In this document: piece by piece, positions 1 to 64,000 of the stretch
How the letters are laid out: each line of letters starts with the position of its first letter
How positions within the stretch are numbered: the stretch's first letter is position 1
Assembly: GCF_026537325.1 (NCBI RefSeq)
Contig: NZ_JAFNMJ010000002.1
Coordinates: 326,685-390,684, forward strand
Direction: 5' to 3'
Length of the DNA stretch: 64,000 bases
From: Bifidobacterium sp. B4142
Lineage (GTDB): Bacteria > Actinomycetota > Actinomycetes > Actinomycetales > Bifidobacteriaceae
Notes under the pieces: model-generated
Databases searched by the model: none
What the model was told of the DNA's origin: nothing
The model's input: the letters and a program-made list of their open reading frames with translations, nothing else
Translations under genes and position numbers: made by a program

Positions 1-847
1 GGGATTCTACAGGGGTCTGGGTCTGGAGGATGTCGAGGGCGTGCTGCGCGAGATCGACAAGCTGGACAAGATCGGCCCTGACGAGGTGGCCAGCCTGCTG
101 GTCAGTGAGTGCGGTGCCAACCAGGACCAGGCCAGGGCCTGCCTGGATCTGGCTGAGCTGACTGCCGACGATGGCGAGCAGCTGCGCCAGCGGTTCGACG
201 CCCTGGTCGACAAGGTTGGCATCGACAAGCAGTCTTCTTCATACTCCTTGGCCATTGAGGGGCTGGAGACGCTGGCCATGATCATCGACGAGGCTGCACG
301 CATCCGGCCGGGCTCTGTCATCGCCGACCTGAAGATCGCCCGCGGCTTGGACTACTACACCGGCTCTGTTTATGAGACTCTCCTTGAGGGGGCGCAGTCC
401 CTGGGATCCATCTGCTCCGGCGGCCGTTATGACAACCTGGCCAGCCAGGGCAATCGCACCTACCCGGGTGTGGGGCTGTCCATCGGGCTTTCGCGCCTGC
501 TCTCCTACCTGTTGGCCCAGGGGGTTCAGGCCTCTCGGGTCTCCCCAGCGGCGGTCATGGTCGCTGTTTGGGACGAGGAGGATCGCACCGTCAGCAACCA
601 TATCGCCCAGGACCTGCGTGCCAGGGGGATCGCCGCTGACGTGGCACCGACCGCAGCCAAGATCGGCAAGCAGATCCGCTATGCCGACCACCTGGGCATC
701 CCCTATGTCTGGTTCCCCGCCAAGGAGGGCCAGCAGGAGGGTGACCAGGTCAAGAACATCATTACCGGTGAACAGATTCCGACTGACCTGGTGTCGTGGA
801 CGCCGGATAGCCTGTATGCCCGGCAGAGTGTGGAATACCAGGCCTGA
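1..847 (+). CDS. hisS: Histidyl-tRNA synthetase, C-terminal part (5' end cut by window)
   Basis: Class II histidyl-tRNA synthetase, charging tRNA-His in the cytoplasm. The reading frame is already open at base 2, so only the last 281 residues or so are here. The histidine-binding motif LDYYTGSVYE (codons near 345-375) and the motif 3 segment GLSIGLSRLL (codons near 473-502) are visible. They are followed by the C-terminal anticodon-binding domain, with the typical strand pattern around AVMVAVWDEED. The stop TGA lies 39 bases before the aspS start, so hisS-aspS are probably co-transcribed, an arrangement common in bacteria. The product is clear; the start lies outside the window. Confidence 0.93.
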   Translation, partial: GFYRGLGLEDVEGVLREIDKLDKIGPDEVASLLVSECGANQDQARACLDLAELTADDGEQLRQRFDALVDKVGIDKQSSSYSLAIEGLETLAMIIDEAARIRPGSVIADLKIARGLDYYTGSVYETLLEGAQSLGSICSGGRYDNLASQGNRTYPGVGLSIGLSRLLSYLLAQGVQASRVSPAAVMVAVWDEEDRTVSNHIAQDLRARGIAADVAPTAAKIGKQIRYADHLGIPYVWFPAKEGQQEGDQVKNIITGEQIPTDLVSWTPDSLYARQSVEYQA

Positions 848-886
848 CGCACGGGCAGGCCGAGCATTATGGAGGTACAGGAAAGC

Positions 887-2689
887 ATGGGCCAGTCGGC
901 TTACAGAACCAGCTACGCCACGGATGTCACTGAAGATATGGTCGGTCGCCAGGTCACGGTGGCCGGTTGGGTGGATCGCCGCCGTGATCACGGAGGTGTG
1001 GCCTTCATCGACCTGCGTGACCGCTCCGGTCTGGTGCAGATCGTCATCTATGACGAGGAAGAGGCCCGGCCCCTGCGCAGCGAGTACGTGATCCAGGTCA
1101 CCGGCAAGGTTCGCGAACGTCCCGAGGGCAATGACAACGAGCACCTGTCCACCGGGCACATCGAGATCGTGGCCGACAAGATCGAGGTTCTGGCCAAGTC
1201 GGCCGCCCTGCCCTTCCAGGTGTCCACAGCCCTGGAGAACGAGGCCGAGAACAAGCTGCCCGGCGAGGATGTGCGGCTGCGCTACCGTTATCTGGACCTG
1301 CGCCGCCCCTCCATGCAGCGCAACATCCGCCTGAGGGCCGCCATGAACCGTGCCGCCCGTGCCGCCCTGGACAAGATGGACTTCTGCGAGATCGAGACGC
1401 CAACCCTGATCAAGTCCACGCCCGAGGGTGCCCGCGACTTCCTGGTCCCGGCCCGCCTGGTGCCCGGATCCTGGTATGCCCTGCCGCAGTCCCCCCAGCT
1501 ACTCAAGCAGATGCTGATGGTGGGTGGCTTCGAGCGTTACTACCAGATCGCCCGCTGCTACCGCGACGAAGACTTCCGCGCCGACAGGCAGCCCGAGTTC
1601 ACCCAGCTGGACATCGAGATGAGCTTTGCCTCCCAGGAGGACGTAATGGCCATGGCCGAGCAGGTCATTGCCGAGGTCTGGAAGGCTGCAGGATTTGAGG
1701 TCACCTTGCCCATCCCCAGGATCAGCTGGCAGGAGGCCATGGACAAGTACGGCTCCGACAAGCCCGACCTGCGCTTCGGCAACCCCATCGTCGAACTGAC
1801 CGACTACTTCAAGGACACCCCCTTCCGGGTCTTCCAGGCCCCCTACGTGGGCGCCGTGGTCTACCAGGGTGCGGCCAACCTGCCCCGCAGGCAGTTCGAT
1901 GCCTGGCAGGAATGGGCCCGCCAGCGGGGTGCCAAGGGCTTGGCCTACGTCCAGTTCACCGGCGAGGGCACCCTCAAGGGACCCGTGGCCAAGAACCTGT
2001 CTGATGCCGAGCGTCAGGGCCTCAAGGAGGCTGTGGGTGCTTCGGATGGCGATGCCGTCTTCTTCGCAGCCGGTCCCCGCGAGGCCTCGCAGACCCTGCT
2101 GGGTGCGGCCCGTGTGGAGATCGCCCGTCGCCAGGGACTGCTCAAGCCCGACGAATTCGCTCTGACCTGGGTGGTGGACTTCCCGCTCTTCAAGCCCACC
2201 GACGACCCGGATGACGACGATGTGGCCGTGGGCCATTCCAAGTGGACCTCCATGCATCACCCCTTCACCATGCCCTCGGCCGACTGGATCGACCGCTTCG
2301 ACAAGGATCCCGAGCGCGCCATGAGCGACTCCTACGACATCGTCTGCAACGGTGAGGAGATGGGCGGCGGCTCGGTGCGTATCCACCGCGACGACATCCA
2401 GGACCGAATCTTCAAGGTGCTGGGTATCGGCCCCGAGGAGGCCCAGGAGAAGTTCGGCTTCCTGCTGGATGCCTTCAAGTACGGCGCTCCGCCCCACGCG
2501 GGCATCGCCTTCGGCTGGGACAGGACCGCCCAGATTCTGACGGGAGCCGACTCCATCCGCGATGTCATCGCCTTCCCCAAGTCCGGTGGCGGCCAGGATC
2601 CCATGACCGGTGCCCCTGCGCCCATTTCCGACCAGCAACGCGCCGAGACCGGCGTGGACTGGGAGCCGGATCAGGAGGATGCCGACTGA
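887..2689 (+). CDS. aspS: Aspartyl-tRNA synthetase, probably non-discriminating (AspRS)
   Basis: Class II aspartyl-tRNA synthetase of 600 residues, the usual bacterial length. It has an N-terminal OB-fold anticodon-binding domain (1-110), the catalytic core with motif 2 ([15 protein letters not shown]), an inserted GAD domain in the middle, and motif 3 (GIAFGWDR) near the end. The start at 887 has GGAGG 11 bases upstream; an in-frame ATG at 869 lies before that site and is less likely. The anticodon-binding domain reads RRRDHGG (H35) and RPEG (G81). These residues mark the non-discriminating AspRS forms that also aspartylate tRNA-Asn; discriminating enzymes have other residues there. If so, the cell needs GatCAB to finish Asn-tRNA. 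Followed by a terminator. Confidence 0.96.
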
Positions 2690-2719
2690 GCGCACTTCGT
2701 CACTGATCGACGAGAGACT

Positions 2720-2765
2720 ATAAGGGCTGGAATCCTGCGGGAGACCGGCCCTTATTGTTTTTGTC
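2720..2765 (+). terminator. Intrinsic terminator after aspS
   Basis: An 8-bp perfect stem (ATAAGGGC at 2720-2727 with GCCCTTAT at 2748-2755) is followed by TGTTTTTG. It closes the hisS-aspS unit. Confidence 0.8.
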
Positions 2766-2873
2766 CTTCTATGCATTGGCGGGTCAATCGGTCGCGCTTG
2801 GCCAGGGGCTCCGCTTTTCATGAGAACCGTTTCTATGGCCGTTCTGCAACAAAGGATGAGTAAACTGCCCAAT

Positions 2874-3689
<816 letters not shown>

Positions 3690-3711
3690 AGCAGGAGGGA
3701 AGCGTATCCGC

Positions 3712-4563
3712 ATGAATGCAAGCATGCATGGCATGGGCCGGCCGTTGAAACGGCTGGCCAGGAATCTGACCGCAATCCTGTGCGCACTGGGTTGTCTGGT
3801 CTCACTGGCGGCTTGCGGCTCCGACAAGGAGGCAGGCAAGATCCGGGTGGGCATCAAGTTCGACCAGCCTGGTCTGGGCTTCAAGAAGGCCGGGACCTAT
3901 GTGGGCTTCGACGTGGACGTGGCAACCTACATCGCCGACAAGCTGGGGTACAGCGCCGACGACATCGTCTGGAAGGAGGCCCCCTCCAAGCAGCGGGAGG
4001 CCATGCTCCAGAACGGCGACGTGGACATGATCCTGGCCTCCTACTCCATAACGGACGAGCGCAAGCGGGCGGTCTCCTTCGCCGGACCATACATCGTGGC
4101 CGGCCAGGACCTGCTGGTGCGCAAGGAGGACCATCAGATCCGCGGCCCCGAGGACCTCAACGGCAAGCGCCTGTGCTCCGTGACCGGATCCACCTCGGCC
4201 GTCACTGTCAAGAAAAAGTTTGCCAAGGAGGTCCAGCTGATGGAGCAGCCCGGCTATGCCGAATGCGCCACGGCCCTCTTCTCAGGCATCGTCGATGCGG
4301 TCACCACTGACGACATCATCCTGGCCGGGCTGGCCTCCGCCTCCCGTGGAAGGTTGCGGTTGGTGGGCAAACCCTTCACCCAGGAGTACTACGGCGTAGG
4401 CATCAAGAAGGGGAATACCAAGCTGGCCCACAAGATCAACGCGGCCCTGGCCGACATGGAGGCCAACGGCTCCTGGCAGCGGGCGCTGGAGAACAACACC
4501 CGGGGCACCCACTACAAACCCGACCCGCGATTCAACCCGCCCAAGCCAACGGAAGGAGAGTGA
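3712..4563 (+). CDS. gluB: Glutamate-binding lipoprotein of ABC transporter, GluB-like
   Basis: Extracellular solute-binding protein, family 3 (polar amino acids), 283 residues. The N-terminus is a lipoprotein signal: basic residues, a hydrophobic stretch and the lipobox SLAAC with Cys35, so the protein is membrane-anchored. The conserved substrate-site stretches VGFDVDVATYIADKLGY and RAVSFAGPYIVAGQDLLVRK are present. The start at 3712 has AGGAGGGA upstream (a GCAGGAGGGAAG block). It sits 22 bases after the ATPase gene and 1 base before the first permease gene, so it belongs to the same operon. Glutamate is the likely ligand by operon similarity; glutamine or aspartate cannot be excluded. Confidence 0.87.
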   Translation: MNASMHGMGRPLKRLARNLTAILCALGCLVSLAACGSDKEAGKIRVGIKFDQPGLGFKKAGTYVGFDVDVATYIADKLGYSADDIVWKEAPSKQREAMLQNGDVDMILASYSITDERKRAVSFAGPYIVAGQDLLVRKEDHQIRGPEDLNGKRLCSVTGSTSAVTVKKKFAKEVQLMEQPGYAECATALFSGIVDAVTTDDIILAGLASASRGRLRLVGKPFTQEYYGVGIKKGNTKLAHKINAALADMEANGSWQRALENNTRGTHYKPDPRFNPPKPTEGE

Positions 4564-4564
4564 G

Positions 4565-5242
4565 ATGTCAACCATCATCGAACTGTTTTCCGACTACGAC
4601 ATCCCGGCGGCCTTCTGGGTCAACATCCAACTGACCCTCTGGTCGGCCCTCTTCTCGCTGATTCTGGGCATCATCCTGGTGATCATGCGTATCTCGCCCA
4701 TCTCCTCCCTGAGGGCCGTCGGCCGAGGGTATGTGGAGTTCTTCCAGAACATGCCTCTGACCATCATCATGGTCTTCATGGTCCTGGGGGCCTTCGCCCA
4801 GCTCAAGATCAGCTTCTCGCCGGAATTCTCCGTCAACTTCTTCTGGCTGGCGGTGACGGGCCTGTCCCTGTATACGGCGGCCTTCGTCTGCGAGTCCCTG
4901 CGCTCGGGCATCAACACGGTTCCTCTGGGCCAGGCCGAGGCGGCCCGCGCTCTGGGGTTGAGCTTCTTCCAGTCGGCCTCGCAGATCATTCTGCCCCAGG
5001 CCTTCCGCGGGTCGGTGGCGCCCCTGGGCAACACCTTCATCGCCCTGCTGAAGAACTCCACCGTGGCTGCAGCCGCTTCCGTGGCCTCCGAGAGCTCCTC
5101 CCTGATGAGCGAGATGATCGAGTTCCACGCCAACGCCATTGTGGCCATCTTCCTGATTTTCGCCCTGGGATACGTGATTCTGGTTCTGCCCATCGGAGCC
5201 TTGACCACGTACCTGTCCAACAAGCTGGCAGTGAGGAGGTGA
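4565..5242 (+). CDS. gluC: Amino-acid ABC transporter permease, GluC-like
   Basis: Membrane permease of the HisM/GlnP family, 225 residues, with about five hydrophobic helices. It has the cytoplasmic EAA loop (GQAEAARALGLSFFQSASQIILPQA) that docks on the ATPase. The gene starts 1 base after the binding-protein gene, preceded by GGAAGGAGAG that overlaps that gene's end, which indicates tight translational coupling. It pairs with the next permease to form a heterodimeric channel. Confidence 0.87.
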   Translation: MSTIIELFSDYDIPAAFWVNIQLTLWSALFSLILGIILVIMRISPISSLRAVGRGYVEFFQNMPLTIIMVFMVLGAFAQLKISFSPEFSVNFFWLAVTGLSLYTAAFVCESLRSGINTVPLGQAEAARALGLSFFQSASQIILPQAFRGSVAPLGNTFIALLKNSTVAAAASVASESSSLMSEMIEFHANAIVAIFLIFALGYVILVLPIGALTTYLSNKLAVRR

Positions 5243-5248
5243 GCGGCC

Positions 5249-6412
5249 ATGGCACAGGACAATGAGAGCTCGCTGCTCTTCGATCAACCCGGCCCCAAGG
5301 GCCGGCGCACCATACGAATCGCCAACTGGATAGCCGCCGTCATCTTCGCCATCGTGGTCATCCTGGTGCTGATGAGGCTGCACAACCCTCCGGACGGTGA
5401 GAACCAGCTGAGCTGGGAACTCTGGCGCCCGGCCCTGGACTACGAAGCCTGGTCGGACTTCTACCTGCCCGGGCTCTGGCTGACCATCAAGGCCTCGGTT
5501 GTTGCCGTGATAGGCTCGGTCATCTTCGGATTCGTCTTCGGCATCGGCCGTCTGCTGCCCAACGGGCTGGTAAGGGCAGTCTCAGGCGTCATAGTGGAGT
5601 TCTGCCGGGCCGTCCCGGTGCTGATGATGATGATCTTTTTCTGGCGCTGGTTCGCCTTTGCTGGAATCAGCCAGGCCTCCTACTGGGCCGTCGTGCTGGG
5701 CCTGATCCTCTACAACGGCTCCGTGGTGGCTGAGCTGATCCGTTCGGGCGTGGGCAACCTGCCCAATGGCCAGCGCGAGGCCTCTCTGGCCCTGGGGTTG
5801 ACCAGGACCCAGTCCCTGATGCAGATCGAGGTTCCCCAGGCCGTCTATGCCATGTTGCCGGCGGCCGTGACCCAGCTGGTCGTGGTCCTCAAGGATACGG
5901 CTCTGGGCTCCATCATCATGTACACGGATCTGCTGCAGGAGTCCCGTCGTCTGGGCTCCATGTACTTCAACATCCTGCAGACCCTGGTGGTGGCCTCGGT
6001 GGTCTACTTCTTCGTCTGCTTCCTGCTGTCCTACTTCGCCCGCTGGCTGCCCAAGAAGATGCAGGAGCGCACCGCCGCCCCCGCCGACTTCGTGGAGCCG
6101 GCCGCGCCTGTGGCCATCATGGATCCCTCCAATGTCAACCAGATAGCCGTGGCCAAGGAGGTGGATGAGGACCGGTACGGCGGCGCGCCGCTGCAGTACC
6201 ACGCCCACCACCGTGGATCCAACGCCTCCATCCAGCACTGGAGGAAGACCCGCTACATCCAGGGCTATGACAGGACCCAGCCCGACACGCTGGTCGATCC
6301 ACACAAGGCGAGCCTGGAGATTCCGGACTTCCTCAAGCCTAGACGCGGCGGCCGCTCCGACGGCGATCAGAAGGACGAGGGCAAGAAGCAAGAGGGCAAA
6401 GACCAGGACTGA
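5249..6412 (+). CDS. gluD: Amino-acid ABC transporter permease, GluD-like, with long C-terminal tail
   Basis: Second permease of the glutamate-type importer. The transmembrane part (residues about 25-275) has the EAA loop (GQREASLALGLTRTQSLMQIEVPQA) and ends at LPKKMQERT. It is followed by a hydrophilic tail of about 110 residues, rich in charged residues, Pro and Gly and ending in a Lys/Glu/Asp-rich run. Total length is 387 residues; permeases of this family usually have about 220-280. The tail should be cytoplasmic. Start at 5249 has AGGAGG a few bases upstream, 6 bases after gluC. Last gene of the operon. Confidence 0.86.
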   Translation: MAQDNESSLLFDQPGPKGRRTIRIANWIAAVIFAIVVILVLMRLHNPPDGENQLSWELWRPALDYEAWSDFYLPGLWLTIKASVVAVIGSVIFGFVFGIGRLLPNGLVRAVSGVIVEFCRAVPVLMMMIFFWRWFAFAGISQASYWAVVLGLILYNGSVVAELIRSGVGNLPNGQREASLALGLTRTQSLMQIEVPQAVYAMLPAAVTQLVVVLKDTALGSIIMYTDLLQESRRLGSMYFNILQTLVVASVVYFFVCFLLSYFARWLPKKMQERTAAPADFVEPAAPVAIMDPSNVNQIAVAKEVDEDRYGGAPLQYHAHHRGSNASIQHWRKTRYIQGYDRTQPDTLVDPHKASLEIPDFLKPRRGGRSDGDQKDEGKKQEGKDQD

Positions 6413-6440
6413 ACGGTCCTCAGCTCCCATGATCCCAAGC

Positions 6441-6480
6441 CAGTCTCCGGCCGGACTTGTGCGCCTGGCCGGATAGACTG
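6441..6480. other. Long hairpin between gluD and the helicase gene
   Basis: Arms CAGTCTCCGGCC (6441-6452) and GGCCGGATAGACTG (6467-6480) pair over 12 bp with a two-base bulge and a 14-base loop. There is no T-run. It ends six bases before the helicase start at 6487. It could terminate the glu operon, or fold in the helicase leader and hide its start. Confidence 0.55.
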
Positions 6481-6486
6481 GTGGAC

Positions 6487-9090
6487 ATGGTCCAAGAACA
6501 TGCTGATTCCTCAACCGCTCCAACCGGCCAGCCCGCCTCCCTTGGCGACCTGGTTCCCGAGGCGGGAGGCCCTCGCAACCTGACCGAGGATCAGATCTAC
6601 GACCGCTTCTTCTCCTGGGTGGCTTCCCGGGGCATCACCCCCTGGCCGCATCAGGAGGAGGCCGTCCTCTCCTTGGTTTCAGGCGACCATGTGATCCTGT
6701 CAACCCCGACCGGCTCGGGCAAGTCCATGGTGGCCCTGGCTATGCATTTCATCGCCCTATGCACCGGACGGCGCTCCTACTACACGGCCCCCATCAAGGC
6801 CCTGGTCTCAGAGAAATTCTTCGACCTGGTTTCGGTTCTGGGCCGCGACCGTGTTGGCATGATCACCGGCGACACCCACATCAACACGGATGCCCCGGTC
6901 ATCTGCTGCACGGCCGAAATCCTGGCCAACCAGGCCTTGAGGGAGGGTCGCCATGCCGACATCGGGTGTGTGGCCATGGATGAGTTCCACTATTACGGGG
7001 ATCCGGACCGAGGCTGGGCCTGGCAGGTGCCCCTGCTGACCCTTCCCGATGTGCAGTTCCTGCTCATGTCGGCCACCCTTGGCGACGTGGATCAGATCGC
7101 CCAGGACCTCGAACGCAAAACCGGGGTGGGTGTGGACATCGTTGCCGATGCCCCCCGACCGGTGCCACTGGATTACCGTTACGTGGACACCCCCCTGCCT
7201 AGCACCGTGGAGTCCCTGCTGGCCGATGGGGATTCGCCGGTCTATATCGTTCATTTCTCCCAGGATGCCGCCCTGGAGACGGCTCAGGCCCTGTCCAGCA
7301 CGGGGGTCTCCGACCGGGGGCAGCGCGACCGGATCAAGGAGGCCATGGCCGGCACCCACTTCACCACGGCCTTCGGCAAGATTCTGCAGCGGCTGTTGCG
7401 CACCGGGGTCGGGGTTCACCATGCGGGCATGCTGCCAAGATACCGGCGCCTGGTGGAGCAGTTGGCCCAGGATGGCCTTCTGCCGGTCATCTGCGGCACA
7501 GACACCCTGGGGGTCGGCATCAACGTGCCCATTCACACCGTCCTGCTGACCGGACTGACCAAGTTCGACGGCTACAAGATGCGCCGTCTGCGCGCCCGGG
7601 AGTTCCACCAGATCGCCGGTAGGGCCGGACGCATGGGCTTCGATACCAGCGGACTGGTCGTGGCCGAGGCACCCGAATACGAGATAGAGAACGCCAGGGC
7701 CGTGGCCAAGGCGGGCAACGACCCCAAGAAGCTCAAGCGGATCAAACGCAAGAAGCCCCAGGAGGGGTTTGTCACCTGGGGCAAGGGAACTTTCGACAAG
7801 CTGATTGAGGCCCGTCCCGAGACCCTGACGCCGCACCTGAAGATCACCCACGCCATGGTCCTCAACGAGGTTGATCAGGGCGGGGATGCCAGGAGGCGGG
7901 TGGAGGATCTGATCGAGGACTCCCGTCAGACCCCGCAGCAGAAGGAGTATCTGCAGGACCGGGCCGACGAGATCTTCCAGACCCTGACCGATACCGGAGT
8001 CATCGAAACCGAACGGAACCCGGACGGCGGCCTGGACTACTTCACGACCGTGGATCTGCCCGAGGACTTCGCCCTGGACCAGCCCCTTTCGCCCTTCCTG
8101 CTGGCTGCCCTGGAACTACTGGATCCCGAGGATCCTGACTATGACATGAATCTGCTCTCCATGGTCGAGGCCACCCTGGAGGATCCCCGGCAGATACTCA
8201 AGGCCCAGCAGCGGCAGGCCCGAGATGCGGCCATCCAGCAGATGAAGGAGGATGGCCTGGAATATGAGGAACGGATGGAGCGCCTGCAGGAGGTGACCTG
8301 GCCCAAGCCCCTGGAGGAGCTGCTGGGGGAGGCCTTCGACCGCTACCGCCGGGACGTCCCATGGGCCAACGACTATGAGATCCACCCCAAGTCCGTTCTG
8401 CGGGACATGATCGAGACGGCCTCGGACTTCAACGGCTACATCGCCCGCTACGGAATATCCCGGTCGGAGGGGACTCTGCTGCGGTACCTGTCCGATGCCT
8501 ATCGGGCTTTGAGCAGGACGGTTCCCGAAGAGTTCATGGATGAGCGGCTGGAGGACATCCTGGCCTGGCTGGGACTGATCGTGCGTTCGGTGGACTCCAG
8601 CCTGGTGGATGAGTGGGAGGCCGCAGGCAGGGCTGAAAATGGCGAAGTCCCGAGTGGGCTAGATGCCGCCCCGCCCAAGGTGGAAAACCAGGTGGTGGCG
8701 GACCGGCGGGGGCTGACCCTGCTGGTGCGCAACGCCATGTTCCAACGGGTGGAGCTGGTGGCCGCCGACCGCCCGGAGGCCCTGGCCGACCTGGATGCAG
8801 ACTGGGGATACGGTCTGCGGGCCTGGAGCGACGCGCTGGACGACCTCTACGAGGACCATGAGCAGATCCTGACCGATGCCCAGGCCCGGTCCTCGGACTT
8901 CTTCAGCCTGGATGACCGGGACGAGCGTCAGGGGCACACCTGGCGGGTCCAGCAGATCTTCGACGATGTCGAGGGCGAACGCGACTGGGGCATCGCCGGC
9001 ATCGTGGACCTGGATGCCACTCAGGAGAACGGTCAGGTGGTCTTCAGGGAATACCGGGTGGGTCCCATCGAGGAGCTGATGGACATCTAG
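6487..9090 (+). CDS. Ski2-like DEAD/DEAH-box helicase
   Basis: Superfamily 2 helicase of 867 residues. Visible motifs in order: Walker A TPTGSGKS (73-80), motif Ia (TAPIKALVSEKF), Walker B as DEFH, motif III SATLGD, motif IV-V region (GTDTLGVGINVPIHTVLLTGL) and motif VI HQIAGRAGRMG. A long C-terminal part (about residues 400-867) follows; it is helical and acidic, without a domain I can name. The layout matches a helicase common in actinobacteria, related to the RNA helicases Ski2/Mtr4, so RNA unwinding is likely but unproven. The start at 6487 is chosen because the upstream 10 codons lie inside the hairpin; GTG 6481 is an alternative. It converges with the next gene across a 10-base gap. Confidence 0.85.
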   Translation: MVQEHADSSTAPTGQPASLGDLVPEAGGPRNLTEDQIYDRFFSWVASRGITPWPHQEEAVLSLVSGDHVILSTPTGSGKSMVALAMHFIALCTGRRSYYTAPIKALVSEKFFDLVSVLGRDRVGMITGDTHINTDAPVICCTAEILANQALREGRHADIGCVAMDEFHYYGDPDRGWAWQVPLLTLPDVQFLLMSATLGDVDQIAQDLERKTGVGVDIVADAPRPVPLDYRYVDTPLPSTVESLLADGDSPVYIVHFSQDAALETAQALSSTGVSDRGQRDRIKEAMAGTHFTTAFGKILQRLLRTGVGVHHAGMLPRYRRLVEQLAQDGLLPVICGTDTLGVGINVPIHTVLLTGLTKFDGYKMRRLRAREFHQIAGRAGRMGFDTSGLVVAEAPEYEIENARAVAKAGNDPKKLKRIKRKKPQEGFVTWGKGTFDKLIEARPETLTPHLKITHAMVLNEVDQGGDARRRVEDLIEDSRQTPQQKEYLQDRADEIFQTLTDTGVIETERNPDGGLDYFTTVDLPEDFALDQPLSPFLLAALELLDPEDPDYDMNLLSMVEATLEDPRQILKAQQRQARDAAIQQMKEDGLEYEERMERLQEVTWPKPLEELLGEAFDRYRRDVPWANDYEIHPKSVLRDMIETASDFNGYIARYGISRSEGTLLRYLSDAYRALSRTVPEEFMDERLEDILAWLGLIVRSVDSSLVDEWEAAGRAENGEVPSGLDAAPPKVENQVVADRRGLTLLVRNAMFQRVELVAADRPEALADLDADWGYGLRAWSDALDDLYEDHEQILTDAQARSSDFFSLDDRDERQGHTWRVQQIFDDVEGERDWGIAGIVDLDATQENGQVVFREYRVGPIEELMDI

Positions 9091-9100
9091 ACCCGGATCC

Positions 9101-9916
9101 TTAGAGGACCTTGGAAAGGAAGGACTGCAGTCGGGGGCTCTGCGGATGGCCGAAGATCTGCTCGGGCGTGCCCTCTTCCTCGATGATCCCGGCATCGGTG
9201 AAGATCACCCTGGAGGAGACCTCCCGGGCGAAAGCCATCTCGTGGGTGACCAGAATCATGGTCATGCCGCCCTCGGCCAGGGAGCGGATGACTTCAAGAA
9301 CATCGCCCACCATCTCCGGATCCAGGGCCGAGGTGGCCTCGTCAAAGAGCATGATGTCCGGGTGCATGGCCAGTGCGCGGGCGATGGCCACACGCTGCTG
9401 CTGCCCGCCTGACAGGTCCGTGGGCCGAGCGTCCGCCCTCTCTTCCAAGCCGACGATTTCCAGCAGGTCCAGGGCCTGCTGCCGGGCATCCTCCTTGGGG
9501 GTCTTGTGCAGCATACGGGGGGCCAGCATGATGTTGTCGGCCACGCTCATGTTGGGGAAGAGGTTGAAGTGCTGGAAGACCATGCCCACGTGCTCGCGTA
9601 GCTTGTCAATGTTGGTCTTTGGATCGGAAATGTCAATTCCATAGACGCTGATCGTGCCCGAGGTCGGCATCTCAAGGGCGTTGATGCAGCGCAGCAGGGT
9701 GGACTTGCCCGCGCCCGAGGGGCCGATGATGGAAATGACCTCGCCCGGCTTGACCTCCATGTCGATCCCCTTGAGGACCTCAGTGTCGCCGTAGCGCTTG
9801 TGCAGGTCGCGGATGGATACGGCCATCTGGGACTTTCCCTGGCTGAGGCGACTTTGGTTCTGACGGATGCGACGTGTCAGTCGTCCGGTGTCCATGTCCG
9901 GGTCTTCGAAGTTCAT
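9101..9916 (-). CDS. Polar amino-acid ABC transporter ATPase
   Basis: ATP-binding subunit, 271 residues, with Walker A (GPSGAGKST), Q-loop (FQHFNLF), signature [15 protein letters not shown], Walker B ([12 protein letters not shown]) and H-loop (VTHEMAF). The first 30 residues are basic and precede the usual family start ([17 protein letters not shown]), which could be the real start. The ATG at 9916 overlaps the stop of the upstream fused transporter gene by four bases, so translation is probably coupled. Walker B has an Ala after the catalytic Glu (DEAT) where DEPT is usual, a common harmless variant in this family. Together with the fused protein it makes a complete importer. Confidence 0.88.
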
Positions 9917-11427
9917 CGGTGCAGCCTCCTATCGAGCATATTGGCCATCCAGGTCAGGGCGCTGATGGCGACGAAGTAGATGACTCCTACCATGAACAGG
10001 GTTTCGGTCACGCGGAAGTTGGCCGCGTAGATCTGCTGGGCCTGATAGAGCAGTTCGCCGAAGCCGATGGCCAGCAGCAGGGAGGAGTCCTTGAGCATGA
10101 TGACCAGCTGGTTGATGATGGAGGGCGTGGCGATTCTGACGGCCTGCGGCAGAATGACCCGGCGCAGGGCCATGCGACGGGTCAGGCCCAGGCTGCGGGC
10201 CCCCTCCATCTGCCCGACGTCCACCGAGTCGATGGCCCCGCGCACGATCTCGACCAGGTAGGCTCCGGAGTTCAAAGACAGGGTCAGCACGCCGGCCAGC
10301 CAGATGCTGATGCGGTGGCCGATCAGCTGGGGAACGCCCAGGTAGAAGAAGAAGGCCCAGACCAGGACGGGTGTGCCCCTGAAGACCGCCACGTAGATCC
10401 GGGCAATCCAGGACAGGATACGGTTGGGGCTGATCCGCCACAGTCCCAGGATGATGCCGATGGCCAGGGCGATGACGAATGATATGGCCGTGATGGCCAG
10501 GGTGTTGCGCAGGCCCAGCATCAGGGAGGGGAAGGCCTGACGGACCAGCTCGAAGAATCCTGGCCGGGAGGCGGAGTCATTCTTGCTGGAATGGCTGCTG
10601 CCCACATAGGATTCGACCAGTTTCTTATAGCTGCCGTCGGCCTTCATCTTGGCCAGACCCTCGTTGAAGGCGGCCACAAATACCTTGTTCTCACCCTTGC
10701 GGACGGCCGCCCCGTAGGAGGCGCCAGGCTCCTTCTTGGTCACGGTCTTCAGCCCGTTGCCCTGGGCGATGCCGTAGGCCAGGACCGGGTAGTCGTCAAT
10801 GACCGCTTGTGCGTTGCCGGACTTGACCATCTCGTACATGGTGGAGGACTGGTCCACCGCCTTGACGCTAAATCCGTACTGGGCCGCCCGCTGCTTGGCG
10901 AAAGCCTCGCCCTCGCTGCCGGTCTTGACGGCCACCACGCTGCCTCGCAGATCCTTGTAGCTGTGGATCTGCTCGTTATCCTTGGCAATAGCCATTTGCA
11001 CGCCGGAGTCGAAATAGGGGTCGGTGAAGTCGTAGACCTGCTTGCGCTGGTCGGTGATGGTCATGCCGGCTATGACCACATCGGCCTGCTGGGAGTTCAA
11101 GGCCTGTAGGGCGGCGTTGAAGCCCAGGGACTGGATCTGCACCGAGAAGCCCTCGATGTCGGCGATCTTGCGGATCAGATCCATGTCGATGCCGACCAGC
11201 TTGCCGGAGGAGTCACGGAACTCGAAGGGGGCAAAGGTGGTGTCGGTGGCGACGCGGAAGGTGCGTCCGTGGACCGCCTGCGCGGCGGGGGAGTCCTGGG
11301 CCGCCTGCGCCGGCGTGGCCAGGGGGGCGACGATCAGGGCTGAGAGCCCCAGGACCAGGGCTAGCAGGCCCATGGCCCACCTGCCCGGACCGGATGTCCA
11401 TCCCTGGCGAACATGCTTGGCGATCAC
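9913..11427 (-). CDS. Fused substrate-binding protein and permease of an amino-acid ABC importer
   Basis: One 504-residue chain holds two parts that are usually separate. Residues 1-42 look like a signal peptide or membrane anchor ending near TPAQAAQ. About 50-275 is a family 3 solute-binding domain ([20 protein letters not shown] and [10 protein letters not shown] stretches). A short Ser-rich linker follows. About 295-500 is a HisM-type permease with the EAA loop ([25 protein letters not shown]). Fusions of this type are known from GlnPQ of Lactococcus. It starts with GTG at 11427, with AAGGAG eight bases upstream. The permease probably forms a homodimer, since no second permease is adjacent. 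Substrate is a polar amino acid, not otherwise determined. Confidence 0.88.
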
Positions 11428-11671
11428 TGGCGATTCTCCTTATTGTTCCGACCTGTGCCGGTCCCGGTTTTCATGGGCCTTCCTGAAGATATTCAGGCGG
11501 ATGACCAGTAAACTGTACACACACCGGGTTTCCGGAGCCCAACTACGCGCTGGGCGATACGGCTATATGGGTTCCCAGTCTAGCGCGTTCGTCCTGCTGT
11601 TTGCGGCAGACGCAGGCCTATGCTGGTGAGGGCGGGGAGCCATAGGGGCTCCGAGGAATGAGGTATTGCAT
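11428..11671. promoter_or_regulatory. Divergent intergenic region between amino-acid transporter and rarA
   Basis: These 244 bases separate two divergent genes and must hold both promoters. On the minus strand a TACAGTTTACTGG stretch near 11503-11515 is AT-richer than its surroundings and could hold a -10 for the transporter. The plus-strand ribosome site for rarA is GAGGT at 11660-11664. I see no convincing operator. Confidence 0.4.
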
Positions 11672-13066
11672 ATGGTTGATGATCTCTTCCAGGCGGCGGA
11701 TCCCCCTGAGGAGCACACCCTGCCTCTGGCGGTCAGGATGCGACCCAGGAGCCTGGACGAGGTGGTCGGCCAGGACAAGGTCACGGCTCCGGGAACCCCC
11801 TTGGAACGGCTGGCACGGTCGGATCCGAACAACCGTCTGACGGCTCCCAGCTCGGTCATTCTTTTCGGCCCTCCTGGGGTGGGCAAGACCACCCTGGCCT
11901 ACATTGTGGCTCGACAGTCCGGTCGGCATTTCGAGGAGCTTTCGGCCGTCACCTCGGGCGTCAAGGAGGTGCGGCAGGTCCTCGCCCAGGCCCGGGAGCG
12001 GCTGGTCAGCCAGGGTCAGGAGACGGTCCTTTTCATCGATGAGGTCCACCGCTTTTCCAAGTCCCAGCAGGATGCCCTGCTGCCCAGCGTAGAGAACCGG
12101 GATGTGACCTTTATCGCAGCCACCACGGAGAATCCCAGCTTTTCGGTCATCGCGCCCCTGCTTTCGCGTTCGGTGGTGGTCAAGCTGGAGGCCCTGGACG
12201 ACAAGGACCTGGCCAAGCTGATCCGCCGGGCCGTCAAGGACCAGCGGGGGCTCAAGGATCAGGTGCGGCTGGATTCCGAGGCTCTGAACCAGATTGTGCG
12301 TTTTTCCGGGGGTGATGCCCGTCGGGCCTTGACCATTCTTGAAGCTGCGGCCGGGGCGGTCACTGAGGATGGGCCTCGTGCCAAGGGGGCGCGTCGGCCC
12401 CTGATCAATGCCAAGGTGGTCTCCTCGGTCATGGACGTGGCCGCCGTCCGCTATGACAAGAAGGGCGATGACCACTATGACGTGGCCTCGGCCTTTATCA
12501 AGTCCATGCGGGGGTCAGACGTGGATGCGGCCCTGCACTACCTGGCTCGGATGATCCGGGCAGGCGAGGACCCCCGCTTCATCGCCCGACGGATCATGAT
12601 CGCCTCCGCCGAGGAAGTGGGCATGGCCTCTCCGGAAGTGCTGGAGATCACGGTCGCGGCAGCCCAGGCCGTGGCCATGGTGGGCATGCCAGAGGCCCGG
12701 CTGATCCTGGCCGAGGCAGTCATCGCCGTGGCCACTGCACCCAAGTCCAACGCCTCCTACCTGGCCATCAACCAAGCCCTGGAGGATGTGGACGCCGGGC
12801 ATATCGGCCAGGTGCCTCTCCATTTGCGCAACGCTCCCACCAAACTGATGAAGGCCTGGGGCAACCATGAAGGCTACCAGTATGCGCACGATGCGCCGGA
12901 TGCAGTAGCACCGCAGCAGTACATGCCGGACGAACTGGTCGGACGACGCTACTACCACCCCAATGATAGGGGATACGAGCATCAGCTGGGCCCACGTCTG
13001 GAGGCCATCAGGGCTATCCTGGACAGGGCCGCCGGGCCGGAGGGAAACGCCGGGTCTGGGCAATGA
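11672..13066 (+). CDS. rarA: Replication-associated recombination protein A (AAA ATPase)
   Basis: Clamp-loader-like AAA+ ATPase of 464 residues, RarA/MgsA family, acting at stalled replication forks. Walker A is GPPGVGKT (66-73), Walker B VLFIDEVHRF, sensor 1 AATTENPSF and sensor 2 GGDARRAL. The C-terminal tetramer domain shows its usual landmarks: DDHYDVASAFIKSMRGSDVD, EDPRFIARRI and APKSNASY. The ATG at 11672 has GAGGT seven bases upstream; the reading frame also offers a TTG two codons earlier. Length is normal for the family. Confidence 0.93.
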   Translation: MVDDLFQAADPPEEHTLPLAVRMRPRSLDEVVGQDKVTAPGTPLERLARSDPNNRLTAPSSVILFGPPGVGKTTLAYIVARQSGRHFEELSAVTSGVKEVRQVLAQARERLVSQGQETVLFIDEVHRFSKSQQDALLPSVENRDVTFIAATTENPSFSVIAPLLSRSVVVKLEALDDKDLAKLIRRAVKDQRGLKDQVRLDSEALNQIVRFSGGDARRALTILEAAAGAVTEDGPRAKGARRPLINAKVVSSVMDVAAVRYDKKGDDHYDVASAFIKSMRGSDVDAALHYLARMIRAGEDPRFIARRIMIASAEEVGMASPEVLEITVAAAQAVAMVGMPEARLILAEAVIAVATAPKSNASYLAINQALEDVDAGHIGQVPLHLRNAPTKLMKAWGNHEGYQYAHDAPDAVAPQQYMPDELVGRRYYHPNDRGYEHQLGPRLEAIRAILDRAAGPEGNAGSGQ

Positions 13067-13247
13067 CCGTCCAGACTCCTATACTGGTCACCCAATAGAC
13101 GTTGAGCAGCCACACAATGACCGAAACGCCGCAGGGTTCAGGCCTTCCATATTGACGGTCGCCATGCTCCCACAAGGAGCCTGTCGCTGTCGGCAGGTCT
13201 GGCATGGACGCATGGGGCATGCCTCATGCACGGGCGCGAGGGTGACG

Positions 13248-14645
13248 ATGTCGACGGCGGTCATTGACAATGCAGACATATCCGAACAATCCAAAGGTCT
13301 CGGCGTGGCCGAGGACGACCTGGCGGTCCGCGAGATTACCCGGCGAGTAGACAATGCTCGTGAATCGGCTACTTTTTACAAGATCGTGGCCCTGGTGGCC
13401 GCGGGAATGCTCATGGACAGCATCGATGTCTATGTGGGCAGCGCTGTAGCCAGTTCAGCCTTGAGCACCGGATGGTCCACGGTCGCCCAGAACTCCCTCT
13501 TCCTGTCGGCTGGCTTCCTGGGGCTCCTGGTGGGCTCGTTGCTGGCCGGAGTCATCGGAGACCTGCGGGGGCGCAAGACCGCCTATCAGATCAACCTGCT
13601 GCTCTTCGGCGGCTTTACCCTGCTGGGCGCTCTGGCCCCGAACATGGCCATCCTCTCGGTCTGCCGGCTGGGGGCTGGCCTGGGGCTGGGCGCCGAAATC
13701 GTCACCGGATTCTCCATGGTCAACGAATTCGCTCCCATCAAACACCGCGGCCGTTGGAGCGCCATCGTCTCACTGGTGGCCAACACCGGAGTGCCTCTGG
13801 CCATGCTTCTGTGCGCCTGGATCATTCCGCGCTGGTCCTGGCGGCCGCTCTTCGTGGGCATTGGTCTGGCAGCTGCGCTGATCTGGTACCTGCGGCGTGA
13901 CATCCCTGAGTCCCCTCGCTGGCTGGCCCTGCATGGGCGGATGGACGAGGCTGTCCAGGTGGTCGAGCTTCTGGAGGCCGATAATGGCCGGGTAGGGTCA
14001 AACTCCGGTTCTGCCAGCGGTTCCGCACTTGACGGAAGGAACGAGGGTGGCGAGCCATCCGCCAAGGCTTCGGGCAGCGTTGTTCGCGGCCTGATTGTGG
14101 CCACCGTGGCGGTTTCGGCCACCAACGTCTGCTCCTATGCCTTCACCTCCTGGGTGCCCACCATCCTGCTCAAGCGGGGCATAAATCTGAGTGGATCCCT
14201 GTGGATCAGCACCCTGATGATGCTGGGCGCCCCCTTGGGCTGCCTGATCGGATCCCTGCTTCTGGACCGGATCGGCCGCAAGCGGATCATCGTCACGGCC
14301 TTCCTGCTGACGGCGGTCTTTGGACTGCTCTACGCTGCGCAGACCAGCCAGGTCACGGCCATTCTGGTGGGCATCATGCTCATGGCCAGCCTCTACGTTC
14401 TCATGTCTTCGGTGGTGGCTGTCTATGCGCCCGAGCTCTTCCCGACCACGGTCCGCTTCCGTTGTGTGGGCATCGCCAATGCCGTTGCCAAGCTCTGCAA
14501 TGTGCTCATGCCCGTGCTCATTGGTGCCATGCTCAGCCAGTGGGGGAGCACCTCAATCTTCGTTACCATCAGCCTGGTGGCCCTGGCTTCCATGCTGGTT
14601 GTGGGCCTGATGGGCTGGGAGACTTCCGGCCGTTCGGTGGGCTGA
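13248..14645 (+). CDS. MFS transporter, metabolite:H+ symporter-like
   Basis: Major facilitator with 12 predicted hydrophobic helices, 465 residues. The loop 2-3 motif reads GDLRGRKTAY, and the second-half copy is DRIGRKRI. The family looks like the sugar-acid, aromatic-acid or shikimate type symporters (RWSWRPLFVGIG, IPESPRWL, LFPTTVRFRCVGIANAVAK). The chosen ATG at 13248 has GAGGGTGA just upstream; the frame is open another 95 codons towards rarA, but that part looks like a shadow. The central loop has a Ser/Gly-rich insert (NSGSASGSALDG). It is convergent with a MarR regulator gene. The substrate cannot be told. Confidence 0.82.
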   Translation: MSTAVIDNADISEQSKGLGVAEDDLAVREITRRVDNARESATFYKIVALVAAGMLMDSIDVYVGSAVASSALSTGWSTVAQNSLFLSAGFLGLLVGSLLAGVIGDLRGRKTAYQINLLLFGGFTLLGALAPNMAILSVCRLGAGLGLGAEIVTGFSMVNEFAPIKHRGRWSAIVSLVANTGVPLAMLLCAWIIPRWSWRPLFVGIGLAAALIWYLRRDIPESPRWLALHGRMDEAVQVVELLEADNGRVGSNSGSASGSALDGRNEGGEPSAKASGSVVRGLIVATVAVSATNVCSYAFTSWVPTILLKRGINLSGSLWISTLMMLGAPLGCLIGSLLLDRIGRKRIIVTAFLLTAVFGLLYAAQTSQVTAILVGIMLMASLYVLMSSVVAVYAPELFPTTVRFRCVGIANAVAKLCNVLMPVLIGAMLSQWGSTSIFVTISLVALASMLVVGLMGWETSGRSVG

Positions 14646-14775
14646 CAGAGGCCGGTGCCAAGGGCGTAAAGACTCTGAAAAGCAAGGGACTTGGCATGAG
14701 CCTGGTGCCGTCGAGGGGCGGCCAAGGCATCGGCCAGGTCCTTTTCTCAGCAAAAATTTTGGGCAGTAAGAGCAA

Positions 14776-15216
14776 TCAGAGATGGTTGGCCAGCAGCCGG
14801 TTGTAGACGCAGCGCAGCTCGGTCTGGAAGGTTTCAGGGTCGATATCGGGATTCTGCTTGAACAGGTCGATCCACCAGTTGTTGACCGATCTGATCCGCT
14901 TGCGAGCTATATCTGCGCCTGACTCGGTCAGGGCTATGATGTTGACCCGGTGATCGGCGGGGTTCTGTTCACGGCTGACCAGGCCTAGGGATTTTAAGGC
15001 TTTCAGGTCCCGGGCCAGCAGACTGGGGTCTACGCACAGGTCCCGGGCTATTTGGCGCTGGCTGAGGCCTGGATGATCGTAGAGATACACCATCAGATCA
15101 CCTTGGGTGCCCCGTAAGGTGAAGTCGCCTGCGTACCGGCTGGCATCGTTGCGCGCATGCCGGTAGATTCCGGCTATGCAGCTGCTCAGGTTGTGGTAGT
15201 GGCTCTTCTTCAACAT
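14776..15216 (-). CDS. MarR-family transcriptional regulator
   Basis: Small winged-helix regulator, 146 residues, normal for MarR. The helix-turn-helix and recognition helix are in LSQRQIARDLCVDPSLLARDLKALKSLGLV, followed by the wing REQNPADHRVNIIALTESG with the conserved DxR pair (DHR). Flanking helices would form the dimer. The start at 15216 has AGGGGG eight bases upstream. The target is unclear: it is convergent with the MFS gene on one side, and its own upstream region runs towards the HAD phosphatase gene, so autoregulation or control of that gene are both possible. Confidence 0.85.
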   Translation of the reverse strand: MLKKSHYHNLSSCIAGIYRHARNDASRYAGDFTLRGTQGDLMVYLYDHPGLSQRQIARDLCVDPSLLARDLKALKSLGLVSREQNPADHRVNIIALTESGADIARKRIRSVNNWWIDLFKQNPDIDPETFQTELRCVYNRLLANHL

Positions 15217-15545
15217 CGCTGCTGCCCCCTAGCTGATAAGGAAGATCACAGAGTTCGGCGGACATGATTGTCCGCATGGACCCCTTCGGCGCCGTTCCCC
15301 TTCCAGGCCTATTTTCGACAAGTCCCTAGCCTTGGCCCTATATGAACGACGCATTTTTCATCATATCAATACCGTCGACACCATGGGGATGATCTACGAT
15401 CAGGACAGGGACTGCCTATTCGCGAGGCTGTTCGGGTCAACATCTGGCGGAACAGGATCCATGGAAGTCGGGGACTATCACCGTCATTGCTCCACGGTAT
15501 GCTAAAATGTTCGCTTTTTAGTGCTGAGATCTGGAAAGGACTGGC
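15217..15545. promoter_or_regulatory. Divergent intergenic region with HAD-gene promoter
   Basis: This 329-base gap between the MarR gene and the HAD phosphatase gene has no credible ORF. Near its right end is an extended -10, TGCTAAAAT (15500-15508), 38 bases before the HAD start. The ribosome site is GGAAAGGA (15533-15540). The left part must carry the MarR-gene promoter; I could not fix it. Confidence 0.5.
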
Positions 15546-16124
15546 ATGCGGGTACTGGACTTCGACGGCACCATCTACGATGGCGAGAGCCTGCTTGACT
15601 TCTACCTGTTCACTGCCCGCAAGGATCCGCGGGTGCTGCACTACCTGCCGATTGCCCTCTTCTACGCCGTTCGCTACCGTTTGGGCCGGGTCACCCTGGA
15701 GCAGCTGGACTCCGCCATGCGTCGGGTGGGATCGCGCTACCTGCGTCGGCTGACCTCCCGTCCCGGCTTTGACATGGACCGGTTGGTCAACCAATTCTGG
15801 GATGCCAACATGCACAAGATCATGGATTGGTACACGCCCCAGGCTGACGACGTGGTGGTGACCGCCTCCTTCGATCTGGTGGCCGGGGAGGCTTGCCGCC
15901 GACTGGGCATCACCCGCTGCATCGGCTCCACCCTGGATTTGGAATCCCTGACCGTTGGCTACCTCAACTTTGGGCCTGACAAGCCTCTGCACTTTCAGCA
16001 GATTCTGGGTCATAAGACGGCCATCGACGCCTTTTACACCGATTCGGCCTTCGATCTGCCCATGATCGATCTGGCACGGCGAGCCTACATGGTGGAGCAT
16101 GGCCGGGTTCGTCGGATCAAGTAG
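15546..16124 (+). CDS. HAD-superfamily phosphatase, phosphoserine phosphatase-like (HAD-IB)
   Basis: Cytoplasmic phosphatase of 192 residues. Motif I is DFDGTIYDGES, with nucleophile Asp5 and general acid Asp7. Motif II is VVTASFD, a Lys is available near FGPDKPLHF, and motif IV is YTDSAFDLPMIDLA. This is the HAD-IB class that includes SerB. The substrate is not determined; such small single-domain proteins in Firmicutes and Actinobacteria are usually labelled phosphoserine phosphatase or hydrolase. ATG at 15546 with GGAAAGGA close upstream. The next gene starts 120 bases later on the same strand. Confidence 0.8.
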   Translation: MRVLDFDGTIYDGESLLDFYLFTARKDPRVLHYLPIALFYAVRYRLGRVTLEQLDSAMRRVGSRYLRRLTSRPGFDMDRLVNQFWDANMHKIMDWYTPQADDVVVTASFDLVAGEACRRLGITRCIGSTLDLESLTVGYLNFGPDKPLHFQQILGHKTAIDAFYTDSAFDLPMIDLARRAYMVEHGRVRRIK

Positions 16125-16244
16125 GTCAACCCTGCCAATTTCCGCCTAGATCCGTCGGCGGGTTCAGCCCCGACCAACCCTGCTATCGTTCTGCTTAGAA
16201 GCAAGTGAGCATAATGGCATGCTGAGAACGAGGGAGGGCTTCTT

Positions 16245-16958
16245 GTGAAAGAGCCGGCCACGATACTGATTGTCGACGATGACAAGGATCTGGGCGAGAT
16301 GTTGTCGATAGTGTTACAGACAAAGTCCTACAGGCCAGTGACCTGCACGGATGGGTCCAGGGCAGTGGAGATATTCCCTACGGTGGAACCTGATCTGGTG
16401 CTGCTGGACATCATGTTGCCCGGCATGGATGGGATCGGCATCGCCCGTTGGATCAGATCCAGATCCAATGTCCCCATCATCATGCTGACGGCCAAGTCCG
16501 ATACCAAGAACATCGTCGAGGGTCTGGAGGCCGGAGCCGATGATTATGTGGTCAAGCCCTTCAGCACTGATGAGCTTTTGGCCAGGATCCATGCCCGCCT
16601 CCGCCCGGTCTCGGTCCGCGCTGCACAAAACGGGCAGGGATTGCCGGCCATCATTCACGGCCTGATAGAGATCAATCGGCAGAAACACACTGCGGTCAAG
16701 CAGGGCATTCAGCTTTCCCTGACCCCAACCGAGTTCGAGCTGCTCTATGTGCTGGCATCACACCCAGGTGAGGTGCTTAGTCGGGCAGAGCTGTTGCGAA
16801 AGGTCTGGGACTATCAGGACATGGGCGATACCCGCCTGGTCAACGTCCACGTGCAGCGTCTCAGGCAGAAAATCGAAGACGATCCCGAAAATCCAAGAAT
16901 CATCGAGACGGTTCGGGGAATCGGTTACAAGTATGCGGCTGAGCAGCCAGGATCATGA
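16245..16958 (+). CDS. mtrA: Response regulator MtrA
   Basis: OmpR/PhoB-type response regulator, 237 residues. The receiver domain has the acidic pocket DDD (11-13), phospho-acceptor Asp55, Thr82 and Lys104. The C-terminal winged helix has LTPTEFELLYVLASHPGEVLSR and the recognition part TRLVNVHVQRLRQKIEDDP. Identity as MtrA rests on the gene order: a histidine kinase and an LpqB lipoprotein follow, each starting within the stop of the gene before. In actinobacteria MtrAB controls cell-wall and division genes. The start is GTG at 16245 with GAGGGAGGG upstream. The usual sahH/tmk neighbours of mycobacteria are absent. Confidence 0.9.
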   Translation: MKEPATILIVDDDKDLGEMLSIVLQTKSYRPVTCTDGSRAVEIFPTVEPDLVLLDIMLPGMDGIGIARWIRSRSNVPIIMLTAKSDTKNIVEGLEAGADDYVVKPFSTDELLARIHARLRPVSVRAAQNGQGLPAIIHGLIEINRQKHTAVKQGIQLSLTPTEFELLYVLASHPGEVLSRAELLRKVWDYQDMGDTRLVNVHVQRLRQKIEDDPENPRIIETVRGIGYKYAAEQPGS

Positions 16959-18589
16959 GCACCCGCACCAGGCCCAAGGGCGCGTCCACAGTCGGGAAGA
17001 CCCTGCGCAGACTCCGCAAAGCGGTCGGGAGCTCTTTGCAGGTACGTATGGTCCTTCTGGCGACGGTTTCGGCGCTTTTGATCGGCATCGTCTTCATGAC
17101 AGCATCCCTGTATTCGGTCAGGACCTCCCTCTTGAACCAGGTTCTGCGACAGGCACAGGCCGACTTTGCTGCCGAGCTGAACAGGGCTCAGGGTGGACTT
17201 GACTCAGCAGACATCTCCGACGACGAGGGGAGCTATCAAAAGCTGGTGGTCAATATGGCAGCCAATGTTCAGAATGAGGGGGCCCCTAACATGGTTGGGG
17301 TCTTCATCTGGCCAGATGACTCCACAGCCCGCAGGTTCGTCCCCGTATCGACTGCCCCGGGGGACAGCGACCTGATCACTCCGGAAATCAGGAATGCCGT
17401 CGTCTCCAATGGCAGCCACTCATACTCGCAGATGATCAATACGGCCGACAAGGGCCAGTACCCGGTCCCGGGCATCGTCATGGGGTCCATGTTGAGGCCG
17501 GCCACCACCGGAGGGATCGAGTTCTACGCCATCTACTCCTTTGCGGACCAGCAGCGCTCCGTTCTCTCCGTGCAGATGGCCCTTCTCGCGGTCAGCGTGG
17601 TGACCAGCGTGGTGATGGGGATCATCGTGTTCCTGGCCCTTCACTCAGTCATCCGTCCGGTGACCAAGGTGGCAGGTGCCGCCAAGGGATTGGCCCAAGG
17701 GGAGTCGGACGTCCGGGTCACCGAGGACCGAACCGATGAGCTGGGTACCCTGCAGCGTTCCTTCAACGTGATGGCTGATTCCATCAATGAAAAGATCGGT
17801 CAGCTGGAGGAAGCCGAAGCCTACCAACGCAGGTTCGTTTCGGACGTCAGCCATGAGCTGCGAACCCCGGTCACCACCATCCGCATGGCCACGGACCTGC
17901 TTTTCCAGAGTCGGGACGACCTGGATCCAAACAAGCGCAGGACCGTGGAATTGCTGGACAAACAGGTGTCACGCTTCGCCAGCATGCTTGAGGATCTTCT
18001 CGAAATATCCAGGTACGAGGCCGGTCAGGCATCGCTGAATCCGGACCTGTGCGATGCCTGCGATCTGGTTCGCAAGGTGGTGCAGCAGGTCGCCCAGATA
18101 GCCGGGACCAAGGGGGTTGCAGTGAATGCGCTCCTTCCCGACCACAAGGTGATGATCACCGTCGATGCCAACCGTTGTACTTCGATTCTGCGCAATCTGG
18201 TCAACAATGCCATCGATTTCGCTGAGGACGGGCCGGTGCAGCTGCGGCTGGCCGTCTCGGAGCAGGCCGTGGTATTCAGTGTGCGCGACTGGGGAACCGG
18301 CATTGCGCCCGAAGACCTGACTCATATATTCGAACGGTTCTGGCGGGCCGATCCGTCACGGTCTCGGTTGACAGGCGGTACAGGTCTGGGGCTGTCGATA
18401 GCTCTGGACAATACCAATCTCATGCATGGGCTGCTCCAGGTGCGCTCGCAGATCGGGCAGGGAACCTGGTTCCTGCTGACCCTGCCCAGGGATGTCTCCG
18501 AGCAACTGGATCAGGGCAGTGCGCCGGTTCGATTCCAGCCTGGTCAGGGTCTGGATGTGGAAGGCTCCTTTGAAGAGGCTGCATCATGA
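16955..18589 (+). CDS. mtrB: Sensor histidine kinase MtrB
   Basis: Membrane sensor kinase, 544 residues. The first helix is near residues 28-53 and the second near 205-232, with an extracellular loop of about 150 residues between. A HAMP domain follows (VIRPVTKVAGAAKGLAQGE), then HisKA with phospho-accepting His300 in SDVSHELRTPV, N box LRNLVNNAIDFAED, G1 box DWGTGIAPEDL and G2 box TGLGLSIALDN. The ATG overlaps the mtrA stop by four bases. It phosphorylates MtrA; the signal is not known from sequence. Confidence 0.9.
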   Translation: MSTRTRPKGASTVGKTLRRLRKAVGSSLQVRMVLLATVSALLIGIVFMTASLYSVRTSLLNQVLRQAQADFAAELNRAQGGLDSADISDDEGSYQKLVVNMAANVQNEGAPNMVGVFIWPDDSTARRFVPVSTAPGDSDLITPEIRNAVVSNGSHSYSQMINTADKGQYPVPGIVMGSMLRPATTGGIEFYAIYSFADQQRSVLSVQMALLAVSVVTSVVMGIIVFLALHSVIRPVTKVAGAAKGLAQGESDVRVTEDRTDELGTLQRSFNVMADSINEKIGQLEEAEAYQRRFVSDVSHELRTPVTTIRMATDLLFQSRDDLDPNKRRTVELLDKQVSRFASMLEDLLEISRYEAGQASLNPDLCDACDLVRKVVQQVAQIAGTKGVAVNALLPDHKVMITVDANRCTSILRNLVNNAIDFAEDGPVQLRLAVSEQAVVFSVRDWGTGIAPEDLTHIFERFWRADPSRSRLTGGTGLGLSIALDNTNLMHGLLQVRSQIGQGTWFLLTLPRDVSEQLDQGSAPVRFQPGQGLDVEGSFEEAAS

Positions 18590-20334
18590 GTGTTTTCAGA
18601 CCCTCCCGTTGGCCAAGAGTCCTTCGCTCTGTGCGGATGCTGGGCCTGTGTGCTGCCATGGTGGTTGCCCTGGTCGCCGGAGGTTGCTCCATTCCATTCG
18701 GACTGCCTACTTCCGGGTCGGTCCGTCAGCTCAGTCCCGTTGAGAATCAGCCCCATCGGGTCTTCTCCTCCCCGGAGGGTCCTGTGGACGGAGCCGGACC
18801 AGAGAGCATCGTCAAGGGCTTCCTGGCGGCTTTGCCTACCGGCATTCAAAGCGATGGCTTTGCTGTCGCCAAGTCCTACATGACCAAGCGGGCCTTTGCG
18901 GGATGGGACTTCAATGCATCCGTCTCGATCTATAAGGGTTCCCCTGTCTATGACCGCGTGGATGACGAGGGCAGCGGGAAAAGGACCGCCCTGGACCTGA
19001 CTACCGAGTGCATTGGTTCCTTGGACGCCCATGGCATATTCTCCGTCACCGAGCAGGACTGCGGCTCAGGGTACAGGACCGAACGGTTTGAGCTTGCTAA
19101 GGTTCGCGGTCAATGGCGGATCAGCAAGGCCCCGGCGGGGATAGTGATCTCTTCGGATGATTTCATGCAGGTCTACCGTCAGGTCGTCATCTATCAGTTC
19201 CCCTTGGCCAAGGGTGTGCCTGTTCCTGACAACCGGTGGTTCGGCTGGCGCAACTGGAGGACCCTGGCCTTGAAGGAACTGCTGAAGGGCCCTCCGGCTT
19301 GGCTGCGGGATTCCGTGACGAACTTCAATACCGCCAAGGTCTCCTTGGCAGTCGACGCGGTGCAGCAGGTCAAGGGAAGCATGGAAATCAAAGTCAGCAG
19401 CTCCTTCGCCACCCTGAGCAGCGAAAACAAGGCCATGCTGGTCCATCAGATGCGGATGCTCTTGGGCGACGGCAATGGCGAGTTTGATCTGCGCGTGATC
19501 GATGCGTCAGGGATTGATTACTCCCACGCGGATGATGATCTGACCCTGGCCTCAGGGCAGACTTCCAACCGCATCTACAGTCTGGGCAGCAGCGGGGTGG
19601 TAGGTTTCAACTCCTCGAACCTGATCAGGGTCGGACAACCCCCCGTCTTTAATGAGCCCAAGGGGCTGGTCTTTTCCTCCAATGGCGGAGCGCTGCTGTC
19701 CGATCATGGCCAGGTGACCTGTCTGAAGCCTGATGCTTCATCCTGCGGGAAACTGTTTGTCGACACGCCCATTGCCGCCATAACCGGCAGTCTGACCGAT
19801 GAGATCTGGGCGGTCAGGCAGAGCGATTCCGCCATCCTGGTCGATACAGGCAAGCCGGGCGCCCTGGAATTCACCCTGCCCTGGCTGCATGGGCGGCGTG
19901 TGGTCGCCCTGGCTCTGGCGCCTGAGGGGCAGCGTCTGTGCCTGGTGCTCGACGACGGCTCGCAGGGTATGAACACCCTGGTCATGCTGGGTATTGTCCG
20001 AGGCGAGAATCAGCGGCCCAAGGGCTTGAGCGACCAGATCCAGGTCATCGCCCGGCATCGGGACATCAGGGCCTTAACCTTCTACAACGACAACACCCTG
20101 GTCTACAAGGATGGCGACATGGATGCGGGCGGCCATTCCCAGATCGCCCCCGGCCCGGAGACGGTCCAGCATCTACCGGCAGGAACCACAGGCTTGGCTG
20201 CAGGGCAGGTCAATCAGATGCAGAGCCTGATCGCCCTGGACCGTTCGGGCATTGTCCATTGTTTGTCCGGAGCCCTGGAGGGCATGTGGTACATCATTGA
20301 TTCCCAGGTGGATACGGTTACCAGCGGCAGGTAA
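18586..20334 (+). CDS. lpqB: Lipoprotein LpqB, partner of MtrAB
   Basis: Exported lipoprotein of 582 residues. The signal peptide ends in a lipobox with Cys34 (VAGGC), so it is anchored on the outer face of the membrane. An N-terminal domain, a central GerMN-like domain (about 200-320, with the FNTAKVSLAVDAVQQVKGS stretch) and a C-terminal beta-propeller-like region of repeated strands (about 330-575) fit the LpqB family. In mycobacteria LpqB binds MtrB and modulates its signalling. The start overlaps the mtrB stop by four bases, so the three genes are one operon. Confidence 0.88.
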   Translation: MSVFRPSRWPRVLRSVRMLGLCAAMVVALVAGGCSIPFGLPTSGSVRQLSPVENQPHRVFSSPEGPVDGAGPESIVKGFLAALPTGIQSDGFAVAKSYMTKRAFAGWDFNASVSIYKGSPVYDRVDDEGSGKRTALDLTTECIGSLDAHGIFSVTEQDCGSGYRTERFELAKVRGQWRISKAPAGIVISSDDFMQVYRQVVIYQFPLAKGVPVPDNRWFGWRNWRTLALKELLKGPPAWLRDSVTNFNTAKVSLAVDAVQQVKGSMEIKVSSSFATLSSENKAMLVHQMRMLLGDGNGEFDLRVIDASGIDYSHADDDLTLASGQTSNRIYSLGSSGVVGFNSSNLIRVGQPPVFNEPKGLVFSSNGGALLSDHGQVTCLKPDASSCGKLFVDTPIAAITGSLTDEIWAVRQSDSAILVDTGKPGALEFTLPWLHGRRVVALALAPEGQRLCLVLDDGSQGMNTLVMLGIVRGENQRPKGLSDQIQVIARHRDIRALTFYNDNTLVYKDGDMDAGGHSQIAPGPETVQHLPAGTTGLAAGQVNQMQSLIALDRSGIVHCLSGALEGMWYIIDSQVDTVTSGR

Positions 20335-20388
20335 CAAACACAAGGATGCGCGGGATCGACTGTGGCCCATTGGTCAATATGATTGAAC

Positions 20389-20471
20389 TGTTATCGATTT
20401 GTTATCGCAGCGCCTTGAGCTCGGTGAGCGGAAAAACCATACTGAAAATCGTGGATGTCATCATCGATGAT
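20389..20471. promoter_or_regulatory. Candidate operators upstream of fruE
   Basis: Two kinds of repeat lie in the 181-base gap before fruE. One is a direct repeat of TGTTATCG (20389-20396 and 20400-20407), spaced 11 bases, about one helical turn. The other is a perfect 12-base palindrome, ATCATCGATGAT (20460-20471), 44 bases before the start codon. Both are plausible regulator sites for a sugar operon. The ribosome site AAGGAGGA (20503-20510) follows. Confidence 0.45.
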
Positions 20472-20515
20472 CATAATGCTGTGGCTTCGATGCTGACTAC
20501 TCAAGGAGGAGAACA

Positions 20516-21490
20516 ATGAATACAGTACTGAAGAAGGCGCTGACCATCGCCACGGCCTCGGCTGCGGTCTTGGCCATGGGAGCTTGCGGGTCTTCCGGAT
20601 CCAGCTCCAGCAAGGGCGGCGACAAGCAGAAGACCATCGGGTTTGTGGCTGTAGGTCCCGAGGGCGGCTTCCGTACGGCCAATGAGAACGATCTGAAGAA
20701 GGCCTTCAAGAACGCCGGATTCAACATGATCTATTCGCCGACCCAGAACAACGATCAGCAGAAGCAGATCCAGGCTTTCAACAAGTTCGTCAATGACGAG
20801 GTGGATGCCATCGTCCTGTCCTCCACCGAGGACAGCGGCTGGGACGAGTCGCTGAAGAAGGCCAAGGAGGCCGAGATCCCGGTCTTCCTGGTCGACCGTA
20901 ACGTGCAGACCAAGGATGAGAGCCTGGTTGCCTCCCACATCGGGCCTTCCAACGAGTGGGCAGGACAGCAGGCTGCGGAGTTCGTCAACAAGAACTTCCC
21001 CGATGGAGCCAATGGCCTGATCCTGGAGGGCCCTGCCGGCCTGTCGGTGGTCAAGGACCGCCAGAAGGGCTGGGATTCCAAGATCGGTGGCAACATCAAG
21101 GTTCTGGAGAGCCAGTCGGCCAACTGGTCCACTGACGAGGCCAAGACCGTGACCGCCGGACTGCTGGATAAGTACAAGAGCCAGAATGTCCAGTTCATCT
21201 TCTCGCAGAACGACGAGATGGGCCTGGGTGCTGCACAGGCTGTCGATGCCGCAGGTCTCAAGGGCAAGGTCAAGATCATCACCATCGATGGCACCAAGCC
21301 TGCTCTGAAGGCCCTGATCGACGGCGACCTGTCGCTGGTGATCGAGTACAACCCGCTCTTCGGCGAAACGACCGCCAAGACCGTCAAGGATTACCTGGAC
21401 GGCAAGAAGGTCAAGAAGAACATCGTCATTGATTCGAAGGTCTTCACCGCCGACGAGGCCAAGAAGGTCATCGATTCCAGAGCGTACTGA
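20516..21490 (+). CDS. fruE: Sugar ABC transporter substrate-binding lipoprotein, FruE-like
   Basis: Periplasmic-type sugar-binding lipoprotein (LacI-like fold, YtfQ class), 324 residues. The lipobox is LAMGAC with Cys24, followed by a Ser/Gly/Lys linker. Stretches typical of pentose/hexose-binding proteins include KTIGFVAVGPEGGFRTANE, VLSSTEDSGW and FLVDRNV. The four-gene order (binding protein, double ATPase, two permeases) matches fruEKFG of Bifidobacterium longum (BL0033-BL0036), a fructose importer that also handles some pentoses. Symbol assigned from that match. A strong ribosome site precedes it, and a terminator-like hairpin follows, consistent with excess binding protein over the other subunits. 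Confidence 0.8.
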   Translation: MNTVLKKALTIATASAAVLAMGACGSSGSSSSKGGDKQKTIGFVAVGPEGGFRTANENDLKKAFKNAGFNMIYSPTQNNDQQKQIQAFNKFVNDEVDAIVLSSTEDSGWDESLKKAKEAEIPVFLVDRNVQTKDESLVASHIGPSNEWAGQQAAEFVNKNFPDGANGLILEGPAGLSVVKDRQKGWDSKIGGNIKVLESQSANWSTDEAKTVTAGLLDKYKSQNVQFIFSQNDEMGLGAAQAVDAAGLKGKVKIITIDGTKPALKALIDGDLSLVIEYNPLFGETTAKTVKDYLDGKKVKKNIVIDSKVFTADEAKKVIDSRAY

Positions 21491-21517
21491 TCTATCGCTG
21501 ATCGCATAGGAAACAGG

Positions 21518-21553
21518 ACGGCGCACCCGGGAAGGTTGCGGTACGCCGTTTTT
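21518..21553 (+). terminator. Intra-operon terminator/attenuator between fruE and fruK
   Basis: Stem ACGGCG(C)ACC (21518-21527) pairs with GGT(A)CGCCGT (21540-21549) and runs into TTTTT (21549-21553). It lies 72 bases before fruK and would reduce transcription of the downstream subunits relative to fruE. Confidence 0.65.
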
Positions 21554-21624
21554 CATGGGCGGGAAAGGGTCTTGGGACCTCGGTACCGCCCCTCGATCAG
21601 CATTCAGTTTGATGAGGCAAGACA

Positions 21625-23181
21625 ATGACAAAAGAAGAACCCTTGGTCTCCATGAAGGGAATCAGCATTGAATTCCCTGGTGTCAAGGCGCTCGACAATG
21701 TCGATTTGCGTCTGTTCCCCGGTGAGGTCCATGCCCTCATGGGGGAGAACGGCGCAGGCAAATCGACCATGATCAAGGCGCTCACCGGGGTATACAAAAT
21801 CAACGCGGGAACCATCACCGTCAACGGCCAGAACAGGATTTTCAACGGCACAGCCGATGCGCAGAACGCCGGCATCGCCACGGTCTACCAGGAAGTCAAC
21901 CTGTGCACCAACCTGAGCGTGGGCGAAAACGTTATGCTCGGGCACGAGGTGAGGGGGCACCTGGGCATTAACTGGCGCAAGACCCATGAGGCAGCCAAAA
22001 CCTATCTGGCCCAGATGGGACTGACGGATCTGGATCCCCACACTCCGCTCAATGAGATATCCATAGCCATGCAGCAACTGGTGGCCATCGCCAGGGCCAT
22101 GGTCATCGATGCCAAGGTCCTGATCCTGGATGAGCCGACATCTTCGCTGGATGCCAATGAGGTTCAGGATCTGTTCCAGATCATGCGCAAGGTCAGGGAC
22201 AGGGGTATCGCCATACTTTTCGTTTCCCACTTCCTGGACCAGGTCTACGAGATCGCCGACAGAATGACCATTCTGCGCAACGGCAAATTCGTCGAGGAGA
22301 CCATGGTCAAGGACATGCCGCGCGATGTCCTTATTACCAAGATGATCGGCAAGAACGCCGACGAGCTCTCGCTGATTGGTACAAAGTCGAGGAAGGAAAC
22401 ACCTCAGGCTGCAACGGACCGGCCCCTGGCAAGCGTCCGCGGCTTCGGCAGAAAGGGCAGCATCTACCCCTTCGACATGGATCTCTTCAAGGGCAAGATC
22501 ATGGGACTGGCCGGCCTGCTGGGTTCCGGCAGAACCGAAATCGGCCGTCTGCTCTTCGGCGCAGACAAGCCCGACAAGGGCACCTACACCTTTGATGGGA
22601 AGAAGATCTCAATCGACAGCCCGGCCACTGCCCTGAAGAACCGAATCGCCTACTCCACGGAGAACAGAAGGGATGAGGGCATCATCGGCGATCTGACCGT
22701 CAGGGAGAACATCATCCTGGCCCTCCAGGCCACCCGGGGCATGTTCAGGCCTATTCCCAGGAAGGAAGCCGATCGGATAGTCGACAAATACATCAAGGAG
22801 CTCAACGTTCGCCCGGCCGATCCCGACAGGTTGATCAAGAACCTGTCAGGCGGAAACCAGCAGAAGGTCCTACTGGCCAGGTGGCTGGCTACGGATCCGG
22901 AGCTGCTGATCCTGGATGAACCGACCAGGGGAATCGACATTGGCGCCAAGGCTGAGATTCAGCAGACGGTGCTGGATCTGGCCGCCCAGGGCATGAGCGT
23001 GGTCTTCATCTCCTCCGAACTCGATGAGGTCGTCCGCCTGTCCGATCAGATAACCGTCCTCAAGGACCGTCACAAGATCGACCTGATGGACAACGACGAT
23101 ACGGTTTCCCAGCAGACCATCGTGGAAGACATAGCCAACACCTCGGTCTCTGGACAATCTCAAGGAAAGGAGGAAAGATGA
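21625..23181 (+). CDS. fruK: Sugar ABC transporter ATPase with two nucleotide-binding domains, FruK-like
   Basis: Tandem ATPase of the ribose/galactose type, 518 residues. The first domain has Walker A GENGAGKS, Walker B LILDEPTSSLD and H-loop VSHFLD. The second has a degenerate Walker A (GLLGSGRTE), signature LSGGNQQKV and Walker B LLILDEPTRGID. Both the degenerate second Walker A and the weak first signature (NEISIAMQQLV) are normal in this family. It ends four bases inside fruF. Same operon as fruE; energises uptake of fructose or related sugars by inference. Confidence 0.85.
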   Translation: MTKEEPLVSMKGISIEFPGVKALDNVDLRLFPGEVHALMGENGAGKSTMIKALTGVYKINAGTITVNGQNRIFNGTADAQNAGIATVYQEVNLCTNLSVGENVMLGHEVRGHLGINWRKTHEAAKTYLAQMGLTDLDPHTPLNEISIAMQQLVAIARAMVIDAKVLILDEPTSSLDANEVQDLFQIMRKVRDRGIAILFVSHFLDQVYEIADRMTILRNGKFVEETMVKDMPRDVLITKMIGKNADELSLIGTKSRKETPQAATDRPLASVRGFGRKGSIYPFDMDLFKGKIMGLAGLLGSGRTEIGRLLFGADKPDKGTYTFDGKKISIDSPATALKNRIAYSTENRRDEGIIGDLTVRENIILALQATRGMFRPIPRKEADRIVDKYIKELNVRPADPDRLIKNLSGGNQQKVLLARWLATDPELLILDEPTRGIDIGAKAEIQQTVLDLAAQGMSVVFISSELDEVVRLSDQITVLKDRHKIDLMDNDDTVSQQTIVEDIANTSVSGQSQGKEER

Positions 23182-24257
23182 GCAAGCCCGCCAAGCAGCA
23201 ATCGGAGGATGAAGATCCATCCTTCCTGCGCCGTATATTCGGCAATCAGCTGATTTGGAGCGTGGTCGCCTTCCTCGCGCTGATTCTGGTCTGTACGCTG
23301 GTTGATCACTCCTTCCTCAGCCTGTCATACAATCCGCGTACAGGTGGCCTGGCAGGACCCCTGATCACCATGATCCAGGAGTCTGCACGATACCTGATGA
23401 TCGCCACCGGCATGACCCTGGTCATCTCGACCTCGGGCATCGACCTCTCGGTCGGCTCGGTCATGGCCGTGGCCGGAGCTGCAGCCATGCAGATGCTGAT
23501 CAACGGGGTGAACGTCTGGATGGCCATTCTGATCTCCCTGGCCGTGGGTCTGGTTCTGGGCTGCATCAACGGCGCCCTGGTCTCCATCCTGGGACTCCAG
23601 CCCTTCATCACCACGCTGATCATGATGCTGGCAGGCAGGGGACTGGCCAAGGTCATCACCAATGGACAGAATGCCGACGCTTCAGGCGTGGCCGGCAGCG
23701 GACCATTGCGCTGGATGGCCAACGGTTTCATTCTTGGAATCCCGGCCAATTTCGTCATAGCAGTGATCATCGTCTGCCTGGTCGGTCTCCTGATGAGGAA
23801 GACGGCGGCCGGCATGATGATCGAGTCGGTGGGCATCAACCAGGAGGCCAGCCGAATGACCGGCATCAAGCCTCGGCGGATCCTCTTCCTGGTCTACGCC
23901 ATCTCCGGCCTGCTGGCCGCTGTGGCAGGGCTCTTCGCCACTGCATCAGTGATGAGGGTCGACGTGGTCAAGACCGGTCAGGACCTAGAGATGTACGCCA
24001 TTCTGGCTGTGGTCATTGGAGGCACCTCCCTGCTGGGCGGCAAGTTCTCGCTGCTGGGAAGCGCTTTCGGCGCCGTGATTATTGCGATGATCCGCAAGAC
24101 CATCATCACCCTGGGCATTGATTCAGCCGCCACGCCAGCATTCTTCGCTGTGGTGGTCATCATCATCTGCGTCATGCAGGCGCCCAAGGTGCACAATGCG
24201 GTCGCTGAGTTCAAACGCAGGCGTGCCATGAGGCAGTCTGCAGAGGTGGTGGCATGA
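23178..24257 (+). CDS. fruF: Sugar ABC transporter permease, FruF-like
   Basis: Permease of the RbsC/YtfT family, 359 residues, with about nine hydrophobic helices. The conserved stretch STSGIDLSVGSVMAVAG is near residue 85, and the docking loop GINQEASRMTGIKPRR near 215. Start ATG 23178 overlaps the fruK stop by four bases and is preceded by AAAGGAGGAAAG. Pairs with FruG to form the channel. Confidence 0.83.
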   Translation: MSKPAKQQSEDEDPSFLRRIFGNQLIWSVVAFLALILVCTLVDHSFLSLSYNPRTGGLAGPLITMIQESARYLMIATGMTLVISTSGIDLSVGSVMAVAGAAAMQMLINGVNVWMAILISLAVGLVLGCINGALVSILGLQPFITTLIMMLAGRGLAKVITNGQNADASGVAGSGPLRWMANGFILGIPANFVIAVIIVCLVGLLMRKTAAGMMIESVGINQEASRMTGIKPRRILFLVYAISGLLAAVAGLFATASVMRVDVVKTGQDLEMYAILAVVIGGTSLLGGKFSLLGSAFGAVIIAMIRKTIITLGIDSAATPAFFAVVVIIICVMQAPKVHNAVAEFKRRRAMRQSAEVVA

Positions 24258-25261
24258 TGAAGAAGAGTGCAAGCAGACAAACAGGTTTCCGGCTGAGCCC
24301 TAGGGCCATTCCGACAGTTGCTGCCGTGGTCATCTTCCTGCTCATGCTGATCATGGGCCAGGTGCTCTTCGGCACCTATATCCGGCTAGGATTCATGTCC
24401 TCCCTGTTCATGGACCACGCCTACCTGGTGATCCTGGCAGTAGCCATGACCTTCCCCATCCTCACCGGTGGCATCGATCTGAGCGTGGGGGCCATAGTGG
24501 CCATCACCGGCGTGGTCGGTGTCAAGCTCATGATTGCCGGTGTGCCGGCGTCACTGGTCATTGTCATCATGATCGCCATCGGTGCGGTCTTTGGACTTTT
24601 GGCCGGTGTGCTCATTGAAGAGTTCAACATGCAGCCCTTCATCGCCACACTGTCCACCATGTTCCTGGCCAGGGGCATAGCCTCCATCATCTCGACCGAT
24701 TCGCTCAATATGCCGCAGAACAACAACTTCAGCTGGATCGGCGGCGAGGGACTGAAGATCATCGACAACCCGAAGATTTCCAACGACCTTTCGCTGAACT
24801 TCGGTGTGATAGTCGCTCTGGTTGTCGTGGCGGTCAGCTACGTCATCCTCCACAAGACCAGGACGGGCCGCACCATCTACGCCATCGGTGGTTCCCGGTC
24901 CTCGGCTGAGCTGATGGGCCTTCCGGTCAAGCGGACACAGTATGTCATTTACCTGACCTCGGCCGTCCTGGCCTCCATCGCCTCCATCGTCTATGTGGCT
25001 GGCATCGGTTCAGCCAAGAACACCATGGGCGTCGGCTGGGAGCTGGACGCTGTGGCTGCAGTCGTCATCGGCGGTACCCTGATCACTGGCGGTTACGGCT
25101 ACGTGCTGGGCTCCGTCATAGGTGCGCTGGTCCGCTCGATCATCGATCCTCTGACCTCGGACTTCGGTGTTCCTGCCGAGGCCGTCACCATCGTGGTTGG
25201 TCTGATGATCCTGGCCTTCGTCATCCTCCAGCGTCTGGTGACCTTCGTCAGAAAGGAATGA
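24254..25261 (+). CDS. fruG: Sugar ABC transporter permease, FruG-like
   Basis: Second RbsC/YtfT-type permease, 335 residues. It has the family stretch LTGGIDLSVGAIVAITG near residue 73 and the docking loop SAELMGLPVKRTQ near 218. The ATG at 24254 lies in the fruF stop overlap (ATGA), with a second ATG immediately after. Last gene of the operon; a strong bidirectional terminator follows. Confidence 0.83.
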   Translation: MMKKSASRQTGFRLSPRAIPTVAAVVIFLLMLIMGQVLFGTYIRLGFMSSLFMDHAYLVILAVAMTFPILTGGIDLSVGAIVAITGVVGVKLMIAGVPASLVIVIMIAIGAVFGLLAGVLIEEFNMQPFIATLSTMFLARGIASIISTDSLNMPQNNNFSWIGGEGLKIIDNPKISNDLSLNFGVIVALVVVAVSYVILHKTRTGRTIYAIGGSRSSAELMGLPVKRTQYVIYLTSAVLASIASIVYVAGIGSAKNTMGVGWELDAVAAVVIGGTLITGGYGYVLGSVIGALVRSIIDPLTSDFGVPAEAVTIVVGLMILAFVILQRLVTFVRKE

Positions 25262-25285
25262 AGCAGAGTTTTCCTGGATGATCTG

Positions 25286-25329
25286 AATGGGGGCTGATGC
25301 CGTGGCGATTGCGGCATCAGCCCCCATTT
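25286..25329. terminator. Bidirectional terminator between fruG and the oxidoreductase gene
   Basis: A 16-17 bp perfect stem (ATGGGGGCTGATGCCG at 25287-25302 with CGGCATCAGCCCCCAT at 25312-25327) has a 9-base loop and flanking A/T bases on both sides. It serves two converging units. Confidence 0.85.
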
Positions 25330-25340
25330 GCGTTGCTGGT

Positions 25341-26387
25341 TCATGATTCGAAGGGGAAGACCAATCCCCACTGGCGGCGCAGAGAGTCCATGAGCTCCAT
25401 GATGCGCAGGGTGTCCTTGTGGGGCATCTGGGCGCACTCGGTCTTGCCATCCAGGATGGCCTGTGCCGCGCTGGACACCTCATACTCATAACCGGTCAGC
25501 TGGTCGGGGATGGGGTAGTGCTTCTTCAATTGATGATCCGCGTCGTACAGGTCGATGGACTCCACATTGTTGATGTTGGAGCACTGCAGGTAACCCTGGT
25601 CTCCCCAGATGCTGCCGGTCCGGTCACTGGCCGAGACCATGGAGCTGGTCGCCGCGCCCATGGATCCATCCTGGTAGAAAATGGTCGTGGAGTTCTGGCT
25701 GTCGACCCCCTCAGGGCTGCGGACCCAATCCGTGCAGACCCGCTCAATAGGCTTGGGTCCCATGACCATGTCAATGAAGTTGAGAGGATAGACACCTACG
25801 TCGAGCAGGGCGCCGCCGGCCAGAGCCGGGTCGGTCATTCTGGCCTTGCCTACGGTCACATATCCCAGGTTGGCGGTGACGGTCCTGACGGTGCCGATTT
25901 CCCCTGAGGAGACGATGTCGTCGATGATGGAACGTGAGGGCATGTACCTGGTCCAGATGGCTTCGGTGCAGAGCAGGCCGGTGCTCTCGGATGTATCAAT
26001 GACTTGCCTGGCCTGATCGGCGTTGGCGGCGAAGGACTTCTCGACCAGTACGTTCTTTCCCGCCTTCATGCAGGCGATGGCCTGTTCGGCGTGGAGGCTG
26101 TGAGGCGTGGCGATGTAGACCAGATCCACTTGGGGATCATCCAGGAGTTCCTGGTAGGACCCATAGGAATGTTCGAATCCATATTTTTTGGCGAAGGCGG
26201 CTGCGCGATCCCCGTCCCTGGAGGCCACGGCGTAGGGGGCGATCAGATGGCTATACTGCGAGTCCTGAGCCATCATGACCACCGTCTTGGCCAGGGCATT
26301 GGCTATCCGTCCGGCGCCGAGAATGGCGAAATTGACCCGCATACCCCTCTGCTCAGCCTCTTGTCGTTTGCCGTTCAATCTACTCAT
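25341..26387 (-). CDS. Gfo/Idh/MocA-family oxidoreductase
   Basis: NAD(P)-dependent sugar-type dehydrogenase, 348 residues. The Rossmann motif is GAGRIANALAKT (about residues 22-33). The EKSF stretch (VLVEKSFAANADQA) holds the catalytic Lys of the family (usually EKP), and the C-terminal alpha/beta domain begins near TEAIWTRYMPS. Substrate unknown; trans-1,2-dihydrobenzene-1,2-diol dehydrogenases and sugar dehydrogenases share this pattern. The start at 26387 has AAGGAG six bases upstream; ATG 26342 (MRVNFAILGAG) is an alternative. Its first eight bases overlap the end of the vsr gene. It converges on the fru operon, whose sugar could be connected, but nothing proves that. Confidence 0.82.
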   Translation of the reverse strand: MSRLNGKRQEAEQRGMRVNFAILGAGRIANALAKTVVMMAQDSQYSHLIAPYAVASRDGDRAAAFAKKYGFEHSYGSYQELLDDPQVDLVYIATPHSLHAEQAIACMKAGKNVLVEKSFAANADQARQVIDTSESTGLLCTEAIWTRYMPSRSIIDDIVSSGEIGTVRTVTANLGYVTVGKARMTDPALAGGALLDVGVYPLNFIDMVMGPKPIERVCTDWVRSPEGVDSQNSTTIFYQDGSMGAATSSMVSASDRTGSIWGDQGYLQCSNINNVESIDLYDADHQLKKHYPIPDQLTGYEYEVSSAAQAILDGKTECAQMPHKDTLRIMELMDSLRRQWGLVFPFES

Positions 26388-26844
26388 CCTTGACTCCTTC
26401 GTTTGGATGGTCATCTGCTGTGATGGCCTCATACAATTTCTGCAGGGTTTCCTGGGCATGGCGGGCATCCAGCTGGCACTCCCAAACGGTGAAGACCCGC
26501 CAGCCCATGGCTTTCAGTTTTTTGCCCTGCTCCTGATCCCGCAAACGGTTCCTTGTTAGCTTTGTGGTCCAATATTCCACATTGGATTTGGGAAGCGAGA
26601 ATTTGGCACAGCCCTGATGCATGTGCCAGAAACAGCCATTGACGAATACCATGGCCCGCCACTTGGGCAGTACCACATCAGGATGGCCCGGATACCTCTT
26701 GTCGTTTTTGCGAAACCGCAGACCTCGTGAGAATAGGTAGGACCGGACCTGGCGCTCTATTGATGTTTCCGTGCCCCTGATGCGGGACATGGTGTAGCTG
26801 CGTGTGCCGGGCTGGAATCTGCTGGGTGTTTTTCTTGAAACCAT
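26380..26844 (-). CDS. vsr: Very short patch repair endonuclease (Vsr), no methylase nearby
   Basis: DNA mismatch endonuclease of 154 residues that nicks next to T:G mismatches arising from deaminated 5-methylcytosine. Family features: TRSYTMSRIRGTET near the start, GHPDVVLP with the catalytic Asp, VNGCFWHMHQGC with the zinc and active-site His/Cys cluster, and RVFTVWEC with the last zinc Cys. Vsr genes normally sit beside a cytosine-5 methyltransferase; none is in the window. Base composition is AT-richer than the neighbours, suggesting transfer. It overlaps the oxidoreductase start by eight bases and begins 12 bases after the cyclophilin gene. The frame looks intact. Confidence 0.9.
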   Translation of the reverse strand: MVSRKTPSRFQPGTRSYTMSRIRGTETSIERQVRSYLFSRGLRFRKNDKRYPGHPDVVLPKWRAMVFVNGCFWHMHQGCAKFSLPKSNVEYWTTKLTRNRLRDQEQGKKLKAMGWRVFTVWECQLDARHAQETLQKLYEAITADDHPNEGVKDE

Positions 26845-26856
26845 CCCCGGCCCGGC

Positions 26857-27396
26857 TCAGAGGATTTCGACGCTGTTGATGAAGACCGGCTCAAGGGGAC
26901 GGTCGCCCGAGTCGGTGGCCACGGCGTCCAGCTTGTCGACCACCTTCCGGGAATCATCATCGGCCACCTGGCCGAAGATGGTGTGGTGCCCGTTCAGCCA
27001 GGGGGTTGGCACGGTGGTGATGAAGAACTGTGATCCGTTGGTGCCGTGGGTCTTCCCGGTGGCAGGATCCCGGCGCAGCCCTGCATTGGCCATGGCCAGC
27101 TTGTAGGGTTCGTCAAAGGTCAGAGAGGGGTCGATCTCGTCATCGAACTCGTAGCCGGGGCCGCCTGTGCCGGTGCCCAGCGGGCAGCCGCCCTGGATCA
27201 TGAATTCCTTGATGATCCGGTGGAAGGTCAGACCGTCGTAGAAAGGATCCTGACGCTTCTGGCCCGTCTCGGGGTCGGTCCAGTCCCTGCGGCCGGCGGC
27301 CAAATCGAGGAAGTTGGTTACGGTTTCAGGGGCCTGATCGTCAAAGAGGTCCAGGCGAATATCGCCCTCTGAGGTATGCATAATGACTGTGCTCAT
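26857..27396 (-). CDS. Cyclophilin-type peptidyl-prolyl cis-trans isomerase
   Basis: Cytoplasmic cyclophilin, 179 residues, no signal peptide. Active-site stretches are FHRIIKEFMIQGG (catalytic Arg), GSQFFIT and LNGHHTIFG, where many family members have a Lys before HTIFG; the change is near the ligand site but conserved folding residues remain. It speeds folding by isomerising X-Pro bonds. The start at 27396 has a weak ribosome site (GGGAC). A 12-base gap separates it from vsr and another 12 from the YccF gene upstream, so all may be one transcript. Confidence 0.92.
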   Translation of the reverse strand: MSTVIMHTSEGDIRLDLFDDQAPETVTNFLDLAAGRRDWTDPETGQKRQDPFYDGLTFHRIIKEFMIQGGCPLGTGTGGPGYEFDDEIDPSLTFDEPYKLAMANAGLRRDPATGKTHGTNGSQFFITTVPTPWLNGHHTIFGQVADDDSRKVVDKLDAVATDSGDRPLEPVFINSVEIL

Positions 27397-27408
27397 GTCC
27401 CAATGCTT

Positions 27409-27780
27409 TCATAAGACGGCGACGCGCACCGAGGATCCGAAGGGCATCAGGGCCAGGCGGGCCATCTTGAAGGCCTGCAGGCCGAAGGGTATGCCCACCA
27501 CGGTCAGCATGGTGACCAGCCCGGCCGCCAGATAGGCCAAAGCCAGCCACCAGCCTCCCAGGATGATCCAGAGCAGGTTGGCCAGCCAGGATCCCAGTCC
27601 GCCGCCGTAGATGACCTGTCGGCCAAAGGGGGTCAGGGTCAGTCTGGCCATCTTGAAGGCCTGGATGCCCAGGGGAATGCCCACTACGGTCAGGCAGAGC
27701 ACGATGCCCACCATGGTCCAGGCCAGTGCGATGGCCAGTCCTCCCAGCACTAGCCAGCAGATGTTGCCGATCAGGCGCAT
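27409..27780 (-). CDS. YccF-family membrane protein with two repeated halves
   Basis: Small integral membrane protein, 123 residues, with about four hydrophobic segments. It carries an internal duplication: LTVVGIPLGIQAFKMARL and LTVVGIPFGLQAFKMARL, each followed by a T/AL-PFG motif. This is the mark of the YccF family, of unknown function. The ATG at 27780 lies inside the end of the TetR gene (10-base overlap), so it is probably translated by coupling with the regulator. No enzymatic motif. Confidence 0.85.
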   Translation of the reverse strand: MRLIGNICWLVLGGLAIALAWTMVGIVLCLTVVGIPLGIQAFKMARLTLTPFGRQVIYGGGLGSWLANLLWIILGGWWLALAYLAAGLVTMLTVVGIPFGLQAFKMARLALMPFGSSVRVAVL

Positions 27781-28478
27781 GTCGGTCCTTCCGTCAGGGT
27801 GGCGGTGACGGCCTTGGCACAGGCGGTCACTTTCTCGATGATGCAAGTCAGTCGTTTCTCCCGCTGCTCGGGCGCAAGCTCCTGGTCCAGGGCATCAATC
27901 AGTCGCATGCCGGATTGAACGATCCCTCGCGTCACCTCCACGCCCATGGCCGGGTCTGTTGGGCGCAGGGCTGTCCACGCCTGGATCAGCGGCTGGTTGA
28001 CCTGCCGGTGGAAGTCCAGCAGGGCTTGGATCTGCCGGTCTGTGGACCGATCGCTCTTAGGATCAGGCTCTTGGGGATTCGAGGGGCTCCCGTAGATCAG
28101 GGCCTGGCGTAACTGCTCGTCGTGCTGCTCGGCGTAGAGGTTCATCAGCCAGCCGTGTCCGTGCAGCCCGGCCTGTTCAAGATTGGTGCGGGTCCAGACC
28201 TCGACCGTCCGGCGTGGGTCGTCCGTCTGACCCAGGGCCAGGTCCAGGGCCTGGCCCCAGTCAGGCAGGTGCCGTTCCATGACCATGTCGCAGAGCTGGT
28301 CGGCATCCCTTGCGTAGCGGTAGAGGGAGTTCCGTGCCAGATTGGCACGTCGGGCCACCTCGGCCATGGTCAGTTGGCTTCGTCCGCCGGTGCGCAGGAT
28401 GGCTTCGGCGGCGGCGATGATCTGGTCCAGGGTTTTGGCGCGGTGTTCCTGGAGTGTGGATTCGCGAATCCTGGGCAT
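27771..28478 (-). CDS. TetR/AcrR-family regulator
   Basis: Transcription factor of 235 residues. The N-terminal helix-turn-helix is in LDQIIAAAEAILRTGGRSQLTMAEVARRANLARNSLYRYARDADQL. The remaining residues form a ligand-binding and dimer region of low conservation. The start at 28478 has GAGGAGG five bases upstream; the open frame runs further 5' but into the promoter. It is divergent from a 14-helix MFS exporter, the classic layout of a repressor and its drug pump, and a palindrome lies on that promoter. Confidence 0.87.
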   Translation of the reverse strand: MPRIRESTLQEHRAKTLDQIIAAAEAILRTGGRSQLTMAEVARRANLARNSLYRYARDADQLCDMVMERHLPDWGQALDLALGQTDDPRRTVEVWTRTNLEQAGLHGHGWLMNLYAEQHDEQLRQALIYGSPSNPQEPDPKSDRSTDRQIQALLDFHRQVNQPLIQAWTALRPTDPAMGVEVTRGIVQSGMRLIDALDQELAPEQREKRLTCIIEKVTACAKAVTATLTEGPTCA

Positions 28479-28619
28479 GGTCCTCCTCGGTCCGGCCTGC
28501 TGGGCGCAGCGATCGTGAATCGGGCTGGGCCGGTCATGGGGCATATGATATGGCCTATTTGCAGTAGAGCCAAGTTGCCAGGACCGGTTCAGCGTGCGGC
28601 TTGTCCGCGCTGAGAGAAC

Positions 28620-28656
28620 TTGCCAGACAGGTTTTCGCGACGTATAGTCGCAAAAA
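28620..28656 (+). promoter_or_regulatory. MFS-exporter promoter with overlapping palindromic operator
   Basis: A -35 TTGCCA (28620-28625) and -10 TATAGT (28643-28648) are spaced 17 bases. A palindrome with arms TTTTCGCGAC (28632-28641) and GTCGCAAAAA (28647-28656), matching at 9 of 10 positions around a 5-base centre, covers the -10. Binding there by the divergent TetR protein would block transcription. Confidence 0.75.
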
Positions 28657-28684
28657 ATCGCAGACCAGGGTGAGGGGAGATCTG

Positions 28685-30379
28685 ATGACCGGATCGGCCA
28701 GTATGGACTTGAAGAAGGGTAGCCAGAAGAACCGTCAGGAGTCTCAGGAGGCGGCACCGCCCTGGCGCGCCCTATGGGTGTTGGCTCTGGGTCTGGCCAT
28801 GATCGTGCTGGATTCGTCCATCGTCAACGTCTCCATACCTTCCATCATCGCTGCCATCCATATCAACCTGGCTCAAGCCCAGTGGGTGACCGCCCTCTAC
28901 AGCATCGTCCTGGCGGCCCTGCTCCTGCCTTCCGGTCGGCTGGGAGACATGATCGGACGCAAGCGGATCCTGCAGGTGGGCACGGTCATCTTTGTACTGG
29001 GTTCCGTCTTTGCCGCATCGGCCTCCTCCGGCACACTGCTGCTTTTGGCCAGGTTTGTTCAAGGAATCGGCGGCTCCCTGGTTATGCCTTCCACCCTCTC
29101 TACCGTGTCCGCCACCTTCCGGGGTCGGCACCGGGCCACTGCATTCGGCATCTGGGGGGCCGTCATGTCATCCGCAGCGGCGGTCGGCCCCTTCCTGGGC
29201 GGGGTCTTCACCAGCACCATCGGATGGCGGTGGATCTTCCTGGTCAATCTGCCCCTGGGACTGATCGTCTTCCTGGCCAGCGCAGTCTTTGTGCCCGAGA
29301 CCAAGTCAGCACCCAGGCAGGTCGGCGACCGGTGGGGGATGCTTGCCGACTGGAAGGGTATACTCCTTTCGGCCCTGGGGTCGGCCCTAGTGGTCTTTGC
29401 GCTGATCGAGGGGCAGACCTACGGCTGGTGGCGTCCCCGCGCCGCACTTGAGCTGGGCCCACTGCACTGGTCTGCATCGGCGCCCTTGTCGCCGGTTCCA
29501 GTCAGTCTGCTCCTGGGGCTGTCCCTGCTGGCCGCCTTTGCACTGACCGAGCTGGCCAGGGCGCGCAGGGGCAAGATGGTCATCCTGGATGTATCCATGT
29601 TCGCCATCGGCACCTTCGGCTGGGGCAACCTCTCGGCCGCCATCGTCAACGCCGGTCAGTTCGCGGTCATGTTCATCCTGCCCCTCTATCTGATCAACGC
29701 CAGAGGCCTGAGTCCATTGGGAGCCGGATCCATCCTGGGTGTCATGGCTCTGGGGTCGGTTGTTTCGGGCGGTCTGGCCCGGGTGGTCTCGGCCCGTCTG
29801 GGAGCCGGCGGCACGGTGCAGACGGGCCTGCTGATGGAGATCGTCGGCGTGGCCCTTTCCATTCTGCTCATGCGTGGGTCGGTACCTGTCTGGCCCATGA
29901 CCCTGACCCTGATTATTTACGGTGCCGGCCTGGGCTTTGCCTCGGCACAGCTGACCAGCCTGGTGCTGTCCGGTGTTCCGGTGGCACAATCCGGCCAGGC
30001 TTCGGCCACACAGTCCACCATCCGTCAGTGGGGGACCGCCTTGGGTGCCGCAGTCTCTGGTTCCGCCCTCTCCCTGGCTCTGAGCCTGGTGCTGCCGAGG
30101 CATCTGACGGCCCTCAAGGGTATCTCGGCGCAAATGGCTGATGGTCTGGTCAGATCGGTTCAGTCTTCTGCCGGAAACGCCATTGTCGGCATGCGGGCTC
30201 AGGGTACCCGGGGCCGACTGGGAGCTTTGGGCCCCCAGGTGACCAATGCCTTGACCGAGGGATTCACCCAAGGCGCCCAGTGGGCCATGGGCTTCGCGGT
30301 CCTGCTGCTTCTTCTGGGACTGGTCGCCTCGGTGCTGGTGCGTCGTGCCGCCCGCAAGGCTGGCGCCGATAAGATCTGA
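28685..30379 (+). CDS. MFS multidrug-type exporter, 14 helices (EmrB/QacA)
   Basis: Drug:H+ antiporter-2 type transporter, 564 residues, 14 predicted helices. Landmarks are LDSSIVNVSIPSI in helix 1 (motif D1), GRLGDMIGRKRI in loop 2-3 (motif A), GIGGSLVMPSTLS (motif B-like) and the motif C-like stretch WGAVMSSAAAVGPFLGGVF in helix 5. Export of toxic compounds, possibly dyes or antiseptics, is inferred. Start ATG 28685 has GAGGGGAGA upstream; earlier in-frame ATGs fall in the promoter. Regulated by the divergent TetR. Confidence 0.86.
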   Translation: MTGSASMDLKKGSQKNRQESQEAAPPWRALWVLALGLAMIVLDSSIVNVSIPSIIAAIHINLAQAQWVTALYSIVLAALLLPSGRLGDMIGRKRILQVGTVIFVLGSVFAASASSGTLLLLARFVQGIGGSLVMPSTLSTVSATFRGRHRATAFGIWGAVMSSAAAVGPFLGGVFTSTIGWRWIFLVNLPLGLIVFLASAVFVPETKSAPRQVGDRWGMLADWKGILLSALGSALVVFALIEGQTYGWWRPRAALELGPLHWSASAPLSPVPVSLLLGLSLLAAFALTELARARRGKMVILDVSMFAIGTFGWGNLSAAIVNAGQFAVMFILPLYLINARGLSPLGAGSILGVMALGSVVSGGLARVVSARLGAGGTVQTGLLMEIVGVALSILLMRGSVPVWPMTLTLIIYGAGLGFASAQLTSLVLSGVPVAQSGQASATQSTIRQWGTALGAAVSGSALSLALSLVLPRHLTALKGISAQMADGLVRSVQSSAGNAIVGMRAQGTRGRLGALGPQVTNALTEGFTQGAQWAMGFAVLLLLLGLVASVLVRRAARKAGADKI

Positions 30380-30462
30380 GGCATTCGTGACCCCGCCTTC
30401 TTCGGGTTCGGCACCGCATGGGGTTGTCTGCCCGTCGGCCGGCCTTGGCACGGTTTAGAATC

Positions 30463-32142
30463 ATGGATATGGGCATACAAGAGGAACAGCCGCGGCGGGA
30501 TGGCGATCTGCTGGTGGCTCTGGCTCAGATCGACACCTGTGTGGGCGATCTTGACGGCAACGCTGACATTATTATGGACTACTCCCGAAAGGCGGCTGGG
30601 CAGGGGGCGACCCTGGTGGTCTTTCCCGAGATGAGCCTGACCGGTTACCCGATCGAGGACCTGGCATTCCGCGCCAGCTTCCGTCGGGCCGCCTGGTCTC
30701 GGGCCGATCGTCTGGCCAGGCAGCTGGAGGAGCAGGGTCTGGGCAATCTGTATGTGATTGTGGGGACCGTGGGCACCGATACGGATCAGGACCGGCCCCG
30801 CAACCGGCTGGTGGTCCTGCACCAGGGTCGGGTCGAGGCCGGCTACGACAAGCACTTCCTGCCCAACTACGGGGTCTTTGACGAGTACAGGATTTTCACC
30901 CCGGGGGATAGGACCGTGGTCCTGGAGGTGCAAGGGCACCGGATAGGGTTGGCCATCTGCGAGGACATCTGGCAGGAGGGCGATCCCATCAGCGACTTGG
31001 CTGGACGGGACATCGACCTCTTGGTGACCATCAATGGCTCACCCTTCGAGGAGGGCAAGGGGCATGTCCGCTACGAGCTGGCGACTCGCCGGGCCAAACA
31101 GGTCGGCGCGCCTTTGCTCTACCTGAACCAGGTAGGCGGGCAGGACGATCTGGTCTTTGACGGCGGCAGTTTCGTGGTGGATCAGGATGGCACCCTGCTG
31201 GAGCGCTCGCCCAGATTCGTTCAGGATCTGTCCATCTGGACCCTGCCTGCATCAGGGGAGCGCCCCCTGCCCAGCAAGTCCTGCATGGCCGAAGAGATGC
31301 CTGGGGACGAGGAGGTCTATCGGGCCTGTGTGCTGGGTCTAAAAGATTATATGGCCAAGAATCACTTCACGGGTGTCTGCCTGGGTCTGTCGGGCGGGAT
31401 CGACTCGGCCCTGGTGGCCACCATAGCCGCCGATGCCTGTGGAGGGGAGCATGTGCGCGGCATCTCCATGCCTAGCCGTTACTCCTCGGAAGGCTCTCGG
31501 GATGATGCCGCCGACCTGGCCCAGCGTCTGGGTGTGCGTTACGTGGTTCAAGCTATAGGCCCGGAATTCGATGCCTTCCAAGGGCAGTTGCACCTGGAAG
31601 GTGTTGCTGAAGAGAACCTCCAGGCCCGGATACGCGGCGTCATCGTCATGGCTTACGCCAATGCCGAGGGGCTTCTGGCCCTAGCCACGGGCAACAAATC
31701 CGAGCTGGCCTGCGGTTACTCAACTATCTATGGCGATGCAGTCGGCGGCTATGCGCCCATCAAGGATCTGCTCAAGACCCGGGTCTGGCAGCTGGCCTGC
31801 TGGCGTAACGCCCAGGCTCAGGCAAGGGGCGAACGTGAGCCCATCCCGGTCAATTCCATCGTCAAGCCGCCTTCGGCCGAGCTGCGACAAGGGCAGAAGG
31901 ACTCTGATTCCCTGCCTGACTACAGCCTGCTCGATAAGGTCCTTGAGGCATACATCGAGCATGCCCACGGTCGGGCTGATCTTCTGGCCGATGGTTTCGA
32001 TCCTGACACGGTCGACACGGTCATGCGGCTGGTGGATCGAGCCGAGTGGAAGCGGCGCCAGTATCCGCTGGGACCCAAGGTCACCTCCCTGGCCTTCGGT
32101 CGTGATCGTCGGCTACCCGTCACCAACGCCTTCAGGGAGTGA
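30463..32142 (+). CDS. nadE: Glutamine-dependent NAD+ synthetase
   Basis: Two-domain enzyme of 559 residues that makes NAD+ from deamido-NAD+ with glutamine as the nitrogen donor. The N-terminal nitrilase-type glutaminase has the triad Glu56, Lys130, Cys166 (FPEMSLTGYP, YDKHFLPNYG, AICEDIWQ). The C-terminal synthetase has the pyrophosphatase P-loop LSGGIDSALVA and later TGNKSELACGYSTIYGD. No ribosome site precedes the ATGs at 30463 or 30469, and TAGAAT (30456-30461) lies just upstream. Start at 30469 might be leaderless. Length is normal. Confidence 0.94.
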   Translation: MDMGIQEEQPRRDGDLLVALAQIDTCVGDLDGNADIIMDYSRKAAGQGATLVVFPEMSLTGYPIEDLAFRASFRRAAWSRADRLARQLEEQGLGNLYVIVGTVGTDTDQDRPRNRLVVLHQGRVEAGYDKHFLPNYGVFDEYRIFTPGDRTVVLEVQGHRIGLAICEDIWQEGDPISDLAGRDIDLLVTINGSPFEEGKGHVRYELATRRAKQVGAPLLYLNQVGGQDDLVFDGGSFVVDQDGTLLERSPRFVQDLSIWTLPASGERPLPSKSCMAEEMPGDEEVYRACVLGLKDYMAKNHFTGVCLGLSGGIDSALVATIAADACGGEHVRGISMPSRYSSEGSRDDAADLAQRLGVRYVVQAIGPEFDAFQGQLHLEGVAEENLQARIRGVIVMAYANAEGLLALATGNKSELACGYSTIYGDAVGGYAPIKDLLKTRVWQLACWRNAQAQARGEREPIPVNSIVKPPSAELRQGQKDSDSLPDYSLLDKVLEAYIEHAHGRADLLADGFDPDTVDTVMRLVDRAEWKRRQYPLGPKVTSLAFGRDRRLPVTNAFRE

Positions 32143-32147
32143 TCGCC

Positions 32148-32384
32148 ATGGGTTCCGAACAGGAGAGGACGGCCTGGTACTTCAACACCGTCACCGGCAT
32201 ACCCGAGCAGGGCAAGCTGTCTCCCCAGGACAGGCGGATGGGCCCTTACAGCAGCAGGCAGGAGGCTCTCGATGCCTGGAAGATCGCCAAGCGCCGGAAC
32301 AAGGAATGGGATGAGGAGGACCGTCGTTGGCGGCAGGCCTGGGAGGGAGAACCTGAGCAGGGACAGTCATCAGCTGACAGATGA
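32148..32384 (+). CDS. Small conserved actinobacterial protein, SPOR-like
   Basis: A 78-residue acidic and basic-rich protein with the pattern WYFNTVTGIPEQGK, then RMGPYSSRQEALDAWKIAKRRN. Short proteins of this pattern occur across Actinobacteria, often labelled SPOR-domain; their role is unknown. The ATG at 32148 sits five bases after the nadE stop; an ATC/ATG overlap start at 32139 in the same frame is less likely. It is probably co-transcribed with nadE. Confidence 0.7.
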   Translation: MGSEQERTAWYFNTVTGIPEQGKLSPQDRRMGPYSSRQEALDAWKIAKRRNKEWDEEDRRWRQAWEGEPEQGQSSADR

Positions 32385-32515
32385 AGCTCCTGCTGGATCG
32401 GCAGCCTGCCTTGGCGACCAGTTGGCTGTGCAATCTGAACGGATGGGGACTCAAGCCGTGTGCCGGGCGAGTTTGCTAGATGTGGGCGTGGCGGCCATTG
32501 CGAGTCCGCCCTCAG

Positions 32516-32570
32516 TGTGATATAGCTCACGTCGCGATTCGGTTTCCCCTGGTATTGCGCCCCCTATACT
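32516..32570 (+). promoter_or_regulatory. pflB promoter with TGTGA-N6-TCAC box
   Basis: TGTGA (32516-32520), six bases, then TCACG (32527-32531) has the layout of a CRP/FNR-family or other dyad operator. A -10 TATACT (32565-32570) lies 16-17 bases from a weak -35 near GTTTCC (32542-32547). The site would end 10 bases before that -35, a fit for activation or repression. A similar box precedes gldA. Confidence 0.55.
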
Positions 32571-32626
32571 TGAAAGTGACAGTGGTGTGAGGAAGCGCCA
32601 TTGACCATATCAACAAGGAGTTGACT

Positions 32627-35002
32627 ATGACAGCAGTTGAGACCAACACCGTCTCTCCCGTAGAGCTGCAAGCCAAGGCTTGGAAGGGCTTCAAGGGCGA
32701 GGACTGGAAGAAAGACATCGACGTTCGCGACTTCATTCAAAAGAACTACACGCCGTACACCGGTGACGAATCCTTCCTGGCACCGGCCACGGAGAAGACC
32801 AAGTTCCTGTGGAATTACCTGGACGATAACTTCCTTGCCGTGGAGCGCAAGCAGCGCGTCTACGACGTGGACACCCACACTCCGGCGGGCATTGACGCCT
32901 TCCCGGCCGGATACATCGACGGCAAGCCTGCCGGCGAGACTCAAGACGACGTGATTGTCGGCATGCAGACCGACGTTCCCTGCAAGCGTGCGATGATGCC
33001 CTACGGCGGCTGGCGCATGGTTGAGCAGGCCCTCAAGGAGGCCGGCAAGGAGCCCGACCCCGAGGTCAAGAAGATCTTCACCCGGTATCGCAAGACCCAC
33101 AACGATGGCGTCTTCGACGTCTACACCAAGAGGATCAAGCTGGCCCGCCACAACAAGATTCTGACCGGTCTGCCCGATGCTTACGGCCGCGGCCGTATCA
33201 TTGGCGACTACCGTCGTGTGGCCCTCTACGGCATTGACGAGCTGATTGCCCGCAAGAAGGCCGACAAGGATTCGATTCCTTACCGCAACGACTTCACCGA
33301 GGAAGAGATCGAGCACTGGATCCGCTTCCGCGAGGAGCACGCAGAGCAGATCAAGGCTCTGAAGCAGCTGCTGACCCTGGGCAAGGAGTACGGCCTGGAT
33401 CTGAGCCGTCCTGCCATGAACGCCAAGGAAGCTGTCCAGTGGACCTACATGGCCTACCTGGCCTCGGTCAAGAGCCAGGACGGCGCCGCCATGTCCATCG
33501 GCCGTCTGTCCGCCTTCTTCGACGTCTACTTTGAGCGTGATCTGGCTGCTGGTCTGATCGACGAGACCGATGCCCAGGAGATCATCGACAACATCGTGAT
33601 GAAGCTGCGCATCGTGCGCTTCCTGCGGACCAAGGACTACGACAACATCTTCTCCGGCGACCCCTACTGGGCCACCTGGTCCGACGCTGGCTTCGGCGAC
33701 GACGGCAGGCCCATGGTCACCAAGACCTCCTTCCGTCTGCTGGCCACCCTGACCCTGGAGCACCTTGGACCCGGCCCTGAGCCCAACATCACCATCTTCT
33801 GGGATCCGAAGCTGCCCGAGGGCTACAAGCGCTTCTGCGCCCGTATCTCCATCGACACCTCCGCCATCCAGTACGAGTCCGACAAGGACATTCGTGCCCA
33901 CTGGGGCGATGACGCTGCCATCGCCTGCTGCGTGTCTCCTATGAGGGTCGGCAAGCAGATGCAGTTCTTCGGCGCTCGTGTCAACTCCGCCAAGGCTCTG
34001 CTCTATGCCATGAACGGCGGCCGTGACGAGATGACCGGCATGCAGGTCATCGACAAGGACGTAATCAAGCCTGTCACCCCCAAGGAAGACGGATCTCTGG
34101 ACTTCCAGGAGGTCAAGGACAACTACGAGAAGGCCCTGGAGTGGCTGAGCGAGACCTACGTCGAGGCCCTGAACATCATCCACTACATGCACGATAAGTA
34201 CGACTACGAGTCCATTGAGATGGCCCTGCACGACAAGGAGGTCTACCGCACCCTGGGTTGCGGCATGTCCGGCCTGTCCATCGCTGCTGACTCCCTGTCG
34301 GCTATCAAGTACGCCAAGGTCTACCCGATCTACAACAAGGATGCCAAGGGCACTCCTGAGTATGTCGAGGGCGCTGACGACGACCTGATCGTCAACTACA
34401 AGACTGTTGGCGAGTTCCCGATCTACGGCAACGATGATGATCGCGCCGACGACCTGGCCAAGTGGACTGTGTCCACCGTTATGGGCCAGATCAAGCGCCT
34501 GCCCGTCTACCGTGGCGCTGTGCCGACCCAGTCCATCCTGACCATCACCTCCAACGTGGAGTATGGCAAGAACACCGGGTCCTTCCCCTCCGGCCACAAG
34601 AAGGGCACCCCGTATGCTCCCGGCGCCAACCCCGAGAACGGCATGGATTCGCACGGCATGCTGCCCTCCATGTTCTCCGTTGGCAAGATCGACTACGACG
34701 ACGCCCTGGACGGCATCTCGCTGACCAACACGATCACCCCTGACGGCCTGGGCCGCGACGAGGATGAGCGCATCAACAACCTGGTGGGCATCCTGGACGC
34801 CGGCAACGGCCACGGGCTCTACCACGCCAACATCAACGTCCTGCGCAAGGAGCAGCTGGAGGATGCCGTCGAGCACCCCGAGAAGTACCCGCACCTGACT
34901 GTGCGCGTCTCGGGCTATGCCGTCAACTTCGTCAAGCTGACCCGCGAGCAGCAGCTCGACGTGATCTCCCGCACCTTCCACCAGGGCGCGGTGACCGACT
35001 GA
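32627..35002 (+). CDS. pflB: Formate acetyltransferase (pyruvate formate-lyase)
   Basis: Glycyl-radical enzyme, 791 residues, converting pyruvate and CoA to acetyl-CoA and formate under anoxic conditions. The adjacent catalytic cysteines are Cys434 and Cys435 (IACCVSP), and the radical Gly763 sits in RVSGYAV near the C-terminus. Both match the family. ATG at 32627 has AAGGAG six bases upstream. It is followed by a terminator and then its activating enzyme. Codon use looks highly biased, as expected of an abundant protein. In bifidobacteria it feeds acetate/ethanol formation beside the phosphoketolase pathway. Confidence 0.97.
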
Positions 35003-35046
35003 TCGCACTTGTGCGATAGTCAACCGTTGATGAGACGGTGAATCAT

Positions 35047-35079
35047 GGGGCGGGGCGCACCAAGGCCCCGCCCCCTTTT
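35047..35079 (+). terminator. Terminator between pflB and pflA
   Basis: GGGGCGGGGC (35047-35056) pairs perfectly with GCCCCGCCCC (35065-35074) over an 8-base loop and is followed by CTTTTC and later GTCTTTTTC. It should give less pflA than pflB transcript. Another dyad, ATCGCAC-TT-GTGCGAT (35002-35017), lies right at the pflB stop. Confidence 0.8.
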
Positions 35080-35100
35080 CGTCTTTTTCAGGAGGATCCG

Positions 35101-35982
35101 ATGACGGAGACCACCACCTTCCGTACCACACAGCCGCACATGCTGAAGGAATCCAAGGTCTACCAGAGCCAGACCCTGATGGGCGGCCTTTCGGGGTTCG
35201 AATCGCCCATAGGGCTGGATCGCCACGACCGAATGAATGCCCTGCGCACGGGTGACATTGGTTTTGTTCACTCCTGGGACATCAACACCTCAGTGGACGG
35301 GCCGGGCACAAGGATGACCGTCTTCATGAGCGGATGCCCCCTGCGTTGCCAGTACTGCCAGAATCCGGACACTTGGAAGATGCGGGATGGCCAGCCCGTA
35401 TACCTGCAGGCCATGATCGATAAGGTGGCCCGCTACCAGGATCTTTTCAAGAGCACGGGCGGAGGAATCACCTTCAGTGGCGGCGAATCCATGATGCAGG
35501 CCGCTTTCGTTTCAAGGGTCTTCAGAGCCGCCAAGGAAATGGGCGTCCACACCTGCCTGGACACCTCGGGCTTTCTCAACCGCAACTACACCGATGCCAT
35601 GATTGACGACATCGACCTGTGCCTGCTGGATGTCAAATCCGGCGATGAGGCCACCTACAAGAAAGTGACCGGCGGCACGCTGGCCCCTACGATCGAATTC
35701 GGCAAGCGCTTGGCTGCTCGTGGCAGCAAGATCTGGGTTCGCTTCGTTTTGGTGCCGGGGCTGACCGACTCAGAGGAGAACGTCGAGAATGTTGCGCGGG
35801 TATGTGAACAGTTCAAGGATGCGATTGAGCACATTGATGTGCTTCCCTTCCATCAGCTTGGACGGCCCAAGTGGCACGAGTTGCGCATTCCCTACCCGCT
35901 CGAGGATGCCAAAGGTCCCTCTGCGGCTCTGAAGGATCGGGCCAAGAAGCAGCTGGAGGCCCACGGCTTCGTGGTCTACTGA
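35101..35982 (+). CDS. pflA: Pyruvate formate-lyase activating enzyme (radical SAM)
   Basis: Radical SAM enzyme of 293 residues that installs the glycyl radical on PflB. The iron-sulfur motif CPLRCQYCQ (CxxxCxxC) is near residue 80. SAM-binding parts GGGITFSGGESMMQ and CLDTSGFL follow. It carries an N-terminal extension of about 50 residues before the GDIGFVHSWD start of the fold, longer than E. coli PflA (about 245 residues). ATG 35101 has AGGAGG eight bases upstream. A terminator follows. Confidence 0.95.
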   Translation: MTETTTFRTTQPHMLKESKVYQSQTLMGGLSGFESPIGLDRHDRMNALRTGDIGFVHSWDINTSVDGPGTRMTVFMSGCPLRCQYCQNPDTWKMRDGQPVYLQAMIDKVARYQDLFKSTGGGITFSGGESMMQAAFVSRVFRAAKEMGVHTCLDTSGFLNRNYTDAMIDDIDLCLLDVKSGDEATYKKVTGGTLAPTIEFGKRLAARGSKIWVRFVLVPGLTDSEENVENVARVCEQFKDAIEHIDVLPFHQLGRPKWHELRIPYPLEDAKGPSAALKDRAKKQLEAHGFVVY

Positions 35983-36020
35983 GCCTCGGGACCCAGTAAG
36001 AACCAGAATAATTGCTTGTG

Positions 36021-36053
36021 ACTCCCCATGGCAGATGTCGTGGGGAGTTTTGT
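36021..36053 (+). terminator. Terminator after pflA
   Basis: ACTCCCCA (36021-36028) pairs with TGGGGAGT (36041-36048), 12-base loop, then TTTTGTTTG. Confidence 0.8.
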
Positions 36054-36110
36054 TTGCCTGGGTGAAGGCCCGCCGGCCAATCAGCGAATGTCAGACTCAC
36101 TGAATGTCCG

Positions 36111-36269
36111 GCACGATGAATGGCTGGCGCGATGAATAGCCGGTTTGGGGAATGGCCGACCCTGTAAATCGATAAATTGTCGACCAGGTCTGCTCAGTAA
36201 ATGATTATCGGTGGGTTGAGGCCATGGACTACGCTTTCAGGCGTGTGTTTTCCGGGCCGATCGGCCCGG
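36111..36269. repeat. Short direct repeats and an 18-base palindrome before rnd
   Basis: The 328 bases between pflA and rnd hold no gene. Besides the terminator they contain near-copies GCACGATGAATGGC (36111-36124) and GCGCGATGAATAGC (36127-36140), and a perfect palindrome CCGGGCCGATCGGCCCGG (36252-36269). The palindrome lies 41 bases before the rnd start and could be an operator or leader hairpin. Confidence 0.5.
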
Positions 36270-36310
36270 TGGCGTGATGGAAGACAAACTACAAAAGAGG
36301 TTGAGCGCAG

Positions 36311-37597
36311 GTGACTACGGAACCTAAGACGCAGCTGCTTTCAGAGCCCGCCCAGGGTGTACCGTCGCTCATCGACGATATGGACGGATACCACCGGGCC
36401 TGTCGGTTGCTGTCTCAGGGGAGCGGTGCACTGGCCGCGGATGCTGAACGGGCCTCGGGCTTCCGCTATGGCCACGACGACTACCTGGTCCAGTTCAAGC
36501 GCCAGGGGGCGGGGATATTCCTGCTGGACCCACCAGCTTTGATGCAGGCGGGCTGCGACTGGTCGGAATTCAATAAGGCTGTCGATGGGGCCCAGTGGAT
36601 CATTCATGACTCCCCTCAGGATCTGCCTGGTTTCTATGCATTGTGCATGAGGCCCTCATCGCTCTTCGACACCGAGCTGGCGGCCAGGATGCTCAACCTG
36701 GGTCATTACGGCCTGTCTGCAGTGACTGCGCACTATCTGGGACTGACGCTGGCCAAGGAGCACTCTGCCGCTGACTGGTCCTACCGCCCTCTGCCCCGTG
36801 ATTGGCGTAATTACGCCGCCTTGGATGTGGAGCTGCTGGATCAGGTGCGAACGCGAGAGCTGGAGGACCTGCGTCGTCACGGCAAGGACGAGTGGGCCAG
36901 GCAGGAATTCGCCTGGCTGCTGGAGCAGGGCAAAATCCCCAAGCCGGAGCCTGAGCAGCCCTGGCGGCATATCTCGCATATCAACTCCCTGCACAATGAC
37001 CGCCGAGGACTGGCTGTGGCCCGTTCCCTGTGGACCACCCGAGACCAGCTGGCCAGACGTAACGACATAGCACCGACACTCCTCCTGCCTGACAAGGCCA
37101 TCATCGAGGCAGGCAGGCTCAAGCCACGCAACAACGCCCAGTTCCGAGCCATACGATCCTTGAACGAGCGGGTCAGAATCCATACCGGCGGCGAGCAGGA
37201 CCGCATGTTCGAGCGCTATGCACCCATCCAGCGCCGGGTCAGGCCCTCGGTCTGGAAGCAGGCCATTCTGGATGCCTTGCATCTGCCCACCGAGGAACTG
37301 CCGGTGCCTCCCAAGCCACGGGTGGAGGAGACCAACGCTCCCAAGTCCATGCAAGTCTGGCGGCACCGCCACCCGGATCGGTTTACCAGGCTGGAGGCGG
37401 CGCGCAAGGCGGTGACTGCAGTGGGACGCCAGACCAACACCCCCGACGATATTCTGATCAAACCCCGCTACCTGCGCAACCTCTGCTGGACCGATCAACC
37501 GGAGAAGCGTGATGTAGCCGACTTCCTGCGTCAGGAGGGTGCCCGTCCCTGGCAGGTTTCGCTCCTGTCAGAGTCCCTGACTCGCGCTATTATGTAA
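36311..37597 (+). CDS. rnd: Ribonuclease D (DEDD exonuclease with HRDC domain)
   Basis: 3'-5' exoribonuclease of 428 residues for tRNA and other stable RNA trimming. The DEDD motifs are visible: DAE (LAADAERASG, motif I), HDSPQDLP region (motif II) and YAALDVELLDQV (motif III, Y/D). An HRDC nucleic-acid-binding domain follows around residues 215-290 (LARRNDIAPTLLLPDKAII). The start is GTG at 36311 with GAGG about 12 bases upstream. Immediately upstream of tig on the same strand with a 49-base gap. Confidence 0.9.
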   Translation: MTTEPKTQLLSEPAQGVPSLIDDMDGYHRACRLLSQGSGALAADAERASGFRYGHDDYLVQFKRQGAGIFLLDPPALMQAGCDWSEFNKAVDGAQWIIHDSPQDLPGFYALCMRPSSLFDTELAARMLNLGHYGLSAVTAHYLGLTLAKEHSAADWSYRPLPRDWRNYAALDVELLDQVRTRELEDLRRHGKDEWARQEFAWLLEQGKIPKPEPEQPWRHISHINSLHNDRRGLAVARSLWTTRDQLARRNDIAPTLLLPDKAIIEAGRLKPRNNAQFRAIRSLNERVRIHTGGEQDRMFERYAPIQRRVRPSVWKQAILDALHLPTEELPVPPKPRVEETNAPKSMQVWRHRHPDRFTRLEAARKAVTAVGRQTNTPDDILIKPRYLRNLCWTDQPEKRDVADFLRQEGARPWQVSLLSESLTRAIM

Positions 37598-37646
37598 CGG
37601 TTGCCTTACTGGCAGATCAAACGGTTTGGATGAATTGGAGCGCAGC

Positions 37647-39023
37647 GTGAAAATCAGCGTCAGAAACCTCGAGCCCACCAAGGTCAGGCTCACCATCACC
37701 GTCGATCCCGATGAGCTGAACCCCTACCTGGATCAGGCCCGTAAGGAGATCGGCAAGCAGGTGACCATCCCAGGCTTCCGCAAGGGGCATGTACCCGGAC
37801 CCATCATCGATCAGCGCGTGGGCTTTGCCAGCGTGGCGGGCGAGGCCGTCAACGCCGGCGTGCCCGAGCTCTACTCCAATGCCCTGGAGGAGAAGCAGCT
37901 GCACGCCATGGCGCAACCGCAGATCGACGTCAAGGACATCCCCTCCTCCGCCAAGGACGACACCAAGCTCAAGTTCACCGCCGAGGTGGAGATTCGTCCC
38001 AAGTTCGAGCTGCCCGACATCGAGGGCATGGAGATCGAGGTTCCCAAGCCCGCCGTCACCGACGAGGACGTGGACAAGCGCCTGGACAATCTGCGTCAGC
38101 GTTTCGGCACCCTGGTCAGTGTGGATCGTCCCGCTTCCAAGGGCGATTACGCCAACATCGACCTGGATGCCGTCATCGACGGCGAGTCCGTGGACTCCCA
38201 GCAGGGGGTCAGCTACGAGTTGGGCTCCAACACCATGCTGGATGGCCTAGATGAGGCCCTGGACGGGCTGTCCGCCGGGGAAGAGACCACCTTCGAGGGC
38301 ACTCTGGAGGCCGGTGAGCACCAAGGCGAGAAGGCCCAGATCAAGGTCAAGGTCAACTCGGTCAAGGCTGAGGAGCTGCCCGACCTGGACGACGAGTTCG
38401 CCAAGGAGGCCTCGGAGTTCGAGACCCTGAAGGAGCTGCGCGAGGACGTGCGCAAGCAGTGCCAGGTGGATGCCGAGGGTCGGCAGGCCACTGACGCCCG
38501 CGACGCTTTCATTGCCAAGCTCCAGGACGGCCTGGACATCCCGGTGCCCAAGGGCATCAAGCAGTCCATGGTAACTGATCAGCTCAAGAACACCGGTAAG
38601 GATCCCGACAAGGCCAGCAAGGACGAGAAGGCCGAGGCCGAGAAGAGTGTGGAGAAGGAGTTGCGCGACCAGATGACCCTGGACGCTCTGGCTGAGAAGC
38701 TGGGTATCACGGTCAGCCAGGCCGACGTGACCAACTTCCTGGCCTCCATAGCCCAGCAGTATGGTATGGATCCCAGCGCCTTCATCAACGGCATCGTCCG
38801 CAACGGACAGCTGGGTTCTGCTGTGCAGGAGGTCGGCCGCTCCAAGGGCATGCTGGCCGGCATGCGGGCCGTCACCTTCAAGGATCCCGATGGCCAAGAG
38901 GTGGACCTGAGCCGCTTCCTGGGCGAGGATGAGCCCGAGGCCCATGAGGAGCAGGACGAGAGCGTCCAGGCTGCCTCCGCCGCAGCTGAAGTGGCTGACC
39001 AGCTCTCCCAGGATCAGGAGTAG
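37647..39023 (+). CDS. tig: Trigger factor
   Basis: Ribosome-bound chaperone and prolyl isomerase, 458 residues. The N-terminal ribosome-binding signature GFRKGHVPG is near residue 44-52. The FKBP-type PPIase domain is around 155-240 ([15 protein letters not shown]). The helical C-terminal domain follows, ending in an acidic Glu/Asp/Gln tail. Start GTG 37647 gives the typical MKISVRN-like N-terminus (VKISVRN), with GGAG six bases upstream; a TTG at 37626 is upstream in frame. It precedes the Clp protease genes, a widespread order. Confidence 0.95.
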
Positions 39024-39039
39024 CTTACAAAGTAGCGAA

Positions 39040-39081
39040 CAGGGCCGCACCCAGTGGCGAAACAGCCTGGGTGCGGCCCTG
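39040..39081. terminator. Hairpin after tig
   Basis: A perfect 15-bp stem (39040-39054 with 39067-39081) has a 12-base loop and no T-run. It may act as a partial terminator or a 3'-end stabiliser ahead of clpP1. Confidence 0.55.
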
Positions 39082-39172
39082 TCGTAGCGGTTGCGCAAAG
39101 AGCGGAAAGGCTGTGGCTGCGTCGATTGCGGGGGCTACTCTCAATACAGATACGTTTATCGAAGGAGACAGG

Positions 39173-39790
39173 GTGAACAACTCATTGGCAACCAGTCCCG
39201 TGATGGAGGAGGGGGAGGCCCCTGCGCCGACCGATCCCATCTTCAACCGACTGCTCAAGGACAGGATCATCTGGCTGGGGGACGAGGTCAAGGACGCCAA
39301 CGCCAACGTCATCTGCGCACAGATGCTGATGCTGGCGGCCGAGGATCCAAAGAAGGATATCTGGCTCTATATCAACTCGCCTGGCGGCTCCATTACGGCC
39401 GGCATGGCCATCTACGACACCATGCAGCTGATCGAGCCTGACGTGGCCACGGTTGCGGTTGGCATGGCGGCCTCCATGGGCCAGTTCCTGCTTTCCAGCG
39501 GGGCCAAGGGCAAGCGCTTCGTCACCTCTCATGCGCGGGTGCTTATGCATCAGCCCTCGGGCGGCGTCGGAGGCACGGCCACTGATGTCAGGATCAACGC
39601 CGAGCTGATCATGGACATGAAGCGCACGCTCTCCCAGCTGACGGCCGAGCAGACCGGCCACACCCTGGAAGAGATCTACCGGGACAACGAATACGATCAC
39701 TGGTTCACGGCCCAGCAGGCCCTGGAGTACGGCTTCGTCGACCGGATCGTGACCACCCACGGCACTATGACCGCGGATCAAGGGAAGTGA
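39173..39790 (+). CDS. clpP1: ATP-dependent Clp protease subunit ClpP1
   Basis: Serine peptidase subunit, 205 residues. Catalytic Ser101 (GMAASMGQF) and His126 (LMHQPSG) are present, with the downstream Asp in the DNEYDHWF region. Actinobacteria carry two ClpPs that form a mixed tetradecamer; this is the first. The start GTG 39173 has AAGGAG six bases upstream; the frame runs 34 codons earlier through the tig hairpin but without support. Nine bases separate it from clpP2. Confidence 0.93.
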
Positions 39791-39799
39791 GCACTCCAC

Positions 39800-40468
39800 A
39801 TGGCATCTGAAGAAGCGCAATTCGTAGCACGGGCCCGTCGACTGGCCGGCCCTCGTGGCCTGGCCGCCATGCCCACCGATCGCTATGTGCTGCCGCAGTT
39901 CGAGGAGCGCACCCCATACGGCTACAAGCGTCAGGACCCCTACACCAGGCTCTTCGACGACAGGATCATCTTCATGGGCGTCCAGGTGGATGACACCTCC
40001 TCGGACGACATCATGGCCCAGCTCCTGGTTCTGGAGAGCCAGGATCCCAACCGCGACGTGATCATCTACATCAACTCGCCGGGGGGATCCATGACGGCCA
40101 TGACCGCCATCTATGACACCATGCAGTACATCAAGCCCGATGTGCAGACCGTCTGCCTGGGCCAGGCCGCCTCGGCTGCTGCCGTTCTTCTGGCCGCCGG
40201 GACCAAGGGCAAGCGTCTGATCCTGCCCAACGCCCGTGTGCTGATTCACCAGCCGGCCATGGAGCAGGACTTCGGCAAGGCCACCGAGATCGAGATCCAG
40301 GCCAAGGAGATGCTTCGCATGCGCACCTGGCTGGAGGAGACCCTGGCCAAGCACACCGGCCAGGATGTGGAGAAGATCCGCAAGGACATCGAGGTGGACA
40401 CCATTCTGACCGCCCAGCAGGCCAAGGAATACGGGATGGTGGACGAGGTCCTGGAGCACCGCAATTAG
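39800..40468 (+). CDS. clpP2: ATP-dependent Clp protease subunit ClpP2
   Basis: Second ClpP subunit, 222 residues. Catalytic Ser125 (GQAASAAAVLL) and His (LIHQPAM) match the family, and the Asp is in KDIEVDTI. The first ~35 residues are longer than in ClpP1 and may be a propeptide removed on maturation, as known for mycobacterial ClpP. The 9-base gap to clpP1 signals one operon. Terminator follows before clpX. Confidence 0.93.
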   Translation: MASEEAQFVARARRLAGPRGLAAMPTDRYVLPQFEERTPYGYKRQDPYTRLFDDRIIFMGVQVDDTSSDDIMAQLLVLESQDPNRDVIIYINSPGGSMTAMTAIYDTMQYIKPDVQTVCLGQAASAAAVLLAAGTKGKRLILPNARVLIHQPAMEQDFGKATEIEIQAKEMLRMRTWLEETLAKHTGQDVEKIRKDIEVDTILTAQQAKEYGMVDEVLEHRN

Positions 40469-40494
40469 CTCTGGTGACTGCACGCATGATTGAT

Positions 40495-40543
40495 CGTCCG
40501 GATGGCGGCGGGCCCCTGGGACCCACGGCCTCCGGACGTTTTT
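40495..40543 (+). terminator. Terminator after clpP2
   Basis: CGTCCGGA (40495-40502) pairs with TCCGGACG (40531-40538), followed by TTTTTGG. The GC-rich interior (GGCGGCGGGCCC / GGGACCC) can extend the stem. Confidence 0.75.
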
Positions 40544-40612
40544 GGCATCATGGACGATGCCGGTCATATATGATTTCGCCGATCCTTGCGGATGCTCCGG
40601 GAAGGGAGAGCC

Positions 40613-41926
40613 ATGGGCCGTGTGGTCAGCTACAATGACGGACTGAATCGCTGCGAGTTCTGCGGCAAGGACGAGCATCAGGTGCGCCGCCTGGTCAAGG
40701 GGCCTTCCTGCGCCATCTGCGACGAATGCATACGTCTCTGCGCCCAGATCATCCAGGAGGATATGGCCAAGGATGCTGCCGACCAGCGGGTGACCCTGCC
40801 TGCACCCTCGAAGATATTCGCCTATCTGAACAGGTATGTCATAGGCCAGGAGGCCGCCAAGCGCACCCTGTCGGTGGCGGTCTATAACCACTACAAGCGC
40901 GTCAATATGGACCTGGGCGACCGTGGCCGTGCTGCTGACATCGCATTGGAAGGCAAGGATGCGGTCCCACGCGTCCAGGTGGACAAGTCCAACATCCTGC
41001 TCATGGGGCCCACCGGCGTGGGCAAGACCTACCTGGCGAGAACCCTGTCCACCATCATGAACGTCCCCTTCGTCATTATGGATGCCACCAGCCTGACCGA
41101 GGCGGGGTATGTGGGCGAGGATGTGGAGTCCGTCCTGCAGGGGCTGCTCCAGGCTGCCGACGGCAACATGGACCTGGCCCAGCGGGGGATCATCTACATC
41201 GACGAGATCGATAAGATCGCCAGGAAGTCTGGCGAGAACACCTCCATTACCCGGGACGTGTCCGGCGAGGGGGTCCAGCAGGCTCTGCTCAAGATCATCG
41301 AGGGCACCCAGGCCCGAGTGCCGGTCCAGGGTTCCCGGCGGCATGGGGATGTCCGCACGGTCGTCATGGACACAGCCAACATCCTCTTCATCTGCGGTGG
41401 CGCCTTTGTCGGTCTTGAGGAGATCGTCCGTCGGCGGCTGGGCCTGCGGGAGAGCGGATTCTCGGCTACTCAAGGGAATGACAAAGTGCCCGACGACCGG
41501 GTCATGAGCCAGGTCAGGGCCGAGGATCTGGAACAGTTTGGCCTGCTTCCTGAGTTCGTGGGGCGTCTGCCGGTCATATCCACTCTGGAGCCGCTGGGTG
41601 CCGATGAGCTGCGGCGGGTGCTGACCGAACCGGACAATGCCCTGGTTAACCAGTACCGGCGCATGTTCCTGGATGACGGGGCCGATCTGGTCTTCACTGA
41701 TGCCGCTCTGGACCGTGTTGCTGCCATCGCACTGGAGCGTAAGGTGGGCGCCCGCGGGCTGCGCGGAATCATCGAGCACACCCTTGAGGCGACCATGTTT
41801 GAGCTGCCCGACAGGACGGATGTCTCCCGTGTCGTGGTGGATGCCGACGCCGTGGACGGAACGGGATCGCCCCGGTATGAGACCGGGCAGGGAATGGCCG
41901 CAGCCGCTGGTCGCCGTTTGGCCTGA
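40613..41926 (+). CDS. clpX: ClpX ATPase subunit of Clp protease
   Basis: AAA+ unfoldase, 437 residues. The N-terminal zinc-binding domain has four cysteines (CEFCGK then CAICDEC). Walker A is GPTGVGKT, Walker B IIYIDEIDKI, and the ClpP-docking IGF-type loop is in the region around residues 265-280 (RRRLGLRESGFSAT), somewhat altered: the motif reads SGFS. The start at 40613 has GAAGGGAGAG just upstream. It hands unfolded proteins to ClpP1P2. Length is normal. Confidence 0.95.
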   Translation: MGRVVSYNDGLNRCEFCGKDEHQVRRLVKGPSCAICDECIRLCAQIIQEDMAKDAADQRVTLPAPSKIFAYLNRYVIGQEAAKRTLSVAVYNHYKRVNMDLGDRGRAADIALEGKDAVPRVQVDKSNILLMGPTGVGKTYLARTLSTIMNVPFVIMDATSLTEAGYVGEDVESVLQGLLQAADGNMDLAQRGIIYIDEIDKIARKSGENTSITRDVSGEGVQQALLKIIEGTQARVPVQGSRRHGDVRTVVMDTANILFICGGAFVGLEEIVRRRLGLRESGFSATQGNDKVPDDRVMSQVRAEDLEQFGLLPEFVGRLPVISTLEPLGADELRRVLTEPDNALVNQYRRMFLDDGADLVFTDAALDRVAAIALERKVGARGLRGIIEHTLEATMFELPDRTDVSRVVVDADAVDGTGSPRYETGQGMAAAAGRRLA

Positions 41927-41995
41927 CCCCGCCACGATGAGCGCCGCTGTTGGCCGCGCCCGATAGGATGATCATTGATGCCGGAAGGAGGGCCC

Positions 41996-42934
41996 ATGGG
42001 TGCTCGTAGCGCTGTCGTGGTCACGCACAGCCGGGTCCGGGCAAGCGGCCACCTGGTGGATGAGGTCGAAGAGCAGCTGCGCCGGGACGGATTCCGTGTC
42101 TCGATTGTCGACAACATCGCCGCCCCGGAATTTGGCAGTCCCAGCCAGCAGGTGGCTGACGACACCGAGATCGTCATCGTCCTAGGCGGCGATGGAACCA
42201 TTCTGCGGGCTGCAGAGTTGGTCAAGGGCACCGAGGTCCCCATCCTGGGGGTCAATCTGGGTCATGTGGGGTTCCTGGCGGAGTTCGAGAGCTTCCAGAT
42301 AGGGGAGGCCATTCGCCGGGTGGCTGATCATGACTACTCCATCGACGAGCGCATGGTGGCCCATGTGGACTTGTGGATACCCGGGGCCGATCGACCACTG
42401 AGCGACTGGGCCCTCAACGACATGACCCTGGAACGATATGATCGGGGCAAGATGATCGAGGTATCGGTCCGAGTGGACGATGTGGAGATGAGCTCCTTCG
42501 GCTGCGACGGCATGATTGTGGCCACCCCGACCGGATCGACGGCCTATGCCTTTTCGGTGGGCGGGCCCATCGTCTGGCCGGATGCGCAGTCGCTGCAGAT
42601 GGTGCCCATAGCTGCCCATGCCCTCTTCGCCCGATCTCTGATCATCGGTCCAAAGTCGCAGTTCACCCTGGATATTCTGGGTGATTCCCAGTCGGCCGGC
42701 TGGATCTGCAATGACGGGCGCCGTCAGCGGCCAGTGCCCAAGCGGTCCCGCATCGTGGTGCGGCAGTCCCACGATATTCTGCGGCTGGCCAGGCTGTCCG
42801 GGGTGCCCTTCACCAGACGGCTGGTTTCCAAGTTCGATCTGCCGGTGGTCGGCTGGAGGGAGCAGCATCGCCCCTCGGCAGCTGCGAATGGACAGGGCCA
42901 GGGGGAGTCGCAGGAGTCGAACAAGGAGCACTGA
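41996..42934 (+). CDS. nadK: NAD kinase
   Basis: NAD+ kinase making NADP+, 312 residues. The hallmark GGDGT is near residues 64-68 (VLGGDGTILRAAEL). A second conserved stretch GCDGMIVATPTGSTAYAFSVGGPIV holds the NAD-binding part. ATG 41996 has GGAAGGAGG upstream and is preferred to the in-frame 41975. The stop overlaps the recN start by one base (TGATG). Confidence 0.95.
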   Translation: MGARSAVVVTHSRVRASGHLVDEVEEQLRRDGFRVSIVDNIAAPEFGSPSQQVADDTEIVIVLGGDGTILRAAELVKGTEVPILGVNLGHVGFLAEFESFQIGEAIRRVADHDYSIDERMVAHVDLWIPGADRPLSDWALNDMTLERYDRGKMIEVSVRVDDVEMSSFGCDGMIVATPTGSTAYAFSVGGPIVWPDAQSLQMVPIAAHALFARSLIIGPKSQFTLDILGDSQSAGWICNDGRRQRPVPKRSRIVVRQSHDILRLARLSGVPFTRRLVSKFDLPVVGWREQHRPSAAANGQGQGESQESNKEH

Positions 42935-44706
42935 TGCTGGAAGAGCTGGAAGTACGAGACTTGGGTCCCATCCATCATGCCCTGCTGCGGCCTGCTGCTG
43001 GCATGACGGCCATCACGGGGGAGACCGGGGCTGGCAAGTCCATGCTGCTCAACGCCATCAGGCTGATCTCGGGGTCCACTGCCCGCCCCCAACTGGTGTC
43101 ACCTGGAGCCCGTGAGTCCTGGGTGCAGGGGATTTTTGATGCCGGAACAGCGGGAGCTGAGAATCCAGTGACCGCTGCCATCACCGAGGCTGGTCTGCCC
43201 TTGGAGGATGAGGGGCAGATCTTTCTGGCGAGGACCATGCCTGTCAAGGGGCGTTCCCGTGCCGCCCTGAACGGCAGGACGGCACCTCGTGGTCTGCTGG
43301 AGGAGGTGGCTGGCATGCTGGTCACCGTCCATGGCCAGGCGGATCAGATGCGTATGGCCAGTCCGGCCCGGCAGCGCGAATTTTTGGATGCCTATGCCGG
43401 TGACGGCCCGCAGCTGGAGGCCTTTTCCAAGGCCTTCCGGCAGTACCGACAGGCCCAGGACCATCTGGAGGAGCTGCGCAATCAGCAGTCCGGTGCTATG
43501 GCTCAGGCTGATTATCTTCGCGAATCCATCGCCCGGATCGACCGGGTCGACCCCCATTCCGGCGAGGATCGTGAACTCAAGGCTCAGCGGGACAGGATCG
43601 AGCACGCTGCCCAGATCAGTCAGGGCGTCATGGCTGCACTGTCTGCCCTGGACTCCGGCCAGATCGACCCTGACGCCGACGCGCCATCGGCCACGGCTCT
43701 GGTTGAGCGGGCCATTGCTGCCCTGGAGGGCATCGGTGTGGAGGGGGTCTTTCAGGAGTCGGCCCAGCGGCTGCGCGCGCTCAATGCAGACCTGTCTGAC
43801 CTGGTCTTCACCCTGAGCAGCCAGCTGGACGACGAAGGCCAGGAGAGCGATCTGGACAAGATCAATGCTCGCATTCACGATCTGGATGAGCTGACCCGAC
43901 GCTGGGGGCCGGACATCGACGATGTTCTGGCCTGGCGCAAGAAGGCTGCATTTGAGCTTGAGGACATGGATGCCTCACCCGAGAAGCTGGATGAGCTCCA
44001 AGGTCAGGTTGAGCAGCTTCGCGGAACCGCCTTGAAGGCTGCCCGGGCTCTGTCTGCGTCACGGGCCAAGGCTGCACGAAGGCTGAGCGATCTTGTCGAC
44101 GGCGAATTGCGCTCCCTGGCCATGGCGGGCGCTGGGCTGGAGATCCGTGTCAGACCACGCCAGGACCAGGCTATGGACGCGCATGGTCTGGATCAGATCG
44201 ACTTTCTCTTCAGACCATATCCAGGTTCGGACCTTCTGCCCATGGGCAAGAGCGCCTCGGGCGGCGAACTCAGCCGACTCATGCTGGCCCTGGAGCTGGT
44301 GGCCGCTGAAAGTCGGACATCACCGGGACCTGACAGACCTGGCGATGGGCGTACTGGCCTTGGTACCCAGGTCGTCGAGCCGGCGATGACCTTCATCTTC
44401 GACGAGGTGGACGCCGGAGTCGGTGGTCGGGCTGCCGTCGAGCTGGGTCGCCGTCTGTCCCGGTTGGCGGTCACTGCCCAGGTGATCGTGGTCACCCACC
44501 TGCCGCAGGTGGCTTCCTGGGCCGATCGCCAGTTCGTCGTAGCCAAGGGCCGGGAGGGTGGCGATGCCGTAGAGACCTTGGTCCACCAGGTAGAAGGCAA
44601 AGACCGAGAGCGGGAGATCGCCCGGATGCTGGCCGGCAGCGAGTCCGCAACCTCCTTAAAGCACGCCCGAGAGCTTCTGTCCTCCAGCAGACTCCAGCAC
44701 CGATAA
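42934..44706 (+). CDS. recN: DNA repair protein RecN
   Basis: SMC-like ATPase of double-strand break repair, 590 residues. Walker A is GETGAGKS (29-36). A helical coiled-coil arm spans about residues 165-390, the ABC-type signature ASGGELSRLMLALELV is near 440 and Walker B TFIFDEVDAGVGG near 487. The H-loop region is VVTHLPQVA. The nadK-recN pairing with overlap is common in actinobacteria. Confidence 0.94.
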   Translation: MLEELEVRDLGPIHHALLRPAAGMTAITGETGAGKSMLLNAIRLISGSTARPQLVSPGARESWVQGIFDAGTAGAENPVTAAITEAGLPLEDEGQIFLARTMPVKGRSRAALNGRTAPRGLLEEVAGMLVTVHGQADQMRMASPARQREFLDAYAGDGPQLEAFSKAFRQYRQAQDHLEELRNQQSGAMAQADYLRESIARIDRVDPHSGEDRELKAQRDRIEHAAQISQGVMAALSALDSGQIDPDADAPSATALVERAIAALEGIGVEGVFQESAQRLRALNADLSDLVFTLSSQLDDEGQESDLDKINARIHDLDELTRRWGPDIDDVLAWRKKAAFELEDMDASPEKLDELQGQVEQLRGTALKAARALSASRAKAARRLSDLVDGELRSLAMAGAGLEIRVRPRQDQAMDAHGLDQIDFLFRPYPGSDLLPMGKSASGGELSRLMLALELVAAESRTSPGPDRPGDGRTGLGTQVVEPAMTFIFDEVDAGVGGRAAVELGRRLSRLAVTAQVIVVTHLPQVASWADRQFVVAKGREGGDAVETLVHQVEGKDREREIARMLAGSESATSLKHARELLSSSRLQHR

Positions 44707-45148
44707 GTCTGGTTGCCACCTGCACTTTGTCGTGCCAAAGTCCGTCGATTTGACGGCTGTGACAAGTTTCAGCGACTTTGTTGTCTGTTGCAACCGTTCT
44801 GCTGTGTGCTCCATATCCATCATTCCTTTGCTTTTCATCCTGATGCCATAGCTGTAGGCAATCGGCAGCTGATGGCCGTGCGGCAACGATTATGCTGGAT
44901 TTTCGTTGATGACACCGTATCCGCCCTCGGTATGAGCAATACGGCGTTGACCTGTTCCAAATGGATTTTGTTCGAAGTTGTGGTCGGCCGGGATTTCTGT
45001 ACCACAGCGCTGTTCCACCGAATCTGTGAATCATGACCTCAGCAGATCATTGGAGCGTTTGTCTTCATGGCTAAACTGTTATAGTGTATATATGAACACC
45101 GGCACAGCTCAGCCAGGGTCGTGCTGACAATCAATGAAAGGGGCTTGG
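44707..45148. promoter_or_regulatory. AT-richer gap with GntR-gene promoter and dyad
   Basis: The 442 bases between recN and the GntR gene have lower GC than their surroundings and no convincing gene on either strand. A hairpin ACTTTG-N6-CAAAGT (44724-44741) lies close after recN without a T-run. Near the right end is a -10 TATAGT (45080-45085) and, overlapping it, an inverted repeat GTGT-N8-ACAC (45084-45099), a likely operator for the GntR protein. Confidence 0.45.
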
Positions 45149-45556
45149 ATGAAGCTGATCATCTCATCCCTGTCCGGACAGCCGATTTATCGGCAGATCG
45201 AGGACCAGATACGTTCGGCCATCCTGACCGGAGACCTGAAAGCGGGGGAGGGACTGCCTTCTCTGCGACATCTCTCGCAGGAGCTCAGGGTGTCCGTGCT
45301 GACCGTGACCCGCGCCTATACCGAACTCGCCCAAGAGGGCTTGGTGGAGAACATCCAAGGCAAGGGGACCTTCGTGGCCGACAGCGGCGACAAGGTCATG
45401 CGGCAGCATCTGGAGAACCGAGTGCAGTCCCTGCTGGGGGAGGCAGTCGATACGGCTCGTCGGGCCGGCATGGAGCCGGACCGGATTCGCGGCCTGCTCG
45501 ACGGCCTGCTCGGCAACAGGGGTTCTGCACCCGCGTCCGAAGAAGGAAAGGAATAG
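45149..45556 (+). CDS. GntR-family regulator, YtrA/YhcF type
   Basis: Short GntR protein, 135 residues. It has an N-terminal winged helix-turn-helix (PIYRQIEDQIRSAILTGDLKAGEGLPSLRHLSQELRVSVLTVTRAYTELAQEGLV) and only a short helical tail for dimerisation, the pattern of the YtrA subfamily. Such regulators repress a neighbouring ABC exporter, and one follows directly. ATG 45149 has AAAGGGG five bases upstream; ATG 45134 is in frame but lacks a site. The stop is four bases before the ATPase gene. Confidence 0.88.
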   Translation: MKLIISSLSGQPIYRQIEDQIRSAILTGDLKAGEGLPSLRHLSQELRVSVLTVTRAYTELAQEGLVENIQGKGTFVADSGDKVMRQHLENRVQSLLGEAVDTARRAGMEPDRIRGLLDGLLGNRGSAPASEEGKE

Positions 45557-45560
45557 GAGT

Positions 45561-46535
45561 ATGCGTGCATCACCGCCGATGACAACTTCCGGTGAAGAGG
45601 TCGACTATGCCCTGCGCGTCAGTGACCTGGGGAAAAGCTACGTCAAGGCTGACGGCACGGGATTCCGCCTGCAGCAGGTCACCATGGACCTGCCCATGGG
45701 CTACATCATGGGATTGATAGGCCCCAATGGTGCAGGCAAATCCACCCTGATCCGGCTCTTGCTGAACATGACCCGTCGAGACAGCGGAGCAATCAGCATT
45801 CTGGGCCGCGATCCCTCGAGTCAGGAGGAGGAGGTCAAAGCGGATCTGGGCGTGGTCTTCGATTCCATCTATTTCCTTGAGGCGTGGAAGGTCAAGGCCG
45901 TCGAGCCAGTGATGGCACCCATGTATCCCTCTTGGAGCAGTGATCGCTATCAGGACTATCTGCGTCGGTTCGGTCTGCAAGAAAACCGCAAAATCGGCAA
46001 GCTCTCCCGCGGCATGCAGATGAAACTGATGCTGGCTGTCGCCCTCAGCCACGACGCAAGGCTCTTGATTCTGGATGAGCCCACCAGTGGTCTGGATGTC
46101 CTGGCCAGGGACGAGCTCATGGATATTCTGCTGGACTACATCGGTGACGGTCGTCATTCCGTGCTGTTCTCCACGCACATCACTGCGGATCTTGAACGGG
46201 TGGCTGATTTCGTTACCTACATCAATCGAGGGTCTGTCTTCTACACCGGCCCCAAGGATGAGTTGATGGAGGCTTTCCAGATAGTGAGAGGAGGGCCGGA
46301 CGATTTGGCTAGAGCACAAATGCCGCATCTGATGGGCTTGCAGCGTTCCGCCACGGGTTTCGAGGCTTTGGTTCCTACTGAACGCTTGAAGGATTTTCTG
46401 GCATCGGCTTCTCCTGCCGCCGTGGAGCCTTCGGATGGCCGCTACCTGGTAGAGCGGGCCGACTTCGACAACATCATCAGACTGACCGCGGGCTCACCTT
46501 CCGCGACCGACAGGAATAAGGAGATGGAGTCATGA
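45561..46535 (+). CDS. ABC-2 type exporter ATPase
   Basis: ATP-binding subunit, 324 residues. Walker A GPNGAGKST, signature region LSRGMQMKLMLAVALSH (S-R-G-M variant of LSGGQ), Walker B LLILDEPTSGLD and H-loop FSTHITADL. The C-terminal 90 residues are a helper domain typical of the BcrA/CcmA/YtrB group. The start may be 45561 or ATG 45579. Four bases downstream of the regulator and overlapping the permease start by four bases, so one operon. The substrate is unknown. Confidence 0.86.
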   Translation: MRASPPMTTSGEEVDYALRVSDLGKSYVKADGTGFRLQQVTMDLPMGYIMGLIGPNGAGKSTLIRLLLNMTRRDSGAISILGRDPSSQEEEVKADLGVVFDSIYFLEAWKVKAVEPVMAPMYPSWSSDRYQDYLRRFGLQENRKIGKLSRGMQMKLMLAVALSHDARLLILDEPTSGLDVLARDELMDILLDYIGDGRHSVLFSTHITADLERVADFVTYINRGSVFYTGPKDELMEAFQIVRGGPDDLARAQMPHLMGLQRSATGFEALVPTERLKDFLASASPAAVEPSDGRYLVERADFDNIIRLTAGSPSATDRNKEMES

Positions 46536-47248
46536 AGGCGATAGCCAAGCAGATCAGGTTGGACATGCAACGTTTCTCAGGAACAGGGAGACCTTGGGTT
46601 GGTGTGCTGATTTACATGTCCGTGCCCTGCATCGGAATCCTGCTGAACCTAGTCATGGCCCTGACAGGCAATGATGGGGAAGATGCAAGGACCGCCTTGA
46701 CGGGAGCAGTGGCCGGCATGGGAATCGGACTGATTGTGGGCCAAGTATTCGGCTTGTTCGCCGATTTCAACAATATGGCAATTCGGTTGAACGGTCTGCT
46801 GCCCATAACACGTGATCACCAGGTATTCGGACGCTATGCCGCTGTAATTCTGCTGGTTCTGGTTCAGTCTTGCGGCTATGCAGTATTTTTCTTCTACACT
46901 ACTGATTCATTTTTGCATGGTCGGGACCATTGGCACGATACTGTCTTGTTTGCTCTGGGGTTGTTCCTGTTGGAATCTTTACTCTTTGCAGTAGCTACGC
47001 CCTTGTTTTATTGGCTGGAACCAGTTAAGGCAATGATAGTCTTCCTGGCGCTTCTTGGTTTGGTACCCATCATGGTCCTTATCGGCAGTTTGCTGCCCGT
47101 GGACTGGGGGACCTTCTGGAATTCAATCATGCAATTTTTGACATCCGACCTGTGGCGGCCAGTGCTCCTCGGGCTGGCCTTGATTCTGGCGGTTGAAATG
47201 GTTTCGATAGTCTTATCTCGCAAGGTCTATGTCAGGAAGGAGATCTGA
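46532..47248 (+). CDS. ABC-2 type membrane permease
   Basis: Membrane component, 238 residues, six predicted hydrophobic segments. The first ~25 residues are a cytoplasmic lead. No sequence motif beyond hydrophobicity and context identifies it; it resembles ABC-2 permeases linked to YtrA regulators. Base composition is AT-richer than neighbouring genes. It overlaps the ATPase gene and converges on thrC with a 17-base gap. Confidence 0.78.
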   Translation: MKAIAKQIRLDMQRFSGTGRPWVGVLIYMSVPCIGILLNLVMALTGNDGEDARTALTGAVAGMGIGLIVGQVFGLFADFNNMAIRLNGLLPITRDHQVFGRYAAVILLVLVQSCGYAVFFFYTTDSFLHGRDHWHDTVLFALGLFLLESLLFAVATPLFYWLEPVKAMIVFLALLGLVPIMVLIGSLLPVDWGTFWNSIMQFLTSDLWRPVLLGLALILAVEMVSIVLSRKVYVRKEI

Positions 47249-47265
47249 GCCGATTCGCTCAGGCT

Positions 47266-48747
47266 TCAGGACTGCATGACCGCGTGGCGGACGTAGTCGG
47301 ACATGTCCCCTGGATCGATGCAGTCCTGGAAGCGCACAGGTGCGTTTTCCAGGGTGCGCAGAGCCTTGGGGGGCCTGGTGTTGGTGGCCTCGGCCAGGAT
47401 GTCCATGCAGTCGAAATCGCTGTCCGGGGTCTCCAGACCCAGGGATTGACAGACCACCCTGGGGAACTTGTAAGGACTGGCCGTGGACAGCAGTACCCGG
47501 GGCACGGCAGAATCCCGGTCGGTCTGCCCGGTCATGACCTGGTAACCGCAGGCCGTGTGCGGATCGATCAGGTATCCCCGGTTCTCCCAGCAGTTGCCGA
47601 TGGCTGATGCCACCTGGTCCTCGTCGGCCCAGCCGCAGGAGAAGAGCCCGCGGATTCTGGTCATCAGGGCATCAGGCACCTGGTAGCGTCCCGTAGATTC
47701 CAAATCGCTCATAAGCGAGGCAATCAGTTTGGTGTCGCCGTCGGCCATGTAGTAGAGCATCCGTTCCAGGTTGGAGGATATCAGAATGTCCATGCTGGGG
47801 GAGGTGGTGGTGTAGAAGGGGCGGTTGCGGTCATAGACGCCTGTGGTCAGGAAGTCGTTGAGGACACGGTTGCGGTCCGAGGCCACGGTCAGGCGAGCCA
47901 CTGGAAGGCCCATCATCTTGGCATAGTATCCAGCCAGCACATCGCCGAAGTTGCCGGTGGGCACGCAGAACTCGACCGGATCCCCAGGTCTGATCACTCC
48001 CCGTTCCATCAGGGACCCGTAGGCCCGGAAGTAGTAGACGACCTGCGGGGCCAGGCGGCCTACGTTGATGGAGTTGGCCGATGAGAGAACGGTCGAGGCC
48101 TTCTCGTCCAGCTCGCGAGCCAGGTCAGCGTCGGCAAAGATGGACTTGACTGTGGACTGGGCATCGTCGAAATTGCCCCGAACCGCACAGACCCGCAGGT
48201 TGCCGCCCTGCTGGGTGACCATCTGCAGACGCTGAATCTGGCTCACCTTGCCTTGCGGGTAGAAGACGGTGATGCCTGTGCCCGGCGCATCTGCGAATCC
48301 GGCCAGCGCCGCCTTGCCCGTATCACCGGAGGTGGCGGTGAGCACCATGATCCGTTCGCCATCGTCCCCGGCCAGGGCCATCAGTCTTGGCAGAAGCTGC
48401 AGGGCCACGTCCTTGAAGGCCGAGGTGGGTCCGCAGAAGAGCTCCAGTACGAAGTCGTTGCCGCCCAGATCCACCAGAGGGGTGATTGCCGGATCGGACC
48501 ACTGTTCTCCGTAGGCTGCGTCCAGGCAGGAGTCCAGTTCTGGGGAAGAGTAATCACTCAGCAGACTCGAAAGGACCAGTTTGGCCGTGCTCTTGTAGTC
48601 CAGGCCGGCTACCGAGGCAGGGTCGATGATCTCGGCGTCCAGTTCATCGCTAACGTAGAGTCCGCCGTCAGGAGCCAGGCCTCGTCTGATGGCCTGCTTG
48701 GACGGCAGCTGCTCCTTGCCGCCTCGGGTGCTGTGGTATGTGCTCAT
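47266..48747 (-). CDS. thrC: Threonine synthase
   Basis: PLP enzyme converting O-phosphohomoserine to threonine, 493 residues, the long class found in E. coli and bifidobacteria. The PLP lysine is Lys112 in GPTSAFKDVALQ; the phosphate-binding stretch is ATSGDTGKAALAGF. Start ATG 48747 has GGAGGGG nine bases upstream; an in-frame ATG 21 bases earlier is less likely. Other Thr genes are not adjacent. Divergent from glyA, which uses threonine-linked one-carbon flow. Confidence 0.94.
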   Translation of the reverse strand: MSTYHSTRGGKEQLPSKQAIRRGLAPDGGLYVSDELDAEIIDPASVAGLDYKSTAKLVLSSLLSDYSSPELDSCLDAAYGEQWSDPAITPLVDLGGNDFVLELFCGPTSAFKDVALQLLPRLMALAGDDGERIMVLTATSGDTGKAALAGFADAPGTGITVFYPQGKVSQIQRLQMVTQQGGNLRVCAVRGNFDDAQSTVKSIFADADLARELDEKASTVLSSANSINVGRLAPQVVYYFRAYGSLMERGVIRPGDPVEFCVPTGNFGDVLAGYYAKMMGLPVARLTVASDRNRVLNDFLTTGVYDRNRPFYTTTSPSMDILISSNLERMLYYMADGDTKLIASLMSDLESTGRYQVPDALMTRIRGLFSCGWADEDQVASAIGNCWENRGYLIDPHTACGYQVMTGQTDRDSAVPRVLLSTASPYKFPRVVCQSLGLETPDSDFDCMDILAEATNTRPPKALRTLENAPVRFQDCIDPGDMSDYVRHAVMQS

Positions 48748-48949
48748 GGTTGCCTGCCCCTCCGCCATGTCGCTGAACAGATTATTACCAAGGCATTCTA
48801 CCCTGCGCGGGGGTCAGAACCATTGCTCTGCTCGGCTCGCGGAGGAAACCGTCTATGGACGTCAGGGCCTGCCAGGGGCCGGCATAGCGTACAGTATTGC
48901 CCACCAGCCCTGTATCCGAGGCTGGACCTTATAGACAAAGGAGTGACCC
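48748..48949. promoter_or_regulatory. Divergent promoter region thrC/glyA
   Basis: A 202-base gap with both promoters. On the minus strand a TAGAAT (near 48798-48803) could serve thrC. For glyA a TACAGT (48889-48894) may be the -10; the ribosome site AAAGGAG lies just upstream of ATG 48950. No riboswitch-like fold was recognised. Confidence 0.4.
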
Positions 48950-50257
48950 ATGGTCGAAGAGAACCCGGTACAGCAATCCTACGATGTCCTGAACTCTTCG
49001 ATCTCGCAGGTGGATCCGGAGATCGCTGCACTGCTGGATGGAGAGTTGGAGCGTCAACGCGGTGGTCTGGAGATGATCGCCTCAGAGAACTTCGTGCCCA
49101 AAGCCGTCCTGCAGGCTCAGGGATCCGTACTGACCAACAAGTACGCCGAGGGCTATCCTGGCAGACGCTACTACGGGGGTTGCGAGTGGGTGGATCAGGT
49201 CGAGAACCTGGCCCGGGACCGCGCCAAGGCCCTGTTCGGCGCCGAGTACGCCAACGTCCAGCCACATTCGGGCGCCCAGGCCAACGCCGCCGTTTACCAG
49301 GCACTGATCAAGCCCGGCGACACCGTGCTGGGTCTGGCCCTGGATCATGGCGGTCACCTGACCCACGGCATGAAGATCAACTTCTCCGGGCGCTTTTACC
49401 ATGCCGAATCCTACGGGGTCGATCCGGACACCTTCCGCATTGAGCCCGAGATCATCCGCCAGCGGGCTCTGGAGACCCATCCAGCCCTGATCATCGGCGG
49501 GTGGAGCGCATATCCGCGCATCGAGGACTTCGCAGCCATGAAGGAAATCGCCGATGAGGTGGGAGCCAAGTTCTGGGTGGATATGGCGCACTTCGCGGGT
49601 ATGGTGGCAGCCGGCCTGCACCCCAGCCCGGTGCCCTATGCCGATGTGGTCTCCTCCACGGCCCACAAGACCCTGGGAGGACCCCGATCCGGATTCATCC
49701 TGGCCCGTAAGGAGTATGCCAAGAAGCTCAACTCCTCGGTCTTCCCCGGCAACCAGGGCGGCCCGCTCATGCATGTGGTCGCCGCCAAGGCTGTGGCCTT
49801 CAAGCTGGCCGGCACGCCTGAATTCAAGGAGCGGATGGAGCGCACACTGGAGGGCGCCAAGATCCTGGCTGAGCGCCTGATGGCCAAGGATGTGGCCGAC
49901 AACGGCATCACCGTGCTCACTGGAGGGACGGACGTCCACCTGGTCATGGTGGATCTGCGCAACAGCGAGATGGACGGCCGCCAGGGGGAGGATCTGCTGG
50001 CCAAGATCGGCATCACCGTCAACCGCAATACGGTGCCCTTCGATCCCCGCCCGGCATCCGTGGCCTCCGGTCTGCGCATCGGAACCTCCGCCCTGGCCAC
50101 GCGTGGATTCGGCCCGGCCCAGTACGAGGAGGTGGCCGACGTGATCGGCACTGCGCTGGCCCAGGGTCCCCAGGCTGATCTGGATGCCCTCAAGGCCCGG
50201 GTGGACCGGTTGGTCGAGGCCTTCCCGCTCTATCCCGAGCTGGATCAGACCCACTGA
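48950..50257 (+). CDS. glyA: Serine hydroxymethyltransferase
   Basis: PLP enzyme interconverting serine and glycine with tetrahydrofolate, 435 residues. The PLP lysine is Lys240 in [13 protein letters not shown]. Family landmarks [22 protein letters not shown] and [10 protein letters not shown] are all present. ATG 48950 has AAAGGAG upstream. A 12-bp hairpin follows the stop. Confidence 0.96.
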
Positions 50258-50266
50258 TCGGCACTT

Positions 50267-50301
50267 GGAGGAGGGAGGTGCAGCAATGCCCTCCCTCCTC
50301 C
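50267..50301. terminator. Hairpin after glyA
   Basis: GGAGGAGGGAGG (50267-50278) pairs with CCTCCCTCCTCC (50290-50301). The loop is 11 bases; only TGTCGTC follows, so it lacks a T-run. Confidence 0.55.
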
Positions 50302-50385
50302 TGTCGTCATTGCCTCCGCTGAGGGTTACAATCGGTACAGAATATGGGTCTGGCAGGCCCGTGAGGGCGAAAGGATCTGACGAAC

Positions 50386-51690
50386 ATGAGTGAAAACGAC
50401 GACTCAGATCGCCAGGATGTGTTTGATCGGGTCTGCGCCATGGCCGATGCTGCGGCGGCTGCACAGGCAGGTCTGGCAGGTATGACCGGCCAGACAAGGA
50501 ACGCCCTCTTGCTGGCCTTGGCCGATGCGCTGATCGATCAGGCTGAGCAGATTGCCGCAGTCAATGAGCAGGACTGCGCTCAGGCTTTCGAAGAAGGAAT
50601 GAGCGCCGGTCTGATTGACCGTCTGCGCTTGGATAAGGTTCGTATTGCGGACGCCGCCCGTGGCGTGCGCATGGTGGCGGGACTGACCGATCCGCTTGGC
50701 GAGGTGGTTCGCGGCCATGACATGCCCAACGGCATGCGGCTCAATCAGGTGCGGGTTCCCCTCGGCGTGGTGGCCATGATCTACGAGGCCCGGCCCAATG
50801 TCACCATCGATGTGGTGGCCCTCTGCCTCAAGTCCGGCAATGCGGCCCTCCTGCGAGGGGGGCACGCGGCCCAGCGCACCAATCGCGCGCTGGTGGAGCT
50901 GATAGGCGGGGTGCTTCGTGAGCAGGGGTTGGATCCGGCTCTGGTGGCTTCCGTGGATCGATACGGTCGCGAGGGGGCCCAGGCTCTGATGAAGGCGCGC
51001 GGTCATATTGATCTGTTGGTGCCCAGGGGTGGCCGGGGGCTGATCCGCAGCGTAATTGAGCAGGCCACTGTGCCCACCATCGAGACCGGGGCTGGCAATG
51101 TCCATATCTACGTGGATCGCTCGGTGGACATGGACCAGGCCATTCCCATCATCATCAACGCCAAGACCCAGCGGGTGGGCGTCTGCAACGCCGCCGAAAA
51201 ACTGATCGTCCACCGGGATGTGGCCGCTGAATTCCTGCCCCGTGTGGCCCAAGCGCTGACGCAGGCCCAGGTCGAGCTGCGCCTAGACGCAGTCTCCATG
51301 GACATCCTGGCCGGGCATGGTCTGCCTGAAGAACTGCTGGTCAGCGCAGAGGAAGCCGACTGGGACCGCGAGTATCTGGATCTGAAGATAGGGGTGCGCG
51401 TGGTGGACTCCCTGGATCAGGCCATCGAGCACATCAACCGTCACTCCACCGGTCATACCGAGGCCATCTTGGCCCGGGACTACGAGGCCGTGGAGGAGTT
51501 CTCCCGTCGGGTGGATTCGGCAGTGATCATGGTCAACGCCTCAACGCGATTCACCGATGGCGGCATGTTCGGCATGGGCGCCGAGCTGGGCATCTCCACC
51601 CAGAAGCTGCATGCCCGAGGACCCATGGGTCTGCAGGAGCTGACCACCACCAAGTGGATCGGTTACGGCAGGGGGCAGGTGCGGCCGTGA
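50386..51690 (+). CDS. proA: Gamma-glutamyl phosphate reductase
   Basis: NADPH-dependent reductase of proline synthesis, 434 residues, aldehyde dehydrogenase fold. Catalytic Cys267 is in [10 protein letters not shown]. The stretch [11 protein letters not shown] precedes it, and GGHAAQRTN lies near residue 160. AAAGGA precedes the ATG at 50386. proB is not nearby. The stop overlaps the next start (GTGA). Order proA, unknown, nadD recalls the mycobacterial proA-nadD neighbourhood. Confidence 0.94.
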
Positions 51691-52244
51691 ATGAGAAGAT
51701 CGAAGAGCTCTTCCAGCGCGAGCACGACAATCCGCGCATCTGGCTGAGGGTGGCTTCAGAGCGGTTGAGCCTGCTGCGGTACGTCTTTCTGGTCCAAATC
51801 GAGGACGGCATCCCGGATGCAGACCAGCGCTCCTGCCTGGAGTACGCCGACGCTGTCCTGATTGGCTGGCCTGACGAGCATGCCGATGATGTGTACGACC
51901 TGGACCAGGACCAGCTCAACCAGGTCAGGCATGACATCACCGTCATGGAGGAGCGAGTGCCGGTCTTCCGCAAACAGGAGCAGGAGGGGCGCATCGCCGA
52001 CCTGTCCGATTCATTGGTAGCCATCATCGGATGCGTGGCCCAGGTTCGTCGGGCCTACCAGCCGGGCTTCCCCCTGCCCACCTACTCCGAGATTCGCCGG
52101 GTGGTCCAGGAGGAGTGGAATGCCGACATGGAGCGGATCGATCCCGACCGGGTCAACCCCAGCGCCGAGCAGATGCGCCAAGAGGCCAAGTCTGAGAACG
52201 AGGAGAACGCCTCGAAAGCCAGACGGGAGGGCGAGCAGGCGTGA
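51687..52244 (+). CDS. Uncharacterised protein between proA and nadD
   Basis: A 185-residue hydrophilic, acidic and mostly helical protein with no signal peptide and no membrane segment. I do not recognise a family motif. The start GTG 51687 overlaps the proA stop and its own stop overlaps the nadD start (GTGA at both ends), so it is translated with both enzymes. A role in proline or NAD metabolism would be guesswork. Residues about 10-100 contain regularly spaced leucines ([11 protein letters not shown]). Confidence 0.75.
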
Positions 52245-52930
52245 ACCGGATGATGTCTGAGCTGTCCAAGGAGGGGGAATCCGGGCAGGAGCCATCAGAT
52301 ATTGACGGGGCCTGTAGGCCTGCCCACCATAACCGCCGACCCCGGGTGGGGATCATGGGGGGCACCTTCGACCCTATTCACAATGGCCACTTGGTGGCAG
52401 CCTCGGAGGTGGCCTGGGTCTACGACCTGGATGAGGTCATTTTTGTGCCCACTGGCCGCCCGGCCTTCAAGCTGAACAAGACGGTGACCAATGCCGAGGA
52501 CCGCTATCTGATGACCGTGATCGCCACGGCCTCCAACCCCAAGTTCACGGTCTCCCGGGTGGATATTGAGCGGCCTGGCATCACCTATACCGTGGACACC
52601 CTGCGCGACATCAAGCGGATGCGCCCCGACAGCGACCTCTTCTTCATCACCGGGGCGGACGCCGTGGCCGAGATCATGCGCTGGAAGGATGCCAACCGGA
52701 TGTGGGATCTGGCCAAGTTCGTGGCCGTCTCCCGGCCCGGCTACTCCTCAAGCCTGGACGACCTTCAGGTGCCTGCCCAGCGGGTGGATACGTTGGAGAT
52801 TCCGGCCCTGTCCATCTCGTCCACGGATGTGCGCCGTCGCTCGGCCCGGGGCATGCCCGTCTGGTACCTGGTTCCGGACGGGGTGGTGCAGTACATCAAC
52901 AAGCACGGGCTCTACCGCTCAGCTTCCTGA
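52241..52930 (+). CDS. nadD: Nicotinate-nucleotide adenylyltransferase
   Basis: Makes deamido-NAD+ from nicotinate mononucleotide and ATP, 229 residues. The nucleotidyltransferase motif [11 protein letters not shown] is near residues 41-51, and the C-terminal ISSTDVRRR motif is present. An N-terminal extension of about 30 residues, Glu/Ser-rich, precedes the fold; the GTG at 52241 is favoured by the overlap with the previous stop, but the ATGs a few codons later (MMSEL) or a later start near PRVGIMGG are possible. With nadE and nadK in the same window NAD synthesis is nearly complete. Confidence 0.92.
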
Positions 52931-53033
52931 GCTTTGCATTCCGCCTGACTCGTCAACACGGACTGCTCGGCTGTGTCAGCGCGCGCCATTATTATGGAGG
53001 CTGTCCGCTTCAGCGAAAACAACGTTTGGAGAT

Positions 53034-54050
53034 ATGGTGAGCGCGATACTCAAAGGCAGACCAGGAAAAAATCTCATACTTGTCACAGGCCGGACCCATC
53101 CCAGACTCGCGGCGGACGTGGCCGATCAGCTCGGCATCGACGTCCTGGAGACGACAGCCTACGACTTTGCCAACGGCGAGATGTATGTGCGTTATACGGA
53201 GTCGGTGCGTGGTGCGGATGTCTTCGTCCTGCAGACCCATTCCGACCCGGTCAACAAGTCCATCATGGAGCAGCTGATCATGATCGATGCCCTCAAGAGG
53301 GCCTCGGCGCGATCCATCACCGCAGTCTGCCCGCTCCTGGGTTACTCCCGTCAGGATAAGAAGCACCTGGGGCGCGAGCCCATTTCCTGCAGGCTCATGT
53401 TCGACCTGCTCAAGGCGGCCGGTGCGGATCGAATCATGTCGGTCGACCTGCACGCTGCCCAGTCACAGGGCTTCTTCGACGGGCCTGTGGATCACCTGAT
53501 TGCCATGCCTGTGCTGGTGGACTATGTGCGCGACCGGATGGATCTGTCCAAGGTGGCCGTGGTCTCGCCAGATGCCGGCCGCATCCGGGTGGCCGAGCAG
53601 TGGGCCCAACGCCTGGGTGGCGTGCCCCTGGCCTTCATCCACAAGACCCGTGACATCACCCAGCCCAACAAGGCTGTGGCCCATCGGGTGGTGGGCGACG
53701 TGCGCGGCTTGGACTGCGTGCTGGTGGACGATCTGATCGACACCGGCGGCACCATCGCTGAGGCCTGCAATGTGCTGGATGAGGCTGGCGCCAATTCCAT
53801 CACCATCGTGGCCACCCATGGCGTCATGTCCGGACCCGCCGTGGAACGTCTCAAGTCCTGCCAGGCCAAGGAGGTCATTCTGACCGACACGGTTCCCATC
53901 CCCCAGGAGAAGCGTTGGGATGGGTTGACTGTGCTGTCCATCGCCCCCCTGCTGGCTTCGGCCATCAAGGCGGTCTTTGAGGATGGCTCAGTGGCCCGGC
54001 TCTTCGATACGTATCCAGCTCATCACGGCCAGGGCTTCCTCTTCGCTTAA
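53034..54050 (+). CDS. prs: Ribose-phosphate pyrophosphokinase
   Basis: PRPP synthetase, 338 residues. Features: FANGEMYVRYTESVRGADVFVLQ (flexible loop region), the PRPP loop region DCVLVDDLIDTGGTI, and the catalytic stretch YSRQDKKHLGREPISC. Start ATG 53034 has a weak GGAGAT site adjacent; alternative starts within the 103-base gap from nadD are in other frames. Feeds nucleotide, NAD and histidine synthesis. Confidence 0.94.
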   Translation: MVSAILKGRPGKNLILVTGRTHPRLAADVADQLGIDVLETTAYDFANGEMYVRYTESVRGADVFVLQTHSDPVNKSIMEQLIMIDALKRASARSITAVCPLLGYSRQDKKHLGREPISCRLMFDLLKAAGADRIMSVDLHAAQSQGFFDGPVDHLIAMPVLVDYVRDRMDLSKVAVVSPDAGRIRVAEQWAQRLGGVPLAFIHKTRDITQPNKAVAHRVVGDVRGLDCVLVDDLIDTGGTIAEACNVLDEAGANSITIVATHGVMSGPAVERLKSCQAKEVILTDTVPIPQEKRWDGLTVLSIAPLLASAIKAVFEDGSVARLFDTYPAHHGQGFLFA

Positions 54051-54132
54051 AGCCTTGCCTGCCCGGCATGGCGTGGCGTAATCGTCCGGCTGTGGCATAA
54101 TAAACCTGGCGGGGCCTCAGGAGTTCCGCCCT

Positions 54133-54203
54133 TCCCCCATGGTGTAAAGGCAGCACACGGGTCTTTGGAACCCTTAGTCTTGGTTCGAATCCAGGTGGGG
54201 GAG
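54133..54203 (+). tRNA. tRNA-Gln (UUG anticodon)
   Basis: A 71-base cloverleaf without encoded CCA. The acceptor stem is TCCCCCA with TGGGGGA, the anticodon loop CTTTGGA has anticodon TTG, and the T-arm is CTTGG-TTCGAAT-CCAGG. The anticodon stem has a C-T pair at its base. A -10-like CATAAT (54096-54101) lies upstream. Reads CAA and probably CAG. Confidence 0.93.
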
Positions 54204-54270
54204 CTTACGCTCGCCGATTCCGGTCGGAGACGGCCTCCTTGGGGTCGGTGACCAACCGAAAGGAACTGTC

Positions 54271-55068
54271 TTGGCAGTCAAGAAGATCGAAACCTGGCTC
54301 ACCGACATGGACGGCGTGCTGGTGCACGAGAACACGGCCCTGCCCGGAGCTGCCGAATTCATCGACACCCTCAAGCGCAACAACCGCCAATATCTGGTGC
54401 TGACCAACAATCCCATCTACACCCCACGTGACCTTTCGGCCCGCCTTGGTCGTTCGGGCATCGACGTGCCCGAGGATCGGATCTGGACTTCAGCCTTGGC
54501 CACCGCCGACTTCGTGTCTCGGACCATGCCGCAGGGATCGGCCTATGTGATTGGCGAGGCTGGGCTGACTACGGCCCTGCACGAGGCCGGGTTCATTCTT
54601 TCCGACATCAATCCGGACTATGTAATCCTGGGCGAGACCCGGACATACTCCTTTGAGTCCATCACCACAGCAATCCGTCTGATCCTGGGCGGCGCCCGCT
54701 TCATCTGCACCAACCCTGACGCCACCGGCCCCAGTGAGAACGGCGTTCTGCCGGCAGCCGGCGCTGTGGCGGCCCTGGTGACTAAGGCCACCAACCGGGA
54801 GCCCTACTTCGTGGGCAAGCCCAATCCCATCATGTTCCGCACGGCCCTGAACAGGGTTGGCGGCCACTCAGAGACCACGGCCATGATCGGTGACCGAATG
54901 GACACCGACGTGGTGGCCGGAGTCGAGGCTGGCCTGAACACCTTCCTGGTGCTGACTGGCATCACCACACGATCCGAGGTGGAGACCTTCCCCTACCGCC
55001 CTGACCAGGTGGTGGATTCCATTCAGGATTTGATCGACATCGCCGAGAGCGGGGTGGTGGAGTTTTGA
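54271..55068 (+). CDS. HAD-superfamily phosphatase, NagD-like
   Basis: HAD-IIA hydrolase, 265 residues. Motif I is DMDGVLV, motif II LTNNP, and the last motif IGDRMDTDVVAGVEAG. NagD-like proteins act on sugar phosphates or nucleotides. The start is TTG at 54271 with AAAGGA six bases upstream; there is no ATG nearby in frame. It overlaps glmU by four bases and may support UDP-GlcNAc synthesis; the substrate is unknown. Confidence 0.85.
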   Translation: MAVKKIETWLTDMDGVLVHENTALPGAAEFIDTLKRNNRQYLVLTNNPIYTPRDLSARLGRSGIDVPEDRIWTSALATADFVSRTMPQGSAYVIGEAGLTTALHEAGFILSDINPDYVILGETRTYSFESITTAIRLILGGARFICTNPDATGPSENGVLPAAGAVAALVTKATNREPYFVGKPNPIMFRTALNRVGGHSETTAMIGDRMDTDVVAGVEAGLNTFLVLTGITTRSEVETFPYRPDQVVDSIQDLIDIAESGVVEF

Positions 55069-56459
55069 GCGGCGGGCAGACGCTGACCGCTGGCATCATC
55101 CTGGCCGCAGGCGAGGGCACTCGCATGCACTCGGCCCACCCCAAGGTTCTGCATACCTTGGCTGGCAAGACCTTCCTGCAGAGAGTCATGACTTCGGTGA
55201 CCGCCCTGAATCCGGAGCTGACTGCCGTGGTGGTTCATCATCAGGCCGACCTGGTGGCGCAGGCCGCACGGTCCTACGATCCCCAGGTGCGTATCGTCCG
55301 TCAAGACAGCAGACCGGGTACAGGGCGTGCGGTTCAGTGCGCCGTAGACCAGCTGGATGGGGAGCTTCGGCATGACGGTCAGGTGCTGATCGTGGCCTCG
55401 GACATGCCCCTGCTGGACGCGGACACGCTGCAAAGCCTGCTCGACTATCATGTCAATTCCGGTGATGGGGCCACCGTGCTGACGGTCAATCTGGACGACC
55501 CTACCGGTTACGGCCGCATCATTCGTGACCAGGATGGACGGGTCCTGCGCATCGTCGAACAACGGGATGCCACCGGCACCGAGCTGGCCGTCAAGGAGGT
55601 CAACACTTCCGTTTACGTCTTCGAGGCTGATCTGCTTCGACAGGCGGTCCGTGGCCTGGACGACAGCAACGCCCAGGGGGAGTTCTATCTGACCGATGCC
55701 CTGGAGACAGCCCGTCGCTTGGGCCGGGTGGGAGCCTTCGCCGCTCCTGATCCGCTCAAGGTCGAAGGCGTCAACGACAGAATCCAGTTGGCTGATCTGG
55801 CCAAGGCCCATAACCTGCGGGTCTGCCACAAGTTCATGCGCCAGGGGGTGACAATCCTGGATCCATCCACCACCTGGATCGAGGACGACGTGGTCGTCCA
55901 GCAGGATGCCGTCATTCTGCCCGGATGCTTCCTGCAGGGTCATACCGAGATCGCCTCGGACGCGGTCATCGGGCCCTATACCACCCTGATCGATGCCATC
56001 GTCGAGCCGCAGGCCAGGGTGGAGCGTTCCCGCGTGCAGGAGACCCGGATTGGGGCCAGGGCCAACATCGGCCCATGGACCTATTTGAGGGCCGGCAACG
56101 TCCTTGCCGAGGACACCAAGGCCGGGGCCTTCGTGGAGATGAAGAAGGCCACCATCGACCACGGGACCAAGGTGCCCCACCTTTCCTATGTGGGCGATGC
56201 CCACATAGGCCACGACAGCAATGTGGGCGGTGGGTCCATCACGGCCAATTACGACGGCGTGCACAAGAACCGCACCGAGATCGGGTCGGAGGTGCATGTG
56301 GGCGCAGGAAACCTCTTCGTGGCACCCGTCCAGGTGGGCGACGGGGTCACGACCGGGGCCGGATCGGTCATCCGCCATCCGGTCGAGGACGGAGCCATGG
56401 TCTACTCCACCAATGACCAGCATCAGGTTCCGGACTGGAAGCCTGCCTGGGAGCGGTAA
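55065..56459 (+). CDS. glmU: Bifunctional GlcNAc-1-P uridyltransferase / GlcN-1-P acetyltransferase
   Basis: Makes UDP-GlcNAc for peptidoglycan, 464 residues. The N-terminal uridyltransferase has LAAGEGTRMHSAHPKVLH (GXGTXM motif) and ASDMPLLDADT. The C-terminal left-handed beta helix has repeats from about residue 260 to 440 (IGPYTTLIDA, ENLFVAPVQVGDGVTTGAGSVI), with the acetyl-CoA site. The start TTG 55065 is in the four-base overlap with the HAD gene. The glmU-prs neighbourhood is also found in mycobacteria. Confidence 0.93.
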   Translation: MSGGQTLTAGIILAAGEGTRMHSAHPKVLHTLAGKTFLQRVMTSVTALNPELTAVVVHHQADLVAQAARSYDPQVRIVRQDSRPGTGRAVQCAVDQLDGELRHDGQVLIVASDMPLLDADTLQSLLDYHVNSGDGATVLTVNLDDPTGYGRIIRDQDGRVLRIVEQRDATGTELAVKEVNTSVYVFEADLLRQAVRGLDDSNAQGEFYLTDALETARRLGRVGAFAAPDPLKVEGVNDRIQLADLAKAHNLRVCHKFMRQGVTILDPSTTWIEDDVVVQQDAVILPGCFLQGHTEIASDAVIGPYTTLIDAIVEPQARVERSRVQETRIGARANIGPWTYLRAGNVLAEDTKAGAFVEMKKATIDHGTKVPHLSYVGDAHIGHDSNVGGGSITANYDGVHKNRTEIGSEVHVGAGNLFVAPVQVGDGVTTGAGSVIRHPVEDGAMVYSTNDQHQVPDWKPAWER

Positions 56460-56500
56460 CCATGAGAGCATCGGCTTCACAACAAGGAAAGGCGTGACAA

Positions 56501-56977
56501 GTGCCAGCATTGCAGGAATCCATCGACGCGGTCCGGGTGGCCGCTCGGGCTGCCAACGATGTCAAGGCCATGGACATCGTGGCCTTCGACGTCTCCCGGC
56601 CCATCGCCATCACCGATATCTTCATGGTGGCCACCGGCAGCAACGAACGTCAGGTCCTGGCCATCGCCGAGGAGGTGGAGAAGCAGCTCCATCTGCAGAA
56701 GAACCTGGATCCCCGCTCGCGGGAGGGCGTCCAGGAGGCCCAGTGGGTTCTGCTGGACTACGGTGATTTCGTCATCCACATCATGCACAAGCAGGCCCGG
56801 GCCTACTACGATCTGGAACGGCTTTGGAAGGACTGCCCACAGGTGGACCTGCAGCTGGAGCACCCCTTCACCCTCGCCGATGATGACCCGGATAGCCAGC
56901 TGGCCTCCAAGGCGGACGATCTGAATGGGGATGATCTGCGCAGCCGTTTCGTCGATCCGCAGGAAAGCCATGACTGA
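56501..56977 (+). CDS. rsfS: Ribosome silencing factor RsfS
   Basis: Ribosome-binding factor of 158 residues that keeps 50S subunits from joining 30S in starvation. Family stretches: DVSRPIAITDIFMVATGSNERQV, QVLAIAEEV and WVLLDYGDFVIHIM. The start is GTG at 56501 with AAGGAAAGG upstream. C-terminal 40 residues are acidic and variable. Its end overlaps the next gene by eight bases. Confidence 0.93.
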   Translation: MPALQESIDAVRVAARAANDVKAMDIVAFDVSRPIAITDIFMVATGSNERQVLAIAEEVEKQLHLQKNLDPRSREGVQEAQWVLLDYGDFVIHIMHKQARAYYDLERLWKDCPQVDLQLEHPFTLADDDPDSQLASKADDLNGDDLRSRFVDPQESHD

Positions 56978-57710
56978 CTCGGTTGCCACCGTCGAGGATG
57001 GACGGCATGTGCGCTCCATGACCGTGGTCCGTCATGGGCAGACCTCATACAATGCAGGGCACCGGATGCAGGGCCAGATCGATATTCCCCTCAACAGTGT
57101 TGGCCGCTGGCAGGTGGAGAGGGCTGCCGAGGAGCTTCGGGCTGAGTACGTGGATGGCGCTCCTCAAGACCGTCACCTGCTGGTGGTCTCCTCTGACCTG
57201 GGCAGGGCTGCCGCCACCGCCCATGCCTTTGCCGACCCCTTGGGCCAGACGGTCCATCTTGATCCCGGGCTGCGCGAGCGCAGCTTTGGCGAGTGGGAGG
57301 GAGCCAGCGCCGAGGAGGTTCGTCAACGTTGGCCCGAGGACTATGAATCCTGGTCCCGGGGTGCCGGGGGAGAGCTGCTGCACGGTGCCGAGACCAAGGC
57401 ACAGGTAGGTAAGCGCGGTCTGGAAACCCTGAATCGTTGGATTCATCGGGCTGGTCCGGATACGGATCTCATGGTCTTCTCCCATGGGTCCTTCATAGCC
57501 CAGGCCCTACAGGCTCTGCTGGGCATGGCCAGTGAATATCGCGAATACCTGGGTCTGGTCACCATGCGCAATGCCCACTGGGCGCGACTGATGCCACGAG
57601 ACCTGCCAGACGGCGGTCTGCGCTGGTCCATGATCGACTACAATCGCGGTCCTGCCATCGCCATGCGGGGGGACTGGGACAATCCCCGAGGGCTGGTTCA
57701 GACCGACTGA
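56970..57710 (+). CDS. Histidine phosphatase (phosphoglycerate-mutase superfamily)
   Basis: Phosphatase of 246 residues with the RHG-type motif VRHGQTSYN (phospho-His) near residue 22-30 and a second catalytic His in FSHGSF. The start ATG 56970 is in the rsfS end, with GGAAAG upstream. In mycobacteria the gene next to rsfS is gpgP, a glucosyl-3-phosphoglycerate phosphatase; this one may be similar, but the substrate is not shown by sequence. Called a cofactor-independent label would be wrong here. Confidence 0.85.
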   Translation: MTDSVATVEDGRHVRSMTVVRHGQTSYNAGHRMQGQIDIPLNSVGRWQVERAAEELRAEYVDGAPQDRHLLVVSSDLGRAAATAHAFADPLGQTVHLDPGLRERSFGEWEGASAEEVRQRWPEDYESWSRGAGGELLHGAETKAQVGKRGLETLNRWIHRAGPDTDLMVFSHGSFIAQALQALLGMASEYREYLGLVTMRNAHWARLMPRDLPDGGLRWSMIDYNRGPAIAMRGDWDNPRGLVQTD

Positions 57711-57784
57711 CCATCACAGGATCGCCATGACGACCAGCTACCATAAGAGCGCAGCAACCAGCCGTTGGATCAAAAGGGGTCGTA

Positions 57785-58711
57785 GTGAAGCAGTTCTTTC
57801 ATGACATTTCCTGGGCGCAGATCGTCGCCGGCGCTCTTGCAGCCATGACCTCCTTCTGGCTGGCCGCCAAGATCGGCGTGGCGGGATCCATCATCGGCGT
57901 AGCCATCGGTTCCATCGTCTCTGCTGTGGCCTCGCAGATCTACAAGAATGTCTTGGAAGCCTCTGGCCAAAAGCTGCAGGAGTCCGTGGTTGGCGGTGCC
58001 GACCAGGATGATGACGATTCCAAGACGGATACGGACAGCGATTCAGCCGCTGATGGGCAGACCAGGGTCTTGCCGGCACAGGGGAAAGGCGCTTCGGACG
58101 ATTCCAGCGGTGCTGCCGACGGGTCCACCCAGGTCATGGCGCCGGTTGATGGATCCACGCAGGTCATGCCTCCTGTCGGTGGCGAAAAGACGGCAGCCAA
58201 GACCGGCAGAACCATTTCGTCCAACAATGGTCCTCGGGCCCATGCGGCCCCCATTGCGGCAACCAGCAAAAAGAAACTGGATCAGCGCCGCCGCAACGTC
58301 ATCATCGTCTCCGTGGTCAGCGCTCTGGTGGCCGTGCTGCTGTCCGCCCTGGCCATCAATGCCCTGACCAAAGGAGAAGGCACCGACAAGGTGGTCCGCA
58401 ACGTGGTCAGCCCTTCGACCAGCCAGGTAACCCCCAGCCAGGAGGAAGAGACCCCCTCCAAGCCTGCACAGCGTACTGAGCAGCCTGAAGACCAGGCGAC
58501 CCCGGGTGCCCCCCAGAATCAGCCTTCGGGAACGAATCAGCACCAAGGCAACGAACAGGGATCCGGGCAAGGTCAACAGCAGGGAGGGAACCCCACGAGC
58601 TCGCCTTCGCCCTCTGCCGACGCGACAGGCTCCACGCCCAGCCCCTCAAGTACGGCTCCCACACCCCAGTCGTCGCCGACGAGCACGACCAATTCCTTGC
58701 CTCATAACTGA
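57785..58711 (+). CDS. Uncharacterised membrane protein with Ser/Pro/Gln-rich tail
   Basis: A 308-residue protein I do not recognise. The N-terminus (about 8-50) has one or two hydrophobic helices, then a hydrophilic region with tandem GSTQVMAP/PV repeats (near 113-132), another helix (about 173-192), and a C-terminal low-complexity Gln/Ser/Thr/Pro tail. It looks like a tail exposed outside the membrane or in the cytoplasm. Start GTG 57785 has AAAAGGGG upstream. Sits alone between the phosphatase and gldA genes. No enzymatic motif. Confidence 0.7.
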   Translation: MKQFFHDISWAQIVAGALAAMTSFWLAAKIGVAGSIIGVAIGSIVSAVASQIYKNVLEASGQKLQESVVGGADQDDDDSKTDTDSDSAADGQTRVLPAQGKGASDDSSGAADGSTQVMAPVDGSTQVMPPVGGEKTAAKTGRTISSNNGPRAHAAPIAATSKKKLDQRRRNVIIVSVVSALVAVLLSALAINALTKGEGTDKVVRNVVSPSTSQVTPSQEEETPSKPAQRTEQPEDQATPGAPQNQPSGTNQHQGNEQGSGQGQQQGGNPTSSPSPSADATGSTPSPSSTAPTPQSSPTSTTNSLPHN

Positions 58712-58749
58712 CCGGTCGCCCGGCGCGGCACACCCATCTCACCATGTAA

Positions 58750-58820
58750 TGTGACTAGGGTCACTTTCAGACGGGCCAAGAGGCTCGTCACTAAGGACCT
58801 GGTCCCGAAGGCGGGATCAG
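58750..58820 (+). promoter_or_regulatory. gldA upstream box and leader hairpin
   Basis: TGTGA (58750-58754), six bases and TCACT (58761-58765) repeat the spacing of the pflB box; the core is a GTGAC-N4-GTCAC dyad (58751-58764). A hairpin with arms CTGGTCCCG (58799-58807) and CGGGATCAG (58812-58820) lies in the leader, 20 bases before the start codon region. Confidence 0.5.
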
Positions 58821-58839
58821 CGATGAGAAAGGTGTATGT

Positions 58840-59925
58840 ATGCGCAAGGTTCTGTGCTCTCCCGGCTCCTATGTTCAGCAGGAGGGCGCCATGGGAAAGC
58901 TGGCTGGAGAATACGCGGCTCTGGGCACCAAGGGCGCCCATCTGATCGTCGACCCGGTCATCGACGGGCTCTACCACGACGACATTGTCGCCTCCTTTGA
59001 GCACGATGGGATCCCCTACGAACTGATGAAATTCGGCGGCGAGTGCTCCATGGAGGAAATCGACCGCCATCGTGCCCATTTGGGCGACAGCGACGCGGTG
59101 ATCGGCATTGGCGGCGGCAAGACCTTGGATACCGCCAAGGCTGTGGCCCACTTCGCCCACCTGCCGGTCATGATTGTGCCCACGGCAGCCTCCTCGGATG
59201 CGCCCTGCTCAAGGCTGTCCGTGCTCTACACGCCCGAGGGCGTCTTTGACCGTTACCTGCCCCTGCCTGCCAACCCCAACGTGGTCCTGATGGATACCGA
59301 CGTCATTGCCAAGGCTCCGGTGCGTTTCCTGGTGTCAGGACTGGGCGATGCCTTCGCCACCTATTACGAGGCAGCCGCCTGCGTGCAGTCGAACGCGGTG
59401 ACCATGACCGGGGGACACGCCACCATGGCTGCCTTCGCCCTGGCCCGTCTCTGCCGCGACACCCTGCTGGAGGATGGGGTCAAGGCCGTGGCCGCTGCCA
59501 AGGCCGGTGTCCGCACAGCCGCCTTGGAGAAGATCATCGAGGCCAATACGCTGCTGAGCGGTCTGGGCTTCGAGAGCTCCGGCCTGGCTGCAGCCCACGC
59601 CATCCATGATGGGATGACCGCCCTGGAGGGCACCCACTCCATGCTGCACGGCGAAAAGGTGGCCTTCGGCACCTTGGCCCAGCTGGTCCTTGAGGATTGG
59701 CCCCTGAAGGAGACCCGTGGGGTCTATGACTTCTTCCGCAGTGTGGGTCTGCCCACCTCCCTGGAGCAGATCGGCATCGGCCAGGCCAGCGAGGAGGATC
59801 TGCTCAAGGTTGGCGAACATGCCTGCGGTCCTGACGAGACCATGGGTAACATGCCCTTCGAGGTGACCCCCACCGATGTGGCTCACGCCCTGCGTGCAGC
59901 CGATCAGCTGGGCAAACAGTTCTGA
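58840..59925 (+). CDS. gldA: Glycerol dehydrogenase
   Basis: Zinc-dependent NAD+ oxidoreductase of 361 residues (family III alcohol dehydrogenases). Zinc ligands at Asp170, His253 and His270 have the same 83- and 17-residue spacing as in E. coli GldA. The NAD site shows IGIGGGKTLDTAK. ATG 58840 has AAAGG seven bases upstream. It oxidises glycerol to dihydroxyacetone, or runs the reverse way to re-oxidise NADH in fermentation. A bidirectional hairpin follows. Confidence 0.93.
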   Translation: MRKVLCSPGSYVQQEGAMGKLAGEYAALGTKGAHLIVDPVIDGLYHDDIVASFEHDGIPYELMKFGGECSMEEIDRHRAHLGDSDAVIGIGGGKTLDTAKAVAHFAHLPVMIVPTAASSDAPCSRLSVLYTPEGVFDRYLPLPANPNVVLMDTDVIAKAPVRFLVSGLGDAFATYYEAAACVQSNAVTMTGGHATMAAFALARLCRDTLLEDGVKAVAAAKAGVRTAALEKIIEANTLLSGLGFESSGLAAAHAIHDGMTALEGTHSMLHGEKVAFGTLAQLVLEDWPLKETRGVYDFFRSVGLPTSLEQIGIGQASEEDLLKVGEHACGPDETMGNMPFEVTPTDVAHALRAADQLGKQF

Positions 59926-59957
59926 TACGCCATTCTCTGGTCCCTCGTTGAGAGGCC

Positions 59958-59995
59958 AAGCGGCCGTCGGCATGAAGTTGGCGGCCGCCTTTGTT
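59958..59995. terminator. Terminator between gldA and kinase gene
   Basis: GCGGCCG (59960-59966) pairs with CGGCCGC (59982-59988); AA upstream can pair with TT downstream across one bulged C. TTTGTTT follows. Serves converging genes. Confidence 0.65.
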
Positions 59996-60017
59996 TCCTC
60001 CGGTTTTGCTCCGGTCA

Positions 60018-60983
60018 TCATTGCAGGGAGCTGGCGGCCTTTCGTATGGCTTCTTCACTTGGGCATGTGGCTGGACCCCGCTGGGTAGTGGAAAGTGCTC
60101 CTGCACAGTTGGCCAGCACCAGGGCCTCCTCAATGGGCAGACCTTGGAAGATGCCCGCGCAGAGGACACCCGAGTGTGCATCGCCTGCACCGTTGGTGTC
60201 TATGGCATGGACCTGCGGGGTGGGAATGTACTGGCTCTGCATTGCATCCTTGGGCTGGCAGTACCAGGCACCGCGGGCGCCGGCTCTGAGAACCACCGGA
60301 CTGTCCAGTCTCAACGAAAGCGAGCGGCAGAGGGATTCCAACTCAGTAACGTCGCCAGTTTCGGGTTGGCACCCCAGACGTTTCGCCAGGATTGGTCCCT
60401 CGCGTTCGTTGAGGGACCAGATAGGATGCAGACCGTTGACCGCATCAAGAACATCCAATGCAATATCGGCCACCATGGGTCCCAGGTCGAAGAGCACCGG
60501 AAATCCTTCGCCCTGGTGTTTCTCAGCAAAACCGAGCAGGCTTCGGGTGTTGTCCTTGTGGCAGAAGGAATACCCACTCAGGTAGATGACATCACCGGGA
60601 ACCAGATTCATGCTTTCGTAGGTGCCCTCCGGTACCCGGGTCTCTGCGCCCCTCGCCGACACAAAGGTGCGTTCACCCGAGGGTTCGATCATGGCTACCG
60701 AGTATCCGGTGTCACAGTTATCCAGCACAGGCCCTTGTGCGGGAACCTGCAGGGCAGCAAGGGCTCCACGGGCCATGTCCGCCATCGGACCTGTGCCGAT
60801 CGCCCCCATGTAGGCTATGGGTGCCCCCATCCGCCTGGCTGCCTGGATCACGTTGTATCCGCCGCCGACCTTTATGGCGGTTCGCCTGGCGAAAATGTCC
60901 CCGCCGCGTTCCGGGAGGTGGTCGATGTTCATGCTCAGGTCAATCACCACCTGACCGAGATGAAGGATGCTGGGTTCAGTCAT
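60018..60983 (-). CDS. PfkB-family carbohydrate/nucleoside kinase, YegV-like
   Basis: Ribokinase-fold kinase, 321 residues. The N-terminal GGGYNVIQAARRMG motif and the C-terminal catalytic DTNGAGDAHSG (Asp base, anion hole) are intact. Several further stretches (EPSGERTF, YLSGYSF, SLNEREG, GARGAWY) resemble E. coli YegV. Start 60983 has GAGGAGC eight bases upstream and overlaps the permease end by eight bases. Last gene of the cluster with an NCS1 permease and an ADP-ribosylglycohydrolase. The substrate could be a ribosyl compound or nucleoside released inside. Confidence 0.87.
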   Translation of the reverse strand: MTEPSILHLGQVVIDLSMNIDHLPERGGDIFARRTAIKVGGGYNVIQAARRMGAPIAYMGAIGTGPMADMARGALAALQVPAQGPVLDNCDTGYSVAMIEPSGERTFVSARGAETRVPEGTYESMNLVPGDVIYLSGYSFCHKDNTRSLLGFAEKHQGEGFPVLFDLGPMVADIALDVLDAVNGLHPIWSLNEREGPILAKRLGCQPETGDVTELESLCRSLSLRLDSPVVLRAGARGAWYCQPKDAMQSQYIPTPQVHAIDTNGAGDAHSGVLCAGIFQGLPIEEALVLANCAGALSTTQRGPATCPSEEAIRKAASSLQ

Positions 60984-62442
60984 TACTGCTGCTCCTCACC
61001 GCCACGGAGTCCTTGGAGAGGAGGTGCAAAATGGCATAGAGGATTCCTCCCAGCAGGAGGGATACCAGCCATGCCAGGCCGTTCCTGCCCAGGAAGCTGC
61101 CGGCCAGCGGTCCTGAGAACCAGACCTCGTTCTTGGAGACCTGGGCCGTCACGAACAGGAAGCCGACGACTATCCCCACCAGCCAGCTGACGATGGCCGG
61201 GAGGTTGATGCCGTGCCAGTACCAGTATGGGGAATCGGCTTGAAGATTCAGAAGGCCGTCCGAATCGTAGCGCTTGCGGAAGATCATATCTGACAGGAAG
61301 ATGCCTGCCCAGGTGCTCAGCGGCACTGCCAAGAGGGAGATGAAGGTGACGAAGGGGCCGTAGAATCCGTCGGAGCCCAGCGTGAAGTACAGGGCTCCGC
61401 AGGTGGTCACCACCACATCGACGACGACCGCATAGACGCGGGGAATTCTGATGCCCAGGGTGATGGTGGTCAGGCCGGCCGAATATACGGACAGGTTGTT
61501 TGACATGAGCAACCCAGCGAAGGCGGCAATCAGATAGGGGATCGAAACCCAGGCGGGCAGGGCGCTTCGAACCGCGGCGACCGGATCAGCGGCGGAGGCA
61601 ATGGTGGAGTTGCCTGCTGTCAGGACCGATCCCAGGCCGATAACCACGACCAGGGGGATGCCGGCGCCGGCTGCTGCAGTCAGGATCAGAGAGCCGGATT
61701 TCACCGAGGTCTTTTGGTAGCGGGCCATGTCTGCGCCGGAATTGACCCAGCCGATGCCCGTCCCTGCGGCTATGGTGCCGACTCCGATCAGGAAGGCGCT
61801 GGCTGACCCGGGGGCATTGCCGATGAAGGAGGACCAGTCGACGGTCGTGGCCAGATAGATGGCTACCAAGAGGGTAAGGGCTCCGAATATCCAGGTGGCC
61901 CACTTCTGCACAGTGAGGATGAAGGCGTGGCCTGCGGCCGAGACCACCACGGTCAAGGCTACGAAGACGGCAATACAGACGAAGGTCAGGAAGGGGGAGC
62001 GCTTGGCATCAGCTGATGTGCCGAAGATGATGGCGATCAGGGAGAGCAGGGCAAAAGCGCCAGTCATCGTGTTCACCGTCTCCCAGCCCAGCCTGGATAG
62101 CAGAGCCACCAGTGTGGGGCCCGCATTGCCTCTGACGCCGAAAATGGCTCGGGACAGGGTCAGCGTGGGGGCGCCGCCTCTTTTGCCGGCTATGGAAATG
62201 ATGCCGACCAGTGCGAAGGATCCGAAGGCTCCGATGGTCGTGGCGAGCACGGCCTGCCAGAGGTTGAGGCCCTGGGCAATCAGGGTAGCTCCCAGAGGGA
62301 TTCCCAGGATCGAGATGTTGGCGGCGAACCAGACCCAGAAGAGCTGACCGGGCGACCCGTTCCTCTGATCCTCGGGCACGGGTTCGATGCCCCTTTGCTC
62401 AACTCTGGAGAGGATGGTGCCCTCTTTTGGTGCAGTTGACAT
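60976..62442 (-). CDS. NCS1-family nucleobase/nucleoside permease
   Basis: Membrane transporter of 488 residues with about 12 hydrophobic helices. Landmarks include GSPGQLFWVWFAANISILGIPLG near the first helix and SRAIFGVRGN, typical of purine-cytosine permeases. H+ or Na+ symport of a nucleobase or nucleoside is inferred. Start ATG 62442 has AAAGGAG eight bases upstream. A 153-base gap separates it from the ARH gene and holds a partly symmetric ATTCCTGAAGGATT (62561-62574) site. Confidence 0.86.
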   Translation of the reverse strand: MSTAPKEGTILSRVEQRGIEPVPEDQRNGSPGQLFWVWFAANISILGIPLGATLIAQGLNLWQAVLATTIGAFGSFALVGIISIAGKRGGAPTLTLSRAIFGVRGNAGPTLVALLSRLGWETVNTMTGAFALLSLIAIIFGTSADAKRSPFLTFVCIAVFVALTVVVSAAGHAFILTVQKWATWIFGALTLLVAIYLATTVDWSSFIGNAPGSASAFLIGVGTIAAGTGIGWVNSGADMARYQKTSVKSGSLILTAAAGAGIPLVVVIGLGSVLTAGNSTIASAADPVAAVRSALPAWVSIPYLIAAFAGLLMSNNLSVYSAGLTTITLGIRIPRVYAVVVDVVVTTCGALYFTLGSDGFYGPFVTFISLLAVPLSTWAGIFLSDMIFRKRYDSDGLLNLQADSPYWYWHGINLPAIVSWLVGIVVGFLFVTAQVSKNEVWFSGPLAGSFLGRNGLAWLVSLLLGGILYAILHLLSKDSVAVRSSSND

Positions 62443-62595
62443 GGATTGTCTCCTTTGACTCACGATGTACTGGATGCAGCGATGGATTGTCTGGTCAGGC
62501 CTGTGGTGTGGTCTGGGTGGACCCCATGATCTCAGGGTTGACTGGATTTTATATTCTTGTATTCCTGAAGGATTCTGTCGTATCCGTTTTGCGCT

Positions 62596-63591
62596 TTACC
62601 TTAGGGTAATCAGGCCACGGGCAGTTTTCTGCAGGTCAAGGTGAGATACCGAAGCCACCTGGGAGCAGAGTGCAGGGTCGAACACCTCGGGGCCGGTGCA
62701 TGCGCCGGTCATTGCGCCAGTCATGGCAGCGATGGTGTCCGTATCGCCGCCCAGGTTGACCGCGACGAATAGAGCCGATTGGGGATCGTCGGCGAATCTC
62801 CAGGCCAGGGCAAAAGCGGCTGCCACAGACTCATTGGCCTCCACCGAAGTGCCGCAGTCTTCGATGAGGTGGCGTTCGAAGTCGTCCTCATCGCTGAATT
62901 CTTCGGACACTTGTATTGCCTGGCGGGCCCGAGCGGGAACCGATGCCTTGGGTGTCCAGGCTCCGGCGGTTTCCATGGCGGGTACCAGGCGCAAGGACTC
63001 ATTCAGTGCCTGGCGAACGGTCATTCCTTCAAGTCCCAGACTGACTGTCGTAGCGATCAGCGCTGCGCTTTGAAAGCCTGCGACCGTGTCGTGGGTGACC
63101 TGGCAGGACTCGTAGATGCGATTGGCCAGCCGTCTGGTGTCTTCGGGCCTGTTGGCTATCCCTACCGGGGCGACTCGCATGGCCGCCCCATTGGTGGTGC
63201 CGGTCCTTCCTGTTGCCATGATGTCCGCGCCATGGCGAACCTGTTCCAGGGCCAGCTTGGTGGATGGCCCGAGCAGGTCCAGTGATCCGCGTGACTTCAT
63301 GCCGTCCTCCCAGGCCAGAAGGCGCTTAGCGAACTCTTTGGGATCGATGTGTCCTCTGCCCTCGATGATCAGCTCTGCGACAATCAGTGCCTGCTCGGTG
63401 TCATCGGTCACAGATCCCGCAGGCATACCTGGAGCGATCGGCTGATCCGCAATAGCATCACGAAGGGTGTCAACCCTGCCGTAGGCCTCATGGATGGCTG
63501 CTGGACTCATGCTCTGCGTGGGCATGCCCAGCGCATCTCCCAAGGACAGCCCAGTAAGTGCGCCCAGTGCGCCCTTTTCAGTTCTGGTCAT
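62596..63591 (-). CDS. ADP-ribosylglycohydrolase-family protein, YegU-like
   Basis: ARH/DraG-fold hydrolase of 331 residues. Metal-binding stretches: SVTDDTEQAL (Thr-Asp-Asp) and NLGGDTDTIAAMTG (Gly-Asp-Thr-Asp), both intact, so Mg2+-dependent cleavage of an N-ribosyl bond is likely. ATG 63591 has GGAGG about 11 bases upstream; the frame is open another 22 codons. First gene of the cluster. In this context the substrate is probably a small ribosyl compound and not an ADP-ribosylated protein. Confidence 0.88.
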   Translation of the reverse strand: MTRTEKGALGALTGLSLGDALGMPTQSMSPAAIHEAYGRVDTLRDAIADQPIAPGMPAGSVTDDTEQALIVAELIIEGRGHIDPKEFAKRLLAWEDGMKSRGSLDLLGPSTKLALEQVRHGADIMATGRTGTTNGAAMRVAPVGIANRPEDTRRLANRIYESCQVTHDTVAGFQSAALIATTVSLGLEGMTVRQALNESLRLVPAMETAGAWTPKASVPARARQAIQVSEEFSDEDDFERHLIEDCGTSVEANESVAAAFALAWRFADDPQSALFVAVNLGGDTDTIAAMTGAMTGACTGPEVFDPALCSQVASVSHLDLQKTARGLITLR

Positions 63592-63631
63592 TGTTGTGCA
63601 AGCCTCCAGAGTCGTTGCGATGAGCCCATGA

Positions 63632-63645
63632 ATCTGTTTGCAGAT
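63632..63645. promoter_or_regulatory. Dyad upstream of the ARH-permease-kinase cluster
   Basis: ATCTG-N4-CAGAT (63632-63645) is a perfect dyad 40 bases upstream of the ARH start. It could be the operator of an absent regulator. Confidence 0.4.
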
Positions 63646-63657
63646 AGACTGCGACAT

Positions 63658-64000
63658 TTTTAATCAGAATAATTGTAAGGCCCTTGGAGGTTTGTCGGCA
63701 CAAAGGTTGTGGCAAGCATGATTCACAATGAAGAATGGGAGTCTGAGCGAGCTCTATCCTGTTAGGTGGGAGATAAAAACAATGCTGGTTAGTCGAGGTT
63801 AAAGATTTGATCGAGGTGTGGGTTCTATAGATTGCCGACAGTGATTGGCGAAGATTATCCCTTGATGCCGTAACGGAGTTTGTCGGGGTGTCCTAATCTT
63901 GGCTTCGGCATGGGTGGGCTATAGGAACTAAACGCGTTGTTTATGTTGGGGGTTTGGCCTTGTGGCTGTAAGCGTGTTGGGTGGTTGTTAATAGGTCGGG
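63658..64000. other. AT-richer window end without recognised gene
   Basis: The last 343 bases have lower GC than the rest. I found no RNA gene or credible complete ORF. On the minus strand a frame is open from the window edge (about 63998) to a TAA at 63855-63857, about 47 codons, possibly the end of a gene to the right. It has no motif I know. Confidence 0.4.

What the first reader, a model, noticed from the sequence alone, without database searches (positions are those of the whole stretch)
60018..63591. ARH hydrolase, NCS1 permease and YegV-like kinase form a catabolic cluster of unknown substrate
Three genes run in one direction: an ADP-ribosylglycohydrolase-fold enzyme with intact metal motifs (TDDTE, GGDTDT), an NCS1 permease and a PfkB kinase with DTNGAGDAH. 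The last two overlap by eight bases. The same trio of families recurs in E. coli yegTUV and Salmonella STM4065-4067, where STM4066 was shown to phosphorylate aminoimidazole riboside. A permease, an N-glycosidase-type enzyme and a sugar/nucleoside kinase together suggest uptake of a nucleoside-like compound and then either cleavage or phosphorylation. The natural substrate is not known to me; this is inference from family and order.
Basis: partly seen in the sequence, partly recalled or inferred. Interest (0 to 1): 0.75.

Follow-up and report, generated by a model that had tools for sequence, protein, structure and literature searches.

The report
Likely vitamin B3-nucleoside salvage operon
Three neighbouring genes in a bee-gut Bifidobacterium belong to a widespread importer, kinase and hydrolase set that probably takes up a nucleoside and splits it, and its position beside vitamin B3 (nicotinate) degradation genes in several other bacteria suggests the nucleoside carries that vitamin.

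Summary
In detail: an ARH-fold hydrolase, an NCS1 permease and a PfkB kinase run in one direction; the last two overlap by 8 bp. ARH plus PfkB is a real unit: the kinase is beside the ARH in 80 of 80 chosen relatives and in 26 of 26 module ARHs from 398 Pseudomonadota, against 5 of 59 ARH-bearing Actinomycetota genomes overall (kinase list cut). The importer is swapped (NCS1, YegT type, PotD-like ABC; also BMP-ABC, PTS). Module ARHs carry T-N-G for the usual G-N-G; the window clade has Gln for the flap Glu. New: a complete nicotinate-degradation (nic) cluster flanks the module in Pantoea, Halomonas, Paraburkholderia silvatlantica and Burkholderia stagnalis; six Bifidobacteriaceae loci add a nicotinamidase-superfamily gene. 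The window genome lacks NadA but has nicotinate phosphoribosyltransferase. Best reading: NCS1 imports a pyridine riboside, PfkB phosphorylates it, ARH cleaves it to base plus ribose 5-phosphate. Substrate and order are inferred; no activity was tested. nic adjacency is a minority state (2 of 20 NicX-bearing genomes in a panel of 50). E. coli's permease is not NCS1, so 'same trio' is only partly right.

The parts
62596..63591 (-). ARH-fold hydrolase gene (331 aa from ATG 63591; longest ORF from 63657). Metal motifs T62-D63-D64-T65 and D283-T-D285-T286; T133-N134-G135 signature; Gln26 at the ARH3 Glu41 column
   Evidence: PF03747 213.8 bits; alignment A2; PDB alignments; motif tally; sequence
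60976..62442 (-). NCS1 permease gene (probable ATG start 62442; longest ORF from GTG 62463)
   Evidence: PF02133 213.8 bits; only Mhp1 hydantoin permease among PDB sequences at E 0.001; Shine-Dalgarno
60018..60983 (-). PfkB kinase gene, YegV-related, DTNGAGDAH motif
   Evidence: PF00294 113.8 bits; 85.4 bits against the ribokinase model with cut-off 299.65; tree
60976..60983 (-). 8-bp overlap of permease stop and kinase start
   Evidence: sequence
62443..62595 (-). 153-bp gap between ARH and permease; could hold a second promoter (not tested)
   Evidence: sequence
63592..64000 (-). upstream region to the contig end; too short to show whether a GntR gene stood here, as in 51 of 80 relatives
   Evidence: IS1249-type transposase at this place in G001

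Best explanation
The three genes are one version of a mobile salvage/catabolic module for an N-riboside. The NCS1 permease imports the riboside, the PfkB kinase phosphorylates it (probably at the ribose 5-OH), and the ARH-fold enzyme hydrolyses the N-glycosidic bond of the phosphoriboside with two metal ions, giving the free base and ribose 5-phosphate. The base is most likely a pyridine: nicotinamide or nicotinate, so the substrate is nicotinamide riboside or nicotinic acid riboside and the intermediate NMN or NaMN. In bacteria with the nic pathway the freed nicotinate would be burned; in the NadA-less window organism it would feed nicotinate phosphoribosyltransferase and NAD. Shown: the genes, their linkage, purifying selection, importer swapping, nic adjacency in four lineages, no NadA match. 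Inferred: substrate, order of steps, products. About 0.75 for 'N-riboside/nucleoside-like substrate', 0.6 for kinase first, 0.5 for the pyridine identity. Which anomer (alpha or beta) is open.
For: Linkage: PfkB beside the ARH in 80 of 80 window-ARH relatives (58 ARH-NCS1-PfkB, 7 ARH-PfkB-NCS1, 15 ARH-PfkB) and in 26 of 26 module ARHs of 398 Pseudomonadota, 1.7 kb apart or less; over all ARH families, 5 of 59 Actinomycetota genomes. ARH and kinase distances correlate, r=0.92 over 21 loci. Nucleoside-like: YegT nucleoside symporter; BMP/PnrA ABC next to a T-N-G ARH in L173; divergent nucleoside-hydrolase operon beside the trio in L004 and L010. Kinase first: in Enterococcus and Listeria the T-N-G ARH follows a PTS IIABC and no PfkB was found in the ~14.8 kb read, so a phosphorylating importer stands in for permease plus kinase; the module kinase is no ribokinase by model score. 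Pyridine: complete nic cluster beside the module in Pantoea At-9b and P. dispersa (9 of 9 Pantoea plasmid records with NicX have the ARH within 8 kb), Halomonas salipaludis, Paraburkholderia silvatlantica and B. stagnalis, with three importer types; NicX/NicE are 90/95% identical between the last two but ARH 48%, kinase 43%. In 50 module genomes (23 NicX copies) 2 lie within 20 kb against 0.12 expected. Isochorismatase/nicotinamidase-superfamily gene directly behind ARH-PfkB-NCS1 in 6 of 7 loci of that order (the 7th contig ends there), and in the Halomonas ABC operon. Window genome: no NadA, nicotinate phosphoribosyltransferase present. A cationic pyridinium leaving group would suit an ARH with Gln instead of Glu (inference).
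Against: No activity is shown. nic adjacency is a minority: no NicX, C, D or E match beside the module in the 26 Pseudomonadota sample loci, 18 of 20 NicX-bearing genomes of the panel have NicX elsewhere (16 on other contigs, 2 on the same contig 168 kb and 2 Mb away), 6 of 15 Pantoea plasmids with the ARH have no NicX match. I noticed the link after reading many flanks, so the probability is post hoc. The isochorismatase-family genes are not nicotinamidases by model (20.9 and 25 of 174 bits). No match to E. coli PncA or PncB at E 1e-5 in any stretch fetched by then. ARH enzymes known so far cut alpha linkages, while natural NR is beta (recalled). The flap Glu is missing in the window clade. 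E. coli's regulator of yegTUV was released by ADP-glucose in vitro (PMC10819704, section 21). Two YegV-like kinases have no PF03747 match in the genome (G052, G118); four of 7 Actinomycetota module-ARH genomes have no kinase found nearby. Halomonas and Mesorhizobium-like versions carry further genes (GH63-like hydrolase; cis-3-hydroxyproline dehydratase type) that this reading does not explain. The nic cluster has not been seen beside the trio in Bifidobacterium.
Confidence: 0.5

Rival explanations
1. Hydrolase first: the permease imports the nucleoside, the ARH splits it to base and ribose, and the PfkB kinase phosphorylates free ribose.
For: Kinase profile is nearest to ribokinases in the PDB. 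In L117 an ARH stands with a TRAP transporter, a ribokinase-like kinase (276 bits) and RpiB. L173 has a nucleoside-type ABC and no kinase found.
Against: Window and YegV kinases score 85.4 and 83.4 bits against the ribokinase model (cut-off 299.65) and the window kinase lacks GGKGANQ. PTS versions have no kinase found. The L117 ARH is very distant (branch 7-10 changes per column).
Confidence: 0.2
2. Same logic, other aglycone: an imidazole or purine-like riboside (AIRs-like), or a plant N-glucoside such as nicotinate N-glucoside, especially in the PTS versions.
For: STM4066 phosphorylates AIRs (PMC3161100, passages). PTS of the beta-glucoside family; GH63-like hydrolase in the Halomonas version; adenosine deaminase family next to a distant ARH in L175/L176.
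Against: Does not account for nic clusters beside different module versions in four lineages. The window genome already has 7 matches to a nucleoside hydrolase, so common nucleosides may be served.
Confidence: 0.2
3. Module handles ADP-glucose or glycogen metabolism, as proposed for E. coli yegTUV/GgaR.
For: ADP-glucose, not ADP or glucose, released GgaR from its operator (PMC10819704, section 21 read); yegV is on a list of genes whose deletion lowers glycogen (passages).
Against: The module occurs on small Lactobacillus plasmids and beside nic clusters, with nucleoside, PotD-like and PTS importers; none of this fits glycogen. The section I read names only ADP-glucose, ADP and glucose as effectors tried in vitro.
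Confidence: 0.05
4. The ARH is a protein de-ADP-ribosylase that only happens to sit with the other two genes.
For: Family membership.
Against: 80 of 80 linkage; DraG and Tri1 models far below cut-off (76.8 of 337.05; 75.6 of 490); flap Glu replaced; aligned ARH3 Phe143/Tyr149 positions (numbering recalled) are not aromatic.
Confidence: 0.03

Closest known systems
E. coli yegTUV-yegW (GgaR)
   Same: ARH (YegU, 30% id) + PfkB (YegV, 30% id) + permease + GntR-type regulator
   Different: permease is an MFS nucleoside symporter; regulator present; YegU has Glu at the flap position where the window has Gln
Salmonella STM4065-4067 (AIRs kinase operon; recalled plus PMC3161100 passages)
   Same: operon of ARH (STM4067) and kinase STM4066 that phosphorylates an N-riboside
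   Different: 1tyy (STM4066 by recall) is a more distant PfkB (104.5 bits, rank 17); sequence of the operon not fetched
Pseudouridine pathway psuT-psuG-psuK
   Same: logic: importer, PfkB kinase, then cleavage of the phosphorylated nucleoside (genes seen; chemistry recalled)
   Different: PsuG is unrelated to ARH (recalled); PsuK is only 26 bits to the window kinase
Fructoselysine pathway frlA, frlB, frlD, frlR
   Same: transporter + kinase (FrlD) + deglycase acting on the phosphorylated compound + regulator (gene names); PTS-based variants exist (recalled)
   Different: different substrate and deglycase fold
Listeria PTS-ARH operon (likely bvrABC; name recalled)
   Same: T-N-G type ARH
   Different: PTS IIABC plus PRD antiterminator, no kinase found; Glu at the flap position

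Membership tests
ADP-ribosylglycohydrolase fold (PF03747) | profile match over gathering score | tested here: met
   213.8 bits, cut-off 26.2
ADP-ribosylglycohydrolase fold (PF03747) | two-metal motifs TDDT and DTDT | tested here: met
   invariant in 21 and 31 aligned ARHs
ADP-ribosyl hydrolase by function (DraG/ARH1/ARH3) | flap Glu (ARH3 Glu41, number recalled) | tested here: not met
   Gln in 79 of 79 readable window-type ARHs (77 by pattern, 2 by eye, 1 of 80 unreadable); Glu in 20 of 20 control loci, and in 4 of 7 further copies, 3 unreadable
ADP-ribosyl hydrolase by function (DraG/ARH1/ARH3) | G before the N/C of the NG-xx-MR motif | tested here: not met
   T in 80 of 80 window-type; G in all 11 other ARH copies where the motif could be read, of 27
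ADP-ribosyl hydrolase by function (DraG/ARH1/ARH3) | NCBIfam DraG or Tri1 equivalog | tested here: not met
   76.8 of 337.05 and 75.6 of 490 bits
ADP-ribosyl hydrolase by function (DraG/ARH1/ARH3) | hydrolysis of ADP-ribosyl substrates | not testable with these tools
   needs assay
Ribokinase RbsK | TIGR02152 equivalog score | tested here: not met
   85.4 bits, cut-off 299.65
NCS1 transporter family | PF02133 match | tested here: met
   213.8 bits, cut-off 23.5; below the cut-off of the NCBIfam subfamily model ncs1 (110.3 of 353.1)
yegTUV-type module | ARH and PfkB genes side by side on one strand, or one transporter apart | tested here: met
   window, and 80 of 80 relatives
yegTUV-type module | GntR/UTRA regulator beside the operon | tested here: inconclusive
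   found in 51 of 80; window ends 409 bp upstream; IS1249-type transposase there in G001
Pyridine-riboside catabolic module | gene link to nicotinate metabolism | tested here: inconclusive
   nic cluster adjacent in four other lineages, not in Bifidobacterium; window genome without NadA match
Pyridine-riboside catabolic module | nicotinamidase in the operon | tested here: inconclusive
   nicotinamidase-superfamily gene (PF00857) in 6 of 7 ARH-PfkB-NCS1 loci, but the nicotinamidase model is not reached (20.9 and 25 of 174 bits); none in the window operon
Pyridine-riboside catabolic module | activity on NR, NaR, NMN or NaMN | not testable with these tools
   needs assay

The most novel reading that the evidence does not exclude
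The ARH-PfkB module, including E. coli yegUV, is a general bacterial route for nicotinamide/nicotinic acid riboside: a PfkB-type NR/NaR kinase and an ARH-fold NMN/NaMN hydrolase, in the window clade with a Gln-flap site that relies on the cationic pyridinium as leaving group. It would give a gene to NMN nucleosidase activity (EC 3.2.2.14; number and its orphan status recalled) and let NAD-auxotrophic gut bacteria and nicotinate degraders feed on broken-down NAD.
Probability: 0.4. Interest if true: 0.85.

Novelty: new variant of a known kind. Interest (0 to 1): 0.7.

Why it matters
yegTUV has had no settled function in E. coli (PMC10819704, passages), and YegU is named after ADP-ribosylation. 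If the module handles pyridine ribosides, a large group of 'ADP-ribosylglycohydrolases' is misnamed, PfkB kinases gain a new substrate class, and a link between environmental NAD breakdown products and bacterial nicotinate use becomes directly testable. It also gives bee-gut bifidobacteria without NadA a plausible vitamin B3 source.

Tried and rejected
Literature: the 10 searches showed, in the rows and abstract starts listed (one search listed 25 of 146), no paper that assigns a substrate to the module apart from the two I read in part (PMC10819704, PMC3161100; of PMC2784778 I saw one passage). One search (ADP-ribosylglycohydrolase with nicotinamide riboside) gave one paper, not read. Dougherty and Downs 2003 is not held. 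The glycerol dehydrogenase gene beside the kinase was rejected as a part: among L003-L082 it is found only in L003-L012. thiM/thiD stand beside yegW in L083, L088 and L134 (in L134 by resemblance of the printed starts); I did not search for them elsewhere. L046/G863: its nic cluster is on another contig and was not counted. L186/L202: a NicA-like match belongs to another molybdenum hydroxylase set and was not counted. L092 has a NicT-like gene only; not counted. The kinase tree does not by itself prove one clade of window-type and YegV-type kinases: under midpoint rooting the E. coli RbsK group falls between them.

Weak points: the 80 loci were chosen by similarity to the window ARH (best 80 of 257). 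The 20 control ARH loci (none with PfkB) were picked by me after the four genomes with a nearby kinase (G087, G169, G100, G138) had been set apart, so '0 of 20' is not an independent rate; the fair background is 5 of 59 genomes, window included, with a kinase list that was cut. The distance correlation is not corrected for shared ancestry. NadA/module association inside the genus (10 of 11 module genomes lack NadA, 3 of 7 others; Fisher p=0.047) is confounded by clade. The NicX search in plasmids listed 60 of 202 records, so other records with both genes may exist, and the second NicX place of Caballeronia SBC1/SBC2 was not seen. Draft contigs can hide adjacency.


Full report
What is there. 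The window lies in a Bifidobacterium of the B. asteroides clade (L003 B. mizhiense, ARH 99% identical; genome of 2.22 Mb). Three minus-strand genes, ARH (62596-63591), NCS1 permease (60976-62442) and PfkB kinase (60018-60983), are confirmed by ORF and Pfam searches. The 8-bp overlap of the last two is exact. Between ARH and permease lie 153 bp, so a second promoter is possible. The contig ends 409 bp above the ARH start; in the nearly identical complete genome G001 an IS1249-type transposase gene stands there, which would explain the assembly break. dN/dS of the three genes against L006, L010 and L012 is 0.03-0.14, against the very close L004 0.06-0.24, so all three are under selection. In G008 the operon has decayed to an ARH remnant running into a kinase remnant, without the permease.

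The pair is real, the importer is exchangeable. Of the 80 best ARH relatives in the genome collection (of 257 found), 58 have ARH-NCS1-PfkB, 7 ARH-PfkB-NCS1 and 15 ARH-PfkB; a GntR gene was found upstream in 51. In a sample of 398 Pseudomonadota, 26 genomes have a module ARH and all 26 have the PfkB gene on the same strand at most 1.7 kb away; the importer is NCS1 in 7, the YegT nucleoside symporter in 10 and a PotD-like ABC in 9, and a GntR gene is near in all 26. In 396 Actinomycetota 7 genomes match: three with a kinase (window, L172, L177) and four without one found (L173, L175, L176, and L174, where ARH and permease look decayed). Over all PF03747 genes, 59 of 119 sampled Actinomycetota genomes have one and 5 of these 59 (window included) show a module-type kinase hit (E 1e-20) within 2 kb (the kinase list was cut). 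Twenty further ARH loci that I picked from that list have no PfkB within about 3 kb, but they were picked after the kinase-bearing ones had been set apart. ARH and kinase trees show the same main groups and their distances correlate (r=0.92, 21 loci, 0 of 2000 permutations; not corrected for descent). Trio plasmids in Lactiplantibacillus, Limosilactobacillus and Plesiomonas show that it travels.

ARH subfamily signature. The metal ligands are intact, but two positions set the module apart. In the NG-xx-MR motif the residue before N is Thr in 80 of 80 window-type ARHs and in all 25 other module copies read (YegU, NCS1, ABC and PTS versions); in the other ARHs it is Gly wherever it could be read (11 of 27 copies). 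At the column of ARH3 Glu41 (number recalled) window-type ARHs have Gln in 79 of 79 readable sequences, the YegU and PTS versions have Glu, and the 20 control loci have Glu in 20 of 20. The alignment to ARH3 and DraG around this residue has no gap. The DraG and Tri1 equivalog models score far below cut-off. So this is an ARH-fold enzyme that should not be filed as an ADP-ribosyl hydrolase.

Kinase. It scores 85 bits against the ribokinase model (cut-off 299.65) and lacks the GGKGANQ motif; the module kinases share D91-x-G93, ERTF, GxE and GAGD-x-H. By BLAST it is closer to every YegV-like kinase compared (99 bits or more, the orphans L113 and L114 included) than to RbsK (46 bits) or the ribokinase-like kinase of L117 (31 bits).

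Order of steps. In Enterococcus raffinosus and Listeria the T-N-G ARH sits behind a beta-glucoside-family PTS IIABC and a PRD antiterminator, and no PfkB gene was detected in the fetched 14.8-15 kb. A PTS imports and phosphorylates in one act, so it replaces permease plus kinase; this favours phosphorylation before ARH cleavage. The same exchange is known for fructoselysine-type pathways (recalled), where a PfkB kinase precedes a deglycase. Against a strict rule, L173 joins a T-N-G ARH to a PnrA/BMP nucleoside ABC with no kinase found, and L117 joins a very distant ARH to a TRAP transporter, a ribokinase-like kinase and RpiB, which points to ribose as the sugar but fits either order.

Aglycone. 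The complete nicotinate-degradation cluster (nic letters assigned by me from pathway order and the RefSeq name 2,5-dihydroxypyridine 5,6-dioxygenase; letters recalled) lies beside the module in four lineages. Pantoea At-9b and P. dispersa: nicB,A,R,X,C,D,E,F,T then YegT-ARH-PfkB-GntR; all 9 Pantoea plasmid records with a NicX match have the ARH within 8 kb, 9 of the 15 Pantoea records with the ARH have NicX, and the three further Pantoea plasmids that I opened lack nic at that site. Halomonas salipaludis: nic genes on one side of GntR-ARH-PfkB, PotD-like ABC plus an isochorismatase-family gene on the other. Paraburkholderia silvatlantica: nic genes, a porin, then ARH-NCS1-PfkB. Burkholderia stagnalis: the same nic genes, then an ABC-type module with GntR and a related porin. 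The last two are telling: NicX and NicE are 90% and 95% identical, but ARH is 48%, kinase 43%, and the importers differ, so different module versions stand beside the same nic cluster. In 50 module genomes that I searched for NicX, 20 have it (23 copies) and 2 copies lie within 20 kb of the ARH, 0.12 expected by length alone, P=0.007; in the other 18 genomes it is on another contig (16) or on the same contig 168 kb or 2 Mb away. Among the 60 of 202 plasmid records listed with NicX, Caballeronia SBC1/SBC2 and three Paraburkholderia records have the listed copy about 180-207 kb from the ARH. The statistic is post hoc.

In the seven ARH-PfkB-NCS1 loci (B. indicum, Gardnerella, B. phasiani, B. pullorum) an isochorismatase/nicotinamidase-superfamily gene (PF00857, 96 and 116 bits in the two scanned) stands directly behind the permease in six; the contig of the seventh (L022) ends there. 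Relatives stand behind a second NCS1 gene in Amycolatopsis L060 and in the Halomonas ABC operon, and L172 has one beside its NCS1 gene. Nicotinamidases are among the weak PDB matches (1ilw, E 1e-5), but the nicotinamidase model is not reached, so this is suggestive only.

The window organism. NadA is not found in 13 of 18 sampled genomes of its genus, G000 included, while a nicotinate phosphoribosyltransferase is found in all 18. Such an organism needs niacin or a pyridine riboside from outside. It also has 7 matches to a nucleoside hydrolase, so common nucleosides are likely served already. In L004 and L010 the trio is divergent from an operon of an MHS-type MFS permease, a RbsR/PurR-like LacI regulator and an inosine-uridine nucleoside hydrolase (the L010 copies by resemblance of the printed starts).

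Known literature seen. PMC10819704 (passages and section 21): GgaR/YegW represses yegTUV, ADP-glucose but not ADP or glucose releases it. PMC3161100 (passages): STM4065-4066-4067 form an operon and STM4066 has AIRs kinase activity, citing Dougherty and Downs 2003. An enzyme that accepts a small aromatic N-riboside fits a pyridine riboside by size.

Verdict. The module and its linkage are solid. A nucleoside-like N-riboside is likely (0.75), phosphorylation first is favoured (0.6), and the pyridine identity is a specific, testable proposal (0.5) that rests on gene neighbourhood and missing NadA, not on activity.

Noticed in passing
window 58840-59925 (+): glycerol dehydrogenase-like gene convergent with the kinase; among L003-L082 found beside the trio in L003-L012 only
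   Followed up: partly
L144 6806-7793: decayed copy of the operon in G008: ARH remnant running into kinase remnant, permease gone
   Followed up: partly
L115 and L139: Streptomyces-like clusters of four PF03747 genes plus one PfkB; function unknown
   Followed up: partly
L129, L132, L138, L180: Mesorhizobium-like ABC versions of the module are followed by a split cis-3-hydroxyproline dehydratase-like pair
   Followed up: partly
L042 510-2702 and L184 13337-15235: GH63/MGH1-like glycoside hydrolase gene (66% identical) at the end of the PotD-like ABC operon in two module loci
   Followed up: partly
L175 8118-9116 and L176 7084-8082: adenosine deaminase family gene directly behind a distant ARH in which the T-N-G pattern was not found
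   Followed up: partly
L114 8331-11953: YegV-like kinase beside an amino-acid permease and an acetamidase/formamidase in a genome without PF03747 match
   Followed up: no
L108 and L111: ARH-NCS1-PfkB trio on small Lactobacillus plasmids; transposase, recombinase or integrase genes within about 3 kb
   Followed up: no
L065 6032-7057, L205 18441-19544, L092 4988-6013: related porin genes (63-89% identical) near the module in three Burkholderiaceae loci
   Followed up: no
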